Of a stretch of 49,392 nt of DNA, positions 1-49,392 are shown one piece after another. The number at the start of each line of letters is the position of its first letter. The stretch's first letter is position 1. The translations under genes were made by a program, and so were the position numbers. The notes below the pieces were generated by a model. It saw only the letters and a program-made list of their open reading frames with translations, did not search any database and had not been told where the DNA came from. The DNA is taken from assembly GCA_019634625.1 (NCBI GenBank), contig JAHCBA010000047.1, positions 1 to 49,392 of the forward strand, written 5' to 3'. Origin of the DNA: Verrucomicrobiia bacterium. Lineage in GTDB: Bacteria > Verrucomicrobiota > Verrucomicrobiia > Limisphaerales > CAIMTB01.

Positions 1-236
1 GTGGAGTGGCATAGAAGGGGTGGTGGCCGTGGTTGGCTGGGAAGGGGCTTGGCGACGGCGGAGGGACCTGGAAATGAACGTAAGAATCGTGCATATGCAC
101 GGAGTTCCTGGCGATTGGGTGGAGTGTTGCGGGTGGGGTTGGGGGGTGGGGAGGGGTGGAAGGGCCTGGCCCAGTCGTTGCGCGATGGCGATGGCGATTT
201 GGACGATGGGCATGCGGTGCGAAGCGCCGAGGCGGG
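1..236. other. Intergenic, no gene recognised; G-run cluster
   Basis: No recognisable coding sequence is seen here; the open frames that cross it run on into the antisense of the antiporter gene. At 131-157 the plus strand has five runs of at least three G separated by one or two bases, a potential G-quadruplex about 80 bp beyond the antiporter stop codon. Confidence 0.5.
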
Positions 237-1760
237 TCAGTGGGGGAGGAGCATGAGGCAGAAGCCGACGACCAGGGTGGGAAGGAGGGCGCCGAGGAAC
301 AGGCGGAGGGCGGAGACCCCGCCCGGGAAGAAGCTGGCGAGGATGGACTGTCCGGCGGGATTGGGAGCGTTGGCGATGACGGTGAGGCCGCCACCGGCGA
401 CGGCGCCGGCGACGACGGCGTGTTTCATGGATTCGGTGAGGCCGGGTACGAGCGTGGCGAGGTAGGTGAGGGCGGCGTTGTCGTTGAAGGCGGTGAGGAT
501 TCCGGAGGTGAGGAATAGCGGCCATTCCCCGAGGCCGCCGAGGGCTGGGGCAATCCACCATTGCTGGAGGCCACCGTGGACCACGAGGCCGGCGAGGAAG
601 AACCCGACCAGGATGGGGCCGCGCAGTTCCAACGGGCTTTGGAAGTCCTCGGTCACCGTGTAGAAGGCGAGGAAGAAGAGGAAGCCTCCGACCAGCAGGA
701 CCGGGTGATGATTGTTGAGGACCGTCCAGGCCATTGCCAGGACGTGGACCAGGGTGATCCAGCCGGGGACGGGGCGGAGATTGGTTTCGGCGGGTTCGAT
801 CCCGGCGGGTTCGGGGCGGGCCGGGTCGGTCAGGATGGCGAAGTCACGGCGGAGCAGGGTGAGGACGACGGTGGTGGACACGAGGATGCCGAGGGCGGAC
901 TGCCATCCGAAGTGAAGGGCCATGAAGGGGAGGTTCCAGTTCCAACGATCGGCCACCATGAGGACCGGGGGCGCGGCGAAATGGGTCATGGTCCCGCCGA
1001 CGGAGATGTTGACGAAGAGGAGGCCGAGGGTGGCGTAGGCGAGGCGGGGCGAGGGATTGAAGCGATAGAAGTGGCGGCCGAGGAGGAGGGCCGTGAGGGT
1101 CATGGCTCCGGCTTCGGTGACGAACGAGCCGAGGAGGGGGCCGAGGGTGAGGAGAACGAACCACCAGGCGACGGGGGTGGCGCCGCCGAGACTGGCGACG
1201 CGACGCAGGAGGGATTCGGCGAGGTGCACGACGGGCCGGGTGGCGGCGAGGGTCATGATGACCACGACGAAGAGGGGTTCGTGGTACTGGACACGGTTCT
1301 CGAGGTACTCGACGGCGCTGGCGACACCGTGCTGCCAGCCGAGCAGGGCGAGGAGCGGGACAGCCCAGAGGCCGAAGACCACCTCGATCTCGCCTAAGAA
1401 GTGGAGGGAACGTCCCCGGATGGAGGTTGTTTTTCGGGGTGGCGGGCGACCTTCGAGTTCGGCCTGACGGACCTCGTTCCACCAGCGGGACTGGTGGTGT
1501 TCCTCGATGGTGCTGGCCCAGCTTCGGAAGCGACGGGCGGCGAAGGTGTGGGTGATGGCGAGGGCGAAGAGGAAGGTTGCGGTGGCGTTGAACGGATGGG
1601 CTCGGACCCGGTGGGCGAGGATCTCCGGCAGGCGGGTGAGGTGGGTGTCGGCGTAGTGGTCCAGGGAGGGCGGGAACGAGGCTTGGGAGGTCGGGACGGA
1701 ATCCGCGTCGGCGCCGGGCGGAGCGAGGAGCAGGAGGATGAGGGCGAGGAAGGGCGCCAT
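237..1760 (-). CDS. Putative Na+/H+ antiporter (PF07399-type)
   Basis: This 507-residue polytopic membrane protein probably exchanges cations for protons across the inner membrane. It opens with a signal-like hydrophobic segment (MAPFLALILLLLAPPGADA), then a polar stretch, then many hydrophobic helices with conserved-looking polar patches such as GSFVTEAGAMT and FNDNAALTYLATLVPG, which recall ion-transporter re-entrant motifs. Overall pattern and length match the putative Na+/H+ antiporter family PF07399. I chose the ATG at 1760 over an upstream in-frame ATG at 1892, because it begins the hydrophobic leader and lies just after a good promoter (1771-1798). The gene is divergent from the CaCA-mrp operon, so two sodium-handling units share one intergenic region. 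The family name is recognised from the pattern only; the true substrate is unknown. Confidence 0.8.
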   Translation of the reverse strand: MAPFLALILLLLAPPGADADSVPTSQASFPPSLDHYADTHLTRLPEILAHRVRAHPFNATATFLFALAITHTFAARRFRSWASTIEEHHQSRWWNEVRQAELEGRPPPRKTTSIRGRSLHFLGEIEVVFGLWAVPLLALLGWQHGVASAVEYLENRVQYHEPLFVVVIMTLAATRPVVHLAESLLRRVASLGGATPVAWWFVLLTLGPLLGSFVTEAGAMTLTALLLGRHFYRFNPSPRLAYATLGLLFVNISVGGTMTHFAAPPVLMVADRWNWNLPFMALHFGWQSALGILVSTTVVLTLLRRDFAILTDPARPEPAGIEPAETNLRPVPGWITLVHVLAMAWTVLNNHHPVLLVGGFLFFLAFYTVTEDFQSPLELRGPILVGFFLAGLVVHGGLQQWWIAPALGGLGEWPLFLTSGILTAFNDNAALTYLATLVPGLTESMKHAVVAGAVAGGGLTVIANAPNPAGQSILASFFPGGVSALRLFLGALLPTLVVGFCLMLLPH

Positions 1761-1770
1761 CGCGTTTGAG

Positions 1771-1798
1771 AGCGTAACGGCGTTGGTCGCAGCGACAA
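1771..1798 (-). promoter_or_regulatory. Promoter of the antiporter gene
   Basis: Read on the minus strand: TTGTCG (1798-1793), a 16-bp spacer, then TACGCT (1776-1771). The predicted transcription start is about 4 nt before the ATG at 1760, so the leader is nearly absent. The same TACGCT hexamer is found before the ferritin and DUF1800 genes. Confidence 0.6.
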
Positions 1799-1867
1799 CG
1801 AGTTCGTGGCGAAGCGGAGTGGATCGGGTGCATTTGCGGGAAAAGGTCTGCAAGATGCATCCGCGGT

Positions 1868-1897
1868 TTGACACGGGGCGGGAAGCTGACATCTGAT
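1868..1897 (+). promoter_or_regulatory. Possible promoter of the CaCA-mrp operon
   Basis: A perfect TTGACA at 1868-1873 is followed after 18 bp by TCTGAT at 1892-1897 (4 of 6 matches to TATAAT). It would give a leader of roughly 185 nt before the CaCA start codon. The rest of 1761-2087 holds no gene that I can support. Confidence 0.35.
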
Positions 1898-2060
1898 TTC
1901 CGCGCCGGGGCTCGGGAGAGCGTCGCGAACGAGGCGGGCACCGGCGCCGGAAGGGAGGCTTCTTCCGATCCCGGAATCCCTGCGGGTCCTGCGAGGCGTG
2001 CGGTGCTTTCGAGCGGGATGGGGTGCGGGGAGCAGCGACCGCGACCGAGCGTGTTCTGAG

Positions 2061-2087
2061 ATCACCAATATCACCGAAATCACCGAT
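2061..2087 (+). repeat. Three tandem 9-bp repeats abutting a start codon
   Basis: Three consecutive 9-mers, ATCACCAAT, ATCACCGAA and ATCACCGAT, end immediately before the ATG at 2088 and occupy the place where a Shine-Dalgarno sequence would be expected. Confidence 0.75.
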
Positions 2088-3041
2088 ATGCTGGCTGATC
2101 TTGGATGGATTGGGTTGGGACTGGCGCTGCTGTATTTCGGGGCCGAGGGGCTGGTGGGGGGCAGTTCGCGGCTGGCCATGAGGTTTGGCGTATCGCCGCT
2201 GGTGGTCGGATTGACGGTGGTGGCCTACGGGACGAGCGCGCCGGAGCTGGTGGTTTCGGTGAAGGCTGCCTGGCTGGGGCAGGGATCCCTGGCGGTGGGG
2301 AACGTGGTCGGTTCCAACATCATGAACATCGCGTGCATCCTGGGATTATGTTCGCTCATCGAACCGGCGAGGGCCGATTCGAGGATCGTGCGCCGGGAGA
2401 TTCCGGTGATGATCGGGGTCACGGCGGTGGGGACGCTGCTGTTGTGGGACGGGGCGCTGCGGCGTTGGGAGGCGATGGTTTTGCTGGTGGGAGCGGCCGG
2501 CTACACGGTGTGGACGCTGAGCGATGCCCGGCGTCAGCGGACGGATCCCTTGGCCGGCGAGTTCGCGGCGGAGTTGCCGGCGTCCGGAGGCAGCCTGGGC
2601 CGGGACGTGTTGTTCATCGTGGGCGGGCTCGCCCTGTTGATTGCGGGCGGGCACTACTTTGTGGAGGGTGCGCAGGGGATGGCACGGCGCCTTGGAGTCA
2701 GTGAGGCGGTGATTGGGCTGACCATTGTGGCGGCGGGGACGAGTCTGCCGGAGCTGGCGACGTCGCTGCTTGCGGCGTGGCGCAAGGAGAACGAGATCGC
2801 GGTGGGGAACGTGGTGGGGTCGAACGTCTTCAATCTTCTGGGAATCCTTGGGATCAGCGGGGTGTTGCGGCCGATCGAGGCGACAGGCATGGCGGCGGTG
2901 GACCTGCTGGTGATGACGGGGGTGGCGGTGCTGCTGTTGCCGCTGATGCGGACGGGGCTGCGGGTGAGCCGGCCGGAGGGGGCGCTTCTGCTGGCCGGAT
3001 ACGGTGGATACGTGGGCTACTTGTGGGCGCAATCGACATGA
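2088..3041 (+). CDS. Calcium/sodium antiporter, CaCA family
   Basis: This 317-residue inner-membrane protein should exchange Ca2+ against Na+ (or H+). The two alpha-repeats of the CaCA family are plain: GLTVVAYGTSAPELVVS followed by AVGNVVGSNIMNIACILG in the first half, and GLTIVAAGTSLPELATS followed by AVGNVVGSNVFNLLGILG in the second; each holds the acidic residue and GSN motif that form the ion site. Length is normal for YrbG-like members. The ATG at 2088 is preferred to one at 1998, whose 30 extra residues look non-coding. No Shine-Dalgarno is visible; the start is abutted by 9-bp repeats. Its stop overlaps the mrpA start as ATGA (3038-3041), so exchanger and Mrp complex are probably co-translated. 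Confidence 0.92.
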   Translation: MLADLGWIGLGLALLYFGAEGLVGGSSRLAMRFGVSPLVVGLTVVAYGTSAPELVVSVKAAWLGQGSLAVGNVVGSNIMNIACILGLCSLIEPARADSRIVRREIPVMIGVTAVGTLLLWDGALRRWEAMVLLVGAAGYTVWTLSDARRQRTDPLAGEFAAELPASGGSLGRDVLFIVGGLALLIAGGHYFVEGAQGMARRLGVSEAVIGLTIVAAGTSLPELATSLLAAWRKENEIAVGNVVGSNVFNLLGILGISGVLRPIEATGMAAVDLLVMTGVAVLLLPLMRTGLRVSRPEGALLLAGYGGYVGYLWAQST

Positions 3042-5473
3042 CTCCCTCCCTGGCGATTCTTCTGGCGGTGTTTCTTCCCCTGGTGGCGGCGTTGCCGGTG
3101 GCCTGGGTGGGGCGGCGCCTCGGACGGAAGACCGCGTGGGTGGCGATCGCACTGCCGCTGGTGTCCTTCCTTTCGCTGCTGAGCCTGGCGCTGCAGGCGC
3201 AGGCGGGCGGGCCGGTGCCGGACGTGCGGTGGGCCTGGATCCCGACGCTTGGGCTGGACCTGGCATTCCTTCCGGACGGGCTGGGGTTGTTTTTCGGGCT
3301 GATCGTGAGCGGGATGGGGGTGCTGATCTTTTTCTATGCGGGGCATTACCTGGACGACCACTACGAGCATCACGGCCGGTTCTACGCGTATCTCACGCTG
3401 TTCATGGCAGCGATGCTGGGGACGGTGTTGTCGGACAATCTGCTGCTGCTTTTTGTCTTCTGGGAGCTTACCGGGATCGCGTCGTTTCTGCTGATCGGGT
3501 TCCTGCATGGGGAGGACGGGTCGCGGCGGGGGGCGCGGATGGCGCTGCTGGTGACGGCGGGGACGGGGCTGGCGGCCCTGGCGGGGATTGTGCTGCTGCG
3601 GGAGATCGGGGGGACGCTGAGTTTGCGGGAATTGATGGTCACGCCGGGGATCCTCGAGCATCCGCTGGCCGGGGTGGCGATGGTCTTGATGTTGCTCGGG
3701 GCCTTTGGGAAGTCGGCGCAGTTCCCGTTTCACATCTGGCTGCCGAACGCGATGGCGGCGCCGACGCCGGTGAGTGCGTATCTGCATTCGGCGACGATGG
3801 TGAAGCTCGGGGTGTTTCTGACGGCGCGACTGTTTCCCATTTTCCAGGAGCATCCGTGGTGGCCGCCGCTGGTGGGGACGATTGCCTTCACGACGCTGCT
3901 GCTGGGGGCGGTGCTGGCACTGCTGGCCTGCGAGTTGAAGGCGATTCTGGCGTTCTCGACGGTCAGCCAGCTGGGGTTCCTGATCGGGTATTACGGGCTG
4001 GGTGGGGCGGGTGGGGTGGAGCACGACTATCTGCACATTTTGAATCACGTGTTTTACAAGGGGTCGCTGTTCATGCTGGCGGGGATTGTGATTCACGCGA
4101 CGCATCTCAAGGACATCCGCGAATTGGGGGGCTTGTGGCGGCGGATGCCGGTGGTGGGGACGGTCATGGCGGTGGCCTGTGCGTCGATGGCGGGGTTGCC
4201 GGGGACCACCGGGTTTCTGAGCAAGGAACTCATGTTGAAGGAGATCTTCGACAGCCCGCTGGTGCATGGGGGATTGGGGTGGTGGGCGATCGTCAGTGTG
4301 GTGCTGACGTCCCTGGTGAAGGTGGCGTTCTCGTTCAGGCTTTTCGTGGGGATCTTCCTGGGTGCGGAGGGGCCGCGGGTGAAGGAGCATTTCCACGCGC
4401 CCACGTGGCCGATCCTGGTGCCGCCCCTGCTGCTGGCGGGGGCCGCGCTGATCTTCGGGGTGGCGCCCGGGTGGTTGTCCGCGGGGTTGCAGCGGTTTGT
4501 CGTCGCGGGACTTCATGTGGAGACGCTGTCCGAGCTGCATGTGTGGCACGGGATCAACCGGGAGTTTCTGACCAGCGTGGCGCTGGTGGCGGCGGGGACG
4601 ATTTTGGTGGTTCTGGGGACACGGGCGCGCTGGCGATGGGCGAGGACGCCGAAGTGGCTGCGGTGGGATCTGCTGTTTGAGCGCGGGGTGGACGGGCTGG
4701 GCCAACTGGCGAAGGGCCTCACCAAGGCGGTGGGGTCGGACACGCCGCAGGCGTGGCTGCGGATCACGGCGACCTTCGCCGTGCTGATGGTGGGGGGGTA
4801 TCTGGCGGTACGGTTGCCGGCTTCGCCCCTGACCGAAATGCTGGGGGAACGGCTGTCGCGCCAGCACTGGGACGGGTTGCGGGTGGTGGTGGCGCTGTTG
4901 ATGGCCCTGAGTGCGCTGGGGGTGATTGTGTTGCGGACCTGGCCTGCGCAATTGATCTCGCTCTCGGTGTTCGGGTTTCTGAACACGCTGTACTTCGTGC
5001 TCTACCATGCGCCGGATCTGGCGTTGACGCAGATCCTGGTGGACACGGTGACGCTGATCCTGGTGGTGGTGTTGCTGGCGCGGTTCCCGCGTTCGGCGCA
5101 GGAGGGGGAGGAGCGGGACCGGCGGTGGTCGTGGAAGCAGGCCGGGGTGACGGGGGTGGCGGTGGGGTTTGGATCGATGATGACGTTGTTGGGGCTGTTG
5201 ATGACGGCACGGCCGCATCCGGAACCGATCGGTCCGTGGTTCACGCGGGCGACGGTGCCGCTGGCGGAGGGGATGAACGCGGTGAACACGATTCTGGTGG
5301 ATTTCCGCGGGGTGGACACGATGGGGGAGATCACGGTGCTGGTGATCGCCATGCTGGGATGCCTGGGGTTGCTGTTCCGGCGGCGGCGAAGTCCGGAGGA
5401 GCGGGCGGCGGGAGCGATGGGGCCGCCGGGATTGGGGACACAGCTTGAACCGGAGGAAAGGGAAGCCCGATGA
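3038..5473 (+). CDS. mrpA: Na+/H+ antiporter subunit A (Mrp/Mnh)
   Basis: Largest subunit (811 residues) of the hetero-oligomeric Mrp antiporter, which drives Na+ out in exchange for protons. The N-terminal two thirds is a complex I NuoL-like channel domain: the key glutamate is E143 in FVFWELTGIASFLL, and the lysine-bearing helix reads HVFYKGSLFMLAG. The C-terminal third carries the MrpA-specific part, with YHAPDLALTQILVDTVTLIL (DUF4040) and a final DFRGVDTMGEITVLV segment typical of this subunit. The start at 3038 is set by the ATGA overlap with the upstream exchanger gene; the stop overlaps the mrpB start the same way. First gene of a complete A-to-G operon. Confidence 0.95.
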   Translation: MTPSLAILLAVFLPLVAALPVAWVGRRLGRKTAWVAIALPLVSFLSLLSLALQAQAGGPVPDVRWAWIPTLGLDLAFLPDGLGLFFGLIVSGMGVLIFFYAGHYLDDHYEHHGRFYAYLTLFMAAMLGTVLSDNLLLLFVFWELTGIASFLLIGFLHGEDGSRRGARMALLVTAGTGLAALAGIVLLREIGGTLSLRELMVTPGILEHPLAGVAMVLMLLGAFGKSAQFPFHIWLPNAMAAPTPVSAYLHSATMVKLGVFLTARLFPIFQEHPWWPPLVGTIAFTTLLLGAVLALLACELKAILAFSTVSQLGFLIGYYGLGGAGGVEHDYLHILNHVFYKGSLFMLAGIVIHATHLKDIRELGGLWRRMPVVGTVMAVACASMAGLPGTTGFLSKELMLKEIFDSPLVHGGLGWWAIVSVVLTSLVKVAFSFRLFVGIFLGAEGPRVKEHFHAPTWPILVPPLLLAGAALIFGVAPGWLSAGLQRFVVAGLHVETLSELHVWHGINREFLTSVALVAAGTILVVLGTRARWRWARTPKWLRWDLLFERGVDGLGQLAKGLTKAVGSDTPQAWLRITATFAVLMVGGYLAVRLPASPLTEMLGERLSRQHWDGLRVVVALLMALSALGVIVLRTWPAQLISLSVFGFLNTLYFVLYHAPDLALTQILVDTVTLILVVVLLARFPRSAQEGEERDRRWSWKQAGVTGVAVGFGSMMTLLGLLMTARPHPEPIGPWFTRATVPLAEGMNAVNTILVDFRGVDTMGEITVLVIAMLGCLGLLFRRRRSPEERAAGAMGPPGLGTQLEPEEREAR

Positions 5474-6015
5474 ACCCGTCGCGCTCGATGATTTTCGGGT
5501 TGGTGGCCAAGGCGCTGTTCTTCGTGCTGCACATCCTGGCGGTGTACCTGCTGTTGCGGGGCCACAACCTGCCCGGGGGCGGGTTTATCGGGGGCCTGGT
5601 TTCGGCGATCGCGTTCATCATGCTGAGTCTCGCGTTGGGATGGCGGGAGATGGAGCAGGTGATCCGGGTGGATGCGGCGCGGGTGGCCTTCGTGGGGTTG
5701 TTTCTGACGGGGTTGACGGCGCTGGGTCCGATGGTGGTGGGGCGGCCGCCGCTGGAGCAGTTCATGTGGCATCTGGAGCTGCCCTGGTTTGGGGAGTGGC
5801 ATGTGGGGACGACGCTGGCCTTCGATGCCGGGGTGTTCCTGGTGGTGGTCGGGGTGTCGGTGAAGATGATCGTCGTGCTGGGGCGCTCGTCCGAGGGGAT
5901 GCATCCGTTCGGGCCGCGCGAGGATGGGCACTATGCGGCGGCGGTGGAGGAGGCGATTGACGAACTGGGCCGGGACCCGCTGGCGGCTCGAAAGGAGGGG
6001 GACGATGCAGGCTGA
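5470..6015 (+). CDS. mrpB: Na+/H+ antiporter subunit B (Mrp/Mnh)
   Basis: A 181-residue membrane protein of the MnhB family (PF04039). The family signature HNLPGGGFIGGLVSAIAFIM, in which the glycine-rich loop follows the second helix, is at about residues 35-54. Four hydrophobic segments are visible, followed by a charged cytoplasmic tail. Coupled to mrpA by ATGA and overlapping mrpC by 11 bp. It has no known activity alone and is needed for assembly and function of the Mrp complex. Confidence 0.93.
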   Translation: MNPSRSMIFGLVAKALFFVLHILAVYLLLRGHNLPGGGFIGGLVSAIAFIMLSLALGWREMEQVIRVDAARVAFVGLFLTGLTALGPMVVGRPPLEQFMWHLELPWFGEWHVGTTLAFDAGVFLVVVGVSVKMIVVLGRSSEGMHPFGPREDGHYAAAVEEAIDELGRDPLAARKEGDDAG

Positions 6016-6361
6016 CACGGCAGTGCTGACCGGGGTGTTGTTTGCGGTGGCGCTGTGGCTGGTGCTGCAGCGGAGCTTCGTGAGGATCCTCTTCGGGTTC
6101 ATCATCTTCACCAACGCCGCCAATCTGTTCGTGCTGATGATGTCGGGCGAACCGGGAGGGCGGCAGGCACCCATCATGGAACCCGGGGTGAACGCGGTGG
6201 ATCCGCTGCCTCAGGCGCTGATTCTGACCGCGATCGTGATCGGGTTCGGGGTGACGGCGTATCTGGTGACCTTGCTGTACCGGCTGTTCCTGGACGGCCG
6301 GACGACGGATGCGCGGGAGCTGTTTGCGGACGAACCGGACGAACGGGAGAAGTCGAAATGA
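6005..6361 (+). CDS. mrpC: Na+/H+ antiporter subunit C (Mrp/Mnh)
   Basis: A 118-residue NuoK-like subunit with three hydrophobic helices; the segments FGFIIFTNAANLFVLMM and DPLPQALILTAIVIGFGV are characteristic of MrpC. The ATG at 6005 gives the usual length and lies inside the end of mrpB, which suggests translational coupling. The stop overlaps the mrpD start (ATGA at 6358). An upstream in-frame start at 5924 would add an arginine-rich stretch that is only the mrpB sequence read in another frame. Confidence 0.93.
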   Translation: MQADTAVLTGVLFAVALWLVLQRSFVRILFGFIIFTNAANLFVLMMSGEPGGRQAPIMEPGVNAVDPLPQALILTAIVIGFGVTAYLVTLLYRLFLDGRTTDARELFADEPDEREKSK

Positions 6362-7947
6362 ACCTGGTGGCGCTTCCGGTGCTGGTGCCGATGATGACGG
6401 CGCTGGTGCTGTTGTTTCTGGGGACCCGCCCGACGCTTCAGCGGGTGCTGGCGATCGGCTCCTTTGCGGGGCAGCTGGTGATTGCGGTGATGCTGGTGGG
6501 GCGGAGCTGGGACGAGGGGGTGCTGGCGTTGCCCCTGGGAGCGTGGGTGGCGCCGTACGGGATTGTGTTTGTCGCGGATCTGCTGGCGGGGCTGATGCTG
6601 ACGCTGTCGGCGGTGACCATCCTGGCCGGGGCGGTGTACGGGGTCATCGAGATGCCGGGGCGGAGGAGTCATCCGTTGCGGCTGCCGCTGCTGCAGTTTC
6701 TGGCGATGGGGATCAACCTGTCGTTTGTCACGGGCGACCTGTTCAACCTGTTTGTCGCCTTCGAGGTGCTGCTGCTGGCGAGCTACGCGCTGCTGACGCT
6801 GGAGGCGGACGACTGGGACGTGAAGCAGGCATTTCCGTATCTGGCGTTGAATGCGGTGGGGAGCACGGTGTTCCTGTGCGCGGCCGGGTTGTCGTATGCG
6901 ATGCTGGGGACGTTGAACTTCGCGGACATGTCGGCGCGGGCGGCGGACATGTCGGGCGACCCGCGGTTGATGGCGCTGGGGCTGGTGTTCGTGCTGGTGT
7001 TCGGTCTGAAGGCGGGATTGTTTCCCCTCTACTTCTGGCTGCCGCACAGCTACCCGACGCTGGCGACGCCGGTGGCGGCTGTGTTTGCGGGGTTGCTGAC
7101 GAAGGTGGGGATCTATGTGTTGATCCGGATGTGCACGACGGTGTTGCCGCACGACATGAGCGCGTTGCACGGGCTGATTGCGTGGATGTCGGGGGCGACC
7201 ATGCTGCTGGGCGTGCTGGGGGCGATCTCGAGGAACTTCATCCGCGGCATTCTGTCATTCCACATTCTGAGCCAGGTGGCCTTCATGACGCTGGCGCTGG
7301 GGCTGTTCACGCCGTTGAGCGTGGCGGCGGCCATCTTCTACATTGCGCATCACATCATCGTGAAATCGTCGTTGTTTCTGGTGGGGGGCGTGGCTGCGCT
7401 ATTGAACCGGACGGATGATCTCAACCGGATGAGCCACCTGTGGAAGGCGACGCCGTGGCTTGGGGTGGTGTTTCTGGCACAGGCGTTGTCGTTGGCGGGT
7501 CTGCCGCCGTTGAGCGGGTTCTGGGGCAAGTATCTGATCGTCGTCGAGGGCCTGGCGCAGCGGGAGTACTGGCTGGTTGGGGCGTCGCTGGTGGCCAGCG
7601 TCCTGACGTTGTTCAGCATGCTCAAGATCTGGCTGGCGGCCTTCTGGCGTGAGGAGGCGGAAGTGCGGGTGGTGCGGGAGGACCGGCGGTGGCGGCCACT
7701 GACCGTGGTGGCCGGGGCGATGACGGCGATTTCGCTGACCATCGGGTTGGGGGCCGAGCCGCTGTTGCGACTGGCCGGGCGGGCGGCGGAGATGACGCTG
7801 GACCAGGAGGGGTACCGGGACGCGGTTTTCGGTTTGCGTGGAAAGAGCCTGGAGGAGGGGATACCGGGGGTGTTGCCGGTACCGCTTCCAGGGGACGGAG
7901 CGGCGGCGGGGGGGGAGTTCCTGCCGTTTCCGGGAGGGACGCCATGA
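6358..7947 (+). CDS. mrpD: Na+/H+ antiporter subunit D (Mrp/Mnh)
   Basis: A 529-residue proton-channel subunit related to complex I NuoM/NuoN. The essential glutamate is E136 in NLFVAFEVLLLASYALL; the helix with conserved lysine and histidine residues reads YIAHHIIVKSSLFLVGG; the FPLYFWLPHSYPTLATPVAA loop is typical. The polar C-terminal tail of about 60 residues is longer than the last helix needs. Start defined by the ATGA overlap with mrpC, and the end overlaps the mrpE start. Confidence 0.95.
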   Translation: MNLVALPVLVPMMTALVLLFLGTRPTLQRVLAIGSFAGQLVIAVMLVGRSWDEGVLALPLGAWVAPYGIVFVADLLAGLMLTLSAVTILAGAVYGVIEMPGRRSHPLRLPLLQFLAMGINLSFVTGDLFNLFVAFEVLLLASYALLTLEADDWDVKQAFPYLALNAVGSTVFLCAAGLSYAMLGTLNFADMSARAADMSGDPRLMALGLVFVLVFGLKAGLFPLYFWLPHSYPTLATPVAAVFAGLLTKVGIYVLIRMCTTVLPHDMSALHGLIAWMSGATMLLGVLGAISRNFIRGILSFHILSQVAFMTLALGLFTPLSVAAAIFYIAHHIIVKSSLFLVGGVAALLNRTDDLNRMSHLWKATPWLGVVFLAQALSLAGLPPLSGFWGKYLIVVEGLAQREYWLVGASLVASVLTLFSMLKIWLAAFWREEAEVRVVREDRRWRPLTVVAGAMTAISLTIGLGAEPLLRLAGRAAEMTLDQEGYRDAVFGLRGKSLEEGIPGVLPVPLPGDGAAAGGEFLPFPGGTP

Positions 7948-8420
7948 CGCCGTTCCTGCTCAATCTGGCTCTGGCGTTGTTGTGGACGTTCATCAGTCCG
8001 CAGCCGTCGCTGGCGACCTTCGTGGTGGGATTTGCGCTGGGCTTCGGGTGTGTGGCGATTGGCGAGCGGTTGTTTCCGGGGCGGCACTATTCGCGGCGGC
8101 TGCTGGCGCAGATGGCCTTTGCGGTCTGTTTTGTGAGGGCGTTTGTGGCGGCGAACCTCGAGCTGGCGAGGGCGGTGTTGTTTCGTTCGCGGGACCGGAT
8201 CGATCCGAACTTCATCGAGTACGACGTGACGGGACTGACGCCGTTGGAGATCCTGGTGTTGTCGCACTGCATCACACTGACGCCGGGGACGACGACGGTG
8301 AGCGTGTCGGCGGACCGGCGGACGTTGTTGCTGCATGCCTTCGACGCGGGGGATCCGGAGGCGGTGCGACGGTCGATTGACGTGGGTTTGAGAAACCCCC
8401 TGCTTCGGTGCACCCGATGA
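7944..8420 (+). CDS. mrpE: Na+/H+ antiporter subunit E (Mrp/Mnh)
   Basis: A 158-residue MnhE-family protein (PF01899). Two N-terminal hydrophobic helices are followed by a soluble domain; the family signature LEILVLSHCITLTPGTTTVSV is clear. Start and stop both overlap the neighbouring genes as ATGA. MrpE is a structural subunit at the edge of the Mrp complex. Confidence 0.93.
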   Translation: MTPFLLNLALALLWTFISPQPSLATFVVGFALGFGCVAIGERLFPGRHYSRRLLAQMAFAVCFVRAFVAANLELARAVLFRSRDRIDPNFIEYDVTGLTPLEILVLSHCITLTPGTTTVSVSADRRTLLLHAFDAGDPEAVRRSIDVGLRNPLLRCTR

Positions 8421-8725
8421 TGGACACGCTGCTACACATTTGTCTGGGGGCGCTGGGGCTGACCGTCCTGCTGGGCCTGGTACGGTTGGCGAAGGGGCCG
8501 ACGGTGGTGGACCGGATGCTGGCGTTCGACTTGATCGCGGTATCGGGGGTGGGGGTGATGGCCATCGTCTCGGTGCTGCGGGAGACGGCGGCGTACTTCG
8601 AGTTGATCCTGGTGTATTCGCTGCTGGGGTTCCTGGGGACGGTGGCGTTGACGCGGTTCTTGCAGAGGAATCTTGAACGGCGGACGCGTGAGCGGCCGGC
8701 TGGGGAAGGAGGGGCTCGTGGTTGA
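8417..8725 (+). CDS. mrpF: Na+/H+ antiporter subunit F (Mrp/Mnh)
   Basis: A 102-residue three-helix subunit (PF04066). The LAKGPTVVDRMLAFDLI loop after the first helix is diagnostic. The start is placed at the ATG at 8417, which overlaps the mrpE stop; a GTG at 8408 and an ATG at 8420 are possible alternatives. It overlaps mrpG by 8 bp. Confidence 0.92.
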   Translation: MMDTLLHICLGALGLTVLLGLVRLAKGPTVVDRMLAFDLIAVSGVGVMAIVSVLRETAAYFELILVYSLLGFLGTVALTRFLQRNLERRTRERPAGEGGARG

Positions 8726-9086
8726 GGTGATGACGGGGATCCTGCTGGTGGCGGGGGTGATCATGATGCTGATCGCCGCGGTGGGACTGCTGCGGCTGCC
8801 CGATCCGCTATGCCGTGCGCACGCGGTGGCCAAGGCGGTGAGTCTGGGCATCGCGCTGATTCTGATGGGGACGTGGGTGAAGCTGGGCGACACCGGCTCG
8901 GGACTGAAGCTGGCGCTGGCCATCCTGTTCCAGTTGGGGACCATTCCGGTGGCGAGCCATCTGCTGGCGCAGGCGGCGTACCACCTCGAGATTCCGCGAT
9001 GGCGACAGCGTCCGGTGGCCCGGCTCATGCCGGACGGAACGCAGGACGCCACGACGGAGGCGGCGGGCGGGCGGGGTCGGGGTTGA
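8718..9086 (+). CDS. mrpG: Na+/H+ antiporter subunit G (Mrp/Mnh)
   Basis: Last gene of the mrp operon, 122 residues, MnhG family (PF03334); the segment GLLRLPDPLCRAHAVAKA is the family signature. I place the start at the GTG at 8718 because a strong Shine-Dalgarno, AAGGAGG at 8706-8712, sits 5 nt before it; an ATG at 8730 would be 17 nt away. The protein ends in a polar, glycine-rich tail with no obvious role. Confidence 0.9.
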   Translation: MVEVMTGILLVAGVIMMLIAAVGLLRLPDPLCRAHAVAKAVSLGIALILMGTWVKLGDTGSGLKLALAILFQLGTIPVASHLLAQAAYHLEIPRWRQRPVARLMPDGTQDATTEAAGGRGRG

Positions 9087-9156
9087 CCGCTCCTGAGCTG
9101 TGGCCAAGCAGCAAGGTCGGGGGCCTGTCCGAGCCGGCGGCGGAGCCGGTTGTGGC

Positions 9157-9169
9157 GGGCCAACGGCCC
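9157..9169 (-). terminator. Weak hairpin between mrpG and ferritin genes
   Basis: A 5-bp GC stem with a 3-nt loop (GGGCC-AAC-GGCCC) lies 7 nt past the ferritin stop codon and 70 bp past mrpG. No U-run follows on the ferritin side, so intrinsic termination is doubtful. Confidence 0.25.
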
Positions 9170-9176
9170 TTGCCTG

Positions 9177-9677
9177 TCATTTGGCTTCGGCGCGGGTGGC
9201 GGCGAGGCGGTCGAGCTGGAACAGGCCCGGGGCGGAATCGCCGGCCAGACGCAGACGGGCGATCATGTCGGAAGCGGTTTTTTCCTCCTCGACCTGTTCA
9301 TCGAGGAACCATCGCAGGAAGGAGAGGGTGGGGTAGTCCTTGTGCTGCTGGGCGAGTTCGTAGAGGGCGCAGATCGAGGCGGAGACCTTCTGCTCGTGGG
9401 CCAGGCCCGCTTCGAAGGCGGCGAGGGGGGATCCGTAGGAAACCGAAGGGGCGCCGATGGCCTTGAGGTCCACGCGGCCACCGCGGTCGAGGAGGTAGTC
9501 GAAGAACTTGGAGGCATGACCGAGTTCCTCCTGGCCCTGGAGGCGCATCCAGGCGGCAAAGCCGGGAAATCCTTCGTGCTCGAAGTAGGCCGCCATCCCG
9601 AGGTACGCGTAGGCGGAGGCGAACTCGAGGTTGATCTGGTTGTTGATGGCCTGACCGATGGCGTTGTCCAGTTCCAT
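9177..9677 (-). CDS. ftnA: Non-haem ferritin
   Basis: A 166-residue iron-storage ferritin that oxidises Fe2+ and stores it in a 24-mer shell in the cytoplasm. The four-helix pattern and the di-iron centre are intact: E18 (NLEF), E51 and H54 (QEELGHA), E95 (AHEQKV), Q128 and E131 (DEQVEEE), each matching the E. coli FtnA ligands (E17, E50, H53, E94, Q127, E130) shifted by one. The start at 9677 is the natural one: a TACGCT hexamer ends 6 bp before it. Longer in-frame readings pass through a repeat element and are not real. No iron-responsive operator was recognised. Confidence 0.95.
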   Translation of the reverse strand: MELDNAIGQAINNQINLEFASAYAYLGMAAYFEHEGFPGFAAWMRLQGQEELGHASKFFDYLLDRGGRVDLKAIGAPSVSYGSPLAAFEAGLAHEQKVSASICALYELAQQHKDYPTLSFLRWFLDEQVEEEKTASDMIARLRLAGDSAPGLFQLDRLAATRAEAK

Positions 9678-9683
9678 GCAGGC

Positions 9684-9711
9684 AGCGTACCGATTCGGGT
9701 GCCGGGTGCAA
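9684..9711 (-). promoter_or_regulatory. Promoter of the ferritin gene, leaderless type
   Basis: On the minus strand: TTGCAC (9711-9706), a 16-bp spacer, TACGCT (9689-9684), then exactly 6 bp to the ATG at 9677. This spacing puts the predicted transcription start on the start codon, so the mRNA would have no leader. Confidence 0.6.
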
Positions 9712-9740
9712 GAATGGGTCCGGTGTGGTGGAACGTCCCC

Positions 9741-9885
9741 GTGCATCACGCAGTTGGGAGGAGGGGTGCGAACTCCTCGAAGCGGCGCTTCGGAGGGCCG
9801 AGTTCCACGAGGCCGCAACGGTGTGGAGCGTTGGGATGAGGACTCGCGGAGCTCGTCCCTCCGGAAGGTGTCACTCCGGAATGCG
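9741..9885 (+). repeat. Palindromic intergenic element, copy R1
   Basis: First of six copies of a family. The ends are degenerate versions of the terminal inverted repeat (GTGCATCACGCAGTTGGGAG on the left, ACTCCGGAATGCG on the right); the core holds the inner inverted repeat TCGGAGGGCCGAG / CTCGTCCCTCCG. It lies between the divergent ferritin and kinase genes. Confidence 0.85.
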
Positions 9886-9930
9886 GAGGGGGGGACGAGA
9901 CCGGGCTTGCGAAAACGGGGCGGGGCGGGC

Positions 9931-11466
9931 ATGGGTGGGGACACTGACGTGAAGAAGTCCGACTCATTGGAGGTGGCGATTCCCGGGGCTGGGCTGAGCG
10001 AGGCTCTGTTGCGGGGTACCGACGATGCGGTGCTGGGCACCGATGCTTCTGGAAGGGTTATGTTCTGGAACGACGGGGCGGTCCGGCTGCTGGGGTATGA
10101 GGCGGAGGAGATCCTGGGGAGGGCATTGGCGGAATTGATTCCGGAATCGTCGAGGGCGAGGGAGGAGGCGGTGTGGGGGCGATTGAAGGCGGGAGAGCGG
10201 GTGCCGCATTACGAGACGGTGCGACTGGGTCGCGACGGGCGGGAGGTCGAGGTGTCGGTGACGCGGTCGGCGATTCGGGACGGGGCGGGTGGATGGGCGG
10301 GGGTGTCGGAGATTGCGCGGGACGTGAGCGAGGATCGGCGGGAGCAGAACCGGCGGATTGCGGAGGTGGAGGAGCGGTTGAAGGTGTCGTTTCGGGAGAT
10401 CGAGGACTTGAAGGCGGCGCTGGACGAGCATGCGATCGTGGCCATCACGGATGCGCGGGGCCGGATCACGTACGTGAACGACAAGTTCTGTGCGATATCG
10501 AAGTATGCGCGGGAGGAATTGCTGGGGCAGGACCACCGGCTGATCAACTCGGGGCATCACCCGAAGGAGTTCATCCGGGACCTGTGGCGGACCATCGGCA
10601 GGGGGGGCGTGTGGCACGGGGAACTCAAGAACCGGGCCCGGGATGGGACGCACTACTGGGTGGACACGACGATCGTGCCCTTTCTGGATGAGGCGGGGCG
10701 CCCGCGCCAGTACGTGGCGATCCGGGCGGAGATCACCGAGCGCAAACTGGCGGAGGAGGCGTTGCAGCGGCGGACGGAGGAACTGGCGCGGTCGAATCAC
10801 GATCTGGAGCAGTTCGCCTATGTGGCCTCGCACGATCTGCAGGAGCCGTTGCGGGCGGTGGCGGGGTGCGTGCAGATCCTGCAACGGAAGTATGGGGGAC
10901 AGATGGGCGCGGGGGCGGACGAGTTGATCGGGCATGTGGTGGACGGGGCGCAGCGCATGCGGAAGTTGATCGACGATCTGCTGGAGTTCTCCCGGGTGGG
11001 GACGCGGGGCGGGAAGTTCCAGAGGATCACGGTGGGGACGGCCCTGGCGGAGGCGCTGCGCAATCTTGCGGTGGCGTTGGAGGAGAGCGGGGGGCGGATC
11101 GTGAACGACCCGCTTCCGGAGGTGGAGGCGGACCCGACCCAGTTGACGCAGTTGTTCCAGAACCTGATCGGGAACGCGATCAAGTTCCGGGGTCCGGAGG
11201 CGCCCCGGGTGCAGATTGGGGCCGAGCGGCGTGGGGGGTGGTGGGAGATTTCGGTCCGGGACAACGGGATCGGGATCGAGCCGCAGTACTTCGAGCGACT
11301 GTTCCGGATCTTCCAGAGGCTGCACACGCGGCGGGAGTATCCGGGGACGGGGATCGGGCTGGCGATCTGCCGGCGGATCGTGGAGCGGCATGGGGGACGC
11401 ATCTGGGTGGAATCGAAGCCGGGCGAGGGAACCACCTTTTTTTTTACCTTGCTGGGGGCATCTTGA
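9931..11466 (+). CDS. PAS-domain sensor histidine kinase
   Basis: A 511-residue soluble kinase. Two PAS domains come first (about residues 25-135 and 160-285, the second with a PAC end, YVAIRAEITERK). The HisKA dimerisation domain follows, with phospho-acceptor H301 in YVASHDLQEPLRA, then a HATPase_c domain with N box (FQNLIGNAIKFR), G1 box (RDNGIGIEPQYFERLF) and G2 box (GTGIGLAICRRIVERHGG). There is no transmembrane segment, so the signal is likely cytoplasmic. The start at 9931 is the first ATG after repeat R1; longer frames only read through the repeat. The receiver gene 39 bp downstream and the hybrid kinase after it probably form one phosphorelay. Signal unknown. Confidence 0.88.
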   Translation: MGGDTDVKKSDSLEVAIPGAGLSEALLRGTDDAVLGTDASGRVMFWNDGAVRLLGYEAEEILGRALAELIPESSRAREEAVWGRLKAGERVPHYETVRLGRDGREVEVSVTRSAIRDGAGGWAGVSEIARDVSEDRREQNRRIAEVEERLKVSFREIEDLKAALDEHAIVAITDARGRITYVNDKFCAISKYAREELLGQDHRLINSGHHPKEFIRDLWRTIGRGGVWHGELKNRARDGTHYWVDTTIVPFLDEAGRPRQYVAIRAEITERKLAEEALQRRTEELARSNHDLEQFAYVASHDLQEPLRAVAGCVQILQRKYGGQMGAGADELIGHVVDGAQRMRKLIDDLLEFSRVGTRGGKFQRITVGTALAEALRNLAVALEESGGRIVNDPLPEVEADPTQLTQLFQNLIGNAIKFRGPEAPRVQIGAERRGGWWEISVRDNGIGIEPQYFERLFRIFQRLHTRREYPGTGIGLAICRRIVERHGGRIWVESKPGEGTTFFFTLLGAS

Positions 11467-11505
11467 AACTCGAAGGGTGGCGGCATTCGGCGCGAGTCAC
11501 ACGAC

Positions 11506-11958
11506 ATGAAGATGACGGGCAGCGACAAGCCGATCGACATTCTGCTGGTCGAGGACAGTCCGACGGACGCCTTGATGACGCGGGAGGCGTTGGAGTTCTC
11601 GAAGGTGATGAACCGCCTGTTCACGGTGGAGGACGGCGTCGAGGCGATCGCGTTTCTGCGGCGCACGGGCCGGCATGCGGATGCGCCGAGGCCAGACCTG
11701 GTCTTGCTGGACCTCAATCTGCCACGGAAGGGGGGGCGGGAAGTGCTGGCGGAGATCAAGGCCGACCCGAAGCTGAAGTCGATTCCGGTGGTGATCCTGA
11801 GCACCTCGAAGGCGGACGAGGACGTTGCGCGGTCGTACGATCTGCACGCCAACTGCTACGTCGCCAAGCCGGTGGAGTTTTACAAGTTCGCCGAAGTCAT
11901 CCAGTCCATCCGGGAGTTCTGGTTCGGGGTGGTGTCGCTGCCCCGCCAGGACCCGTAA
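11506..11958 (+). CDS. Single-domain response regulator, Rcp1-like
   Basis: A 150-residue stand-alone receiver domain with no output domain. The acidic pocket is E16-D17, the phospho-acceptor is D69 ([13 protein letters not shown]), the switch residues are in ILSTS (97-101), and the conserved lysine is K121 (YVAKP). The [13 protein letters not shown] motif and overall length resemble the Rcp1 group that works with ASHDLQEPLR-type kinases such as bacteriophytochromes, though no photosensory domain is present here. Placed between two kinases, it probably shuttles phosphate between them or acts by protein contact. Confidence 0.9.
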
Positions 11959-12027
11959 GGCGTGGCCCGGGCCGGGCGGGAGTCGGCGTCGGCAGGTAGG
12001 GCGGCAAAGGAGGAGCAGGAGGCGTTC

Positions 12028-13992
12028 ATGAATGGCGAGAAGACCGGGCGGCATTTGGAGGTCCTCTTTCTGGAGGACAATCCCACCGATGCCCTGCTGG
12101 TGTGCGACATGGCGGGGCAGTTGGAGACACCCCGGCTTCGACTGACGAGTGTGGCGCGTTTGACGGAGGCCCTGGACCGGCTGCGGGATGTCCGGTACGA
12201 CGCGGCGCTGCTGGATTTGAACCTGCCGGACAGCCAGGGGATCGAGACGGTGGATCGGCTGAGGCGCGAGGCGCCGGAGCTGCCGCTGGTAGTTCTGACG
12301 GGGACGCGGGACGCCGACCTGGTGTCGCGGATACTGGCGCGGGGGGCGCAGGATTACGTGGTGAAGGGGGATGCCGATCCGCATCTGCTGGGGAAGGCGT
12401 TGCAGTTTGCGGTTGAGCGGCACCGGGTTGCGGTGGAACTGGACCGGCGCACGCGGGAGCTGGTTCGGAGCGAGATGAGGATTCGCGAGCAGGCGGTGCT
12501 CCTCGACGAGGCGCGGGACGCCATTCTGGCGATCGACATGGAGGGGAAGGTGGGGTTTTGGAACCGGAGCGCCGAGCGGTCGTATGGGTGGATGTCGGAC
12601 CAGGTGATGGGCCGGGATGTCCGCGAATTTTTGTACCGGGAGCCGCGGGGGGTGGAATCGGCGTGGCGCCAGGTCCTGGAGACTGGCGAATGGATGGGCG
12701 AGTTGACCACCCAGACTCGGTCGGGGCAGGAAGTCCTGACCGATACCCGGATGACGCTGGTGCGGGATGAAGGGGGGGCGGCGAAGTCGGTGCTGCTGAT
12801 TGCCACCGACATCACCGAACGCAAGAAACTGGAGGTTCGGGTGCTGCGATCCCAGCGGATGGACAGCATCGGAGCCCTGGCGGGAGGGATTGCCCACGAC
12901 CTGAACAACGTGCTCGCCCCGATCGTGATGTCGGTGGACATGTTGCGGGAGAAGGTTGGCGACGAGGAGGGCCGGGCGATCCTGCAGACGCTGGCGGAGA
13001 GTGCGCAGCGGGGGGCGGACATGGTTCGGCAGGTGCTGATGTTTGCGAGGGGAGTGGAGGGGCAGCATGCGCCCATCCGGCCGGCCGAACTGCTGGCCAG
13101 CCTGGCACGGATCTTCAACGATACGTTCCTCAAGGCGATCGAGATCCGGGTCACGGTCGATCCGGATGCCTGGACGATCCTGGGGGACCGGACGCAACTG
13201 CACCAGGTGTTCACCAACCTCGCCTTGAATGCCCGCGATGCGATGGGAGCGGGGGGGGTGCTGGCCTTGAGCGCGGGCAATTTGGTCCTGGACGATCATC
13301 AGGCGCGCATGCATCCGGAGGCGACGTCGGGTCCCTACGTGGTGTTTACGGTGGTGGATACCGGGACCGGGATTCCGGCGGAGCTGCTGGAGCGCATTTT
13401 TGATCCGTTCTTCACGACCAAGGAGATCGGGAAGGGAACGGGTCTCGGGCTGGCGTCGGTGCAGGGGATTGTCAAGGCGCACGGCGGCTTCGTGACGGTG
13501 TACAGCGAGGTGGGGAAGGGGACGACCTTCCGTGTGTATCTGCCGGCGGGGAAGGATGTGCGGGACGTGCCGGCGTCGCCGACGGCGGGCATTCTGCCTC
13601 GGGGCCGCGGCGAGCTGGTGCTGGTGGTGGATGACGAGTCGGCGATCCGGCAGATCACCCAGTGCACGCTGGAGGCGTTCGGGTACCGGACGTTGCTGGC
13701 CGAGGACGGTCCGCAGGCGCTGGCCCTGTACGCGCAGCAGGGGAAGGAGATTGCCGTGGTCCTGACCGACATGATGATGCCCATGCTGGACGGGGCCTCC
13801 ACCATCCGGGCGTTGAAGGCGATGAACCCGGCGGTGATTACGGTGGCGACCAGCGGCGTGGGGAACGAGAGCCAGACCCATGCCGCCACGCAGGCGGGGT
13901 GTCATCGGTTTCTGGCGAAGCCGTATTCGGCGGCGTCGCTCCTCAAGATTCTGGACGAGGTGCTTGCGGGGGCGTCGGGGTCCGAACTTTGA
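12028..13992 (+). CDS. Hybrid histidine kinase REC-PAS-HisKA-HATPase-REC
   Basis: A 654-residue soluble hybrid kinase. The order is an N-terminal receiver (acidic pair E16-D17, phospho-acceptor D63 in LLDLNLPDS), a PAS/PAC domain (about 150-275), HisKA with H290 in GGIAHDLNNVLAP, HATPase_c with GKGTGLGLASVQGIVKAHGG, and a C-terminal receiver with D581 in VLTDMMMPMLDG. The start ATG at 12028 has AGGAGG (12017-12022) 5 nt upstream, better than the GTG at 11962 just after the previous stop. The receiver at the N-terminus suggests this kinase is itself a phosphorelay target, perhaps through the small receiver upstream. It ends 17 bp from the convergent TVP38-like gene. Confidence 0.9.
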   Translation: MNGEKTGRHLEVLFLEDNPTDALLVCDMAGQLETPRLRLTSVARLTEALDRLRDVRYDAALLDLNLPDSQGIETVDRLRREAPELPLVVLTGTRDADLVSRILARGAQDYVVKGDADPHLLGKALQFAVERHRVAVELDRRTRELVRSEMRIREQAVLLDEARDAILAIDMEGKVGFWNRSAERSYGWMSDQVMGRDVREFLYREPRGVESAWRQVLETGEWMGELTTQTRSGQEVLTDTRMTLVRDEGGAAKSVLLIATDITERKKLEVRVLRSQRMDSIGALAGGIAHDLNNVLAPIVMSVDMLREKVGDEEGRAILQTLAESAQRGADMVRQVLMFARGVEGQHAPIRPAELLASLARIFNDTFLKAIEIRVTVDPDAWTILGDRTQLHQVFTNLALNARDAMGAGGVLALSAGNLVLDDHQARMHPEATSGPYVVFTVVDTGTGIPAELLERIFDPFFTTKEIGKGTGLGLASVQGIVKAHGGFVTVYSEVGKGTTFRVYLPAGKDVRDVPASPTAGILPRGRGELVLVVDDESAIRQITQCTLEAFGYRTLLAEDGPQALALYAQQGKEIAVVLTDMMMPMLDGASTIRALKAMNPAVITVATSGVGNESQTHAATQAGCHRFLAKPYSAASLLKILDEVLAGASGSEL

Positions 13993-14009
13993 ACGGGCCG
14001 AAGAGCCGG

Positions 14010-14813
14010 CTAGGGGCCGGTCACCCGCTTCAGGGCCCGGTTCGCCATGGTCCCGATCAACCCCAGCGCGGTGATCGTCAGAATAATCCCGCCGACGATC
14101 ATCCAGCGCGGCTTCCCGACATCCGACCAATCGACGATCTGGCTGCCCACCAGGACTGCGGCAAAGGTCCGGGGCGCCATGCCGAGGAGCGTTCCCAGCA
14201 GGTAGGTGTGCCTGGCGACCCCGGAGGCGCAAAGGGCCAGGTTCATCAGCGCGAACGGCGAATTGGGCGGCACCCGGACGAGCGTCACGATTAGGAGGGC
14301 CCTGCCGAAACCGGATCCCACCAACGCATCCCGAATGGCCCGGACCCTGGCCTCGCGCTGGATCTCGCGCTCGATACGGGCCCGGGCGAGCCTCCCGGAG
14401 ATCAGAAAGCCCACCATGGACGCGCCGCCGAATCCGACCCAGGCCGCGCCAAACCCGGCCGGAACCCCGAAGGCATAGCCGGCGAGGATCGCCTGGGAGT
14501 AGGTGGGCAGGAACCCGCAACCGGCGCTCACCATGAAGAAGGCGATGTACACCGCCATGCCCAGGGCCAGCCGCACCGTCCCGGCCTCGGCTTCGCCGCG
14601 GAGCACCTCGGAGATCGGTCCCAGGTTGAACAGCACCAGAAAGCCACCGAGGGGCGGAAGCGCGCCCCAGGCCAGGCCCAGCCACGCCGCGGGACCCAGA
14701 CGCCGGAAGAAGGCGACGAGCGTGTCCCACTCGGATGCTTCCCGGGGCCGGGTACCCTCCGGCGGTTCCGGTCGATCTCCTGTCGGGTGCTGGCCCGGTT
14801 CGGGTGGTTCCAT
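14010..14813 (-). CDS. TVP38/TMEM64 (SNARE-associated/DedA-like) membrane protein
   Basis: A 267-residue inner-membrane protein of the TVP38/TMEM64 family, members of which are implicated in lipid scrambling or envelope homeostasis. After a polar N-terminal region of about 35 residues come several hydrophobic helices. The family cores are visible: FGGASMVGFLISGRLARARIE (glycine-rich helix and arginine), and LVRVPPNSPFALMNLALCASG with the prolines of the re-entrant loop. The ATG at 14813 is preferred to one at 15038, which would add an arginine-rich leader unlike the family. A short hairpin (CCGGC-TAGGG-GCCGG, 14006-14020) spans its stop codon and could end transcription from either side. Confidence 0.82.
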   Translation of the reverse strand: MEPPEPGQHPTGDRPEPPEGTRPREASEWDTLVAFFRRLGPAAWLGLAWGALPPLGGFLVLFNLGPISEVLRGEAEAGTVRLALGMAVYIAFFMVSAGCGFLPTYSQAILAGYAFGVPAGFGAAWVGFGGASMVGFLISGRLARARIEREIQREARVRAIRDALVGSGFGRALLIVTLVRVPPNSPFALMNLALCASGVARHTYLLGTLLGMAPRTFAAVLVGSQIVDWSDVGKPRWMIVGGIILTITALGLIGTMANRALKRVTGP

Positions 14814-14998
14814 GGATGACCGATCTTCAACCCTTCCGAAGGCCGCAAGGGCCTTTCGTGTTGGGGCCTTCCTTGTTGCCCTTCCGGAACAATGCGCCGA
14901 CCGGGGGAACGAGCGTAGTCTCCGGACCGATTCCCGGTCGAGGAGGAACCCGATCGAGATAGCGCGACAAGGGCGGCGGAAGGACCGACGATACGGAT

Positions 14999-15026
14999 GG
15001 GGCTCCATGGTGGGGGCTCCATGGTG
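14999..15026 (+). repeat. Tandem duplication of a 14-mer
   Basis: Two perfect head-to-tail copies of GGGGCTCCATGGTG (14999-15012 and 15013-15026), each holding the palindrome CCATGG, upstream of the ATP-grasp operon. The rest of the 304-bp gap 14814-15117 shows no gene. Confidence 0.8.
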
Positions 15027-15030
15027 CTTC

Positions 15031-15053
15031 CCGTTCATGGATCGAATGAACGG
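15031..15053 (+). promoter_or_regulatory. Perfect inverted repeat upstream of the ATP-grasp operon
   Basis: CCGTTCAT (15031-15038) and ATGAACGG (15046-15053) form a perfect 8-bp inverted repeat around 7 bp. It lies 64 bp before the ATP-grasp start. Size and position suit an operator for a dimeric regulator or a leader hairpin; no regulator gene is nearby. Confidence 0.45.
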
Positions 15054-15117
15054 AATTCAGAAATGGGCGATGGCTTGGGCTTGAGTCCGGACGGGCGGCA
15101 CGCGAGGTTTTGCGTGC

Positions 15118-16557
15118 GTGTTGCTGGACCGATACGAGGGCGGGGCGTTCTACGACGAACTGGTCAACGGGGAGGGCGCGGTGCGTCCGCACTACCGGCG
15201 TTTTCTGGAGCGATTCAACTCATTGACGGTGGACGAGTTCCAGCAGAAGCGGCAGGCGGTGGACCTGGCGTTTCTGAGGCAGGGGATCACGTTCAACGTG
15301 TACGGAGAGAAGGAGGGGACGGAGCGGATTTTCCCGTTCGACCTGTTTCCACGGATCATTCCGGCGAAGGAATGGGAGCGGGTGGAAGCGGGGTTGATCC
15401 AGCGGATCACGGCGTTGAACCTGTTTCTGCACGACATCTACCACGAGCAGCGGATCTTGCGGGAGGGGGTGATCCCGCCGTCGTATGTGTTGTCGGCGAG
15501 GCATTTCCGGAGGGAGTTTGTCAATTCGCAGGTGCCGCGGGACATCTACATGCACATCTGCGGGACGGATCTGATCCGGGACCGGGATGGGAAGTACCTG
15601 GTGCTGGAGGACAACGGGCGATGTCCCTCGGGGGTGTCGTACGTGCTGGAGAACCGGCGGGCGATGCGGCGGAGCTTTGCGGGGATGTTCGAGGCGGTGG
15701 GGGTACGGGGGGTGGCGATCTATCCGGACGTGCTGTTGAAGACGTTGCGTTACATCGCGCCGGCCGGGGTGGCGGAACCGACGGTGGTGCTGCTGACGCC
15801 GGGGCCGTTCAACAGCGCGTATTTCGAGCACACGTATCTGGCGAGGCAGATGGGGATCGAGATTGTCGAGGGGCGGGATCTGGTGGTGCAGGATGCGCGG
15901 GTATTCATGCGGACGACGAAGGGGTTGAAGCCGGTGCATGTGATCTACCGGCGCATCGACGACGATTTCCTGGATCCGACGGTGTTTCGGAAGGACTCGA
16001 CGCTGGGGGTGCCGGGGCTGATCCACGCGTACCGGGCGGGGAATGTGAGTCTGGCGAACTCGATCGGGACGGGGATCGCGGACGACAAGGTGATGTACTA
16101 TTTCGTGCCGCGGATCATCCGGTTCTACCTGGGCCAGGACCCGATACTCGAGAACGTGCCGACGTACCTGGCCAGCGAGGAGGAGGACCGGCGATACATC
16201 CTGGAGCATCTGCCGGAGCTGGTGGTCAAGGCGGCGAATGAGTCGGGGGGGTACGGGATGCTGATGGGGCCTCAGGCGGGGCGGGAGGAACTGGCGGCGT
16301 TCCGGGAGCGCATTGTGGCGGATCCCAGGAACTACATTGCCCAGCCGGTGATCAGCCTGTCGCGGCACCCGACCTATTGTGACGGGGCGTTCAGCGGGCG
16401 GCACATTGATCTGCGGCCGTTTGTATTGAGCGGGGAGAAGATCTTTGTGTTGCCGGGCGGGTTGACGCGGGTGGCGTTGCGGGAGGGGTCGCTGGTGGTG
16501 AACTCCTCCCAGGGCGGGGGGAGCAAGGACACCTGGGTGTTGTACGGGGACGAATGA
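15118..16557 (+). CDS. Circularly permuted ATP-grasp type 2 ligase
   Basis: A 479-residue protein of the circularly permuted ATP-grasp family (PF04174, formerly DUF404/DUF407), predicted to form an amide or peptide bond using ATP. Near the N-terminus is [17 protein letters not shown]; the central [22 protein letters not shown] and the later [16 protein letters not shown] and HIDLRPFVL segments are the hallmarks of the family. The likely start is the GTG at 15118, directly before the conserved region; no ATG fits. It is followed by alpha-E (16 bp) and transglutaminase genes, the well-known conserved trio thought to make and attach or process a peptide-like product. Substrate unknown. Confidence 0.9.
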
Positions 16558-16573
16558 CACGGGGGGAACGACC

Positions 16574-17599
16574 ATGCTGAGCCGCGTTGCGAACTCCCTC
16601 TTCTGGATGAGCCGCTACATCGAGCGGGCCGAGAACACGGCGCGCATCGTGGATGTGAATCTGCAGATGCTGCTGGATTTTCGGAACCTGGATGACCGGC
16701 GGCTGACCGAGCACTGGGTGCCCATCGTGCAGAGCACCGGGGACGAGAAGGTCTTCTTCGAGCTGTACCCGGAGGCCAATGGCCAGACCATCACCGACTT
16801 CCTGGTGTTCCGTCCGGAGAACCCGAACTCGATCGTCAGTTCGGTGGCGCAGGCGCGGGAGAATGCGCGGATGGTGCGGGACCAGATCACCCAGGAGATG
16901 TGGGAGGAGATCAACCGGCTGTACCTGTTCCTGCGTTCGGCGCAGGCGCGGGAGGTCTGGATGAATGCTCCGGACGACTTCTGCAGCGAGGTGAAACGGT
17001 CGTCGCTGTATCTGCAGGGGCTGGTGCAGGGCACGCTGCTCGAGAACGAGGGGTGGCACTTCATGCGGGCGGGACGGATGATCGAGAGGGCCGACAAGAC
17101 CACCCGGATTTTGGATGTGCGGTACCAGACGCTGCCGACCCGGGGCATGCCGGGGCCGATCAACGAAACGGACGCCCTGGAATGGGTGGCGGTGCTCCGG
17201 TCGTGCAGCGCGATGGACGGATACCGGCAGACGTATGGCGCGGATCTCCACCCGGCGCGGATCGTCGAGCTGCTGGTCTTGTCGGATGAGTTTCCGCGAT
17301 CAGTGCGGACCTGTGTTGGAACCCTGGACGCCGCCTTGCGGCGGATTGGGGGGACGCCGTCGCACCGGTTCACCAACGACGCCGAGAAGCATTCCGGGCG
17401 CCTGCTGGGGGAACTGCAGTTCGGGACGGTGGAGGAGATCTTCGACATGGGCCTGCACGAGTATCTCGACCAGGTCCAGGTGCGGCTGAACGCCATCGGC
17501 GACGCGCTGTTCGAGGCCTACATCTTCCTGCCTTATCTCGATGCCGATCCCGAAGTGGAACGGCAGCAGCAGCAGCAGCAGCAACAACAGCAGTCGTAG
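16574..17599 (+). CDS. Alpha-E domain protein
   Basis: A 341-residue, mostly helical protein of the alpha-E family (PF04168). It opens with the signature MLSRVANSLFWMSRYIERAENTAR and continues with repeated helical segments containing E-R and R-D pairs, for example MRAGRMIERADKTTRILDVRY. It almost always accompanies a circularly permuted ATP-grasp and a transglutaminase, as here; its biochemical role is unproven. The C-terminus ends in ten glutamines and a serine, encoded by a CAG/CAA run (17564-17593), which is not typical of the family. Confidence 0.92.
   Translation: MLSRVANSLFWMSRYIERAENTARIVDVNLQMLLDFRNLDDRRLTEHWVPIVQSTGDEKVFFELYPEANGQTITDFLVFRPENPNSIVSSVAQARENARMVRDQITQEMWEEINRLYLFLRSAQAREVWMNAPDDFCSEVKRSSLYLQGLVQGTLLENEGWHFMRAGRMIERADKTTRILDVRYQTLPTRGMPGPINETDALEWVAVLRSCSAMDGYRQTYGADLHPARIVELLVLSDEFPRSVRTCVGTLDAALRRIGGTPSHRFTNDAEKHSGRLLGELQFGTVEEIFDMGLHEYLDQVQVRLNAIGDALFEAYIFLPYLDADPEVERQQQQQQQQQQS
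17564..17593 (+). repeat. CAG/CAA trinucleotide run (ten Gln codons)
   Basis: Ten consecutive CAG or CAA codons at the extreme 3' end of the alpha-E gene, a repeat prone to slippage and therefore to length variation. Confidence 0.95.
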
Positions 17600-17701
17600 C
17601 GCCAACCCCCGTTTCCTGTCCCCGACGGTACCGACCAGAGCCCCCCTGGGCGGCGGTGCGGGGACGGAGCCTGTTTCGTCGGATCAACCCTCCCATTTCC
17701 C

Positions 17702-20700
17702 ATGGCCATCCATGTCGCCCTGCATCACCGCACCCACTACCGGTATGAACGCCCTGTTGCCATCGGCCCCCAGGTCATCCGGCTGCGTCCGGCGCCGCAT
17801 ACGCGGGCCCGGGTGCTGAGTTATTCGCTGCGGGTCGAGCCGGGGGGGCACTTCATCAACTGGCAGCAGGATCCGCAGTCGAACTACCTGGCGCGGGTGG
17901 TTTTCCCGGAACCGGCGAGGGAGTTGGTGGTCGAGGTGGATCTGGTGACGGAGATGGCGGTGTTCAACCCGTTCGATTTCTTTCTCGAACCGGAGGCGGA
18001 GCATGTGCCGTTTCGATACGCCCCGGAGTTGGCGCATGAGCTGGCGCCATTCCAGGTGCGGCTGCCGGAGACGCCGCGGCTGGCGACGTACCTGGAGGGA
18101 CTGCGGGCCTGGCTGCTCGGGGCGCCCGTTGCCGGAGCGGAAGGCGGGCAGGCGGGGACGCTGACGGGGACCGCTCATTCCGAGGTGGGGATGGACGTTC
18201 ATCATGGGGGAGGGCATCTGCCTGTGGCGGGGACGGCGGCGGCGCGGAAGGATGAAGACCGGCGGATGCGGACGATCGATTTCCTGGTGGGACTGAACCA
18301 GCGGTTGTGGAAGGACATCGGGTATTTGATCCGGCTGGAGCCGGGGGTTCAGACACCGGAGACGACCCTTGAGAAGGGGACCGGCTCGTGCCGGGACAGC
18401 GCCTGGCTCCTGTGCCAGGTGCTGCGGCACCTGGGATTCGCGGCGCGGTTTGTGAGCGGGTACCTGATCCAACTCGCGCCCGATGTGAAGTCGCTGGATG
18501 GCCCGAGCGGTCCGGAGAAGGACTTCACGGATCTGCATGCATGGTGCGAGGTGTACCTGCCGGGGGCGGGCTGGATCGGGCTGGATCCCACCTCGGGGCT
18601 GCTGACGGGCGAGGGACACATCCCGGTGGCGGCCACGCCGGATCCGCAGAGCGCGGCGCCGGTGTCGGGACTGGTGGAGGCGTGTGAGAGCACCCTCGAA
18701 GTGACCATGCGGGTGTCGCGGATTCACGAGTCACCGAGGGTGACACGGCCTTACACGGAGGAGGAATGGAGTGAGATCGAGCGGGCGGGGCGATGGGTGG
18801 ACGCGGTGCTGGCGCGGCACGACTGCCGGCTGACGATGGGAGGGGAGCCGACCTTTGTCTCGATCGACGACATGGACGGGGAGGAATGGAATCTGGCGGC
18901 CTTGGGGCCTGGAAAGGACCGGATGGCGGACGAACTGCTGCAGCGGTTGCAGCGGCGCCTGATCCCGGGCGGATTCCGGCACTACGGGCAGGGGAAATGG
19001 TACCCGGGCGAACCGCTGCCGCGCTGGGCGCACGTGTGTTACTGGCGGGAGGATGGGGAACCGGTGTGGGTGCGGGACGAGTTGCTGGCCGACCGGCGGC
19101 GGGACTACGGATTCACGGACCGGGATTCGGCGGTGTTCATCGAGGCGCTTGCGGAGCGGTTGGGGTGCGGGGTGACGTGGATCCGGCCGGCCTACGAGGA
19201 TGTCTGGTATCACCTGTGGAAGGAACGGCGGCTGCCGGCGAATGTGGATCCCTTCGAGTCGAACCTGCGGGACGAGGAGGAGCGGGCGCGGCTGGCCCGC
19301 CTATTCGAGGCCGGGTTGGACCGGGTGGTGGGGCATGTGCTTCCGTTGCGTCGCGACGGGCGGGATGGAAACGGGGTCTGGGTGAGCGGCCCGTGGACGG
19401 TCCGGCCGGAACGGCTTTACCTGATTCCGGGCGATTCCCCGATGGGCCTCCGGTTGCCGCTCGATTCGCTGCCCTGGGTGGTCGAGGGGGAGTATCCGCA
19501 CGTGATCGAAAGGGATCCATGGGAGCCGCGGGGTCCGTTGCCGGCGCGGCAACGGTGGGTGAGCGGCGCGACTCCGCCACGTCGGCCGATGGTGAGGCCG
19601 ATGGGGGCCGAGTCGGGAACCCGGGCAGGGGATCCGCAGGGCATGGCGCCTTTGCGGCGGGGCGAATCGGCGTCCTGGGTGGTCCGGTCCGCCCTGTGCG
19701 TGGAACCGCGGCAGGGGCGGCTGCACGTGTTTCTGCCACCGATGGAGACGCTGGAGGATTACCTGGAAGTGCTGGCGACGGTGGAGGAGACGGCTGGCGC
19801 GCTGGATCGGCCGGTGGTGATCGAGGGCTACCCGCCGCCGCGCGACCCGCGGTTGAACACGCTCAAGATCACGCCCGACCCGGGCGTCATCGAAGTCAAC
19901 CTGCATCCGGCACGGACGTGGGAGGAACTGACGCGCAACACCGAGGTGCTGTACGCCGAGGCGCGGGAGACGCGGTTGACCGCGGAGAAGTTCATGCTGG
20001 ACGGGCGGCATTCGGGGACGGGCGGGGGGAACCACCTGGTGATCGGGGGGGCGAGTCCGGCGGACTCGCCGTTGCTGCGGCGTCCGGACCTGTTACGGAG
20101 CCTGGTGGCGTACTGGCAGAATCACCCGAGCCTGTCGTTTCTGTTCAGCGGCCTGTTCATCGGGCCCACGAGTCAGAGTCCGAGGGTGGACGAGGCGCGG
20201 AACGACTCGTTGCGCGAGCTGGAGATCGCGTTCCGCCAGGTGCCCGGGTCGGGCGAGGTGCCGCCATGGCTGGTGGACCGGCTGTTCCGGAACCTGCTGG
20301 TGGATGGGACCGGGAACACGCATCGGGCGGAGTTCTGCATCGACAAGCTGTACGCGCCCGAGGGGCCGGCGGGACGGTTGGGTCTGCTCGAGATGCGGGG
20401 CTTTGAAATGCCGCCGCATGCCCGGATGAGCCTGGCGCAGCAGCTCCTGGTGAGGGCGCTGGTGGCGCGGTTCTGGAAGCGACCTTACGAGGGCGGCCTG
20501 GTGCGGTGGGGCACGGAGATCCATGACCGGTGGATGCTGCCGCACTTCATCTGGCGGGATCTGGGCGAGGTCATCGCGGAACTGCGGGACGACGGATGTC
20601 CGATGCGGGAGGAATGGTTTGCGCCGCACTTCGAGTTCCGGTTTCCGCAGATCGGGGATCTCGAGGTGCGCGACATCCACCTCGAAGTCCGGCAGGCGCT

Positions 20701-21187
20701 GGAACCCTGGCATGTGCTGGGGGAGGAACCGGCGGCGGGGGGCACGGTGCGTTATGTGGATTCGTCGCTCGAACGGGTCCAGGTCCGGGTGCGGGGCTGG
20801 ATTCCAGAACGGTTTGTCCTCGCCGTGGGGGGGGTGGCGGTGCCGCTGCATCCGACTGGCACGCGGGGGGAACGGGTGGCGGGCGTCCGCTACCGGGCGT
20901 GGCAGCCGGCGAGCTGCCTGCATCCGACGATCGGGGTGCATGCGCCGCTGGTCTTCGACGTGGTGGATGGGTGGAACGGCCGGAGTGTGGGCGGATGCAC
21001 GTACCATGTGATGCATTCCGGCGGGCGGAGTTACGAGACCCTGCCGGTCAACGCCTACGAAGCGGAAAGCCGGCGGCTGTCGCGCTTCTTCCGGCACGGG
21101 CACACGCCCGGGCCGATGACGCCTCGGAAGGCCGAACCTCATCCGGATGCGGATCTTCCGTTCACGCTGGATTTGCGTCGGGCTTGA
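17702..21187 (+). CDS. Transglutaminase-like protein with DUF2126 domain
   Basis: A 1161-residue cytoplasmic protein. The N-terminal transglutaminase-like part (residues 1-340) starts with the usual beta domain (HVALHHRTHYRYERPV) and has the papain-like triad C230 (GTGSCRDSAWLL), H279 (DLHAWCEVYLPG) and D295 (GLDPTSG). The long C-terminal part (about 370-1161) is DUF2126, with segments such as LTMGGEPTFVSIDD, FPRFG-like GGFRHYGQGKWYPGE and a GTGGGNHLVIGG stretch. The fusion and length are standard for this family. Third member of the ATP-grasp/alpha-E/transglutaminase set, 102 bp after alpha-E. It may cleave or transfer the peptide bonds made by the ATP-grasp ligase. Its 3' end overlaps the convergent DUF1501 gene by 49 bp. 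Confidence 0.92.
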   Translation: MAIHVALHHRTHYRYERPVAIGPQVIRLRPAPHTRARVLSYSLRVEPGGHFINWQQDPQSNYLARVVFPEPARELVVEVDLVTEMAVFNPFDFFLEPEAEHVPFRYAPELAHELAPFQVRLPETPRLATYLEGLRAWLLGAPVAGAEGGQAGTLTGTAHSEVGMDVHHGGGHLPVAGTAAARKDEDRRMRTIDFLVGLNQRLWKDIGYLIRLEPGVQTPETTLEKGTGSCRDSAWLLCQVLRHLGFAARFVSGYLIQLAPDVKSLDGPSGPEKDFTDLHAWCEVYLPGAGWIGLDPTSGLLTGEGHIPVAATPDPQSAAPVSGLVEACESTLEVTMRVSRIHESPRVTRPYTEEEWSEIERAGRWVDAVLARHDCRLTMGGEPTFVSIDDMDGEEWNLAALGPGKDRMADELLQRLQRRLIPGGFRHYGQGKWYPGEPLPRWAHVCYWREDGEPVWVRDELLADRRRDYGFTDRDSAVFIEALAERLGCGVTWIRPAYEDVWYHLWKERRLPANVDPFESNLRDEEERARLARLFEAGLDRVVGHVLPLRRDGRDGNGVWVSGPWTVRPERLYLIPGDSPMGLRLPLDSLPWVVEGEYPHVIERDPWEPRGPLPARQRWVSGATPPRRPMVRPMGAESGTRAGDPQGMAPLRRGESASWVVRSALCVEPRQGRLHVFLPPMETLEDYLEVLATVEETAGALDRPVVIEGYPPPRDPRLNTLKITPDPGVIEVNLHPARTWEELTRNTEVLYAEARETRLTAEKFMLDGRHSGTGGGNHLVIGGASPADSPLLRRPDLLRSLVAYWQNHPSLSFLFSGLFIGPTSQSPRVDEARNDSLRELEIAFRQVPGSGEVPPWLVDRLFRNLLVDGTGNTHRAEFCIDKLYAPEGPAGRLGLLEMRGFEMPPHARMSLAQQLLVRALVARFWKRPYEGGLVRWGTEIHDRWMLPHFIWRDLGEVIAELRDDGCPMREEWFAPHFEFRFPQIGDLEVRDIHLEVRQALEPWHVLGEEPAAGGTVRYVDSSLERVQVRVRGWIPERFVLAVGGVAVPLHPTGTRGERVAGVRYRAWQPASCLHPTIGVHAPLVFDVVDGWNGRSVGGCTYHVMHSGGRSYETLPVNAYEAESRRLSRFFRHGHTPGPMTPRKAEPHPDADLPFTLDLRRA

Positions 21188-22812
21188 AGGGGGGGAGTGG
21201 GGACCAGGTTGAGTTCGCCGAGGATGCGGGCGGCATCGAGGCCGGAGATGCCGCCGGACTGGAGGTGTTCGGCGGGATCGCGGTAGCCGGGGATGATGCG
21301 GCCGAGCTGGTCGGGGGAGGCGCCGAGGTGATCGCGGATGAGTTCGCCGAGGACGGAGCGGTAGTCGATGGCACGTTTCAGGTAGCGACGCTTGACGCCG
21401 AACATCGAGCCGTTGGGGCCGTTGATCCAGGGGACTGACTGGCCGTTGGCACGGTCGCCGGGGGAGATGCCGAACAGGCCGGAGCCATGGTCGGAACGGC
21501 CGTACCCGCGAAGGGCGCCGCCGGCCACCCACATGACGCCCGCCTCGGCGTGGTCGGTGCCGGCATCGTCGTTCTGGAGGGTGGTGCGCCCGAACTCGGA
21601 GAGGGTGACCACCACCACGTCGCTCCAGTGGGCGCGATCGGCGTAGCGGGTGAAGTAGCGTTGGAGGGCGTAGAGGGCCCAGGCGATGCGGCGTTGGAGG
21701 TTGGCGTGGGAACCGGTCACGCCGCCTTGGTCGCTGTGGGTGTCGAATCCGCCGAACTCCGTGCCGGCGACGATGGCATCGGTTTTGTTGAGGACGATGG
21801 CGGCCGACTTGAGCCGGGCGAAGAAGCTGCTGCTGCCGGTGGGGACGACGTATTTCGAGGGGTCATTGCCATGGAGGGCGTAGCCGCCGTTTTTGGCGTT
21901 GGTGGTGGGAAACAGGTGGTAGGGGTCGGTGTCGCCGTCGGTGGCAATGGCATCGCGGAAGGTGTTGCCCGCCTCGCTGAAGTCGAGCGAGGCGAAGATC
22001 GAAAGGGTCTCGGCGAGATTGCGGTACTGGAGGTGGAGGAGGTCGCGGTTGCGCTTGTCGGGGAGGGGGGCTTCGAGGGCGGCGCGGAGGGCGGCTTCCG
22101 CCTTGGCGGTGCCGGCGGCGTTGTTGGGGATGCCGCGGAGGCTGTAGCGGCCGGGGTCGGAAAGGTTGGTCATCGCCGCCTGGGAGCCGCGGAGAATGAG
22201 GGGGAGCGAGGACTGGAAGGAGACGCCGGTGAGGGGGGAGGTTTGGGTGAGCCCGGACTCGATGAGCGTGCGGTAGAGGATGCCGTCGCGGCTGAAGTCG
22301 TCGTTGGGATTGCCGGTCTCCCAGTAGTTCTGGGAGTCGAAGTGGGAACGCGACTGCTGGGGGTAGCCGACGCGATGGAGGATGGCGAGTTCGCCGGCGT
22401 TGTAGAGGGGGGCGAGGAACTTGAGGGAGGGATGGAGCGCGGCGAAGCCGTTGCCTGAGCGCAGGGCGTAGCCGTAGTCGAAGGTGGGGCGGTTGGGGCC
22501 GCTTTCGGGGAAGTCGCAGGGGCCTTTGGCCGAGTAGTCGAGGCCGGGATCGGTGGGGATGGCGAGCGTGGGCCGGATGGACGGGCCGTAGGCGTCGTCG
22601 CCGACCGGCAGGACGGAGTTGAGGGCGTCGTTCCCGCCGCGGAGGAAGAGGAAGAGCAGCTTCCTGCCGCGTCGGCCCAACGAGGTTTCGGCGAGGGCAC
22701 GTCGGACGACGAGCGGAACGTCGGTGAGGGAGGAGAGGGCGGCCCAGGCGCCGAGGGGCAGGACGCGGCCGAGGAACCGGCGCCGGGAGACGATCGAGAA
22801 CCGGGAGTGCAT
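21139..22812 (-). CDS. DUF1501 protein, Tat-exported
   Basis: A 557-residue secreted or periplasmic protein of the DUF1501 family. The twin-arginine signal SRRRFLGRVLPLGAWAALSSL is at the N-terminus. The family core is seen in LLFLFLRGGNDALNSVLPVG, ALHPSLKFLAPLYNAGELAILHRVGYP, RSHFDSQNYWETG and VVVTLSEFGRTTLQN...GTDHAEAGVMWVAGG, which resemble sulfatase/phosphatase-like metal-binding motifs. It is 7 bp downstream of the DUF1800 gene and surely co-transcribed; such pairs are frequent in Planctomycetota and Verrucomicrobiota. Function unknown. The last 16 codons overlap the end of the transglutaminase gene on the other strand. Confidence 0.92.
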   Translation of the reverse strand: MHSRFSIVSRRRFLGRVLPLGAWAALSSLTDVPLVVRRALAETSLGRRGRKLLFLFLRGGNDALNSVLPVGDDAYGPSIRPTLAIPTDPGLDYSAKGPCDFPESGPNRPTFDYGYALRSGNGFAALHPSLKFLAPLYNAGELAILHRVGYPQQSRSHFDSQNYWETGNPNDDFSRDGILYRTLIESGLTQTSPLTGVSFQSSLPLILRGSQAAMTNLSDPGRYSLRGIPNNAAGTAKAEAALRAALEAPLPDKRNRDLLHLQYRNLAETLSIFASLDFSEAGNTFRDAIATDGDTDPYHLFPTTNAKNGGYALHGNDPSKYVVPTGSSSFFARLKSAAIVLNKTDAIVAGTEFGGFDTHSDQGGVTGSHANLQRRIAWALYALQRYFTRYADRAHWSDVVVVTLSEFGRTTLQNDDAGTDHAEAGVMWVAGGALRGYGRSDHGSGLFGISPGDRANGQSVPWINGPNGSMFGVKRRYLKRAIDYRSVLGELIRDHLGASPDQLGRIIPGYRDPAEHLQSGGISGLDAARILGELNLVPTPPLQARRKSSVNGRSASG

Positions 22813-22819
22813 GGCGGGC

Positions 22820-25330
22820 CTATTGTTCGTGGATCAGCGGGAGTGAGAGGAGGAGTGCGACCATGCCGCGCAGCCGGATTTCGTAGGGCGACGGGGCGCC
22901 GGTGGTGGCGAGCCGGGCGAAGGGATCGGAGCGGACACCGTCGTTGGAAGTGTCGAGGAAGCGCACCGCGAGGTCGCGGTAGAACGCCAGGTTGGCGCGC
23001 CCTTCGGCGGGGAAGAGCAGGCCCAGGAAGAGATCGGCAACGGCGTGGGAATCGGCGCGGAGTTCCGCGGGGAGCCGTTGTTCCACGAGGGCCAGAGGAT
23101 GGACCAGGCTGAAGCCGACCTCGCCCGTCCGCGCGGAATACCCGGACGCCACCGGCATGAGCAGGGCCTGGGCGAAACGGATGCGTTCGGCGAGGGTGCC
23201 GGCGCTGATCCAGGGCGGGCCGGACTCGGGATAGCCGTCGGGATCGGTGCGGTCGAAGAGTTCCATGGCGCCGGCGCGGTCCATGAGATCATGGAGGGCG
23301 GCCGGATCGACCAGGGTCGCGGGGGCGCCCTGGGACGGGTCGGTCATCAGGGCGCGGACGGCGCTGACCGCGAATTCGAAGGGGGTCTTCACCTTCTGCT
23401 GGGCGGCGCCGTGACGGCGGAAGGGATCGGAGGCGAAGAGGGTGGTGAGGACATGACGGATCTGCCCTTTGGGTTCGGTGGCGGCCCAGGCGTCCATGCA
23501 GGCCTTCACCAGAGCGGCCTCGGGGGAGAGATCGGGGGCGGAGTAGTCGTAGTGACCGTGATGAAAGTCATCGTGCACGAACAGGCGGCACAGCTTCACG
23601 CTGAGGTACTCCTGGGTGAACGGCTGGTCGGCGAGGTGGTTGAGCACCTGGTAACCTTCGCGGATGCCGTTGGTACCGCGGAGGCCCGGCACGGTGAGGG
23701 CATAGGGAAGGCCGGCCAGTTGGGGGCCGAACCGGGCCGGGTAGGTGCGTGGCACCCCGGGGTCGGCGGGATCCCCGGAGGGCGGGACGAGATAGAAGAG
23801 ATGCTTGGGGCCGGTGTCGTGGTTGTAATCCTTGAAGACCAGGGACCAGGTCCCGATGAGATCGTTGGGGCGGGTGGCGTTGGGGGCGGCCCCGGGGCGT
23901 CGCAGGTCGGAGAGGGGGGCGAAGGGATTGGCGGCCTGGTCGGGGCGGACATAGCGGACGGACCAGCCGGTCCAGACGCGGGCCATCTGTTCGATGTCCC
24001 ATTGGTCATAGCCGTTGTCGGCGCCGAAGGTGAAGAGTTCGAGGAGTTCGCGGGCGTAGTTTTCGTTGGCGATGCGGCCGTTGCCGCCGCGGTTGTTGAC
24101 GGTATCGAGATACAGGATCATCGCCGGGCTTTCGGCGCTGAGGGTGAGAAGTTCGCGAAAGGTGCCGTCGGGGCGGAGCAGCACCTGGCGCCAGCGTTCC
24201 AGTTCCCGGAACTCGAGTTCCGTTGCCAGATACTCCTCGGCGCCGCCGCTGTGGTAGGCATCGAGATACCGGGCGGATTTCGAGTGCTGGGTGACGAAGT
24301 GATTGTCGAAGAACTGGAGGAGGATCTGGAGGAGCTGGCGCCGGGCGTGGATGGCGTTGAGGGTGTGCCAGGCGCGCAGGTCGGCAAGGTCGGCCGAACC
24401 CTCGCTCAAGCGGTCGCGCAGGGTGCCGGGCTGGCTGACAATGCCGCTGCCGGAGAGGCGGATCACCAGGGGCGCCGGCCGGGATTCGGAGGGGCGCCAC
24501 CAATAACTCAGGGTGTAGGAGCGGCTCGACGAGAGGCTGGGAGTGAGGGTCTGGACGATGGCTGAGGCGCGGGTGGATCCGGGGGAGGAGGCGCGCAGGT
24601 GCAGCGCGTACTGCCCGGAACGCCGCACCGCGGCGGTGCGTTCCGAGGCGGCATGGTTGGCGCCGACCACCCAGTCCTCCCCGGACAGCGGTTCCTCGAA
24701 GTCTCCGTTGCGGATGAGGTTGGGGCCGGCGCCAGGTTCGGTGCCGGCGACAAGTTGGAGGTCGTCGAGATAACCTTCCCCGGAGGCGATGAGGTAGATG
24801 TAGAGCGTCGAGCTGGATCCGGTGCCGGTTGTCGTGACGAACTGCCAGTCTGCGGACGGCGTGCGCCGGTCGTGCGGGAGATCTTCGGGAATGGACTCGG
24901 GACTGAGTTGCTCGGCGAGATAGGCTTCCGGGCCGATGGCGCGGACGCGGTCCAGTTCGGAGGGTGTGGGTCCGTAGGCAAGGCGACTTAGTGCAATCGA
25001 GGTAAGGAGACTGGCCGGGGAGAGGGGGACGGCCTCGACCTGATAGAATTCCATCGCACCGCCGACGGGCACCGGCCAATCGAGGCCTTCGATCCGGTCG
25101 GTTTCCGCGACATAGGGACCGACGACCGCAGGCGCACGCAGCAGGCGATAGGTTTCGGCGTGGGGATAGGGCGTCCACTCGATCCGCCAGGCTTCCGGGC
25201 CCGGGTGGAGGGACAGCCGCGGTGGAACCGGGTCGAGAAACGGATCGGCGGGTGGGAGGCTGGCGGCGGGGCCGGCCGGGATGAGCAGGAGACTCAGGAC
25301 CATCACCGTCCGGCACAGCAAGGAGTTCAT
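22820..25330 (-). CDS. DUF1800 protein with inserted beta-sandwich region
   Basis: An 836-residue exported protein. A signal peptide (about 1-24) precedes a fibronectin-III-like stretch (38-100: AWRIEWTPYPHAETYRLLRA). DUF1800 starts at about 107 (LLTSIALSRLAYGPTPSELDRV) and resumes at about 319 (AWHTLNAIHARRQLLQILLQFFDNHF), continuing with NENYARELLELFTFG and VWTGWSVRY. Between them, at about 158-300, is an insertion that looks like the end of one and most of another carbohydrate-binding-type beta-sandwich (GYLDDLQLV, then NLIRNGDFEEPL ... SYTLSYWWRP). Encoded just before DUF1501 in the same operon, with a good promoter 20 bp upstream. Function of DUF1800 is unknown; the pair probably acts outside the cytoplasm. 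Confidence 0.9.
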   Translation of the reverse strand: MNSLLCRTVMVLSLLLIPAGPAASLPPADPFLDPVPPRLSLHPGPEAWRIEWTPYPHAETYRLLRAPAVVGPYVAETDRIEGLDWPVPVGGAMEFYQVEAVPLSPASLLTSIALSRLAYGPTPSELDRVRAIGPEAYLAEQLSPESIPEDLPHDRRTPSADWQFVTTTGTGSSSTLYIYLIASGEGYLDDLQLVAGTEPGAGPNLIRNGDFEEPLSGEDWVVGANHAASERTAAVRRSGQYALHLRASSPGSTRASAIVQTLTPSLSSSRSYTLSYWWRPSESRPAPLVIRLSGSGIVSQPGTLRDRLSEGSADLADLRAWHTLNAIHARRQLLQILLQFFDNHFVTQHSKSARYLDAYHSGGAEEYLATELEFRELERWRQVLLRPDGTFRELLTLSAESPAMILYLDTVNNRGGNGRIANENYARELLELFTFGADNGYDQWDIEQMARVWTGWSVRYVRPDQAANPFAPLSDLRRPGAAPNATRPNDLIGTWSLVFKDYNHDTGPKHLFYLVPPSGDPADPGVPRTYPARFGPQLAGLPYALTVPGLRGTNGIREGYQVLNHLADQPFTQEYLSVKLCRLFVHDDFHHGHYDYSAPDLSPEAALVKACMDAWAATEPKGQIRHVLTTLFASDPFRRHGAAQQKVKTPFEFAVSAVRALMTDPSQGAPATLVDPAALHDLMDRAGAMELFDRTDPDGYPESGPPWISAGTLAERIRFAQALLMPVASGYSARTGEVGFSLVHPLALVEQRLPAELRADSHAVADLFLGLLFPAEGRANLAFYRDLAVRFLDTSNDGVRSDPFARLATTGAPSPYEIRLRGMVALLLSLPLIHEQ

Positions 25331-25349
25331 GGGGACACTGACGGTGGCG

Positions 25350-25378
25350 AGCGTATCATGGCGATTCGGATCTGTAAA
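25350..25378 (-). promoter_or_regulatory. Promoter of the DUF1800-DUF1501 operon
   Basis: On the minus strand: TTTACA (25378-25373), a 17-bp spacer, then TACGCT (25355-25350). The predicted leader is about 13 nt. The best-spaced promoter in the window. Confidence 0.65.
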
Positions 25379-25392
25379 ACGGGGGAATGGCC

Positions 25393-25551
25393 GTGCATCC
25401 CGGAGTTGTGGGTAGAGGCGCGAACTTCGCGAGGCATCGCCTCGGAGGGCCGAGTTCCACGAGGCCGCAACGATGGGGTGCGTTGGGATGAGGACTCGCG
25501 GAGCTCGTCCCTCCGATTTGCTGCCTCCTCACCGACACCATGGAGATGCGC
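25393..25551 (+). repeat. Palindromic intergenic element, copy R2
   Basis: The left end GTGCATCCCGGAGTTGTGGG is a perfect consensus terminus; the right end (to GGAGATGCGC) is degenerate. The core is close to R1 and R3. It sits between the divergent DUF1800 and ThuA-dehydrogenase genes; the whole gap 25331-25966 holds two elements, two simple arrays and promoters but no gene. Confidence 0.88.
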
Positions 25552-25561
25552 CCGGGTTCCC

Positions 25562-25602
25562 CTCGTACTCGTACTCGTAATCGTAATCGTAATCGTGATC
25601 GC
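25562..25602 (+). repeat. Hexanucleotide array (TCGTAC/TCGTAA)n
   Basis: About six hexamers, first CTCGTA then TCGTAATCG steps, in tandem between R2 and R3. A hexamer array of related but opposite-strand composition follows about 100 bp downstream. Confidence 0.75.
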
Positions 25603-25697
25603 CCTTCCGAGCGCCCACGCGGAACGGGAGGTTCGAACAAGACCGAACCCATCGCACCCGCCACAAGGCAACAATCGAAGAGGTGCGCCTGCGGGTT

Positions 25698-25740
25698 CGA
25701 GGACGAGGACGAGGACGAGGACGAGTACCGCCCTTCGGGC
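25698..25740 (+). repeat. Hexanucleotide array (GAGGAC)n and hairpin
   Basis: Four GAGGAC units followed by GAGTAC (25698-25727), then a small hairpin GCCC-TTC-GGGC (25730-25740). The units partly complement those at 25562-25602 (GTACGAG against CTCGTAC), so the two arrays could pair. Confidence 0.7.
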
Positions 25741-25744
25741 TGAG

Positions 25745-25895
25745 TACGAGTCGCCAGGAGGGTGGGAATTTCGCGAAGCGTTGCCCCGGAGGGCCGGGTT
25801 CCACGAGGCCGCAACGATGGGGTGCGTTGGGATGAGGACTCGCGGAGCTCGTCCCTCCGATTGGCTGCCTCCTCAACCGCGACTTCGGGATGCAC
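25745..25895 (+). repeat. Palindromic intergenic element, copy R3
   Basis: Same orientation as R1 and R2. The core and right end (CGACTTCGGGATGCAC) are well kept, but the left arm is degenerate so its border is approximate. It ends about 30 bp before the promoter of the next gene. Confidence 0.8.
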
Positions 25896-25926
25896 CGGGG
25901 GGCATGCGGCGGGTGGGTTCACGCTT

Positions 25927-25954
25927 TTGTCCGGCGCGGTGGGGCGGGTAGGGT
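25927..25954 (+). promoter_or_regulatory. Promoter of the ThuA-dehydrogenase gene
   Basis: TTGTCC (25927-25932), a 16-bp spacer, and TAGGGT (25949-25954), ending 12 bp before the ATG at 25967. The predicted leader is about 6 nt, too short for a Shine-Dalgarno. Confidence 0.55.
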
Positions 25955-25966
25955 CGCGGCATTCCC

Positions 25967-28900
25967 ATGAGCGCGATGCGAGTGACGGCGGGGCGAGGAG
26001 CCATCCGTGGTGTGGCGGTGGTGGCATTGGCATTGGTGCTGATGGGGGTCGGGGCGTCGGGTTGGGCGCAGGGGACGACAGGCGGGAGCGGGAACGAGGA
26101 GGAGCGGCGTCCGCGGGTCGTGTTCCTGATCGGGGAGGACGAGTATTTCACGTGGGAGACGCTGCCGGTGTTTGCGGAGGAGGAGATCCGGTCGCGGGGA
26201 TTCGAGGTGCGGGTGATCCACGCGGACCCGGGGTTCAAGCATCGGTTTCCGGGGTTGATGGAAGCGATGGACGGGGCGGATCTGCTGGTGGTCAGCGTGC
26301 GGCGGCGGGCGTTGGCGCCGGAGGCGCTGGAGACGGTGCGGCGGCATGTGGCGGAAGGGCGGCCGCTGGTGGGATTGAGAACGGCGAGCCATGCGTTTGC
26401 GCCGCGGGGCGACGAGGCGCGGCATGGGGCGTCCTGGGAGACCTTCGATCCGGAAGTGCTGGGTGGGAATTATCGCGGACATCATGGGTCGGGTCCGGTG
26501 ACGGCACTGCGGGCGGCGCCCGAGGGGGAGGGACATCCGGTGCTGGCGGGGATCGACTGGACGGGGGAGACGAGCGTGGGATCGCTGTACCGGGTGCGTC
26601 CTCTGGGGGAGGGGGCGCGTCCGCTGGTGGTGGGGGCGATTCCGGGTCAGCCGGAGGAACCGGTGGCGTGGCTGAACCTGGCTGGGCCGCGCCAGGCGAG
26701 GGTGTTCTACACGTCGCTGGGGCATCCGGAGGACTTCAAGAGGGCGGCGTTCCGGCGGTTGCTGTTGAACGGGATGTTCTGGGCGATGGGGCGGGCGGTG
26801 CCTGAGGCGGGGGTGGGGGCCGGGTCGGGGGAAGCGCGATATGAGCGGTTGAAGCCGGCGGCACCGCCGTTGGAACCGGCGGAGAGTGCGCGGCGGTTCA
26901 CGGTGGGGGACGGACTGGAGTGGGAGCTGCTGTTGAGCGAGCCGCGAATCGCGCAGCCGTTGCACATCAGTTTCGATGAGCGGGGGCGGCTGTGGCTGGT
27001 GGAGTACCGGCAGTATCCGGAGCCGGCGGGACTGACGTTGGTGAGTCACGATCAGTTCTGGCGGGCGGTGTACGACCGGGTGCCGCCGCCGCCGCCGAAC
27101 CACTTCCGGGGGAGGGACCGGATTTCGATCCACGAGGACACCGACGGCGACGGGCGGTATGACCGGCACACGGTGTTTGTGGACGGGTTGAACATTGCCA
27201 CGGCGGTGGCGGTGGGGCGGGGCGGGGTGTGGGTGTTGAACCCGCCGTACCTGTTGTTCTATCCGGATCGCGACGGGGACGATGTGCCGGACGGGGATCC
27301 CGAGGTGCATCTGGAGGGATTCGGACTGGAGGACACGCATTCCGTGGTGAACAGCCTGACCTGGGGTCCGGACGGATGGCTGTACGCGGCGCAGGGCAGC
27401 ACGGTGTCGGGGCGGGTGCGGCGTCCGGGGAGCGACGACGAGCCGGTGCACACGCTGGGGCAGAACATCTGGCGGTATCATCCGGAGCAGCGCCGGTACG
27501 AGGTGTTTGCGGAGGGCGGGGGGAATGCGTTCGGGTTGGAGATCGACGATCGGGGGAGGATTTTCTCGGGTCACAACGGCGGGAACACGCGGGGTTTCCA
27601 CTATGTGCAGGGCGGGTATTTGCAGAAGGGGTTCGAGAAGCACGGGCAGCTTTCGAATCCGCATGCGTTCGGGTACTACCCGATGATGAGCCACCCGAAC
27701 GTCGAGCGGTTCACCCACACCTTCGTGATCTACGGAGGGGCGGCGTTGAGCGGGGCCTTTGACGGGCGGTTGTTCGGGGTGGAACCGATGCAGGGACGGG
27801 TGGTGATGAGCGAGGTCCAGAGGGAGGGATCGACGTTTCGGACACGGGATGTGGGCCATGCGGTGGTGTCGTCGGATCCGTGGTTCCGGCCGGTGGACAT
27901 CAAGCACGGGCCGGACGGCGCGTTGTATGTGGCGGACTGGTACGACTTCCAGATCAACCACTGGCGCAATTACCAGGGGAACATGGATGCGGGGAACGGC
28001 CGGGTGTACCGGCTGCGCGAGGCCGGGGGGCGGCCGGTGCGGGCGGAGGATTTGGGACGGGCCAGCGGGACCCGGCTGGTGGCATTGCTGTCCGATCCGA
28101 ACCGGTGGGTGCGGCACACGGCGTTGCGGGTGTTGGGGGACCGGCGGGACCGGTCGGTGACGGCGATGTTGCGGGAGGGATTGCGGTCGATCGACGGGCC
28201 GCGGGCGCTGGAGCATCTCTGGGCGTTGCACGCGGTGGGCGGGCTGGATGGCGAGGCGGCACGGGCAGGATTGCGCCATGGGCAGGCGGCGGTGCGGGAG
28301 TGGACGGTGCGGTTGCTGGGGGATGAAGGACGGGTGCCCGAGGGGTTGTTTCCCGGGGTGCTGGCGCTGGCGGCCGGGGAGTCCAATCCGGAAGTGCGTC
28401 TTCAACTGGCGGCCACGGCGCGGCGGTTGCCGACGGATCAGGCGATGGCCCTGGTGAGGGGGTTATTGGACAGGGCGGAGGATGCGGACGATGCGCGCCA
28501 GCCGTTGATGGTGTGGTGGGCGATCGAGGCCCACGCGGCGGAGCGGGGGGCGGTGATGGCGTTGATGGACACGGCGACGACCTGGGACCGTCCGCTGGTG
28601 CGGCGGCATCTCTTGGAGCGGATCATGCGGCGGTACGCGATGCCGGGGACGCCGGAGGACTTGATGACCTGCGCGGAGTGGCTGAGGCGGGCACCGCATG
28701 CGGAGGCGCGGGCGCGGTTGGTGGCGGGATTCGAGCAGGCGTTCCGGGATCGCAGTCTGGCGGGGTTGCCGGGGCCGCTGGTGGAGGAATTGGCGAAGGC
28801 CGGGGGCGGCTCGCTGGCCCTGCAGTTGCGGACGGGGCGGCGCGAGGCGCTGGGTGCGGCGCTGGGGCAGGTGATCGACGAGGGGGGGGACGGAGGGCAG

Positions 28901-29758
28901 CGGGTGCAGGTGATCCAGACGCTCGGGGAACTCAGGGAGGTTGGGGCGATCCCGTCCCTGATGACCGCGGTGGATTCGTCCCGTGAACCGGTCCGGGTGG
29001 CCGCCCTGGCTGCGCTGTCGGGGTTCGACCGTCCGGAGATCGGGACGGCGGTGGTGGCGAGACTGGGCGATGAGGGGTGGGCGACACCGGCGACACGGAC
29101 GGCGGCTCTGAGTCTGTTGACGGCGCGGCCGGGATGGTCGGTGCAACTGGTGGAGGCGGTCGGGGCGGGCCGGGTGGACCCGGGTTGGGTGACGTTGGAT
29201 TGGGCGAGGCGGATGGTCCGGCACCGGGATGAGGGGTTGCGGGAGAGGATTGCGCGGCGCTGGCCGGAGGCGCAGCGGCCGGTGGACACGGAGAAGGACG
29301 GGGAGATTGCGCGGTGGGTGCGGGTTATTCGCGGAGGGTCCGGGGATCCGTACCGGGGCAAGGTGCTGTTCCGGGCCGCGTGCGGGAGCTGCCATCGGTT
29401 GTTTCATGATGGGGGGGACATCGGGCCGGATCTGACACCGTTCCGGCGGGACGACCTGGAGAACCTGCTGCTGGGGATTGTGAATCCGAGTGTGGAGATC
29501 CGGGAGGGGTACGAGAACCTGCTGGTGGAGACGCGGGACGACCGGTCGTTGAGCGGATTCCTGGTGCGGCAGGACGAGCGGGTGCTGGTGATGCGCGGCC
29601 TGGACGGGCAGGACGTGGTGTTGAGGCGCGACGAGATTGCGGAGATGCGGGGCACGGGGATGTCGCTGATGCCGGAGGGGCTGCTGGACGGGATGGAAGA
29701 CCAGGAGATCCGCGACCTGTTCGCCTACCTGCGGAGCAGTCAGCCGCTGGCGAATTGA
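25967..29758 (+). CDS. ThuA / PVC membrane-bound dehydrogenase / HEAT / haem c fusion
   Basis: A 1263-residue exported protein. A signal peptide (about 1-35) is followed by a ThuA-like domain (47-270: VVFLIGEDEYFTWETL ... RVFYTSLGHPEDF), a putative membrane-bound dehydrogenase beta-propeller domain of the PVC type (about 300-690: FDERGRLWLVEYRQYPEPAG, DTDGDGRYDRHTVF, KHGPDGALYVADWYDFQINH), a HEAT-repeat-like alpha region (about 700-1100) and a C-terminal haem domain with C1139-G-S-C-H1143 and GPDLTPFRRDDLENLLLGI. The domain order is known in Planctomycetota and Verrucomicrobiota, where such proteins are thought to oxidise sugars or polyols in the periplasm. Substrate and electron acceptor unknown. 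Alternative start: ATG at 25976. Confidence 0.9.
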   Translation: MSAMRVTAGRGAIRGVAVVALALVLMGVGASGWAQGTTGGSGNEEERRPRVVFLIGEDEYFTWETLPVFAEEEIRSRGFEVRVIHADPGFKHRFPGLMEAMDGADLLVVSVRRRALAPEALETVRRHVAEGRPLVGLRTASHAFAPRGDEARHGASWETFDPEVLGGNYRGHHGSGPVTALRAAPEGEGHPVLAGIDWTGETSVGSLYRVRPLGEGARPLVVGAIPGQPEEPVAWLNLAGPRQARVFYTSLGHPEDFKRAAFRRLLLNGMFWAMGRAVPEAGVGAGSGEARYERLKPAAPPLEPAESARRFTVGDGLEWELLLSEPRIAQPLHISFDERGRLWLVEYRQYPEPAGLTLVSHDQFWRAVYDRVPPPPPNHFRGRDRISIHEDTDGDGRYDRHTVFVDGLNIATAVAVGRGGVWVLNPPYLLFYPDRDGDDVPDGDPEVHLEGFGLEDTHSVVNSLTWGPDGWLYAAQGSTVSGRVRRPGSDDEPVHTLGQNIWRYHPEQRRYEVFAEGGGNAFGLEIDDRGRIFSGHNGGNTRGFHYVQGGYLQKGFEKHGQLSNPHAFGYYPMMSHPNVERFTHTFVIYGGAALSGAFDGRLFGVEPMQGRVVMSEVQREGSTFRTRDVGHAVVSSDPWFRPVDIKHGPDGALYVADWYDFQINHWRNYQGNMDAGNGRVYRLREAGGRPVRAEDLGRASGTRLVALLSDPNRWVRHTALRVLGDRRDRSVTAMLREGLRSIDGPRALEHLWALHAVGGLDGEAARAGLRHGQAAVREWTVRLLGDEGRVPEGLFPGVLALAAGESNPEVRLQLAATARRLPTDQAMALVRGLLDRAEDADDARQPLMVWWAIEAHAAERGAVMALMDTATTWDRPLVRRHLLERIMRRYAMPGTPEDLMTCAEWLRRAPHAEARARLVAGFEQAFRDRSLAGLPGPLVEELAKAGGGSLALQLRTGRREALGAALGQVIDEGGDGGQRVQVIQTLGELREVGAIPSLMTAVDSSREPVRVAALAALSGFDRPEIGTAVVARLGDEGWATPATRTAALSLLTARPGWSVQLVEAVGAGRVDPGWVTLDWARRMVRHRDEGLRERIARRWPEAQRPVDTEKDGEIARWVRVIRGGSGDPYRGKVLFRAACGSCHRLFHDGGDIGPDLTPFRRDDLENLLLGIVNPSVEIREGYENLLVETRDDRSLSGFLVRQDERVLVMRGLDGQDVVLRRDEIAEMRGTGMSLMPEGLLDGMEDQEIRDLFAYLRSSQPLAN

Positions 29759-29788
29759 GATCGGGCCATCCTTCGTGTGAGGGCAAGG

Positions 29789-29973
29789 CTGGGTTGACGA
29801 CGGTGCATCCCCAGGTTGTCGGCACCGAGCCAGCGAATCGGAGGGACGAGCTCTGCGAGTCCTCGATCCAACGCTCCACACCGTTGCGGCCTCGTGGAAC
29901 TCGGCCCTCCGAAGCGCCGTTTGGCGGAGTTTGCACCTCTACCCACAGCTCCGGGATGCACTGGGTTGACGAC
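29789..29973. mobile_element. R4 insertion with 13-bp direct repeats
   Basis: CTGGGTTGACGAC occurs at 29789-29801 and again at 29961-29973, exactly at the two ends of repeat element R4 (one base shared with the right terminus). This is what a target-site duplication would look like and is the best evidence here that the element family moves or moved. Confidence 0.65.
29802..29961 (-). repeat. Palindromic intergenic element, copy R4
   Basis: About 160 bp with both termini kept (GTGCATCC at left, CTCCGGGATGCAC at right) and the inner inverted repeat TCGGAGGGACGAG / CTCGGCCCTCCGA. Orientation opposite to R1-R3. It fills most of the gap between the dehydrogenase gene and uvrB. Confidence 0.9.
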
Positions 29974-30041
29974 CTTCCCATTGGCTGCGGTTGGGGATCT
30001 CGAGTGGATTCCGGCGGCTCGCCTGGGGCTGGGGCGGCGGG

Positions 30042-30047
30042 TAGGGT
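30042..30047 (+). promoter_or_regulatory. -10-like TAGGGT of uvrB, leaderless type
   Basis: TAGGGT ends exactly 6 bp before the GTG start of uvrB. No good -35 hexamer is seen 16-18 bp upstream. The context GGGTAGGGT is shared with the promoter at 25949-25954. Confidence 0.45.
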
Positions 30048-30053
30048 GCGGGG

Positions 30054-32093
30054 GTGCGATTCGAACTGGAGGCACCGTACGAGCCGGCGGGGGACCAACC
30101 GGCGGCGATCGAGGCGTTGACGGCGGGGTTGGAGAAGGGGCACCGGCACCAGGTGCTGCTGGGGGTGACGGGCTCGGGGAAGACGTTCACGGTGGCGAAC
30201 GTGATCCAGCAGGTGCAGCGGCCGACGCTGGTGATCTCGCACAACAAGACGCTGGCGGCGCAGTTGTACGCGGAGTTCAAGGGGTTCTTCCCGCGGAACG
30301 CGGTGGAGTATTTCGTGAGCTACTTCGACTTCTACCAGCCGGAGGCGTACCTGCCGCGGACGGACACGTTCATCGAGAAGGATTCGAGCATCAACGAGAA
30401 CATCGAGCGGCTGCGGCTTTCGACGATGAGTTCGCTGCTGTCGCGGCAGGACACGATCGTGGTGGCGAGTGTGTCGTGCATTTACGGCATTGGGAGCAAG
30501 GACGACTACGAGGCGATGTTGTTTCCGGTGGTGACCGGGGCGGAGATGAGCCGGGAGACCCTGCTGGGGCGGCTGGTGGATCTGCAATACAGCCGGAACG
30601 ACATCGCCTTCGAGCGCGGGGAATTCCGGGTGCGTGGGGACACGGTCGAGTTGCGGCCGGCGGCGAGCGAGGACGCGGTGCGGATCGAGTTTTTCGGGGA
30701 CCAGGTGGAGCGGATCACGCGGTTCGAGCCGCTGACGGGGCAGGCGACGGAGACGCTGACGGCGCTGACGATTTTCCCCGGGAAGCAGTTTGTCACGCCG
30801 CTGGACAAGATGAAGCGGGCGATCCTGACCATCCGGGAGGAGTTGGGGGAGCGGGTCGCGTGGTTCGAGAAGCACGGGAAGCTGATCGAGGCGCAGCGGA
30901 TCAAGATGCGGACGGAGTACGATCTGGAACAGATGGAGGAGCTGGGGTTCTGCTCGGGGATCGAGAACTATTCGCGGCACATTGCGGCGCGGCCACCGGG
31001 GTCGCGGCCGTTCTGCATCATCGACTTCTTTCCGAGGGACTACCTGCTGGTGATTGATGAATCGCACGCGACGGTGCCGCAGATCGGGGGGATGTACGCG
31101 GGGGACATGGCGCGGAAGAAGGTGCTGGTCGATCACGGGTTCCGGTTGCCGAGCGCGCTGGACAACCGGCCGTTGGGGTTCGAGGAGTTCCAGGGGATGC
31201 AGCCGGACACGCTTTATGTGAGTGCGACGCCCGGGGCGCGGGAGATGGAGTGGGCCGGGGGGCGGGTGGTGGAGCAGATTGTGCGACCGACCGGACTGGT
31301 GGATCCGGAGGTGGTGGTGCGCCCCCTGAAGGGTCAGATCGACGACCTGATCGAGGAGGCCCGACGCTGTGTGGAGGCGGGGGAACGGGTGCTGGTGACA
31401 ACGCTGACGAAGCGGACGGCGGAGGAGTTGACGGATTACCTTCGGGACCTGGGGATCCGGGTGCGGTATCTGCACAGCGAGATCGATGCGATCGAGCGGG
31501 TGGAAATCCTGAGGGCGCTGAGGAAGGGGGAGTTCGACGTGCTGGTGGGGATCAATCTGCTGCGGGAGGGCCTGGACCTGCCGGAGGTGGCGCTGGTGGC
31601 GATTCTGGATGCGGACAAGGAGGGCTATCTGCGGTCCACGACGAGTCTGATGCAGACGGCGGGGCGGGCGGCGCGGCATCTCAAGGGGCGGGTGATTCTC
31701 TATGCGGACGTGCGGACAGGGAGCATCGACCGGTTCCTGACGATTTCGGCGCACCGGAGGCAGCGGCAGCTCGACCACAACCGGGAACACGGGATCGTGC
31801 CGCGGAGCGTGCAACGGGCGGTCGAGGAGGGATTGGCGCCGGGACAGGCGGAGAATTCGCGGGCGATCGGGGTGATCCGGGATGCGGGCGGGAACTACGA
31901 CGTGGTGGAGACCCTCCGGGAACTCGAGGCGGAGATGATCGAGGCGTCGAACGGGCTCGAGTTCGAGAAGGCGGCCCTGTTGCGGGACCAGATCCAGGCG
32001 CTGAAGCAGGGGAGTGGGTTGGGAGGCGACGGGGGAGGGGGGCGTGAGATGACGTATCCGAAGGGGCGCGGACGGAGGGGCAAACGACGATGA
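30054..32093 (+). CDS. uvrB: Excinuclease ABC subunit B
   Basis: A 679-residue DNA-damage recognition helicase of nucleotide excision repair; it is loaded by UvrA at lesions and recruits UvrC. The Walker A motif GVTGSGKT is at residues 37-44; the damage-inserting beta-hairpin region reads YFDFYQPEAYLP; the DEAD-like box is VIDESH; helicase motif VI is in TAGRAARH; and the C-terminal UVR domain, which binds UvrC, has LEAEMIEASNGLEFEKAALLRDQI. Length is usual. The start is a GTG at 30054 with no Shine-Dalgarno, but a TAGGGT hexamer 6 bp upstream. Its stop overlaps the next start as ATGA. Confidence 0.97.
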   Translation: MRFELEAPYEPAGDQPAAIEALTAGLEKGHRHQVLLGVTGSGKTFTVANVIQQVQRPTLVISHNKTLAAQLYAEFKGFFPRNAVEYFVSYFDFYQPEAYLPRTDTFIEKDSSINENIERLRLSTMSSLLSRQDTIVVASVSCIYGIGSKDDYEAMLFPVVTGAEMSRETLLGRLVDLQYSRNDIAFERGEFRVRGDTVELRPAASEDAVRIEFFGDQVERITRFEPLTGQATETLTALTIFPGKQFVTPLDKMKRAILTIREELGERVAWFEKHGKLIEAQRIKMRTEYDLEQMEELGFCSGIENYSRHIAARPPGSRPFCIIDFFPRDYLLVIDESHATVPQIGGMYAGDMARKKVLVDHGFRLPSALDNRPLGFEEFQGMQPDTLYVSATPGAREMEWAGGRVVEQIVRPTGLVDPEVVVRPLKGQIDDLIEEARRCVEAGERVLVTTLTKRTAEELTDYLRDLGIRVRYLHSEIDAIERVEILRALRKGEFDVLVGINLLREGLDLPEVALVAILDADKEGYLRSTTSLMQTAGRAARHLKGRVILYADVRTGSIDRFLTISAHRRQRQLDHNREHGIVPRSVQRAVEEGLAPGQAENSRAIGVIRDAGGNYDVVETLRELEAEMIEASNGLEFEKAALLRDQIQALKQGSGLGGDGGGGREMTYPKGRGRRGKRR

Positions 32094-32494
32094 CCGAGAG
32101 CGGGGCATGGGACGAGGCGCTGATGCGCCGAATGGAGGCGTTGGGGGTGGCTCCGGCGGACTTCGATGAAACGTTCGTGCGATCCAGCGGGCACGGGGGT
32201 CAGAACGTGAACAAGACCTCGACCTGCGTGGTGCTGGTGCATCGGGCCACCGGCACCCAGGTGCGATGTCAGGACACGCGCCAGCAGGGGCGCAACCGGG
32301 CGCTCGCCTGGCGCCTCATGATCGAGAAGCTCGAGGCCGAGCGGGTGAGGCGGGCGGATGAGGAGCGGGCTCGACGGGAGAAGCAGCGTCGCCGCAACCG
32401 GCCGCGGAGCCGTCGATCCAAGGCGCGCATCCTGGCCGACAAGGCGCGGCGCGGGGAGAAGAAGGCGGGACGACGCCCGGTGGGAACGGACTGA
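32090..32494 (+). CDS. Release-factor-like GGQ protein
   Basis: A 134-residue protein consisting of the catalytic domain of class I release factors without stop-codon recognition domains. The GGQ tripeptide that triggers peptidyl-tRNA hydrolysis is at 36-38 in SSGHGGQNVNKTSTCVVL, followed by the usual RCQDTRQQGRNRALAWRL helix and a lysine/arginine-rich tail (about 95-134) that may bind rRNA. It resembles ArfB/YaeJ-like or other release-factor-like rescue proteins that free stalled ribosomes. It is translationally coupled to uvrB. Function as ribosome rescue factor is inferred. Confidence 0.88.
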   Translation: MTESGAWDEALMRRMEALGVAPADFDETFVRSSGHGGQNVNKTSTCVVLVHRATGTQVRCQDTRQQGRNRALAWRLMIEKLEAERVRRADEERARREKQRRRNRPRSRRSKARILADKARRGEKKAGRRPVGTD

Positions 32495-32594
32495 CCTGGC
32501 CGGGCGTCGTGGGTTCCGGGCGTGGGTCCGCATTCCTGGCGAGCCTGAAGCCTGACGAGAGGGAACTTCCAGCAGATCGGCTTCGTGTACTTCC

Positions 32595-32796
32595 ACCGTT
32601 CAATAATAAGGCAGGCTCTGAGCTATTGACGACGTGACGCGGTCGGGCGCCCACGTTCCGTTCGTTCGGGTTCGTCAATCGTCAATAGTAAAGAGTCTGA
32701 CGTAATGCATTGGTTATAGTCTATAAAACAAGACTGGTTTATTTTCTGGGTCAATAATACTCCGGGTCAATAATAATTAGTCTGTCTTACTATCTG
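32595..32796. other. AT-rich island with short direct and inverted repeats
   Basis: About 200 bp clearly richer in A+T than the rest of the window. It holds a perfect 12-bp direct repeat GGGTCAATAATA (32748-32759 and 32764-32775), a third TCAATAATA at 32600-32608, and a 10-bp inverted repeat CTATTGACGA / TCGTCAATAG (32623-32632 and 32679-32688). No gene is seen. It abuts repeat element R5 precisely where R5 lacks its left terminus. The region 32495-32998 as a whole has no gene. Confidence 0.7.
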
Positions 32797-32929
32797 GTGC
32801 GCGAATCGGAGGGACGAACTCCCCGAGTCCTCAACCCAACGCACTACAGTCTTGCGGTCTTGTGGAACTCGGCCCTCCGAAGCGACGCTTCGCGACGTTC
32901 GCACCTCTCCCCTCGACTTCGGGATGCAC
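32797..32929 (-). repeat. Palindromic intergenic element, copy R5, left end missing
   Basis: The core (ATCGGAGGGACGAACTC ... CTCGGCCCTCCGA) and right terminus (CGACTTCGGGATGCAC) are present, but the left about 35 bp including the terminal repeat are replaced by AT-rich sequence. Confidence 0.85.
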
Positions 32930-32998
32930 GGGGTTTGGGCTGGATGGGTGGTGGGGAGTGACAAGCAGGGGCGAAACCGGGCAGAAGAGGGGCACGCC

Positions 32999-35900
32999 AT
33001 GGCCATGCTTGATTCAGACACCGGGACCGGGAGGAGGACCGGCGGAGGCCGGCAAGGGATTGGGAGTCTGGGCCGGGCGGTGGGGCGGCTGCTTTGGCGA
33101 GGACTTGGATGGGGGGGGGTGGCGTGGGCGGGCGCGGTGGGTGCAGCGGATCTTCCGCCATGGCAGGCAATGGATTACGGGCCGTATCTCACCGCTTCGA
33201 TCGGGATTCCGGGGGCTCGGACCAATATCGCCTACAAGGGCATTGCCGTGAACCTGGGCCGGGCGCACGGCGGCACGGCGAACGAGGCGGTGGTGTTCGA
33301 CACGGATCTGCTGCGGTATGCGGCGGGATGGACGGGGAATTTCGTGGCCCTGAGGGGGTTGGTGTACGACGGGGAACACTGGACCTACCCGAACCTGGAC
33401 GGGACCCCGGTGTTCACGAATCCGGCGGAACCCGGTTGGGCATCGAACGAGGAGGGGTGGGCGGATCCGCGTCCCGAACCGTTCGGACCGCTGCCACGCG
33501 ACTGGGCGCATTGGAAGGGACTTTACCGGCACGGCGGGACGGTGGTGTTTTCGTACACCGTGGGCGAGCGGACGGTGCTCGACCGGCCTTCACTGGAACA
33601 TGGCGGGGCGGGGACGGTGTTCACCCGGTCCCTCGAGGTGGGTGCGGGCGCGCGAGGGCTTCAGGTGCAGGTGGCGGGTGAACCGGGCGGCCGGATCTCC
33701 TTCCGGCGCGTGGCGGATGTGTCCGGGGTGACGGGGGAGGGACCGGCCACCGGGCTATTGGCGATTCTGGGGCGGGAGACGGGAGAGGGGGGGGATGGGG
33801 GCGGTCTGCTGGCGGTGGGTGTCCGGGGCGGGCCGGGCGACGCGCAGTGGCGGACGGGCGGCGACGGGAGACTGCGGCTGGCCATTCCGTCGGGTGCGGT
33901 TTCGCGGTGGAAGCTGTTGATCTGGCGGGGGCCGGAATCGGGGCTGCAGGAATTTGCAGCGCAGGTGGCGGGGACGGCGTCTCCGGAGGAACTGGGGCGG
34001 TACACGCGGGGCGGGCCGGGCTTGTGGCAGCAGGAGTTGGTGACGGCGGGGCGCCTTGGGGCGGAGGAGGGGCCTTACGCGATCGACGAACTGACGGTGC
34101 CCGAGGACAACCCCTGGCGGTCGTGGATGCGGTTCGGGGCGTTGGAATTGTTCCCCGACGGGGACCGGGCCGCGGTGGCGACGTGGAGCGGGGATGTGTG
34201 GATTGTGGGGGGAATTGGAGGAGGCCTCGAGCGGCTGACGTGGCGGCGGATCGCCACGGGATTGTTTCAGCCATTGGGACTCCAGATTGTGGACGGGCGG
34301 ATCTTTGTGCTGGGCCGCGACCAGATCACGCTGCTGCACGATCTCAATGGGGACGGGGAGACCGACTTCTACGAGAACTTCAACAACGACGCGCTGGTCA
34401 GCGAGCATTTCCACGAGTTCGCGGTGGATCTCAAACGGGGTGCGGACGGTGATTTCTACTACGTGAAGTGCGCCCGGCACGCCCTGCCGTCGCTGCATGC
34501 GCAGCATGGGAGTCTGATCCGGGTGTCGCGGGACGGGACGCGGTCGGAGGTGGTGGCCCGCGGGTTTCGGGCGGTCAGCGGGCTGGGGATCGGGCCGGGC
34601 GGGGACTTCACCACCATCGACAACCAGGGCCACTGGATGCCGGCGAACCGGCTCAACTGGGTCCGGGAGGGCGGTTGGTACGGCAACAGTTGGGCGGCGA
34701 ATCCGGACGGGCGTGAGGGTTACGACGAGCCGCTGTGCTGGATGCACAACTTCGTGGACCGGTCGGGCGGGACGCAGTTGTGGGTGCCGACCGACCGCTG
34801 GGGACCCTTGCGGGACCAGTTGATCACGCTGTCCTACGGCATGGGGCAGATGTTCCTGGTGCTGCACGAGCGGGGGGAGGACGGGCGCCGTCAAGGGGCG
34901 GTCACCCGGTTCCCGGTCGAGTTCGACACCGGGATCATGCGGGGCGTGTTTCATCCCTGGAACCGGCAGCTTTACACGGCGGGTCTGTACGGATGGGCCG
35001 GGAACAAGACGCGTCCGGGGGCGTTTGTCCGGATCCGCCACACGGGGCAGCCGTTGCGCATGCCCGACCGCCTGCATATCGCCCGGGACGGGATCGTACT
35101 TGGCTTTAGTGATCCGCTGGACCCGGTCAGCGCAACCGATCCGGGAAACTACGATCTGAAGGCCTGGAACTACCGGTGGTCGGCGCGGTATGGCTCGCCC
35201 GATCTGCGGCTCGACGGGCAGGAAGGGCGCGACACCTGGCGGATTTCGGAGGTCCTCCTGGCTGCGGATCGGAGGACCGTGTTTCTTCGGGTCCCGCAAC
35301 TTCAGCCGGTGATGCAGTGGCACCTGGAGTTCGAGGTGCGCGGGGAGGACGGGGCGCCGGTCCGCAATTTTGTCCACGGGACGATTCACTGGAAGGGGTC
35401 GCGTGAAGGCGCGGAGGTGATCGGTCCGGTGGCGGCGTCGCGACTGGCGGGGGCGGGCATCGGGGCGGATCGGGAGAAGCCGGGGTTGCGGAGGACGGTG
35501 CGTTCCTCTGGCGGAGCGGGCGATGCGCGGGAGGATGTGCAGACGGTGCGGTTGGCCGCGTTGCGGGTGGCGTCCGGGGAATCGCCGTCGGGATTGGTGC
35601 CGCCTGGTCCGTTCCGGGCGCGGTGGGAGGGATTTCTGAATCTGGATCTCAACGATCGGATGACGTTCGAGGTGGAGGGACGGGGCGACGTTCGGCTGCG
35701 GATCGGCGGCGTGTTGGTGCTGGGGGGCCGGGTGGAGGTTGGGGAAGTGCTGTCGGGAGCGCCGGTGGCGTTGTCGGGGGGGCGCAACCCTTTCGAACTC
35801 GAGTATGAGAGTCCGGTCACGGGCGATGCGGTGTGCCGGGTGTACTGGAGGTCGGAACGGCACCCACGGGAACCGATCCCGCCGACGTCCTTCAGTCATG

Positions 35901-37504
35901 ATGCCGGGTTGGCGGAAGCCGGGCCGTGGGACGTCGTGCGGGAGGGACGACGGCTGTTTGGGGAACGCCATTGCGGTGCCTGCCACGAGCCCGGTGCGGG
36001 ATGGCACGCGGGCGCGATGCCGGAACTGGGTTGGAAGGGGCCTTCGTTCGAGGGGATCGGGGACCGGTTGCACGAGGCGTGGATGGCCGATTGGATTCTC
36101 GATCCGCAGGAACAGCGGGCGGACGCGCGGATGCCGGCGGTGCTGCATGGGGTCGGGGCGCGGGACGAGGCCCGGGACCTGGCGGCGTACCTGGCGACCT
36201 TGCGATCGGAGGGGCCGGACCGTGGATCGACGGGGCGCGAGGGTCGCCGGGGCGTGGGTGCGGAGGGTGAGGGCGTGGCGCAGGGGGCGCGGCGATTCGT
36301 GGATCTCGGGTGCGTGGCGTGCCATCTCGCGCCCGGCGAGGCGGGGTCCGGCCCGGACGACGTGCGGATGAGTCTCGGTCAGGTTGGGGCCAAGTGGCGG
36401 CCGGAAGCGCTGGCGGAATACCTGCGGCAGCCCGACCGGCATCACGCGGCCACGCGCATGCCGGACTTTCGGTTGAGCGAGGAGGAAGGCGCGGAACTGG
36501 CCGCCTGGCTGCTGTCGGGCACGGGGGGGCAGGGGTTGGAAGGCGGTCACAGCCGGCCTGGGGATCCGGTGCGCGGACGGCGGTTGGTGGCGGAGCGGCA
36601 GTGTCTGCAATGCCACGAGGTGCCGGGCGGGATGCGGCCGGGACCGGGGCTGGCGTTGTCGGATCTTGCCGCGGCCGACGGATCCCGGGGCTGTCTGGCG
36701 GACAACGCCACGGACCGGGGCGGGGCGCCCCGCTGGCGCTGGGCGGAGGAGGAGCTGTCGGCCTTGAGGGCGTTGGGCGGGTGGGGATGGGACGCGGCAC
36801 TGAGGTGGGACACGCCGGCGGAGTTCGCCGAGCGTCAGCATGCGGCCATGAACTGTGCGGCGTGCCACGGGCGGGACGGGATTCCGGACCGGTTGGCGGG
36901 GTGGATTGGCGGACGGGAGGAGGCATTGGACGAGGATGGCAGCGGCGCCGGAAGCCGGGTTCATCGGGAGCGACCGTCCCTGACCTTCGCAGGTGAGAAG
37001 CTGCGGACGGACTGGGTGCGGCGTCTGCTGGCCGGGGAACTGGGCTATGCCACACGTCCGGGTTCGGTGGTCCGGATGCCGGCGTTTCGGGGGATTTCGG
37101 CGGGCATGGCGGAGGGGATGGCCCGGCAGCACGGGTATGGAGATCGGTTGTCGGACCGGGCCGGGCCGGGGGAGCCGGATGCCGCGTTGGCGGAGATCGG
37201 GCGGCGGTTGATCGGCGTCGAGGGAGGGTTTTCGTGCGTCTCCTGTCACGGGGTGGGAGAACGTGCGGCGCTGGCGGGGCCGGATACGGAGACGGTGAAC
37301 TTCTCGGTGGTCACGGACCGGCTGCGTCGGGAGTTCTACTGGCGCTATGTGCGCGATCCGTCGCGGCTGGTGCCGGACACGATGATGCCGCGGTTCATTG
37401 GGGACGACGGAAGGACGGCGCTGGAGGGGATTCTGGGGGGGGACGCGGCGCGTCAGTTCGAGGCCATTTGGGAATACCTGCGGGTGCTGGGGCGGGAGCG
37501 GTGA
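32999..37504 (+). CDS. DUF6797-type protein with five haem c sites
   Basis: A 1501-residue exported protein. A hydrophobic signal or anchor (about 28-50, WAGAVGAADLPPW) precedes a DUF6797-like domain (55-330), a beta-propeller-like part (about 345-690: VATWSGDVWIVGGIGG, HDLNGDGETDFYENF, FTTIDNQGHWMPANRLNW) related to PQQ/sorbosone-type dehydrogenases, a PA14-like segment (about 860-967: FRARWEGFLNLDLNDRMTFE) and a C-terminal array of c-type cytochrome modules. Five CXXCH sites start at C992 (CGACH), C1105 (CVACH), C1202 (CLQCH), C1286 (CAACH) and C1413 (CVSCH). It could oxidise a carbohydrate in the periplasm and pass electrons along its own haem wire. The start at 32999 is the first ATG after element R5; ATG at 33005 is possible. 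Confidence 0.85.
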   Translation: MAMLDSDTGTGRRTGGGRQGIGSLGRAVGRLLWRGLGWGGVAWAGAVGAADLPPWQAMDYGPYLTASIGIPGARTNIAYKGIAVNLGRAHGGTANEAVVFDTDLLRYAAGWTGNFVALRGLVYDGEHWTYPNLDGTPVFTNPAEPGWASNEEGWADPRPEPFGPLPRDWAHWKGLYRHGGTVVFSYTVGERTVLDRPSLEHGGAGTVFTRSLEVGAGARGLQVQVAGEPGGRISFRRVADVSGVTGEGPATGLLAILGRETGEGGDGGGLLAVGVRGGPGDAQWRTGGDGRLRLAIPSGAVSRWKLLIWRGPESGLQEFAAQVAGTASPEELGRYTRGGPGLWQQELVTAGRLGAEEGPYAIDELTVPEDNPWRSWMRFGALELFPDGDRAAVATWSGDVWIVGGIGGGLERLTWRRIATGLFQPLGLQIVDGRIFVLGRDQITLLHDLNGDGETDFYENFNNDALVSEHFHEFAVDLKRGADGDFYYVKCARHALPSLHAQHGSLIRVSRDGTRSEVVARGFRAVSGLGIGPGGDFTTIDNQGHWMPANRLNWVREGGWYGNSWAANPDGREGYDEPLCWMHNFVDRSGGTQLWVPTDRWGPLRDQLITLSYGMGQMFLVLHERGEDGRRQGAVTRFPVEFDTGIMRGVFHPWNRQLYTAGLYGWAGNKTRPGAFVRIRHTGQPLRMPDRLHIARDGIVLGFSDPLDPVSATDPGNYDLKAWNYRWSARYGSPDLRLDGQEGRDTWRISEVLLAADRRTVFLRVPQLQPVMQWHLEFEVRGEDGAPVRNFVHGTIHWKGSREGAEVIGPVAASRLAGAGIGADREKPGLRRTVRSSGGAGDAREDVQTVRLAALRVASGESPSGLVPPGPFRARWEGFLNLDLNDRMTFEVEGRGDVRLRIGGVLVLGGRVEVGEVLSGAPVALSGGRNPFELEYESPVTGDAVCRVYWRSERHPREPIPPTSFSHDAGLAEAGPWDVVREGRRLFGERHCGACHEPGAGWHAGAMPELGWKGPSFEGIGDRLHEAWMADWILDPQEQRADARMPAVLHGVGARDEARDLAAYLATLRSEGPDRGSTGREGRRGVGAEGEGVAQGARRFVDLGCVACHLAPGEAGSGPDDVRMSLGQVGAKWRPEALAEYLRQPDRHHAATRMPDFRLSEEEGAELAAWLLSGTGGQGLEGGHSRPGDPVRGRRLVAERQCLQCHEVPGGMRPGPGLALSDLAAADGSRGCLADNATDRGGAPRWRWAEEELSALRALGGWGWDAALRWDTPAEFAERQHAAMNCAACHGRDGIPDRLAGWIGGREEALDEDGSGAGSRVHRERPSLTFAGEKLRTDWVRRLLAGELGYATRPGSVVRMPAFRGISAGMAEGMARQHGYGDRLSDRAGPGEPDAALAEIGRRLIGVEGGFSCVSCHGVGERAALAGPDTETVNFSVVTDRLRREFYWRYVRDPSRLVPDTMMPRFIGDDGRTALEGILGGDAARQFEAIWEYLRVLGRER

Positions 37505-37525
37505 ATTGGCAGGACACGACGCCGC

Positions 37526-37555
37526 TGGACACGTTGGGCGGGGGGTTCGTAGGGT
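37526..37555 (+). promoter_or_regulatory. Promoter of xylA
   Basis: TGGACA (37526-37531), an 18-bp spacer, and TAGGGT (37550-37555). The predicted start is about 25 nt before the ATG at 37588. Confidence 0.5.
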
Positions 37556-37584
37556 TCGCGGGTTCCTGAAAGAGAACCTGAACC
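37553..37584 (+). promoter_or_regulatory. Paired GGTTC/GAACC repeats in the xylA leader
   Basis: Two GGTTC half-sites (37553-37557, 37561-37565) face two GAACC half-sites (37574-37578, 37580-37584). They overlap the predicted transcription start and end 3 nt before the xylA ATG. This could be an operator or a leader hairpin that hides the start. Confidence 0.45.
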
Positions 37585-37587
37585 ACC

Positions 37588-38904
37588 ATGCCCAAGGCAT
37601 TTTTCCCCCGGATTGGGGCCATCCGTTTCGAAGGTCCCGACACCAAGAACCCGCTGGCGTTCCGGCACTACAACCCCGACGAACGGGTCGAGGGCAAGCC
37701 GATGAAGGACCATCTGCGATTCGCCGTGGTGTACTGGCACACCATGCGCGGCAGCGGGGCCGACATGTTCGGGTGGGGGACGGCCCGGCGGACGTGGCAG
37801 ACCGGGGAGGGGACGGTCAAGGACGCCGTGGCGCGGGCGCGGGCGATGTTCGAGTTCGTCGGGAAGATCGGGGCGCCGTACTACTGCTGGCATGACCGGG
37901 ATGTGGCGCCGCACGGGAAGACGCTGGCGGAGTCGAACCGGAATTTCGACGCGGTGGGCAAGGTGTTGAAGTCGCTCCAGGACGACACGGGGATCGGGTT
38001 GTTGTGGGGGACGGCGCAGAACTTCGTGCATCCCCGCTACATGCATGGGGCGGCCACGAGCTGCAGCGCGGACGTCTTCTGCTTCGCGGCGGCCCAGGTG
38101 AAGAAGGCGTTGGAGTGGACGCACGAGCTGAAGGGTGCCGGGTACGTGTTCTGGGGCGGGCGCGAGGGGTATTCGACGCTGCTGAACACGGATCTGAAGC
38201 GGGAGATGGACCATCTCGGGCGGTTCATGCACATGGCGGTGGACTACAAGAAGAAGCTCGGGTTCAAGGGGCCGTTTTACATCGAGCCCAAGCCCAAGGA
38301 ACCCACCAAGCACCAGTACGATTCCGACGCGGCGGCGTGTCTGAACTTCCTGCGCGAATACGGGCTGCTCGACCACTTCAAGCTCAACATCGAGACCAAC
38401 CACGCCACGCTGGCCGGTCACACCATGCAGCATGAACTCGAGGTGGCCGCCGCCGCCGGGGCGCTGGGGTCGATCGACGCCAACATGGGCGACGTGCTGC
38501 TGGGCTGGGACACCGACCAGTTCCCGACCGACCTCTACCTCACCAGCCAGGTGATGCTCACCCTGCTGAACCACGGGGGATTCACCACGGGCGGGACCAA
38601 CTTCGACGCCAAGGTCCGGCGGGAAAGTTTCACGCCCGAGGATCTGTTTCATGCCCACATCGCCGGCATGGACGCCTTTGCGCGCGGGTTGAAGATCGCC
38701 GCGGCGATCCGCAAGGACGGGCGCCTCGCCGAGTTTGTCCGGAACCGGTACCGAAGCTGGGATGACGGGATCGGGGCGCGCATCGAGTCGGGCAAGGCGG
38801 GCTTCGCCGACTGCGAACGGCATGCGCTCAATCTGGGCGAGGTCAAGGACCTCGAGTCCGGCCGGCAGGAGTGGCTGGAAGCGCTCTACAACGAGTTCAT
38901 CTAG
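37588..38904 (+). CDS. xylA: Xylose isomerase
   Basis: A 438-residue cytoplasmic enzyme converting D-xylose to D-xylulose (and glucose to fructose), group II by length. Active-site residues are at the expected places: H102 and D105 ([10 protein letters not shown]), and the metal ligands/catalytic pair E233 and K235 ([15 protein letters not shown]); [13 protein letters not shown] and [22 protein letters not shown] also match. It ends in the typical LYNEFI-like tail. No xylulokinase or transporter gene is adjacent, so it is a stand-alone gene here. It uses many C-ending codons (AAC, TTC, GCC, GGC), unlike the G-ending codons of its neighbours, which suggests high expression. Promoter and possible operator lie directly upstream. 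Confidence 0.97.
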
Positions 38905-38972
38905 TGCCGGTGGGCGGTCGGACCCCGGACGGGGACTCCGGGCCGGGTCGCGCCGATCGCCGGTCGATCCTC

Positions 38973-40118
38973 ATGTCCACCGAGAAAACGGCACCTTCGC
39001 CCGCTGCCATGGGTGGCCCGAGGGAGTCGGGGTCACCCGGTGAAGACTCCCATCCCGAGGCCTATCTTGAGGCCTATCCTGAGGCCGTCCGGGATCGCAA
39101 TCGGTGGGTGGTCGAGCGACGCGGGGCGCGGGTTCCGGTGGATCCGCGGCGGCCGGCTGGCTGGCTGGTGGAGACGGAGCCGGACGGCGAGGGGCGGGAG
39201 ATTCCGATCCTGACGGTGTTCCTCACCAACCGGGAGTGCCCGTGGCGCTGCGTGTTCTGCGATCTGTGGAAGCACACCCTGGAACGGCGGGTTGGTCCGG
39301 GTGATCTGGCGGCGCAATGGGAGGTGGCGTCCGGGGACGAGGCTGTCCGGGAGGCCCGGCCGCGATGGGTGAAGCTGTACAACGCCGGGAGTTTCTTCGA
39401 TCCCGGCGCGATTCCCGGTGGGGAATGGGCGTCCCTGGCGGAGCGGGTGCGAGGGTTCGATCGGGTGATTGTCGAGTCGCACCCGCGCTGGATCGGCGAC
39501 CGTGTCTGGCGCTGGCGGGATCTGCTTCGGCAGGGACGGGGCGGGGCGGAAGGCGGGGGGGCGGAACTGGAAGTCGCGATGGGACTCGAGACCGCCAATC
39601 CGGCGGTGCTGGAGCGGCTGAACAAAGGGGTGACCCTCGATGGATTCCGGCGGGCCGCCTCGGCGTTGCGCCGCGAAGGGGTTGCTCTGCGCGTCTTCGT
39701 GCTGGTGCAGCCTCCGTTCGAGGAGCCGTCCGAGACCGTCGCCTGGGCGGTGCGTTCGGCGGCCTTCGCCTTCGAGTGCGGTGCCGGAGTGGTGTCGCTG
39801 ATCCCCGTCCGACCCGGCAACGGGGCACTGGAAGCGCTGCAACGGCTCGGACAGTTCACCGCTCCGCGATTGGGGGCGTTGGAACAGGCCTGGGAAGGGG
39901 TGCATCGACTGGGGCGAGGTCGGGTTTTCGCGGACCTCTGGGGACTCGAGACGTTCCGGCGGTGCAGTCCCTGTTTCGACCGCCGGTTGGAGCGTCTGGC
40001 CGGGATGAACCGGAGCCAGGCCCCCGGATGGGCCGGGCATTGCGCGTCGTGCGGGGACGAGTGGGGTGGGCGGGAAAAGTCAACCGCAGGGATTGCCGGA
40101 AGCGGAGGGGGTTGGTAG
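38973..40118 (+). CDS. Radical SAM protein with C-terminal cysteine pairs
   Basis: A 381-residue protein of the radical SAM superfamily. The cluster motif CX3CX2C is C89, C93, C96 (LTNRECPWRCVFCDLW). The preceding VPVDPRRPAGWLVETEPDGEG segment and the LYNAGSFFDPGAIP and GLETANPAVLERLNKGV segments resemble the TIGR01210-like/Elp3-related group. Two extra cysteine pairs near the C-terminus (RRCSPCFDRR and GHCASCGDEW) could bind zinc or a second Fe-S cluster. The start at 38973 avoids a low-complexity leader from 38871. The N-terminal 45 residues are poorly structured and include a short EAYLEAYPEA duplication. Reaction and substrate unknown. Confidence 0.82.
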   Translation: MSTEKTAPSPAAMGGPRESGSPGEDSHPEAYLEAYPEAVRDRNRWVVERRGARVPVDPRRPAGWLVETEPDGEGREIPILTVFLTNRECPWRCVFCDLWKHTLERRVGPGDLAAQWEVASGDEAVREARPRWVKLYNAGSFFDPGAIPGGEWASLAERVRGFDRVIVESHPRWIGDRVWRWRDLLRQGRGGAEGGGAELEVAMGLETANPAVLERLNKGVTLDGFRRAASALRREGVALRVFVLVQPPFEEPSETVAWAVRSAAFAFECGAGVVSLIPVRPGNGALEALQRLGQFTAPRLGALEQAWEGVHRLGRGRVFADLWGLETFRRCSPCFDRRLERLAGMNRSQAPGWAGHCASCGDEWGGREKSTAGIAGSGGGW

Positions 40119-40121
40119 CGT
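40093..40121 (+). promoter_or_regulatory. Promoter of the small membrane protein gene, leaderless type
   Basis: TTGCCG (40093-40098), a 17-bp spacer, and TAGCGT (40116-40121), ending exactly 6 bp before the GTG at 40128. The hexamer overlaps the stop codon of the radical SAM gene. Confidence 0.55.
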
Positions 40122-40127
40122 CCGCGC

Positions 40128-40277
40128 GTGCTGGCGCTGACGGGGCAGCAACAAAAGGTTTTGGCAGGCGTCCTGCTCCTGCTGCTGGTGGGGTGGGCGG
40201 TGCAGACGTGGCGTTTGGCGCACCCGACGGACGAGATCCGGCCAATTCAGGAAATCGATGCAGAACGTGAGCTTTGA
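40128..40277 (+). CDS. Small single-pass membrane protein (49 residues)
   Basis: A short gene starting with GTG at 40128 and ending at TGA 40275-40277. The product has a short polar N-terminus (MLALTGQQQK), one strong hydrophobic helix (VLAGVLLLLLVGWAVQTW, about 11-28) and a charged tail (RLAHPTDEIRPIQEIDAEREL). The N-terminal pattern resembles the membrane anchor found in front of ComEA-like DNA-binding domains in related bacteria, but no such domain follows. The gene is supported by a well-spaced promoter and by its 20-bp overlap with the Minf_1886 gene, which suggests coupled translation. Function unknown. Confidence 0.6.
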   Translation: MLALTGQQQKVLAGVLLLLLVGWAVQTWRLAHPTDEIRPIQEIDAEREL

Positions 40278-40689
40278 AGAGGTGGTCGAGCGGATTGTCG
40301 AGGCCGATCCGCGCTATCACGCGGATGCGTACGACTTTCTTAGGGAAGCGCTCGACTACACCCAGCAGCACATCGTCAATGACCTCCCGAGCGAAGTTCC
40401 CCGCCATGTCACGGGGCAGCAGCTTTTGCAGGGGATCCGGGATCTGGCCCTGCGCCAGTTCGGCCCGATGACGATGACCGTGCTCGATGCCTGGGGCATC
40501 CGTCGCTGCGAGGATTTTGGGGACATCGTGTTCAACCTGGTGGAGCACCGGTTCCTGCGGAAGCGGGACGAGGACCGCCGGGAGGATTTCCAGGGTGGCT
40601 ACGACTTCGAGGAGGTCTTCGTCCTGCCATTCCTGCCCAGTTCCCGCCGGCAGACCCGGCAAAACCAGCCGGCTCCCCGGGTCGAGTGA
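40258..40689 (+). CDS. Minf_1886 family protein
   Basis: A 143-residue soluble protein of the Minf_1886 family, named after Methylacidiphilum and found mainly in Verrucomicrobiota and Planctomycetota. Recognised by the N-terminal FEEVVERIVEADPRYHADAYDFLREALDYT-like helices and the FGPMTMTVLDAWGIRRCEDFGDIVFNLVE core, here read over residues 5-100. It ends with an arginine/glutamine-rich tail. Function is unknown. It overlaps the upstream small membrane protein gene and no separate promoter is seen. Confidence 0.88.
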   Translation: MQNVSFEEVVERIVEADPRYHADAYDFLREALDYTQQHIVNDLPSEVPRHVTGQQLLQGIRDLALRQFGPMTMTVLDAWGIRRCEDFGDIVFNLVEHRFLRKRDEDRREDFQGGYDFEEVFVLPFLPSSRRQTRQNQPAPRVE

Positions 40690-40695
40690 CGGGCC

Positions 40696-40747
40696 GCGGG
40701 TTGGAACTGCGGGTTCGAGTCGCGGGTTCGAGTCGCGGGTACGAACT
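40696..40747 (+). repeat. Four tandem 13-bp repeats
   Basis: Units at 40696, 40709, 40722 and 40735; the middle two are identical (GCGGGTTCGAGTC), the outer two differ by a few bases. They start 7 bp after the Minf_1886 stop codon. Confidence 0.85.
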
Positions 40748-40765
40748 GCGACGGGAGGCGCCGGT

Positions 40766-40852
40766 TCAATCCCGGCGCGAGGTGAAGATGGCAGCGGCGA
40801 TCATGGCCGCTCCGAGGAGCCAGCAGCCCAGGCTGGAATTGGGGACTCGCAC
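40766..40852 (-). pseudogene. Orphan sorting-signal-like tail
   Basis: On the minus strand a 28-codon frame from GTG 40852 to TGA 40766 encodes RVPNSS, then a hydrophobic stretch LGCWLLGAAMIAAAIF, then TSRRD. This is the layout of a PEP-CTERM or VPDSG-CTERM sorting signal (motif, membrane helix, basic end) but with no protein in front of it. It may be the remnant of a lost exported protein, or chance. Confidence 0.25.
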
Positions 40853-40884
40853 GGACTGCGGGGGACGGCGCAGGATCGGGGGTC

Positions 40885-41571
40885 ATGTTTGCGCCTTCGG
40901 ACCTGTTTGATTTGAGCGAGACGGAGCACGCGGCCTTGTTCGAGGGTTGCGAGACGGCATGGGACGCCCTGCGGAGACTGGGGGATTACGTGAAGTCGGT
41001 GGCCCGGTCGGAATTGCGGAACACGTGTGACGGGGTGGCGTGGGTGGGGGACAACGTGTTCATCGGCGAGGGGACGGTGGTCGAGGATGGGGCGATGATT
41101 CAGGGTCCGACGGTCATCGGGCGCCGCTGCCGCATCCGGCACAACGCCTACATTCGAGGGAACACCCTGGTGGGGGACGACTGCGTGGTGGGGAACGCCT
41201 GCGAACTGAAGAGCGCCGTGCTCTTCAATGGCTGCCAGGTGCCGCACTTCAACTACGTGGGGGATTCGATCCTCGGCCATCGGGCGCATCTCGGGGCCGG
41301 GGTGAAGATATCCAACCTGAAGATCGTGGAGGGAACGGTGTTTGTGGAGCACGAGGGCCGGCGGGTGGACAGCGGGCTGCGGAAGTTTGGGGCGCTGATC
41401 GGGGACCACGCCCAGGTGGGGTGCAACGCGGTGTTGAACCCGGGCACGATTCTCGGGCGCCACGCGCTGGTCTATCCGAACGTCAACTGGCGGGGTGTCC
41501 TGCCTGCGCGTCACGTCGCCAAGAACCGGGCCGTCGTCGAGGTGGTCGCCTGGACTCCGACGGGCACGTGA
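40885..41571 (+). CDS. Left-handed beta-helix (hexapeptide-repeat) protein
   Basis: A 228-residue protein with hexapeptide repeats of the LpxA/GlmU acyl- and nucleotidyltransferase fold. The repeats run from about residue 50 to 215, for example VGDNVFIGEGTVVEDGAMIQGPTVIGRRCRIR and GDHAQVGCNAVLNPGTILGR in the translated sequence (read here as two separate blocks). A helical N-terminal part of about 45 residues comes first. It resembles the C-terminal domain of UDP-GlcNAc pyrophosphorylase-like proteins, but no nucleotidyltransferase domain is present, so an acyltransferase or a sugar-nucleotide-binding role is possible. Substrate unknown. No clear promoter or Shine-Dalgarno was found. Confidence 0.8.
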   Translation: MFAPSDLFDLSETEHAALFEGCETAWDALRRLGDYVKSVARSELRNTCDGVAWVGDNVFIGEGTVVEDGAMIQGPTVIGRRCRIRHNAYIRGNTLVGDDCVVGNACELKSAVLFNGCQVPHFNYVGDSILGHRAHLGAGVKISNLKIVEGTVFVEHEGRRVDSGLRKFGALIGDHAQVGCNAVLNPGTILGRHALVYPNVNWRGVLPARHVAKNRAVVEVVAWTPTGT

Positions 41572-41595
41572 GGACGCCGAAGATGCGCCGGGGGG

Positions 41596-41754
41596 GTGCA
41601 TCCCGGAGTTGTGGGTGAGGAGGCAGCGAATCGGAGGGACGAGCTCCGCGAGTCCTCAACCCAACGCTCCACACCCTTGCGGCCTCGTGGAACCCGGCCC
41701 TCCGAGGCGAGGCTTCGCGAAATTCGCACCGCTCCCCACAACTCCGGGATGCAC
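41596..41754 (-). repeat. Palindromic intergenic element, copy R6 (type copy)
   Basis: The most complete copy, 159 bp. The termini GTGCATCCCGGAGTTGTGGG (41596-41615) and CCCACAACTCCGGGATGCAC (41735-41754) are perfect 20-bp inverted repeats. Inside are TCGGAGGGACGAGCTC and the facing GGCCCTCCGA, plus a small hairpin GCGA-GGC-TTCGC. Lies between the hexapeptide and prepilin-like genes. Confidence 0.92.
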
Positions 41755-41822
41755 GACGCGCCAGGCTTTGCCCGGGAATCGCCTTGCCGGGCGGGGGAGG
41801 AAGGGGGTAGCAGAGGGTAGCC

Positions 41823-42659
41823 ATGAAAGGACCGTCCTCCCGGGGTGAACGGGCGTTCACGCTGATCGAACTGCTGGTTGTGATCGCCATCATTGCGATC
41901 CTGGCGAGCATGTTGTTGCCGGCGCTGGCGAGCGCGAAGTCGCGGGCGATGGCCATCAGTTGCCTGAACAATCTCAAGCAGATGGGCCTGGCCCACTTCG
42001 TGTATGTGAACGACTTCGGAAAGACCGTGCCGTACGCGCAGTACCAGGATCTGTGGATGCGGGCGTACGTCGATCACCATGCGGGGGCTCATAAGGTGCG
42101 GTTGTGCCCGGTGTCCCGGGAACAGCGGGCCAAGGCGCCGCGGAAGTCCCTGAAGGGCTCGGGGCCGTCGCGGTTTGCGGAGCTGGGGACGCTGGACGAG
42201 GCATGGATCTGGCGGACCAACGGGCCGGCCACGAGCGGGATCGAACCGGGATACCATGGCGGGTATGCGTTCAATTCGTGGTTGTACGCGGGCGGCTGGC
42301 CGTCGGGTTGGGCGGAGGAGAACCGGGCCTTCAAGGCGGAGAGCGACGTCACGCAGGCGGCCATGACCCCGGTGCTGGGCGACTCGATGTGGGTGGATGC
42401 CTGGCCGCGGGCGGAGCAGCGACCGTCATTCAACGGATACTACGGTTGGAATGATGGGGGCATGGGACGGTACCTGATCGCCCGCCACAGCCAGTCCTCG
42501 GAGGCCCGGAGCGGCCGGACCCTGCCGGCCGGGGCGAGCGTGAAGACGACGATCCAGTTTGTCTTCCAGGATGGACACGCGGAGGGAGTGCGGCCGCGGA
42601 AGATGTGGGAACTTTCCTGGCACCGGGATTATCAGCCGCCGGCGAATCCGCCGTTCTAG
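41823..42659 (+). CDS. Prepilin-type N-terminal domain protein 1
   Basis: A 278-residue exported protein of the pseudopilin-like group common in Verrucomicrobiota. The N-terminal methylation/cleavage segment [20 protein letters not shown] starts at residue 12, followed by [26 protein letters not shown]. The residue before the cleavage-site phenylalanine is alanine, not the usual glycine, so processing by prepilin peptidase could be weak. The rest is a variable globular domain ending with an [16 protein letters not shown] stretch, similar to the FLDGHA motif near the end of such proteins. Function unknown; probably cell-surface or periplasmic. A purine-rich stretch (GGAGGAAGGGGG) about 20 nt upstream may help ribosome binding. 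Confidence 0.85.
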
Positions 42660-42660
42660 T

Positions 42661-42674
42661 GCGGCAGGAGCCGC
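42661..42674 (+). terminator. Small hairpin between convergent genes
   Basis: GCGGC-AGGA-GCCGC directly after the prepilin-like gene stop codon, between it and the convergent TatD-like gene. No T-run follows, so its role in termination is uncertain. Confidence 0.3.
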
Positions 42675-42722
42675 GGTGCGGGGCGGCGGTGCGGGGCGGG
42701 GCGGGCGAGGCGCGGGTGGGAG

Positions 42723-43532
42723 TCAGCCGGGGGGGACTTGGAAGTGGGGGGACTGGCTGAGGAAACGGACGGGATTCTGGAAGAGGACGCGGTCGATGAC
42801 GTCGGCGGGCCAGCGGCGGCGGCGCATTTCGAGGGCGGTCTGGGGGATGGCCAGGGGGACGCTTTCGCCCCAGTCACAGGCGGAATTCATCCAGAGCCGG
42901 TCGGTGCCGTAGCGGTCGAGGATATCGATGGCGCGGGCGGGGGTGCACTTGCTGACCGGGTAGAGGGTCATGCCGGCCCAGTGGCCGCGGTCGAGGACGG
43001 AGCGGACGGTATGTTCCTCGACATGATCGATGATGACGCGGTCCGGGCGGATGCGGGGATGGTTGCGGAGGGAATCGAGGATGAGCTGGGTGCCCTTGCG
43101 TTTGTCCTCGAGGTGGGGGGTGTGAACGAGGATGAGCTGGTCGTGGCGGGCGGCGAGGTCGATGTGGAGTTCGAGCACCTCGCGTTCGTTGCGGGAATTC
43201 TTGTTGAGACCGATTTCGCCGATGCCGAGGACGCCGGGACGATCGAGGAATTGGGGGATGAGGGCGAGGACTTCGCGGGCGAGGGTGAGGTCCTCGGCTT
43301 CCTTGGGATTGAGGCAGAGCCAGCAGTAGTGGGGCAGCGAATAGCGGGCGGCGCGGCGGGGTTCGTGCTCGGTGAGCTGGAGGAAATAGTCGTGGAAACC
43401 CTGGGGCGAACTGCGGTCAAAGCCGGCCCAGAAGGCGGGTTCACAGACGGCGGCGCAGCCGGAGGTGACCAGGGAGAGGTAGTCGTCGGTCACCCGGCTG
43501 ACCATGTGGGCATGGGGTTCGATGTAGCGCAT
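42723..43532 (-). CDS. TatD-family metal-dependent hydrolase, EboB-like
   Basis: A 269-residue TIM-barrel hydrolase. Metal ligands of the TatD family are visible: H7 and H9 (EPHAHMVSR), the glutamate in [11 protein letters not shown], the histidines in LVHTPH and VIIDHVEEH, and the aspartate in NSACDWGES. The opening [22 protein letters not shown] and [22 protein letters not shown] resemble EboB of the ebo cluster (transport of certain terpenoid or indole precursors) more than the nuclease TatD; no other ebo genes are seen here. It is the last gene of a panD-lpxD-tatD operon (41 bp after lpxD). Substrate unknown. Confidence 0.82.
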
Positions 43533-43573
43533 GGGCTCGGGTGGGACTGCGGGCGGGGTTGCCGGGGGTTGCG

Positions 43574-44635
43574 TTATGGGGCGGGAGCGGGGGTGGGGGT
43601 GGGGCCGTGGGGTTCGGCGCGGGAGTGTTCGAGGAGACGGATGCGTTCCTCGAGCCGCTCGACGTGGCGGGCGAGGTCGGGGAGGCGATGGATGGCGATA
43701 TACTGGCGTTTGGCCTGCTTTTCGGGGACAGCCGGAGCGCCGAGCCAGCGTTCTCCGTCGGGGATGGAATGCATGACGCCGGACTGCGCGCCGACGCTGA
43801 CGCGGTTGCCGAGCTTGAGGTGCCCGGCGAGGCCGACCTGGCCGGCGAGGGTCACGTAGGAACCCAGCCGGGTGCTTCCGGCAATGCCGACCTGGGCGAT
43901 GATCAGGCAGTGTTCGCCTGTGACCACGTTGTGGGCGATCTGGACGAGGTTGTCGATCTTGGTTCCCTGACCGATGACGGTGGCTCCGAGCGCGCCGCGG
44001 TCCACGGCGGCGTTGGCGCCGATTTCGACGTCGTCCCCGACGATCACCTGTCCGACCTGGGGGACCTTGCGGTGGCGACCTTCGTCGAACACGTAGCCGT
44101 AGCCATCCGAGCCGATGACGGCGCCGGCATGAATCCGGACACGATGTCCGAGTTCGGTTCTGGGGTAGAGCACGGCGTTGGGAAAGAGGCGGCAGTCGTC
44201 GCCGAGGCGGCAGTCGTCGCCGACATGATTGCCACCGAGGAGGGCGGAGCGTTCGCCGATGCGGGTGTGTTCGCCAACGACGCAGTGGGGTCCGATGTGG
44301 GCGGATGGCGCGATGATGGCAGAGGGGGCGACCACGGCGGAGGGATGGATGCCGGCGGGGTAGGCGGGTTCCGGGAAGAAGAGGGGCAGGACCCTGGCGA
44401 AGGCGATGCGGGCGTTGGGGACGCGGATGAGCGTCTTGGGCGAGGATTCGATGCCGGGTCCGACCAGAATGGCCGAGGCGGCGCTGGATTCGGCGGCGGC
44501 GAGGTAGAGTTCGTTTTCGGCGAAGGTCAGGTCGCCGGGGCGGGCGAGGTTGGCCGGGGCGAATCCGGTGAGGGGGAGGCTGGGGTCGCCGTGGACGGTT
44601 CCGCCGAGGGATTCGGCGACTTGGCCGGTGGTCAT
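43574..44635 (-). CDS. lpxD: UDP-3-O-(3-hydroxyacyl)glucosamine N-acyltransferase
   Basis: A 353-residue enzyme of lipid A synthesis that adds the second hydroxyacyl chain from acyl-ACP to UDP-3-O-acyl-glucosamine. The N-terminal uridine-binding domain (1-100, [25 protein letters not shown]) precedes the left-handed beta-helix. The catalytic histidine is in [12 protein letters not shown]. The [27 protein letters not shown] segment is diagnostic of LpxD. A helical C-terminus ([21 protein letters not shown]) and a proline-rich tail end the protein. The start ATG (44635-44633) overlaps the panD stop as ATGA. Its presence implies an outer membrane with lipopolysaccharide. Confidence 0.95.
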
Positions 44636-45012
44636 GAGGGGAGGGGGGCTGAGCGGGACGGGGTGGGCAGAAGTCGGTTGTGTTCGTCGAGGACGAGGAC
44701 GCGGGGTCGCCAACCGGCGGCGGAGGCGGCATCGACGGAGGCGAAGGCCATGATGGTAAGGCGGTCGCCGACCTGGCCGAGGCGGGCGACGGCGCCGTTG
44801 AGTTCGATGGCGCCGGAGCCCGGGGGTCCGGGAATGACGTAGGTTTCCCAGCGGGCGCCGTTGGCCATGTTGCCGCAGAGGATGCGCTCGTAAGGGAGGA
44901 GATCCGCCGCCTGCATCAGGTCCGAGGCGATGGTCAGGCTGCCTTCGTAATCCAGACTGGCCGCGGTGACGGTGGCGCGATGGACTTTGGATTTGAGGAG
45001 GTGAACGAGCAT
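44632..45012 (-). CDS. panD: Aspartate 1-decarboxylase
   Basis: A 126-residue pyruvoyl enzyme making beta-alanine for pantothenate and CoA. It must cleave itself between G24 and S25 (YEGSLTI) to form the pyruvoyl group. K9 (SKVHRATV), R54 and Y58 (GARWETYV) match the E. coli active-site positions, as does the [10 protein letters not shown]-like [17 protein letters not shown] core. Length is normal. First gene of an operon with lpxD and a TatD-like hydrolase, an arrangement linking CoA supply and lipid A synthesis. Confidence 0.96.
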
Positions 45013-45090
45013 GAAACGGTGGGGGTCCGGCGGTTGCCGGATTCCCGAACGGCCCGGGATGCGGCGGACCGCGCACCGGATCGATGCGGA

Positions 45091-45120
45091 AGGGTACAGG
45101 GATGGAGTCGGGCGGAACAA
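45091..45120 (-). promoter_or_regulatory. Possible promoter of panD-lpxD operon
   Basis: On the minus strand: TTGTTC (45120-45115), an 18-bp spacer, TACCCT (45096-45091). It would give a leader of about 72 nt. Confidence 0.4.
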
Positions 45121-45137
45121 TCCCCGTTTTGGCGGGC

Positions 45138-45167
45138 GTTGACGCTGCGGGCAGGGCCGGGTGAGTA
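45138..45167 (+). promoter_or_regulatory. Possible promoter of the Gfo/Idh/MocA gene
   Basis: TTGACG (45138-45143) and, 18 bp further, GAGTAT (45162-45167), about 60 bp before the ATG at 45227. The -10 match is weak. Confidence 0.3.
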
Positions 45168-45226
45168 TCGGCGCGGAATTTCGGAACCAGCACCTATCGA
45201 GGAAGCACTTCAACCTTCACCAACGT

Positions 45227-46390
45227 ATGGCAGACAAAGTTCTCCGGGTCGGCATGGTCGGGTACAACTTCATGGGCAAGGCGCATTCGAATGCGTGGCG
45301 CCAGGTAAACCATTTCTTTCCGGAACTGCCCGCCCGCGTCGAGATGCACACCTTGTGCGGGCGCAACCGCGAGGCGGCCACCCGGCACGCGGCCCTGTAC
45401 GGATGGAACCATGTGGAGCACGACTTCCAGGCGCTGCTGGACAACCCGGACATCGATATCATCGACATCACCAGCCCGAACAATCAGCACGCCGAGATGG
45501 CCATTGCGGCGTGCCACGCGGGCAAGGCCGTGCTCTGCGAGAAGCCCCTGGCGATGAATGTGGCCGAGGCCGAGGCCGTGGTGGCCGCCGCGAAGAAGAA
45601 CAAGACCATCAACATGGTCTGCCACAATTACCGGCGGGCCCCGGCCATCGCCTTCGCTCGCCAGATGATCGAGAACGGCGACCTTGGCGACCGGTTCTTC
45701 CACTTCCGGGCGCGGTATGCCCAGGACTGGATCGTGGATCCGAGCTTCCCGCTGGTCTGGCGCCTGCAGAAGGCCGTCGCCGGGTCCGGGTCCCACGGCG
45801 ACCTCGCGGCGCACCTGATCGACGTCGCGCACTATCTGATCGGTGGCATGAAGGAGGTGTGCGGATTGATGGAGACCTTCGTCAAGGAGCGCCCGGTTCT
45901 CGCCGAGGTGGGGGCCGGCCTGAGCGCCAAGGCGGGAACCAAGATGGGCAAGGTGACCGTCGACGACGCGGTGAGTTTTGTAGGCCGCTTCAAGAACGGG
46001 GCAGTGTGCAACATCGAGGCGACCCGCTTCGCCACCGGGCACAAGAACGGCATGGAGTTCGAGATCAATGGCAACAAGGGCTCCATCATGTTCGCCTTCG
46101 AGGACATGAACCGCCTGAAGTATTACAGCGCGGCGGATCCGGCCGGAAAGCAGGGCTTCCGGGATATCCTGGTGAGCGAACCCGGGGTGCATCCCTACTG
46201 GAAGGCATGGTGGCCTCCCGGCCACATCATCGGGTACGAGCACACCTTTGTGCACACGGTGGCGGATCTGATCACCAATGTGGTGGAGGGTCGCAACACC
46301 CATCCAACCTTTGCCGACGGGCTGGAATGCCAGAGGGTCCTCGACGCCGTCGATCAGTCCGCGAAGACGAAGGCCTGGGTCAAAGTGTAA
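45227..46390 (+). CDS. Gfo/Idh/MocA-family oxidoreductase
   Basis: A 387-residue NAD(P)-dependent sugar or inositol dehydrogenase-like enzyme. The Rossmann fold is at the N-terminus (LRVGMVGYNFMGKAHSNAW), DIIDITSPNNQHAEMA carries the second nucleotide contact, and the family motif EKPLAMN follows (about residues 106-112). In the C-terminal domain, SHGDLAAHLIDVAHYLIGG contains the conserved D and H of the active site. It has no twin-arginine signal, unlike many relatives in this phylum, so it is cytoplasmic. Codon use is rich in C-ending codons, as in xylA, suggesting high expression. Substrate unknown. The first ATG at 45161 is rejected since the leader is not conserved-looking. Confidence 0.92.
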   Translation: MADKVLRVGMVGYNFMGKAHSNAWRQVNHFFPELPARVEMHTLCGRNREAATRHAALYGWNHVEHDFQALLDNPDIDIIDITSPNNQHAEMAIAACHAGKAVLCEKPLAMNVAEAEAVVAAAKKNKTINMVCHNYRRAPAIAFARQMIENGDLGDRFFHFRARYAQDWIVDPSFPLVWRLQKAVAGSGSHGDLAAHLIDVAHYLIGGMKEVCGLMETFVKERPVLAEVGAGLSAKAGTKMGKVTVDDAVSFVGRFKNGAVCNIEATRFATGHKNGMEFEINGNKGSIMFAFEDMNRLKYYSAADPAGKQGFRDILVSEPGVHPYWKAWWPPGHIIGYEHTFVHTVADLITNVVEGRNTHPTFADGLECQRVLDAVDQSAKTKAWVKV

Positions 46391-46399
46391 CCGTCAGGT

Positions 46400-46479
46400 G
46401 GCGGGGGGACTGGCGGGGGGACTGGCGGGGGGAACACATGCGCGAGCGGGGGAACGAACACACGCGCGAGCGGGGGAAC
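46400..46479 (+). repeat. Two tandem arrays, 12-bp and 24-bp period
   Basis: Three copies of GGCGGGGGGACT (46400, 46412 and 46424, the last with two changed bases) are followed by two copies of a longer unit sharing CGCGAGCGGGGGAAC (46438-46455 and 46462-46479) and the start of a third. Confidence 0.85.
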
Positions 46480-46521
46480 ATGCGCGACTCGCGGATGTTT
46501 CCTGCCGGTCCCTTCCTTGTC

Positions 46522-46547
46522 GGTCCTAGTCCTCGGTCCTAGTCCTC
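46522..46547 (+). repeat. Direct duplication of a 13-mer at a stop codon
   Basis: GGTCCTAGTCCTC occurs at 46522-46534 and 46535-46547; the second copy runs into the stop codon of the PEP-CTERM-like gene on the minus strand. Confidence 0.85.
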
Positions 46548-47331
46548 AGTCGAGTCGGGCGCGGCGGCGGATCCACCATGTGCATCCGCATATCAGGCCG
46601 AGGGCGGCCGCGCCGAAGACGGTTGAAGATTCGGGGATGGGGACCGTTGCGAGGGTGAACTCGAGTTCGTAGGAACTGATTCCCACCACCGTTCGGGCGT
46701 TCAGGGGGGACGACCACTGCTCGGCGAAGGAATCGGCCGAGGCGAACAGGCGGTAGATTCCGGGATCGAGCAGGCCGTTCCACGAGAAGAATTCGTCGTT
46801 GGTCAGCGTTTGGAAGAGCAGCAGATCGTTGGAGACATCGTACAGGAACAGCTCGTTTGCCAGCAAGGGAACGGACGCGCCGCCCGTCACGATGGCCTGG
46901 GTATCGACCAGGCCGACGAGGGAAGCCGTGCTGAGATCGGGCACGGAGAACACCAGATCGAACATCGATTCAGCCGCAGCGATGCCCCGCTTCTCGACGA
47001 TCGGCAGGAGTGTCGTCGAAGAGCTGGCCGCACCGGACGCGGAAACGACGAAGGAGCCGATGACCGAATCCTGCCGGGCGACGCCTTGGGCGAACACCAA
47101 TTCGGAGCCGGAGACAATGACCGTCAGGGGATCGACCTCGGCGAGGAAGGGCGAATAATCCGGCGCGGACGCTGCGTCCTGGTTCCAATCCCAATTGCCG
47201 AGGATTTCCGCCTTGGCTTCCGCGGACACGGACCGGGCCTGGGATACTGGAACGATCTGCGCCGTTGCGGGAACCAGCGCCGTCAACCATGCCAGGGTGA
47301 TTAAGACAGGGAGTTGTGGATCGAGGCGCAT
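46546..47331 (-). CDS. PEP-CTERM-like exported protein
   Basis: A 261-residue secreted protein. The N-terminal signal peptide is about residues 1-25 ([19 protein letters not shown]). The middle is beta-rich with no recognised catalytic motif. The C-terminus carries [32 protein letters not shown] in outline: a PEP-like motif, a hydrophobic helix and a basic end, the sorting signal handled by exosortase in Gram-negative bacteria that make exopolysaccharide. No exosortase gene is in the window. It is divergent from the second prepilin-like gene. Function unknown. Confidence 0.82.
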
Positions 47332-47478
47332 AACGAATTGGGCTACGTCACCACTGCGGAGGGTGGGGCTGCTGTCGAGTGTCTGTCAAGCACGCCGGAT
47401 CGCCTGGAAAAAATCGAAGCTTGCCTGGGCACAGGGGGACGGGCAAACGGAGTGGCATCCTTCGAATCCGGAACGGCC

Positions 47479-48231
47479 ATGCACTATTTCCATTCTCAGA
47501 CCCGGACCGTGGGGGGCGGCACCGGGCGTTGGCGTTGGGGGTTCACCCTGATCGAACTGCTGGTGGTCATCGCCATCATCGCGATTCTGGCGAGCATGCT
47601 GCTGCCCGCCCTGGCAAAGGCCAAGGCGAAGGGGCAGGCGATCCACTGCATCAACAGCCTGAAGCAGATGGGCATCGCGATGCTCCTCTATTCGGATGAA
47701 AACGACGGGTACATCCCGCGGGGGAACGGATATCCGTGGTTCCTGGCCTACCTGCCATACATGCCCCAGGGGGTGACCGACCAGGATTACCGGGCGGTGC
47801 GCATTTACCGGTGCGCGGGGTATCCCAACACCGATTCCCGGAGGCGGCAGATCATCACGTACGTGATCAATGCCTGGAAGTTCGCTGGACCGCACGATCG
47901 GACGGGGTCGGAGCAGGTGGGTCCGTCGAAGATCACGGCCTTCGAGATTCCAAGCGATACGATTCACCTGACGGACAACGAGAACGGGAACTGGCGCCCG
48001 ATCATCACCGGCTACCGGGACGCCATCACCGACCTCAACGACGTCTGGGCGCCCGGTCATTTGCCTTACCGCGAGGGGCCTGGACCCCTACGGCTGAGCG
48101 GGGAGCGACGGGTGGCGGCGCAGCGGCACAGTCAGGGGGCCAATGCGGTTTTTCTCGATGGACATGCCAGGTATCTGAAGGCGCAGGCGATCGTGACGGA
48201 CCTCTGGCGGGAGGTGCGTACAGCGCGGTAG
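47479..48231 (+). CDS. Prepilin-type N-terminal domain protein 2
   Basis: A 250-residue pseudopilin-like protein. A 21-residue basic leader ending in GTGRWRWG precedes the methylation helix [20 protein letters not shown], then [26 protein letters not shown]. Glycine is present before the cleaved phenylalanine, as needed for prepilin peptidase. Near the end is the [17 protein letters not shown] motif typical of this group. ATG at 47479 is chosen because the upstream frame from 47314 would give an overlong leader. Function unknown, probably surface or periplasmic. Confidence 0.85.
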
Positions 48232-48308
48232 GCGTGCCTGGGCTGCCTGGTGGCAGGGCGGTGGCAGGGCGGTGGATTTCCGGGAGTGACGGGGGAAGGA
48301 TTTGAACC

Positions 48309-49094
48309 ATGAACCCTTGGCGATTCAGGCGGAGACACCGCGTTGCGGGTCCGAGACTCCGGCCGGCGACAGGTGCGGCGGGGTTCACATTGATCGAGTT
48401 GCTGGTGGTGATCGCCATAATCGCCATCCTGGCCAGCATGCTCCTGCCGGCCCTGGCCCGTGCGAAGTCGAAGGCCAGCCAGACCTACTGTCTCAACAGC
48501 GTTCGCCAGATCGGCCTGGCATCAGCGCTGTACACCGGGGACTACCAGGACCGCATTGCGCGCATGCTCAACTGGGGCAAGGCGTGGGGCAACGGGTACC
48601 GGATCGGAGACCAGTGGATGCCGGAGATGTTCCAACCCTATCTCGGAACCAACACGGTCAAACCTCAGGTCGCCGATCGAAGGCAGCATCGTCCGTTTCC
48701 GGGCGTGCTGGCCTGTCCGTCGGGCCTCAAGGTGAGGATCGTGGTGCGCGGGTCGGGAGACGACACGTTCGGGAGAGACTTCTTCTTCGACAACGACGGG
48801 GTCAGCTACGTGTGGAACCACATGTATTACGACCCGCACCGGCGGGTGTACGGGGAGAAGGCGATCAGCGGCCGGCCGGCCTCGGACATCCGAAGTCCCT
48901 CCAAGGCGGTTTTGGTGTGGGAGATCCCGTATCATCGGGCGCAGAACATGCCGCACCAGGGGGGGATGAATGTGGTTCGGGCAGACAACAGCGCCGGGTG
49001 GTTCCGGGGCAATCCGCGGCAGACGGACTGGTGGTTGAACCACAGTTTCGAGGGTTGGGATTCCGACGAACCGCCTCCGGCCCAGCCATTGTAA
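48309..49094 (+). CDS. Prepilin-type N-terminal domain protein 3
   Basis: A 261-residue pseudopilin-like protein with a 25-residue arginine-rich leader ending in TGAAG, then the same [20 protein letters not shown] helix and [26 protein letters not shown]. The remaining domain differs from those of the other two proteins. GGGGGAAGG about 10 nt before the ATG is a plausible Shine-Dalgarno. It is 77 bp after protein 2 and could share its transcript. Confidence 0.87.
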
Positions 49095-49145
49095 CGGCGC
49101 CGGAGGAAAGGGAAGAACGGGAGAGGGCGGCTCAGACGAAGCGCC

Positions 49146-49392
49146 TCACCCCACCGCATCCACTTGCAGATCCCGCAATACGGTCAGCCCCGGGATGGGG
49201 GCGCCGCGGATGATCCGTGCGCCGCTCTTGCGCCGCTTGCCGAACTTGTCCCGGTGCCACTCCCACATCTGGTCCACGAACTCCTTCGATCCCAGGAACA
49301 CCCCGTCGGTCATGTGCCGGATCCGCAACCGCAGGATCTGGCCCAGCGGCAACGCCCCGCCCCGCGCCAGTTCCGCCCGGATCGCCTCCGGA
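49146..49392 (-). CDS. C-terminus of a RAYT/IS200-like transposase (cut by window edge)
   Basis: The last 81 codons of a minus-strand gene that continues past the right edge. The sequence LPLGQILRLRIRHMTDGVFLGSKEFV followed by DKFGKRRKSGARIIRG and LTVLRDLQVD, read here over residues -68 to -1 from the stop, resembles the C-terminal part of REP-associated tyrosine transposases (Y1 HUH family) in this phylum. The catalytic HUH and tyrosine motifs would lie outside the window and cannot be checked. Such genes are domesticated relatives of IS200/IS605 and move or maintain palindromic REP elements. A palindromic repeat family is abundant in this window. Confidence 0.65.
   Translation of the reverse strand, partial: PEAIRAELARGGALPLGQILRLRIRHMTDGVFLGSKEFVDQMWEWHRDKFGKRRKSGARIIRGAPIPGLTVLRDLQVDAVG

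Follow-up and report, generated by a model that had tools for sequence, protein, structure and literature searches.

Which kind of element R4 is, and which enzyme moved it, is the question raised by the region upstream of uvrB in the window, i.e., the whole 49,392-nt stretch of DNA analyzed here. R4 is a short, repeated element (163 bp) without a transposase gene, and the same 13 bp stand on either side of it. The sequence-only reading had interpreted this repeat as a likely 13-bp target-site duplication, left by a mover that may be of an unusual type.

The repeat at R4 contains a 9-bp target-site duplication

As reported, the 13-mer CTGGGTTGACGAC was found at positions 29789-29801 and 29961-29973, with zero other mismatch-free occurrences in the 49,392 nt. 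Given the base composition, the probability of such a match at two fixed sites is ~1e-7, making a chance origin very unlikely, as had been argued. The repeat adjoins both ends of R4, but the placement immediately outside its termini needed correction, since the last base of the left repeat (C29801) and the first three bases of the right repeat (CTG, 29961-29963) are part of the element.

The comparison of flanks at other copies, suggested by the same reading, was run on 46 full-length R4-family copies from 1.23 Mb of the window's genome. When left and right flanks were compared at all shifts, a single shift gave nine adjacent matching columns, which matched in 61 to 78% of the copies against a background of ~30% elsewhere. 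This profile sets the element length at 163 bp and the duplication at 9 bp. At least eight of the nine flank bases were identical in 25 of the 46 copies, compared to 0.15% of mispaired flanks. The duplicated portion of the 13-mer at R4 is thus its inner 9 bp, GGTTGACGA, with the left copy at 29792..29800 and the right copy at 29964..29972 (no strand assigned). A duplication of 13 bp could not be upheld, as only nine columns rose above background; the additional matches, CTG in the left repeat and C in the right one, are the same bases as R4's own ends. Randomly paired flanks of different copies showed at least four extra matching bases in 27 of 600 cases (4.5%), so that finding 13 rather than 9 matching bases requires no explanation. 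The 13-bp repeat is a 9-bp target-site duplication plus four chance matches: the footprint comes from a genuine insertion, and the original reading was 4 bp too long.

R4 itself occupies 29801..29963 on the forward strand, with boundaries as in the family consensus, to which it is 88% identical. It extends two bases beyond GTGCATC at one end and two bases beyond GATGCAC at the other, and is bounded by terminal inverted repeats of ~23 bp (CGGTGCATCCCC... / CAGTGCATCCCG...), namely, CGGTGCATCCCCAGGTTGTCGGC on the left (29801..29823, forward strand) and CAGTGCATCCCGGAGCTGTGGGT on the right (29941..29963, read on the reverse strand).

R4 is one of several hundred copies in the genome

The window's genome comprises 6.74 Mb in 88 contigs, and a BLAST search with R4 hit 43 places in it. 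The end motif gave 734 half-matches, compared to 48 for a reversed control. A profile search of 1.23 Mb, window included, recovered 105 distinct loci, corresponding by simple extrapolation to ~576 copies per genome (roughly 500 to 600). The repeat thus recurs about once per 12 kb of genome, and its exact boundary and likely mover are now fixed. The best profile match spanned both ends at 56 of the 105 loci and a single end at 39; at the other 10 it reached no end. Within the window, two other full-length copies (41594..41756, forward strand, and 25391..25553, reverse strand) have flanks that no longer match on flank comparison (3/9 each). Two further copies have no left end (32801..32931, forward, and 9739..9865, reverse), and one has no right end (25759..25896, reverse).

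Repeats at 41851, 47537, and 48379 were considered as a further R4-type element and turned out to be the starts of prepilin-type genes; three such genes (41823-42656, 47450-47760, and 48300-48600) have N-terminal coding DNA alike enough to be detected as repeats. A candidate composite transposon at C1:282872-284351 was likewise discarded as a tandem gene duplication, in which a ~1.3-kb unit with a PEP-CTERM-like gene stands in tandem, with one R4-family copy per unit and 89% identity. An Rfam search returned nothing beyond one sub-threshold chance match. Gene interruption by insertions was discarded as an empty-site criterion, since long spurious reading frames arise in 67% G+C DNA.

Insertion site and empty sites

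R4 starts 42 bp past the stop codon of the upstream gene, which encodes a ThuA/DUF7133/cytochrome c protein, and 90 bp separate its end from the uvrB start adopted here. It had been suggested that the insertion duplicated a TTGACG that could serve as a -35 element before uvrB. TTGACG was indeed duplicated. No promoter-like site was found around it, however, and the candidate promoter was rejected. Since neither a promoter-like nor a terminator-like site was found in 29740-30080, an effect of R4 on uvrB is unsupported.

Upstream of uvrB, the genus mates G001 and G002 carry different genes, and the contigs of G003 and G004 yielded no usable sequence for this region; no empty site was found for R4 itself. 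Empty sites were recognized within the genome for a sister copy at C6:77579, which is flanked by the duplication GGAACAGTG/GGACCAGTG and inserted within a second, related small repeat. At C8:157257 and C8:9622, this second repeat is uninterrupted, with a single 9-mer (GGAACGATC and GGAACGATG, respectively) and no insert. These two loci are the expected within-genome empty site for the sister copy, not for R4. Such sites with a single 9-mer, together with the matching flanks of the 25 copies, bear out the claim that the repeat is a target-site duplication marking an insertion. The second small repeat family, whose ends (GGGCGCATCTCC) are related to those of R4, was found at C6 ~77480-77950, C8:157257, C8:45565, and C8:9622, and ends resembling it (GCGCATCTCC) occur at many sites in G002.

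R4 shares its ends with an ISKra4-like IS

One IS with the ends of R4 resides in the same genome (G000:C21; L199 579-2773). It is 2,195 bp long and ends in CGGTGCATCCCCAAGTTGTCGGT / CAGTGCATCCCGGAGTTGTCGG. Its left end is identical to the left terminal repeat of R4 at 21 of 23 bases, and its right end to the right terminal repeat at 20 of the first 22 bases, i.e., a two-base difference per side, with the left-right asymmetry common to both elements. Other copies of the family, such as L005, have ends identical by eye to those of the IS. The IS carries a gene for a DruA-domain protein (PF14236, E value of 1.7e-25) and a transposase gene (C21:99779-101020) that is interrupted by an in-frame TGA and whose product shares 59% identity with the transposase of an open copy, L179. 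The latter was found in a genus mate (G004:C12), where two ends 2.2 kb apart enclose a DruA-domain gene (PF14236) and the transposase gene. A search with the L179 transposase across the 88 contigs of the window's genome found one close relative, the C21 copy. No matching flanks were found at the resident IS; given these unmatched flanks and the in-frame TGA in the sole copy found, no active source was observed.

The best NCBIfam match of the L179 transposase is ISKra4 (E value of 4e-45, 154.6 bits). Full-length proteins scored between 154.6 and 193.2 bits, under the curated cut-off of NF033572 (205 bits) and with ISKra4 still the best family, and the parent IS is therefore named ISKra4-like. 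Two Asp residues are invariant in the transposase alignment (D165 in MDGWM and D255 in DGxxW), and a Glu in GSGxxE is conserved in all six sequences reaching that point; these three would be the catalytic DDE residues. The end motif is also present in further genomes, which we take to be Limisphaerales. Of thirteen related loci from other genomes, most end in the same way (GTGCATC/GCGCATC-type); flank duplications are 9/9 at L218, L220, and L222 and 8/9 at L221, which also carries a DruA gene. A terminal C and 9-bp duplications occur in both the short element and the Limisphaerales IS, while some relatives begin with G.

Prokaryotic Mutator-like elements have repeats of 18 to 39 bp, a terminal C, and duplications of 8 to 9 bp (PMC3942029). 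Given this range and the perfect 9-bp duplications of related IS, the mover is neither unusual nor IS200-like. R4 is very probably a miniature inverted-repeat transposable element (MITE) mobilized by the ISKra4-like, Mutator-type DDE transposase of the ~2.2-kb IS with the same ends. In the proposed course of events, R4, being non-autonomous, would have inserted into the stretch that separates uvrB from the cytochrome-type gene upstream. The transposase would have acted in trans, binding the ~23-bp terminal repeats and linking the ends of R4 to target strands that had been cut with a 9-bp stagger; gap repair would then have duplicated the target 9-mer. The parent would be a ~2.2-kb IS encoding the DruA-domain protein and the transposase, possibly the present copy, which survives with its in-frame stop, or a close relative. 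What looked like an oddity, a 13-bp duplication and an unknown mover, thereby becomes a standard case.

The ISKra4 group (p-MULT 4 of the prokaryotic Mutator-like IS), the best-matching family of the parent transposase, resembles R4 in its inverted repeats of ~20 to 25 bp starting with C and in its 9-bp duplications; it differs in that R4 has no gene and the parent, scoring under the ISKra4 cut-off, carries a DruA-domain gene. In three Verrucomicrobiota genomes (L179, L199, and L221), a DruA-domain gene (PF14236, Druantia family) stands directly before an ISKra4-like transposase gene, both enclosed by one set of inverted repeats. Accessory genes are known in some ISKra4-group/p-MULT 4 members (PMC3942029), and no mention of a DruA-domain gene in such IS was found in the literature searched. 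Circular intermediates with 6 to 10 bp between the ends have been described for prokaryotic Mutator-like elements (PMC3942029). At C4 ~7230-7548, R4-family copies stand in tandem with a gap of exactly 9 bp, and at L199 383-579 a small repeat lies exactly 9 bp from the resident IS (C21); both spacings fit the insertion of circular or tandem forms.

Other movers and origins

The center of R4 is a REP-like inverted pair, and ~30 Y1 transposase genes are present in the genome, so R4 could be read as a REPIN whose mover is an IS200-like (Y1, RAYT) transposase, with the 13-bp repeat incidental. To our knowledge, Y1 enzymes make no target duplication, and yet 25 of the 46 copies have one; moreover, the ends of R4 match a DDE-type IS, and 95 of the 105 distinct copies retain at least one terminal repeat. 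Among the Y1 loci examined, no RAYT gene with this REP in its flanks was found in G020, G006, or G028, nor in G000 beyond MITE copies that lie nearby by chance. We therefore consider a Y1 mover very improbable. The Y1 transposases, most of them from one ~980-bp family, do not have the ends of R4 and were discarded as candidates. About 27 copies of this ~980-bp unit (e.g., L078, L080, L081, and L086) are present, mostly at least 90% identical; the repeated part starts and stops almost at the limits of the gene itself, and many units lie at contig ends, where they probably broke the assembly.

Some IS4-family members make duplications of 10 to 13 bp. Taken at face value, the raw 13-mer would agree with another DDE transposase of this kind (e.g., IS4/IS231-type) making a true 12- to 13-bp duplication, but in the family flanks, matching above background is confined to the nine columns, and none of the four DDE_Tnp_1 (PF01609) genes found has R4 ends. 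These IS4-type transposases were accordingly rejected, and such a mover is hardly credible unless R4, alone in its family, was moved differently. The unmatched flanks of some copies and the copy pair within a tandem gene duplication would also be expected if recombination or slippage, rather than insertion, had produced the repeat, an origin that we judge extremely improbable since the identical boundary and length recur at dozens of unrelated sites and empty paralogous sites exist.

A REP-like pair forms the interior of R4

With an ISKra4-like transposase as the favored mover, the mover is of a known kind, and the specialist interest of R4 lies in its REP-like cargo and in the DruA gene of its parent IS. 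The first REP-like arm, CGGAGGGACGAGCTCTGCGAGTCC (29839..29862, forward strand), has 590 matches in the genome at up to 3 mismatches, compared to 0 for the reversed control. The second arm, CGGAGGGCCGAGTTCCACGAGGCC (29888..29911, reverse strand), is inverted and pairs with the first in the folded strand, the center folding as a long hairpin (DNA z-score of -2.9). Like other bacterial MITEs (ERIC, NEMIS, and MITEAba12), which are 70 to 300 bp long and moved in trans, R4 has terminal inverted repeats and no coding capacity, but its family runs to several hundred copies, and its body is a REP-like pair rather than an IS remnant. With REPINs it shares a pair of inverted REP-like palindromes with a short spacer between them; it differs in that DDE-type ends and 9-bp duplications surround the pair and in that no linked RAYT gene was found.

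The same REP-like pair, without R4-type ends, was detected in G020, G006, G028, and others. Arm matches numbered 464 in the window's genome, 48 in G020, and 24 in G006, and zero matches were found in four genus mates. A MITE center formed by a REP-like pair that occurs without R4-type ends in other Limisphaerales and is absent from four genus mates is mildly new. On the simplest reading, the pair would have been captured by the MITE in the window's lineage and then spread by its ends. In its fuller form, this scenario has a REP-type pair entering the lineage, becoming trapped between ISKra4-like/DruA IS ends, and then being carried to hundreds of sites by a DDE transposase, not by a RAYT; we give it an even chance. 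If true, the repeat family would have switched vehicles. The natural occurrence of a REP-like palindrome pair inside a DDE-type element is a caution against assigning such repeats to RAYT from the palindrome alone. G001 and G007 have MITEs with R4-type ends that lack the REP pair, and at L180, direct reading gave CGGCGAATC on both sides.
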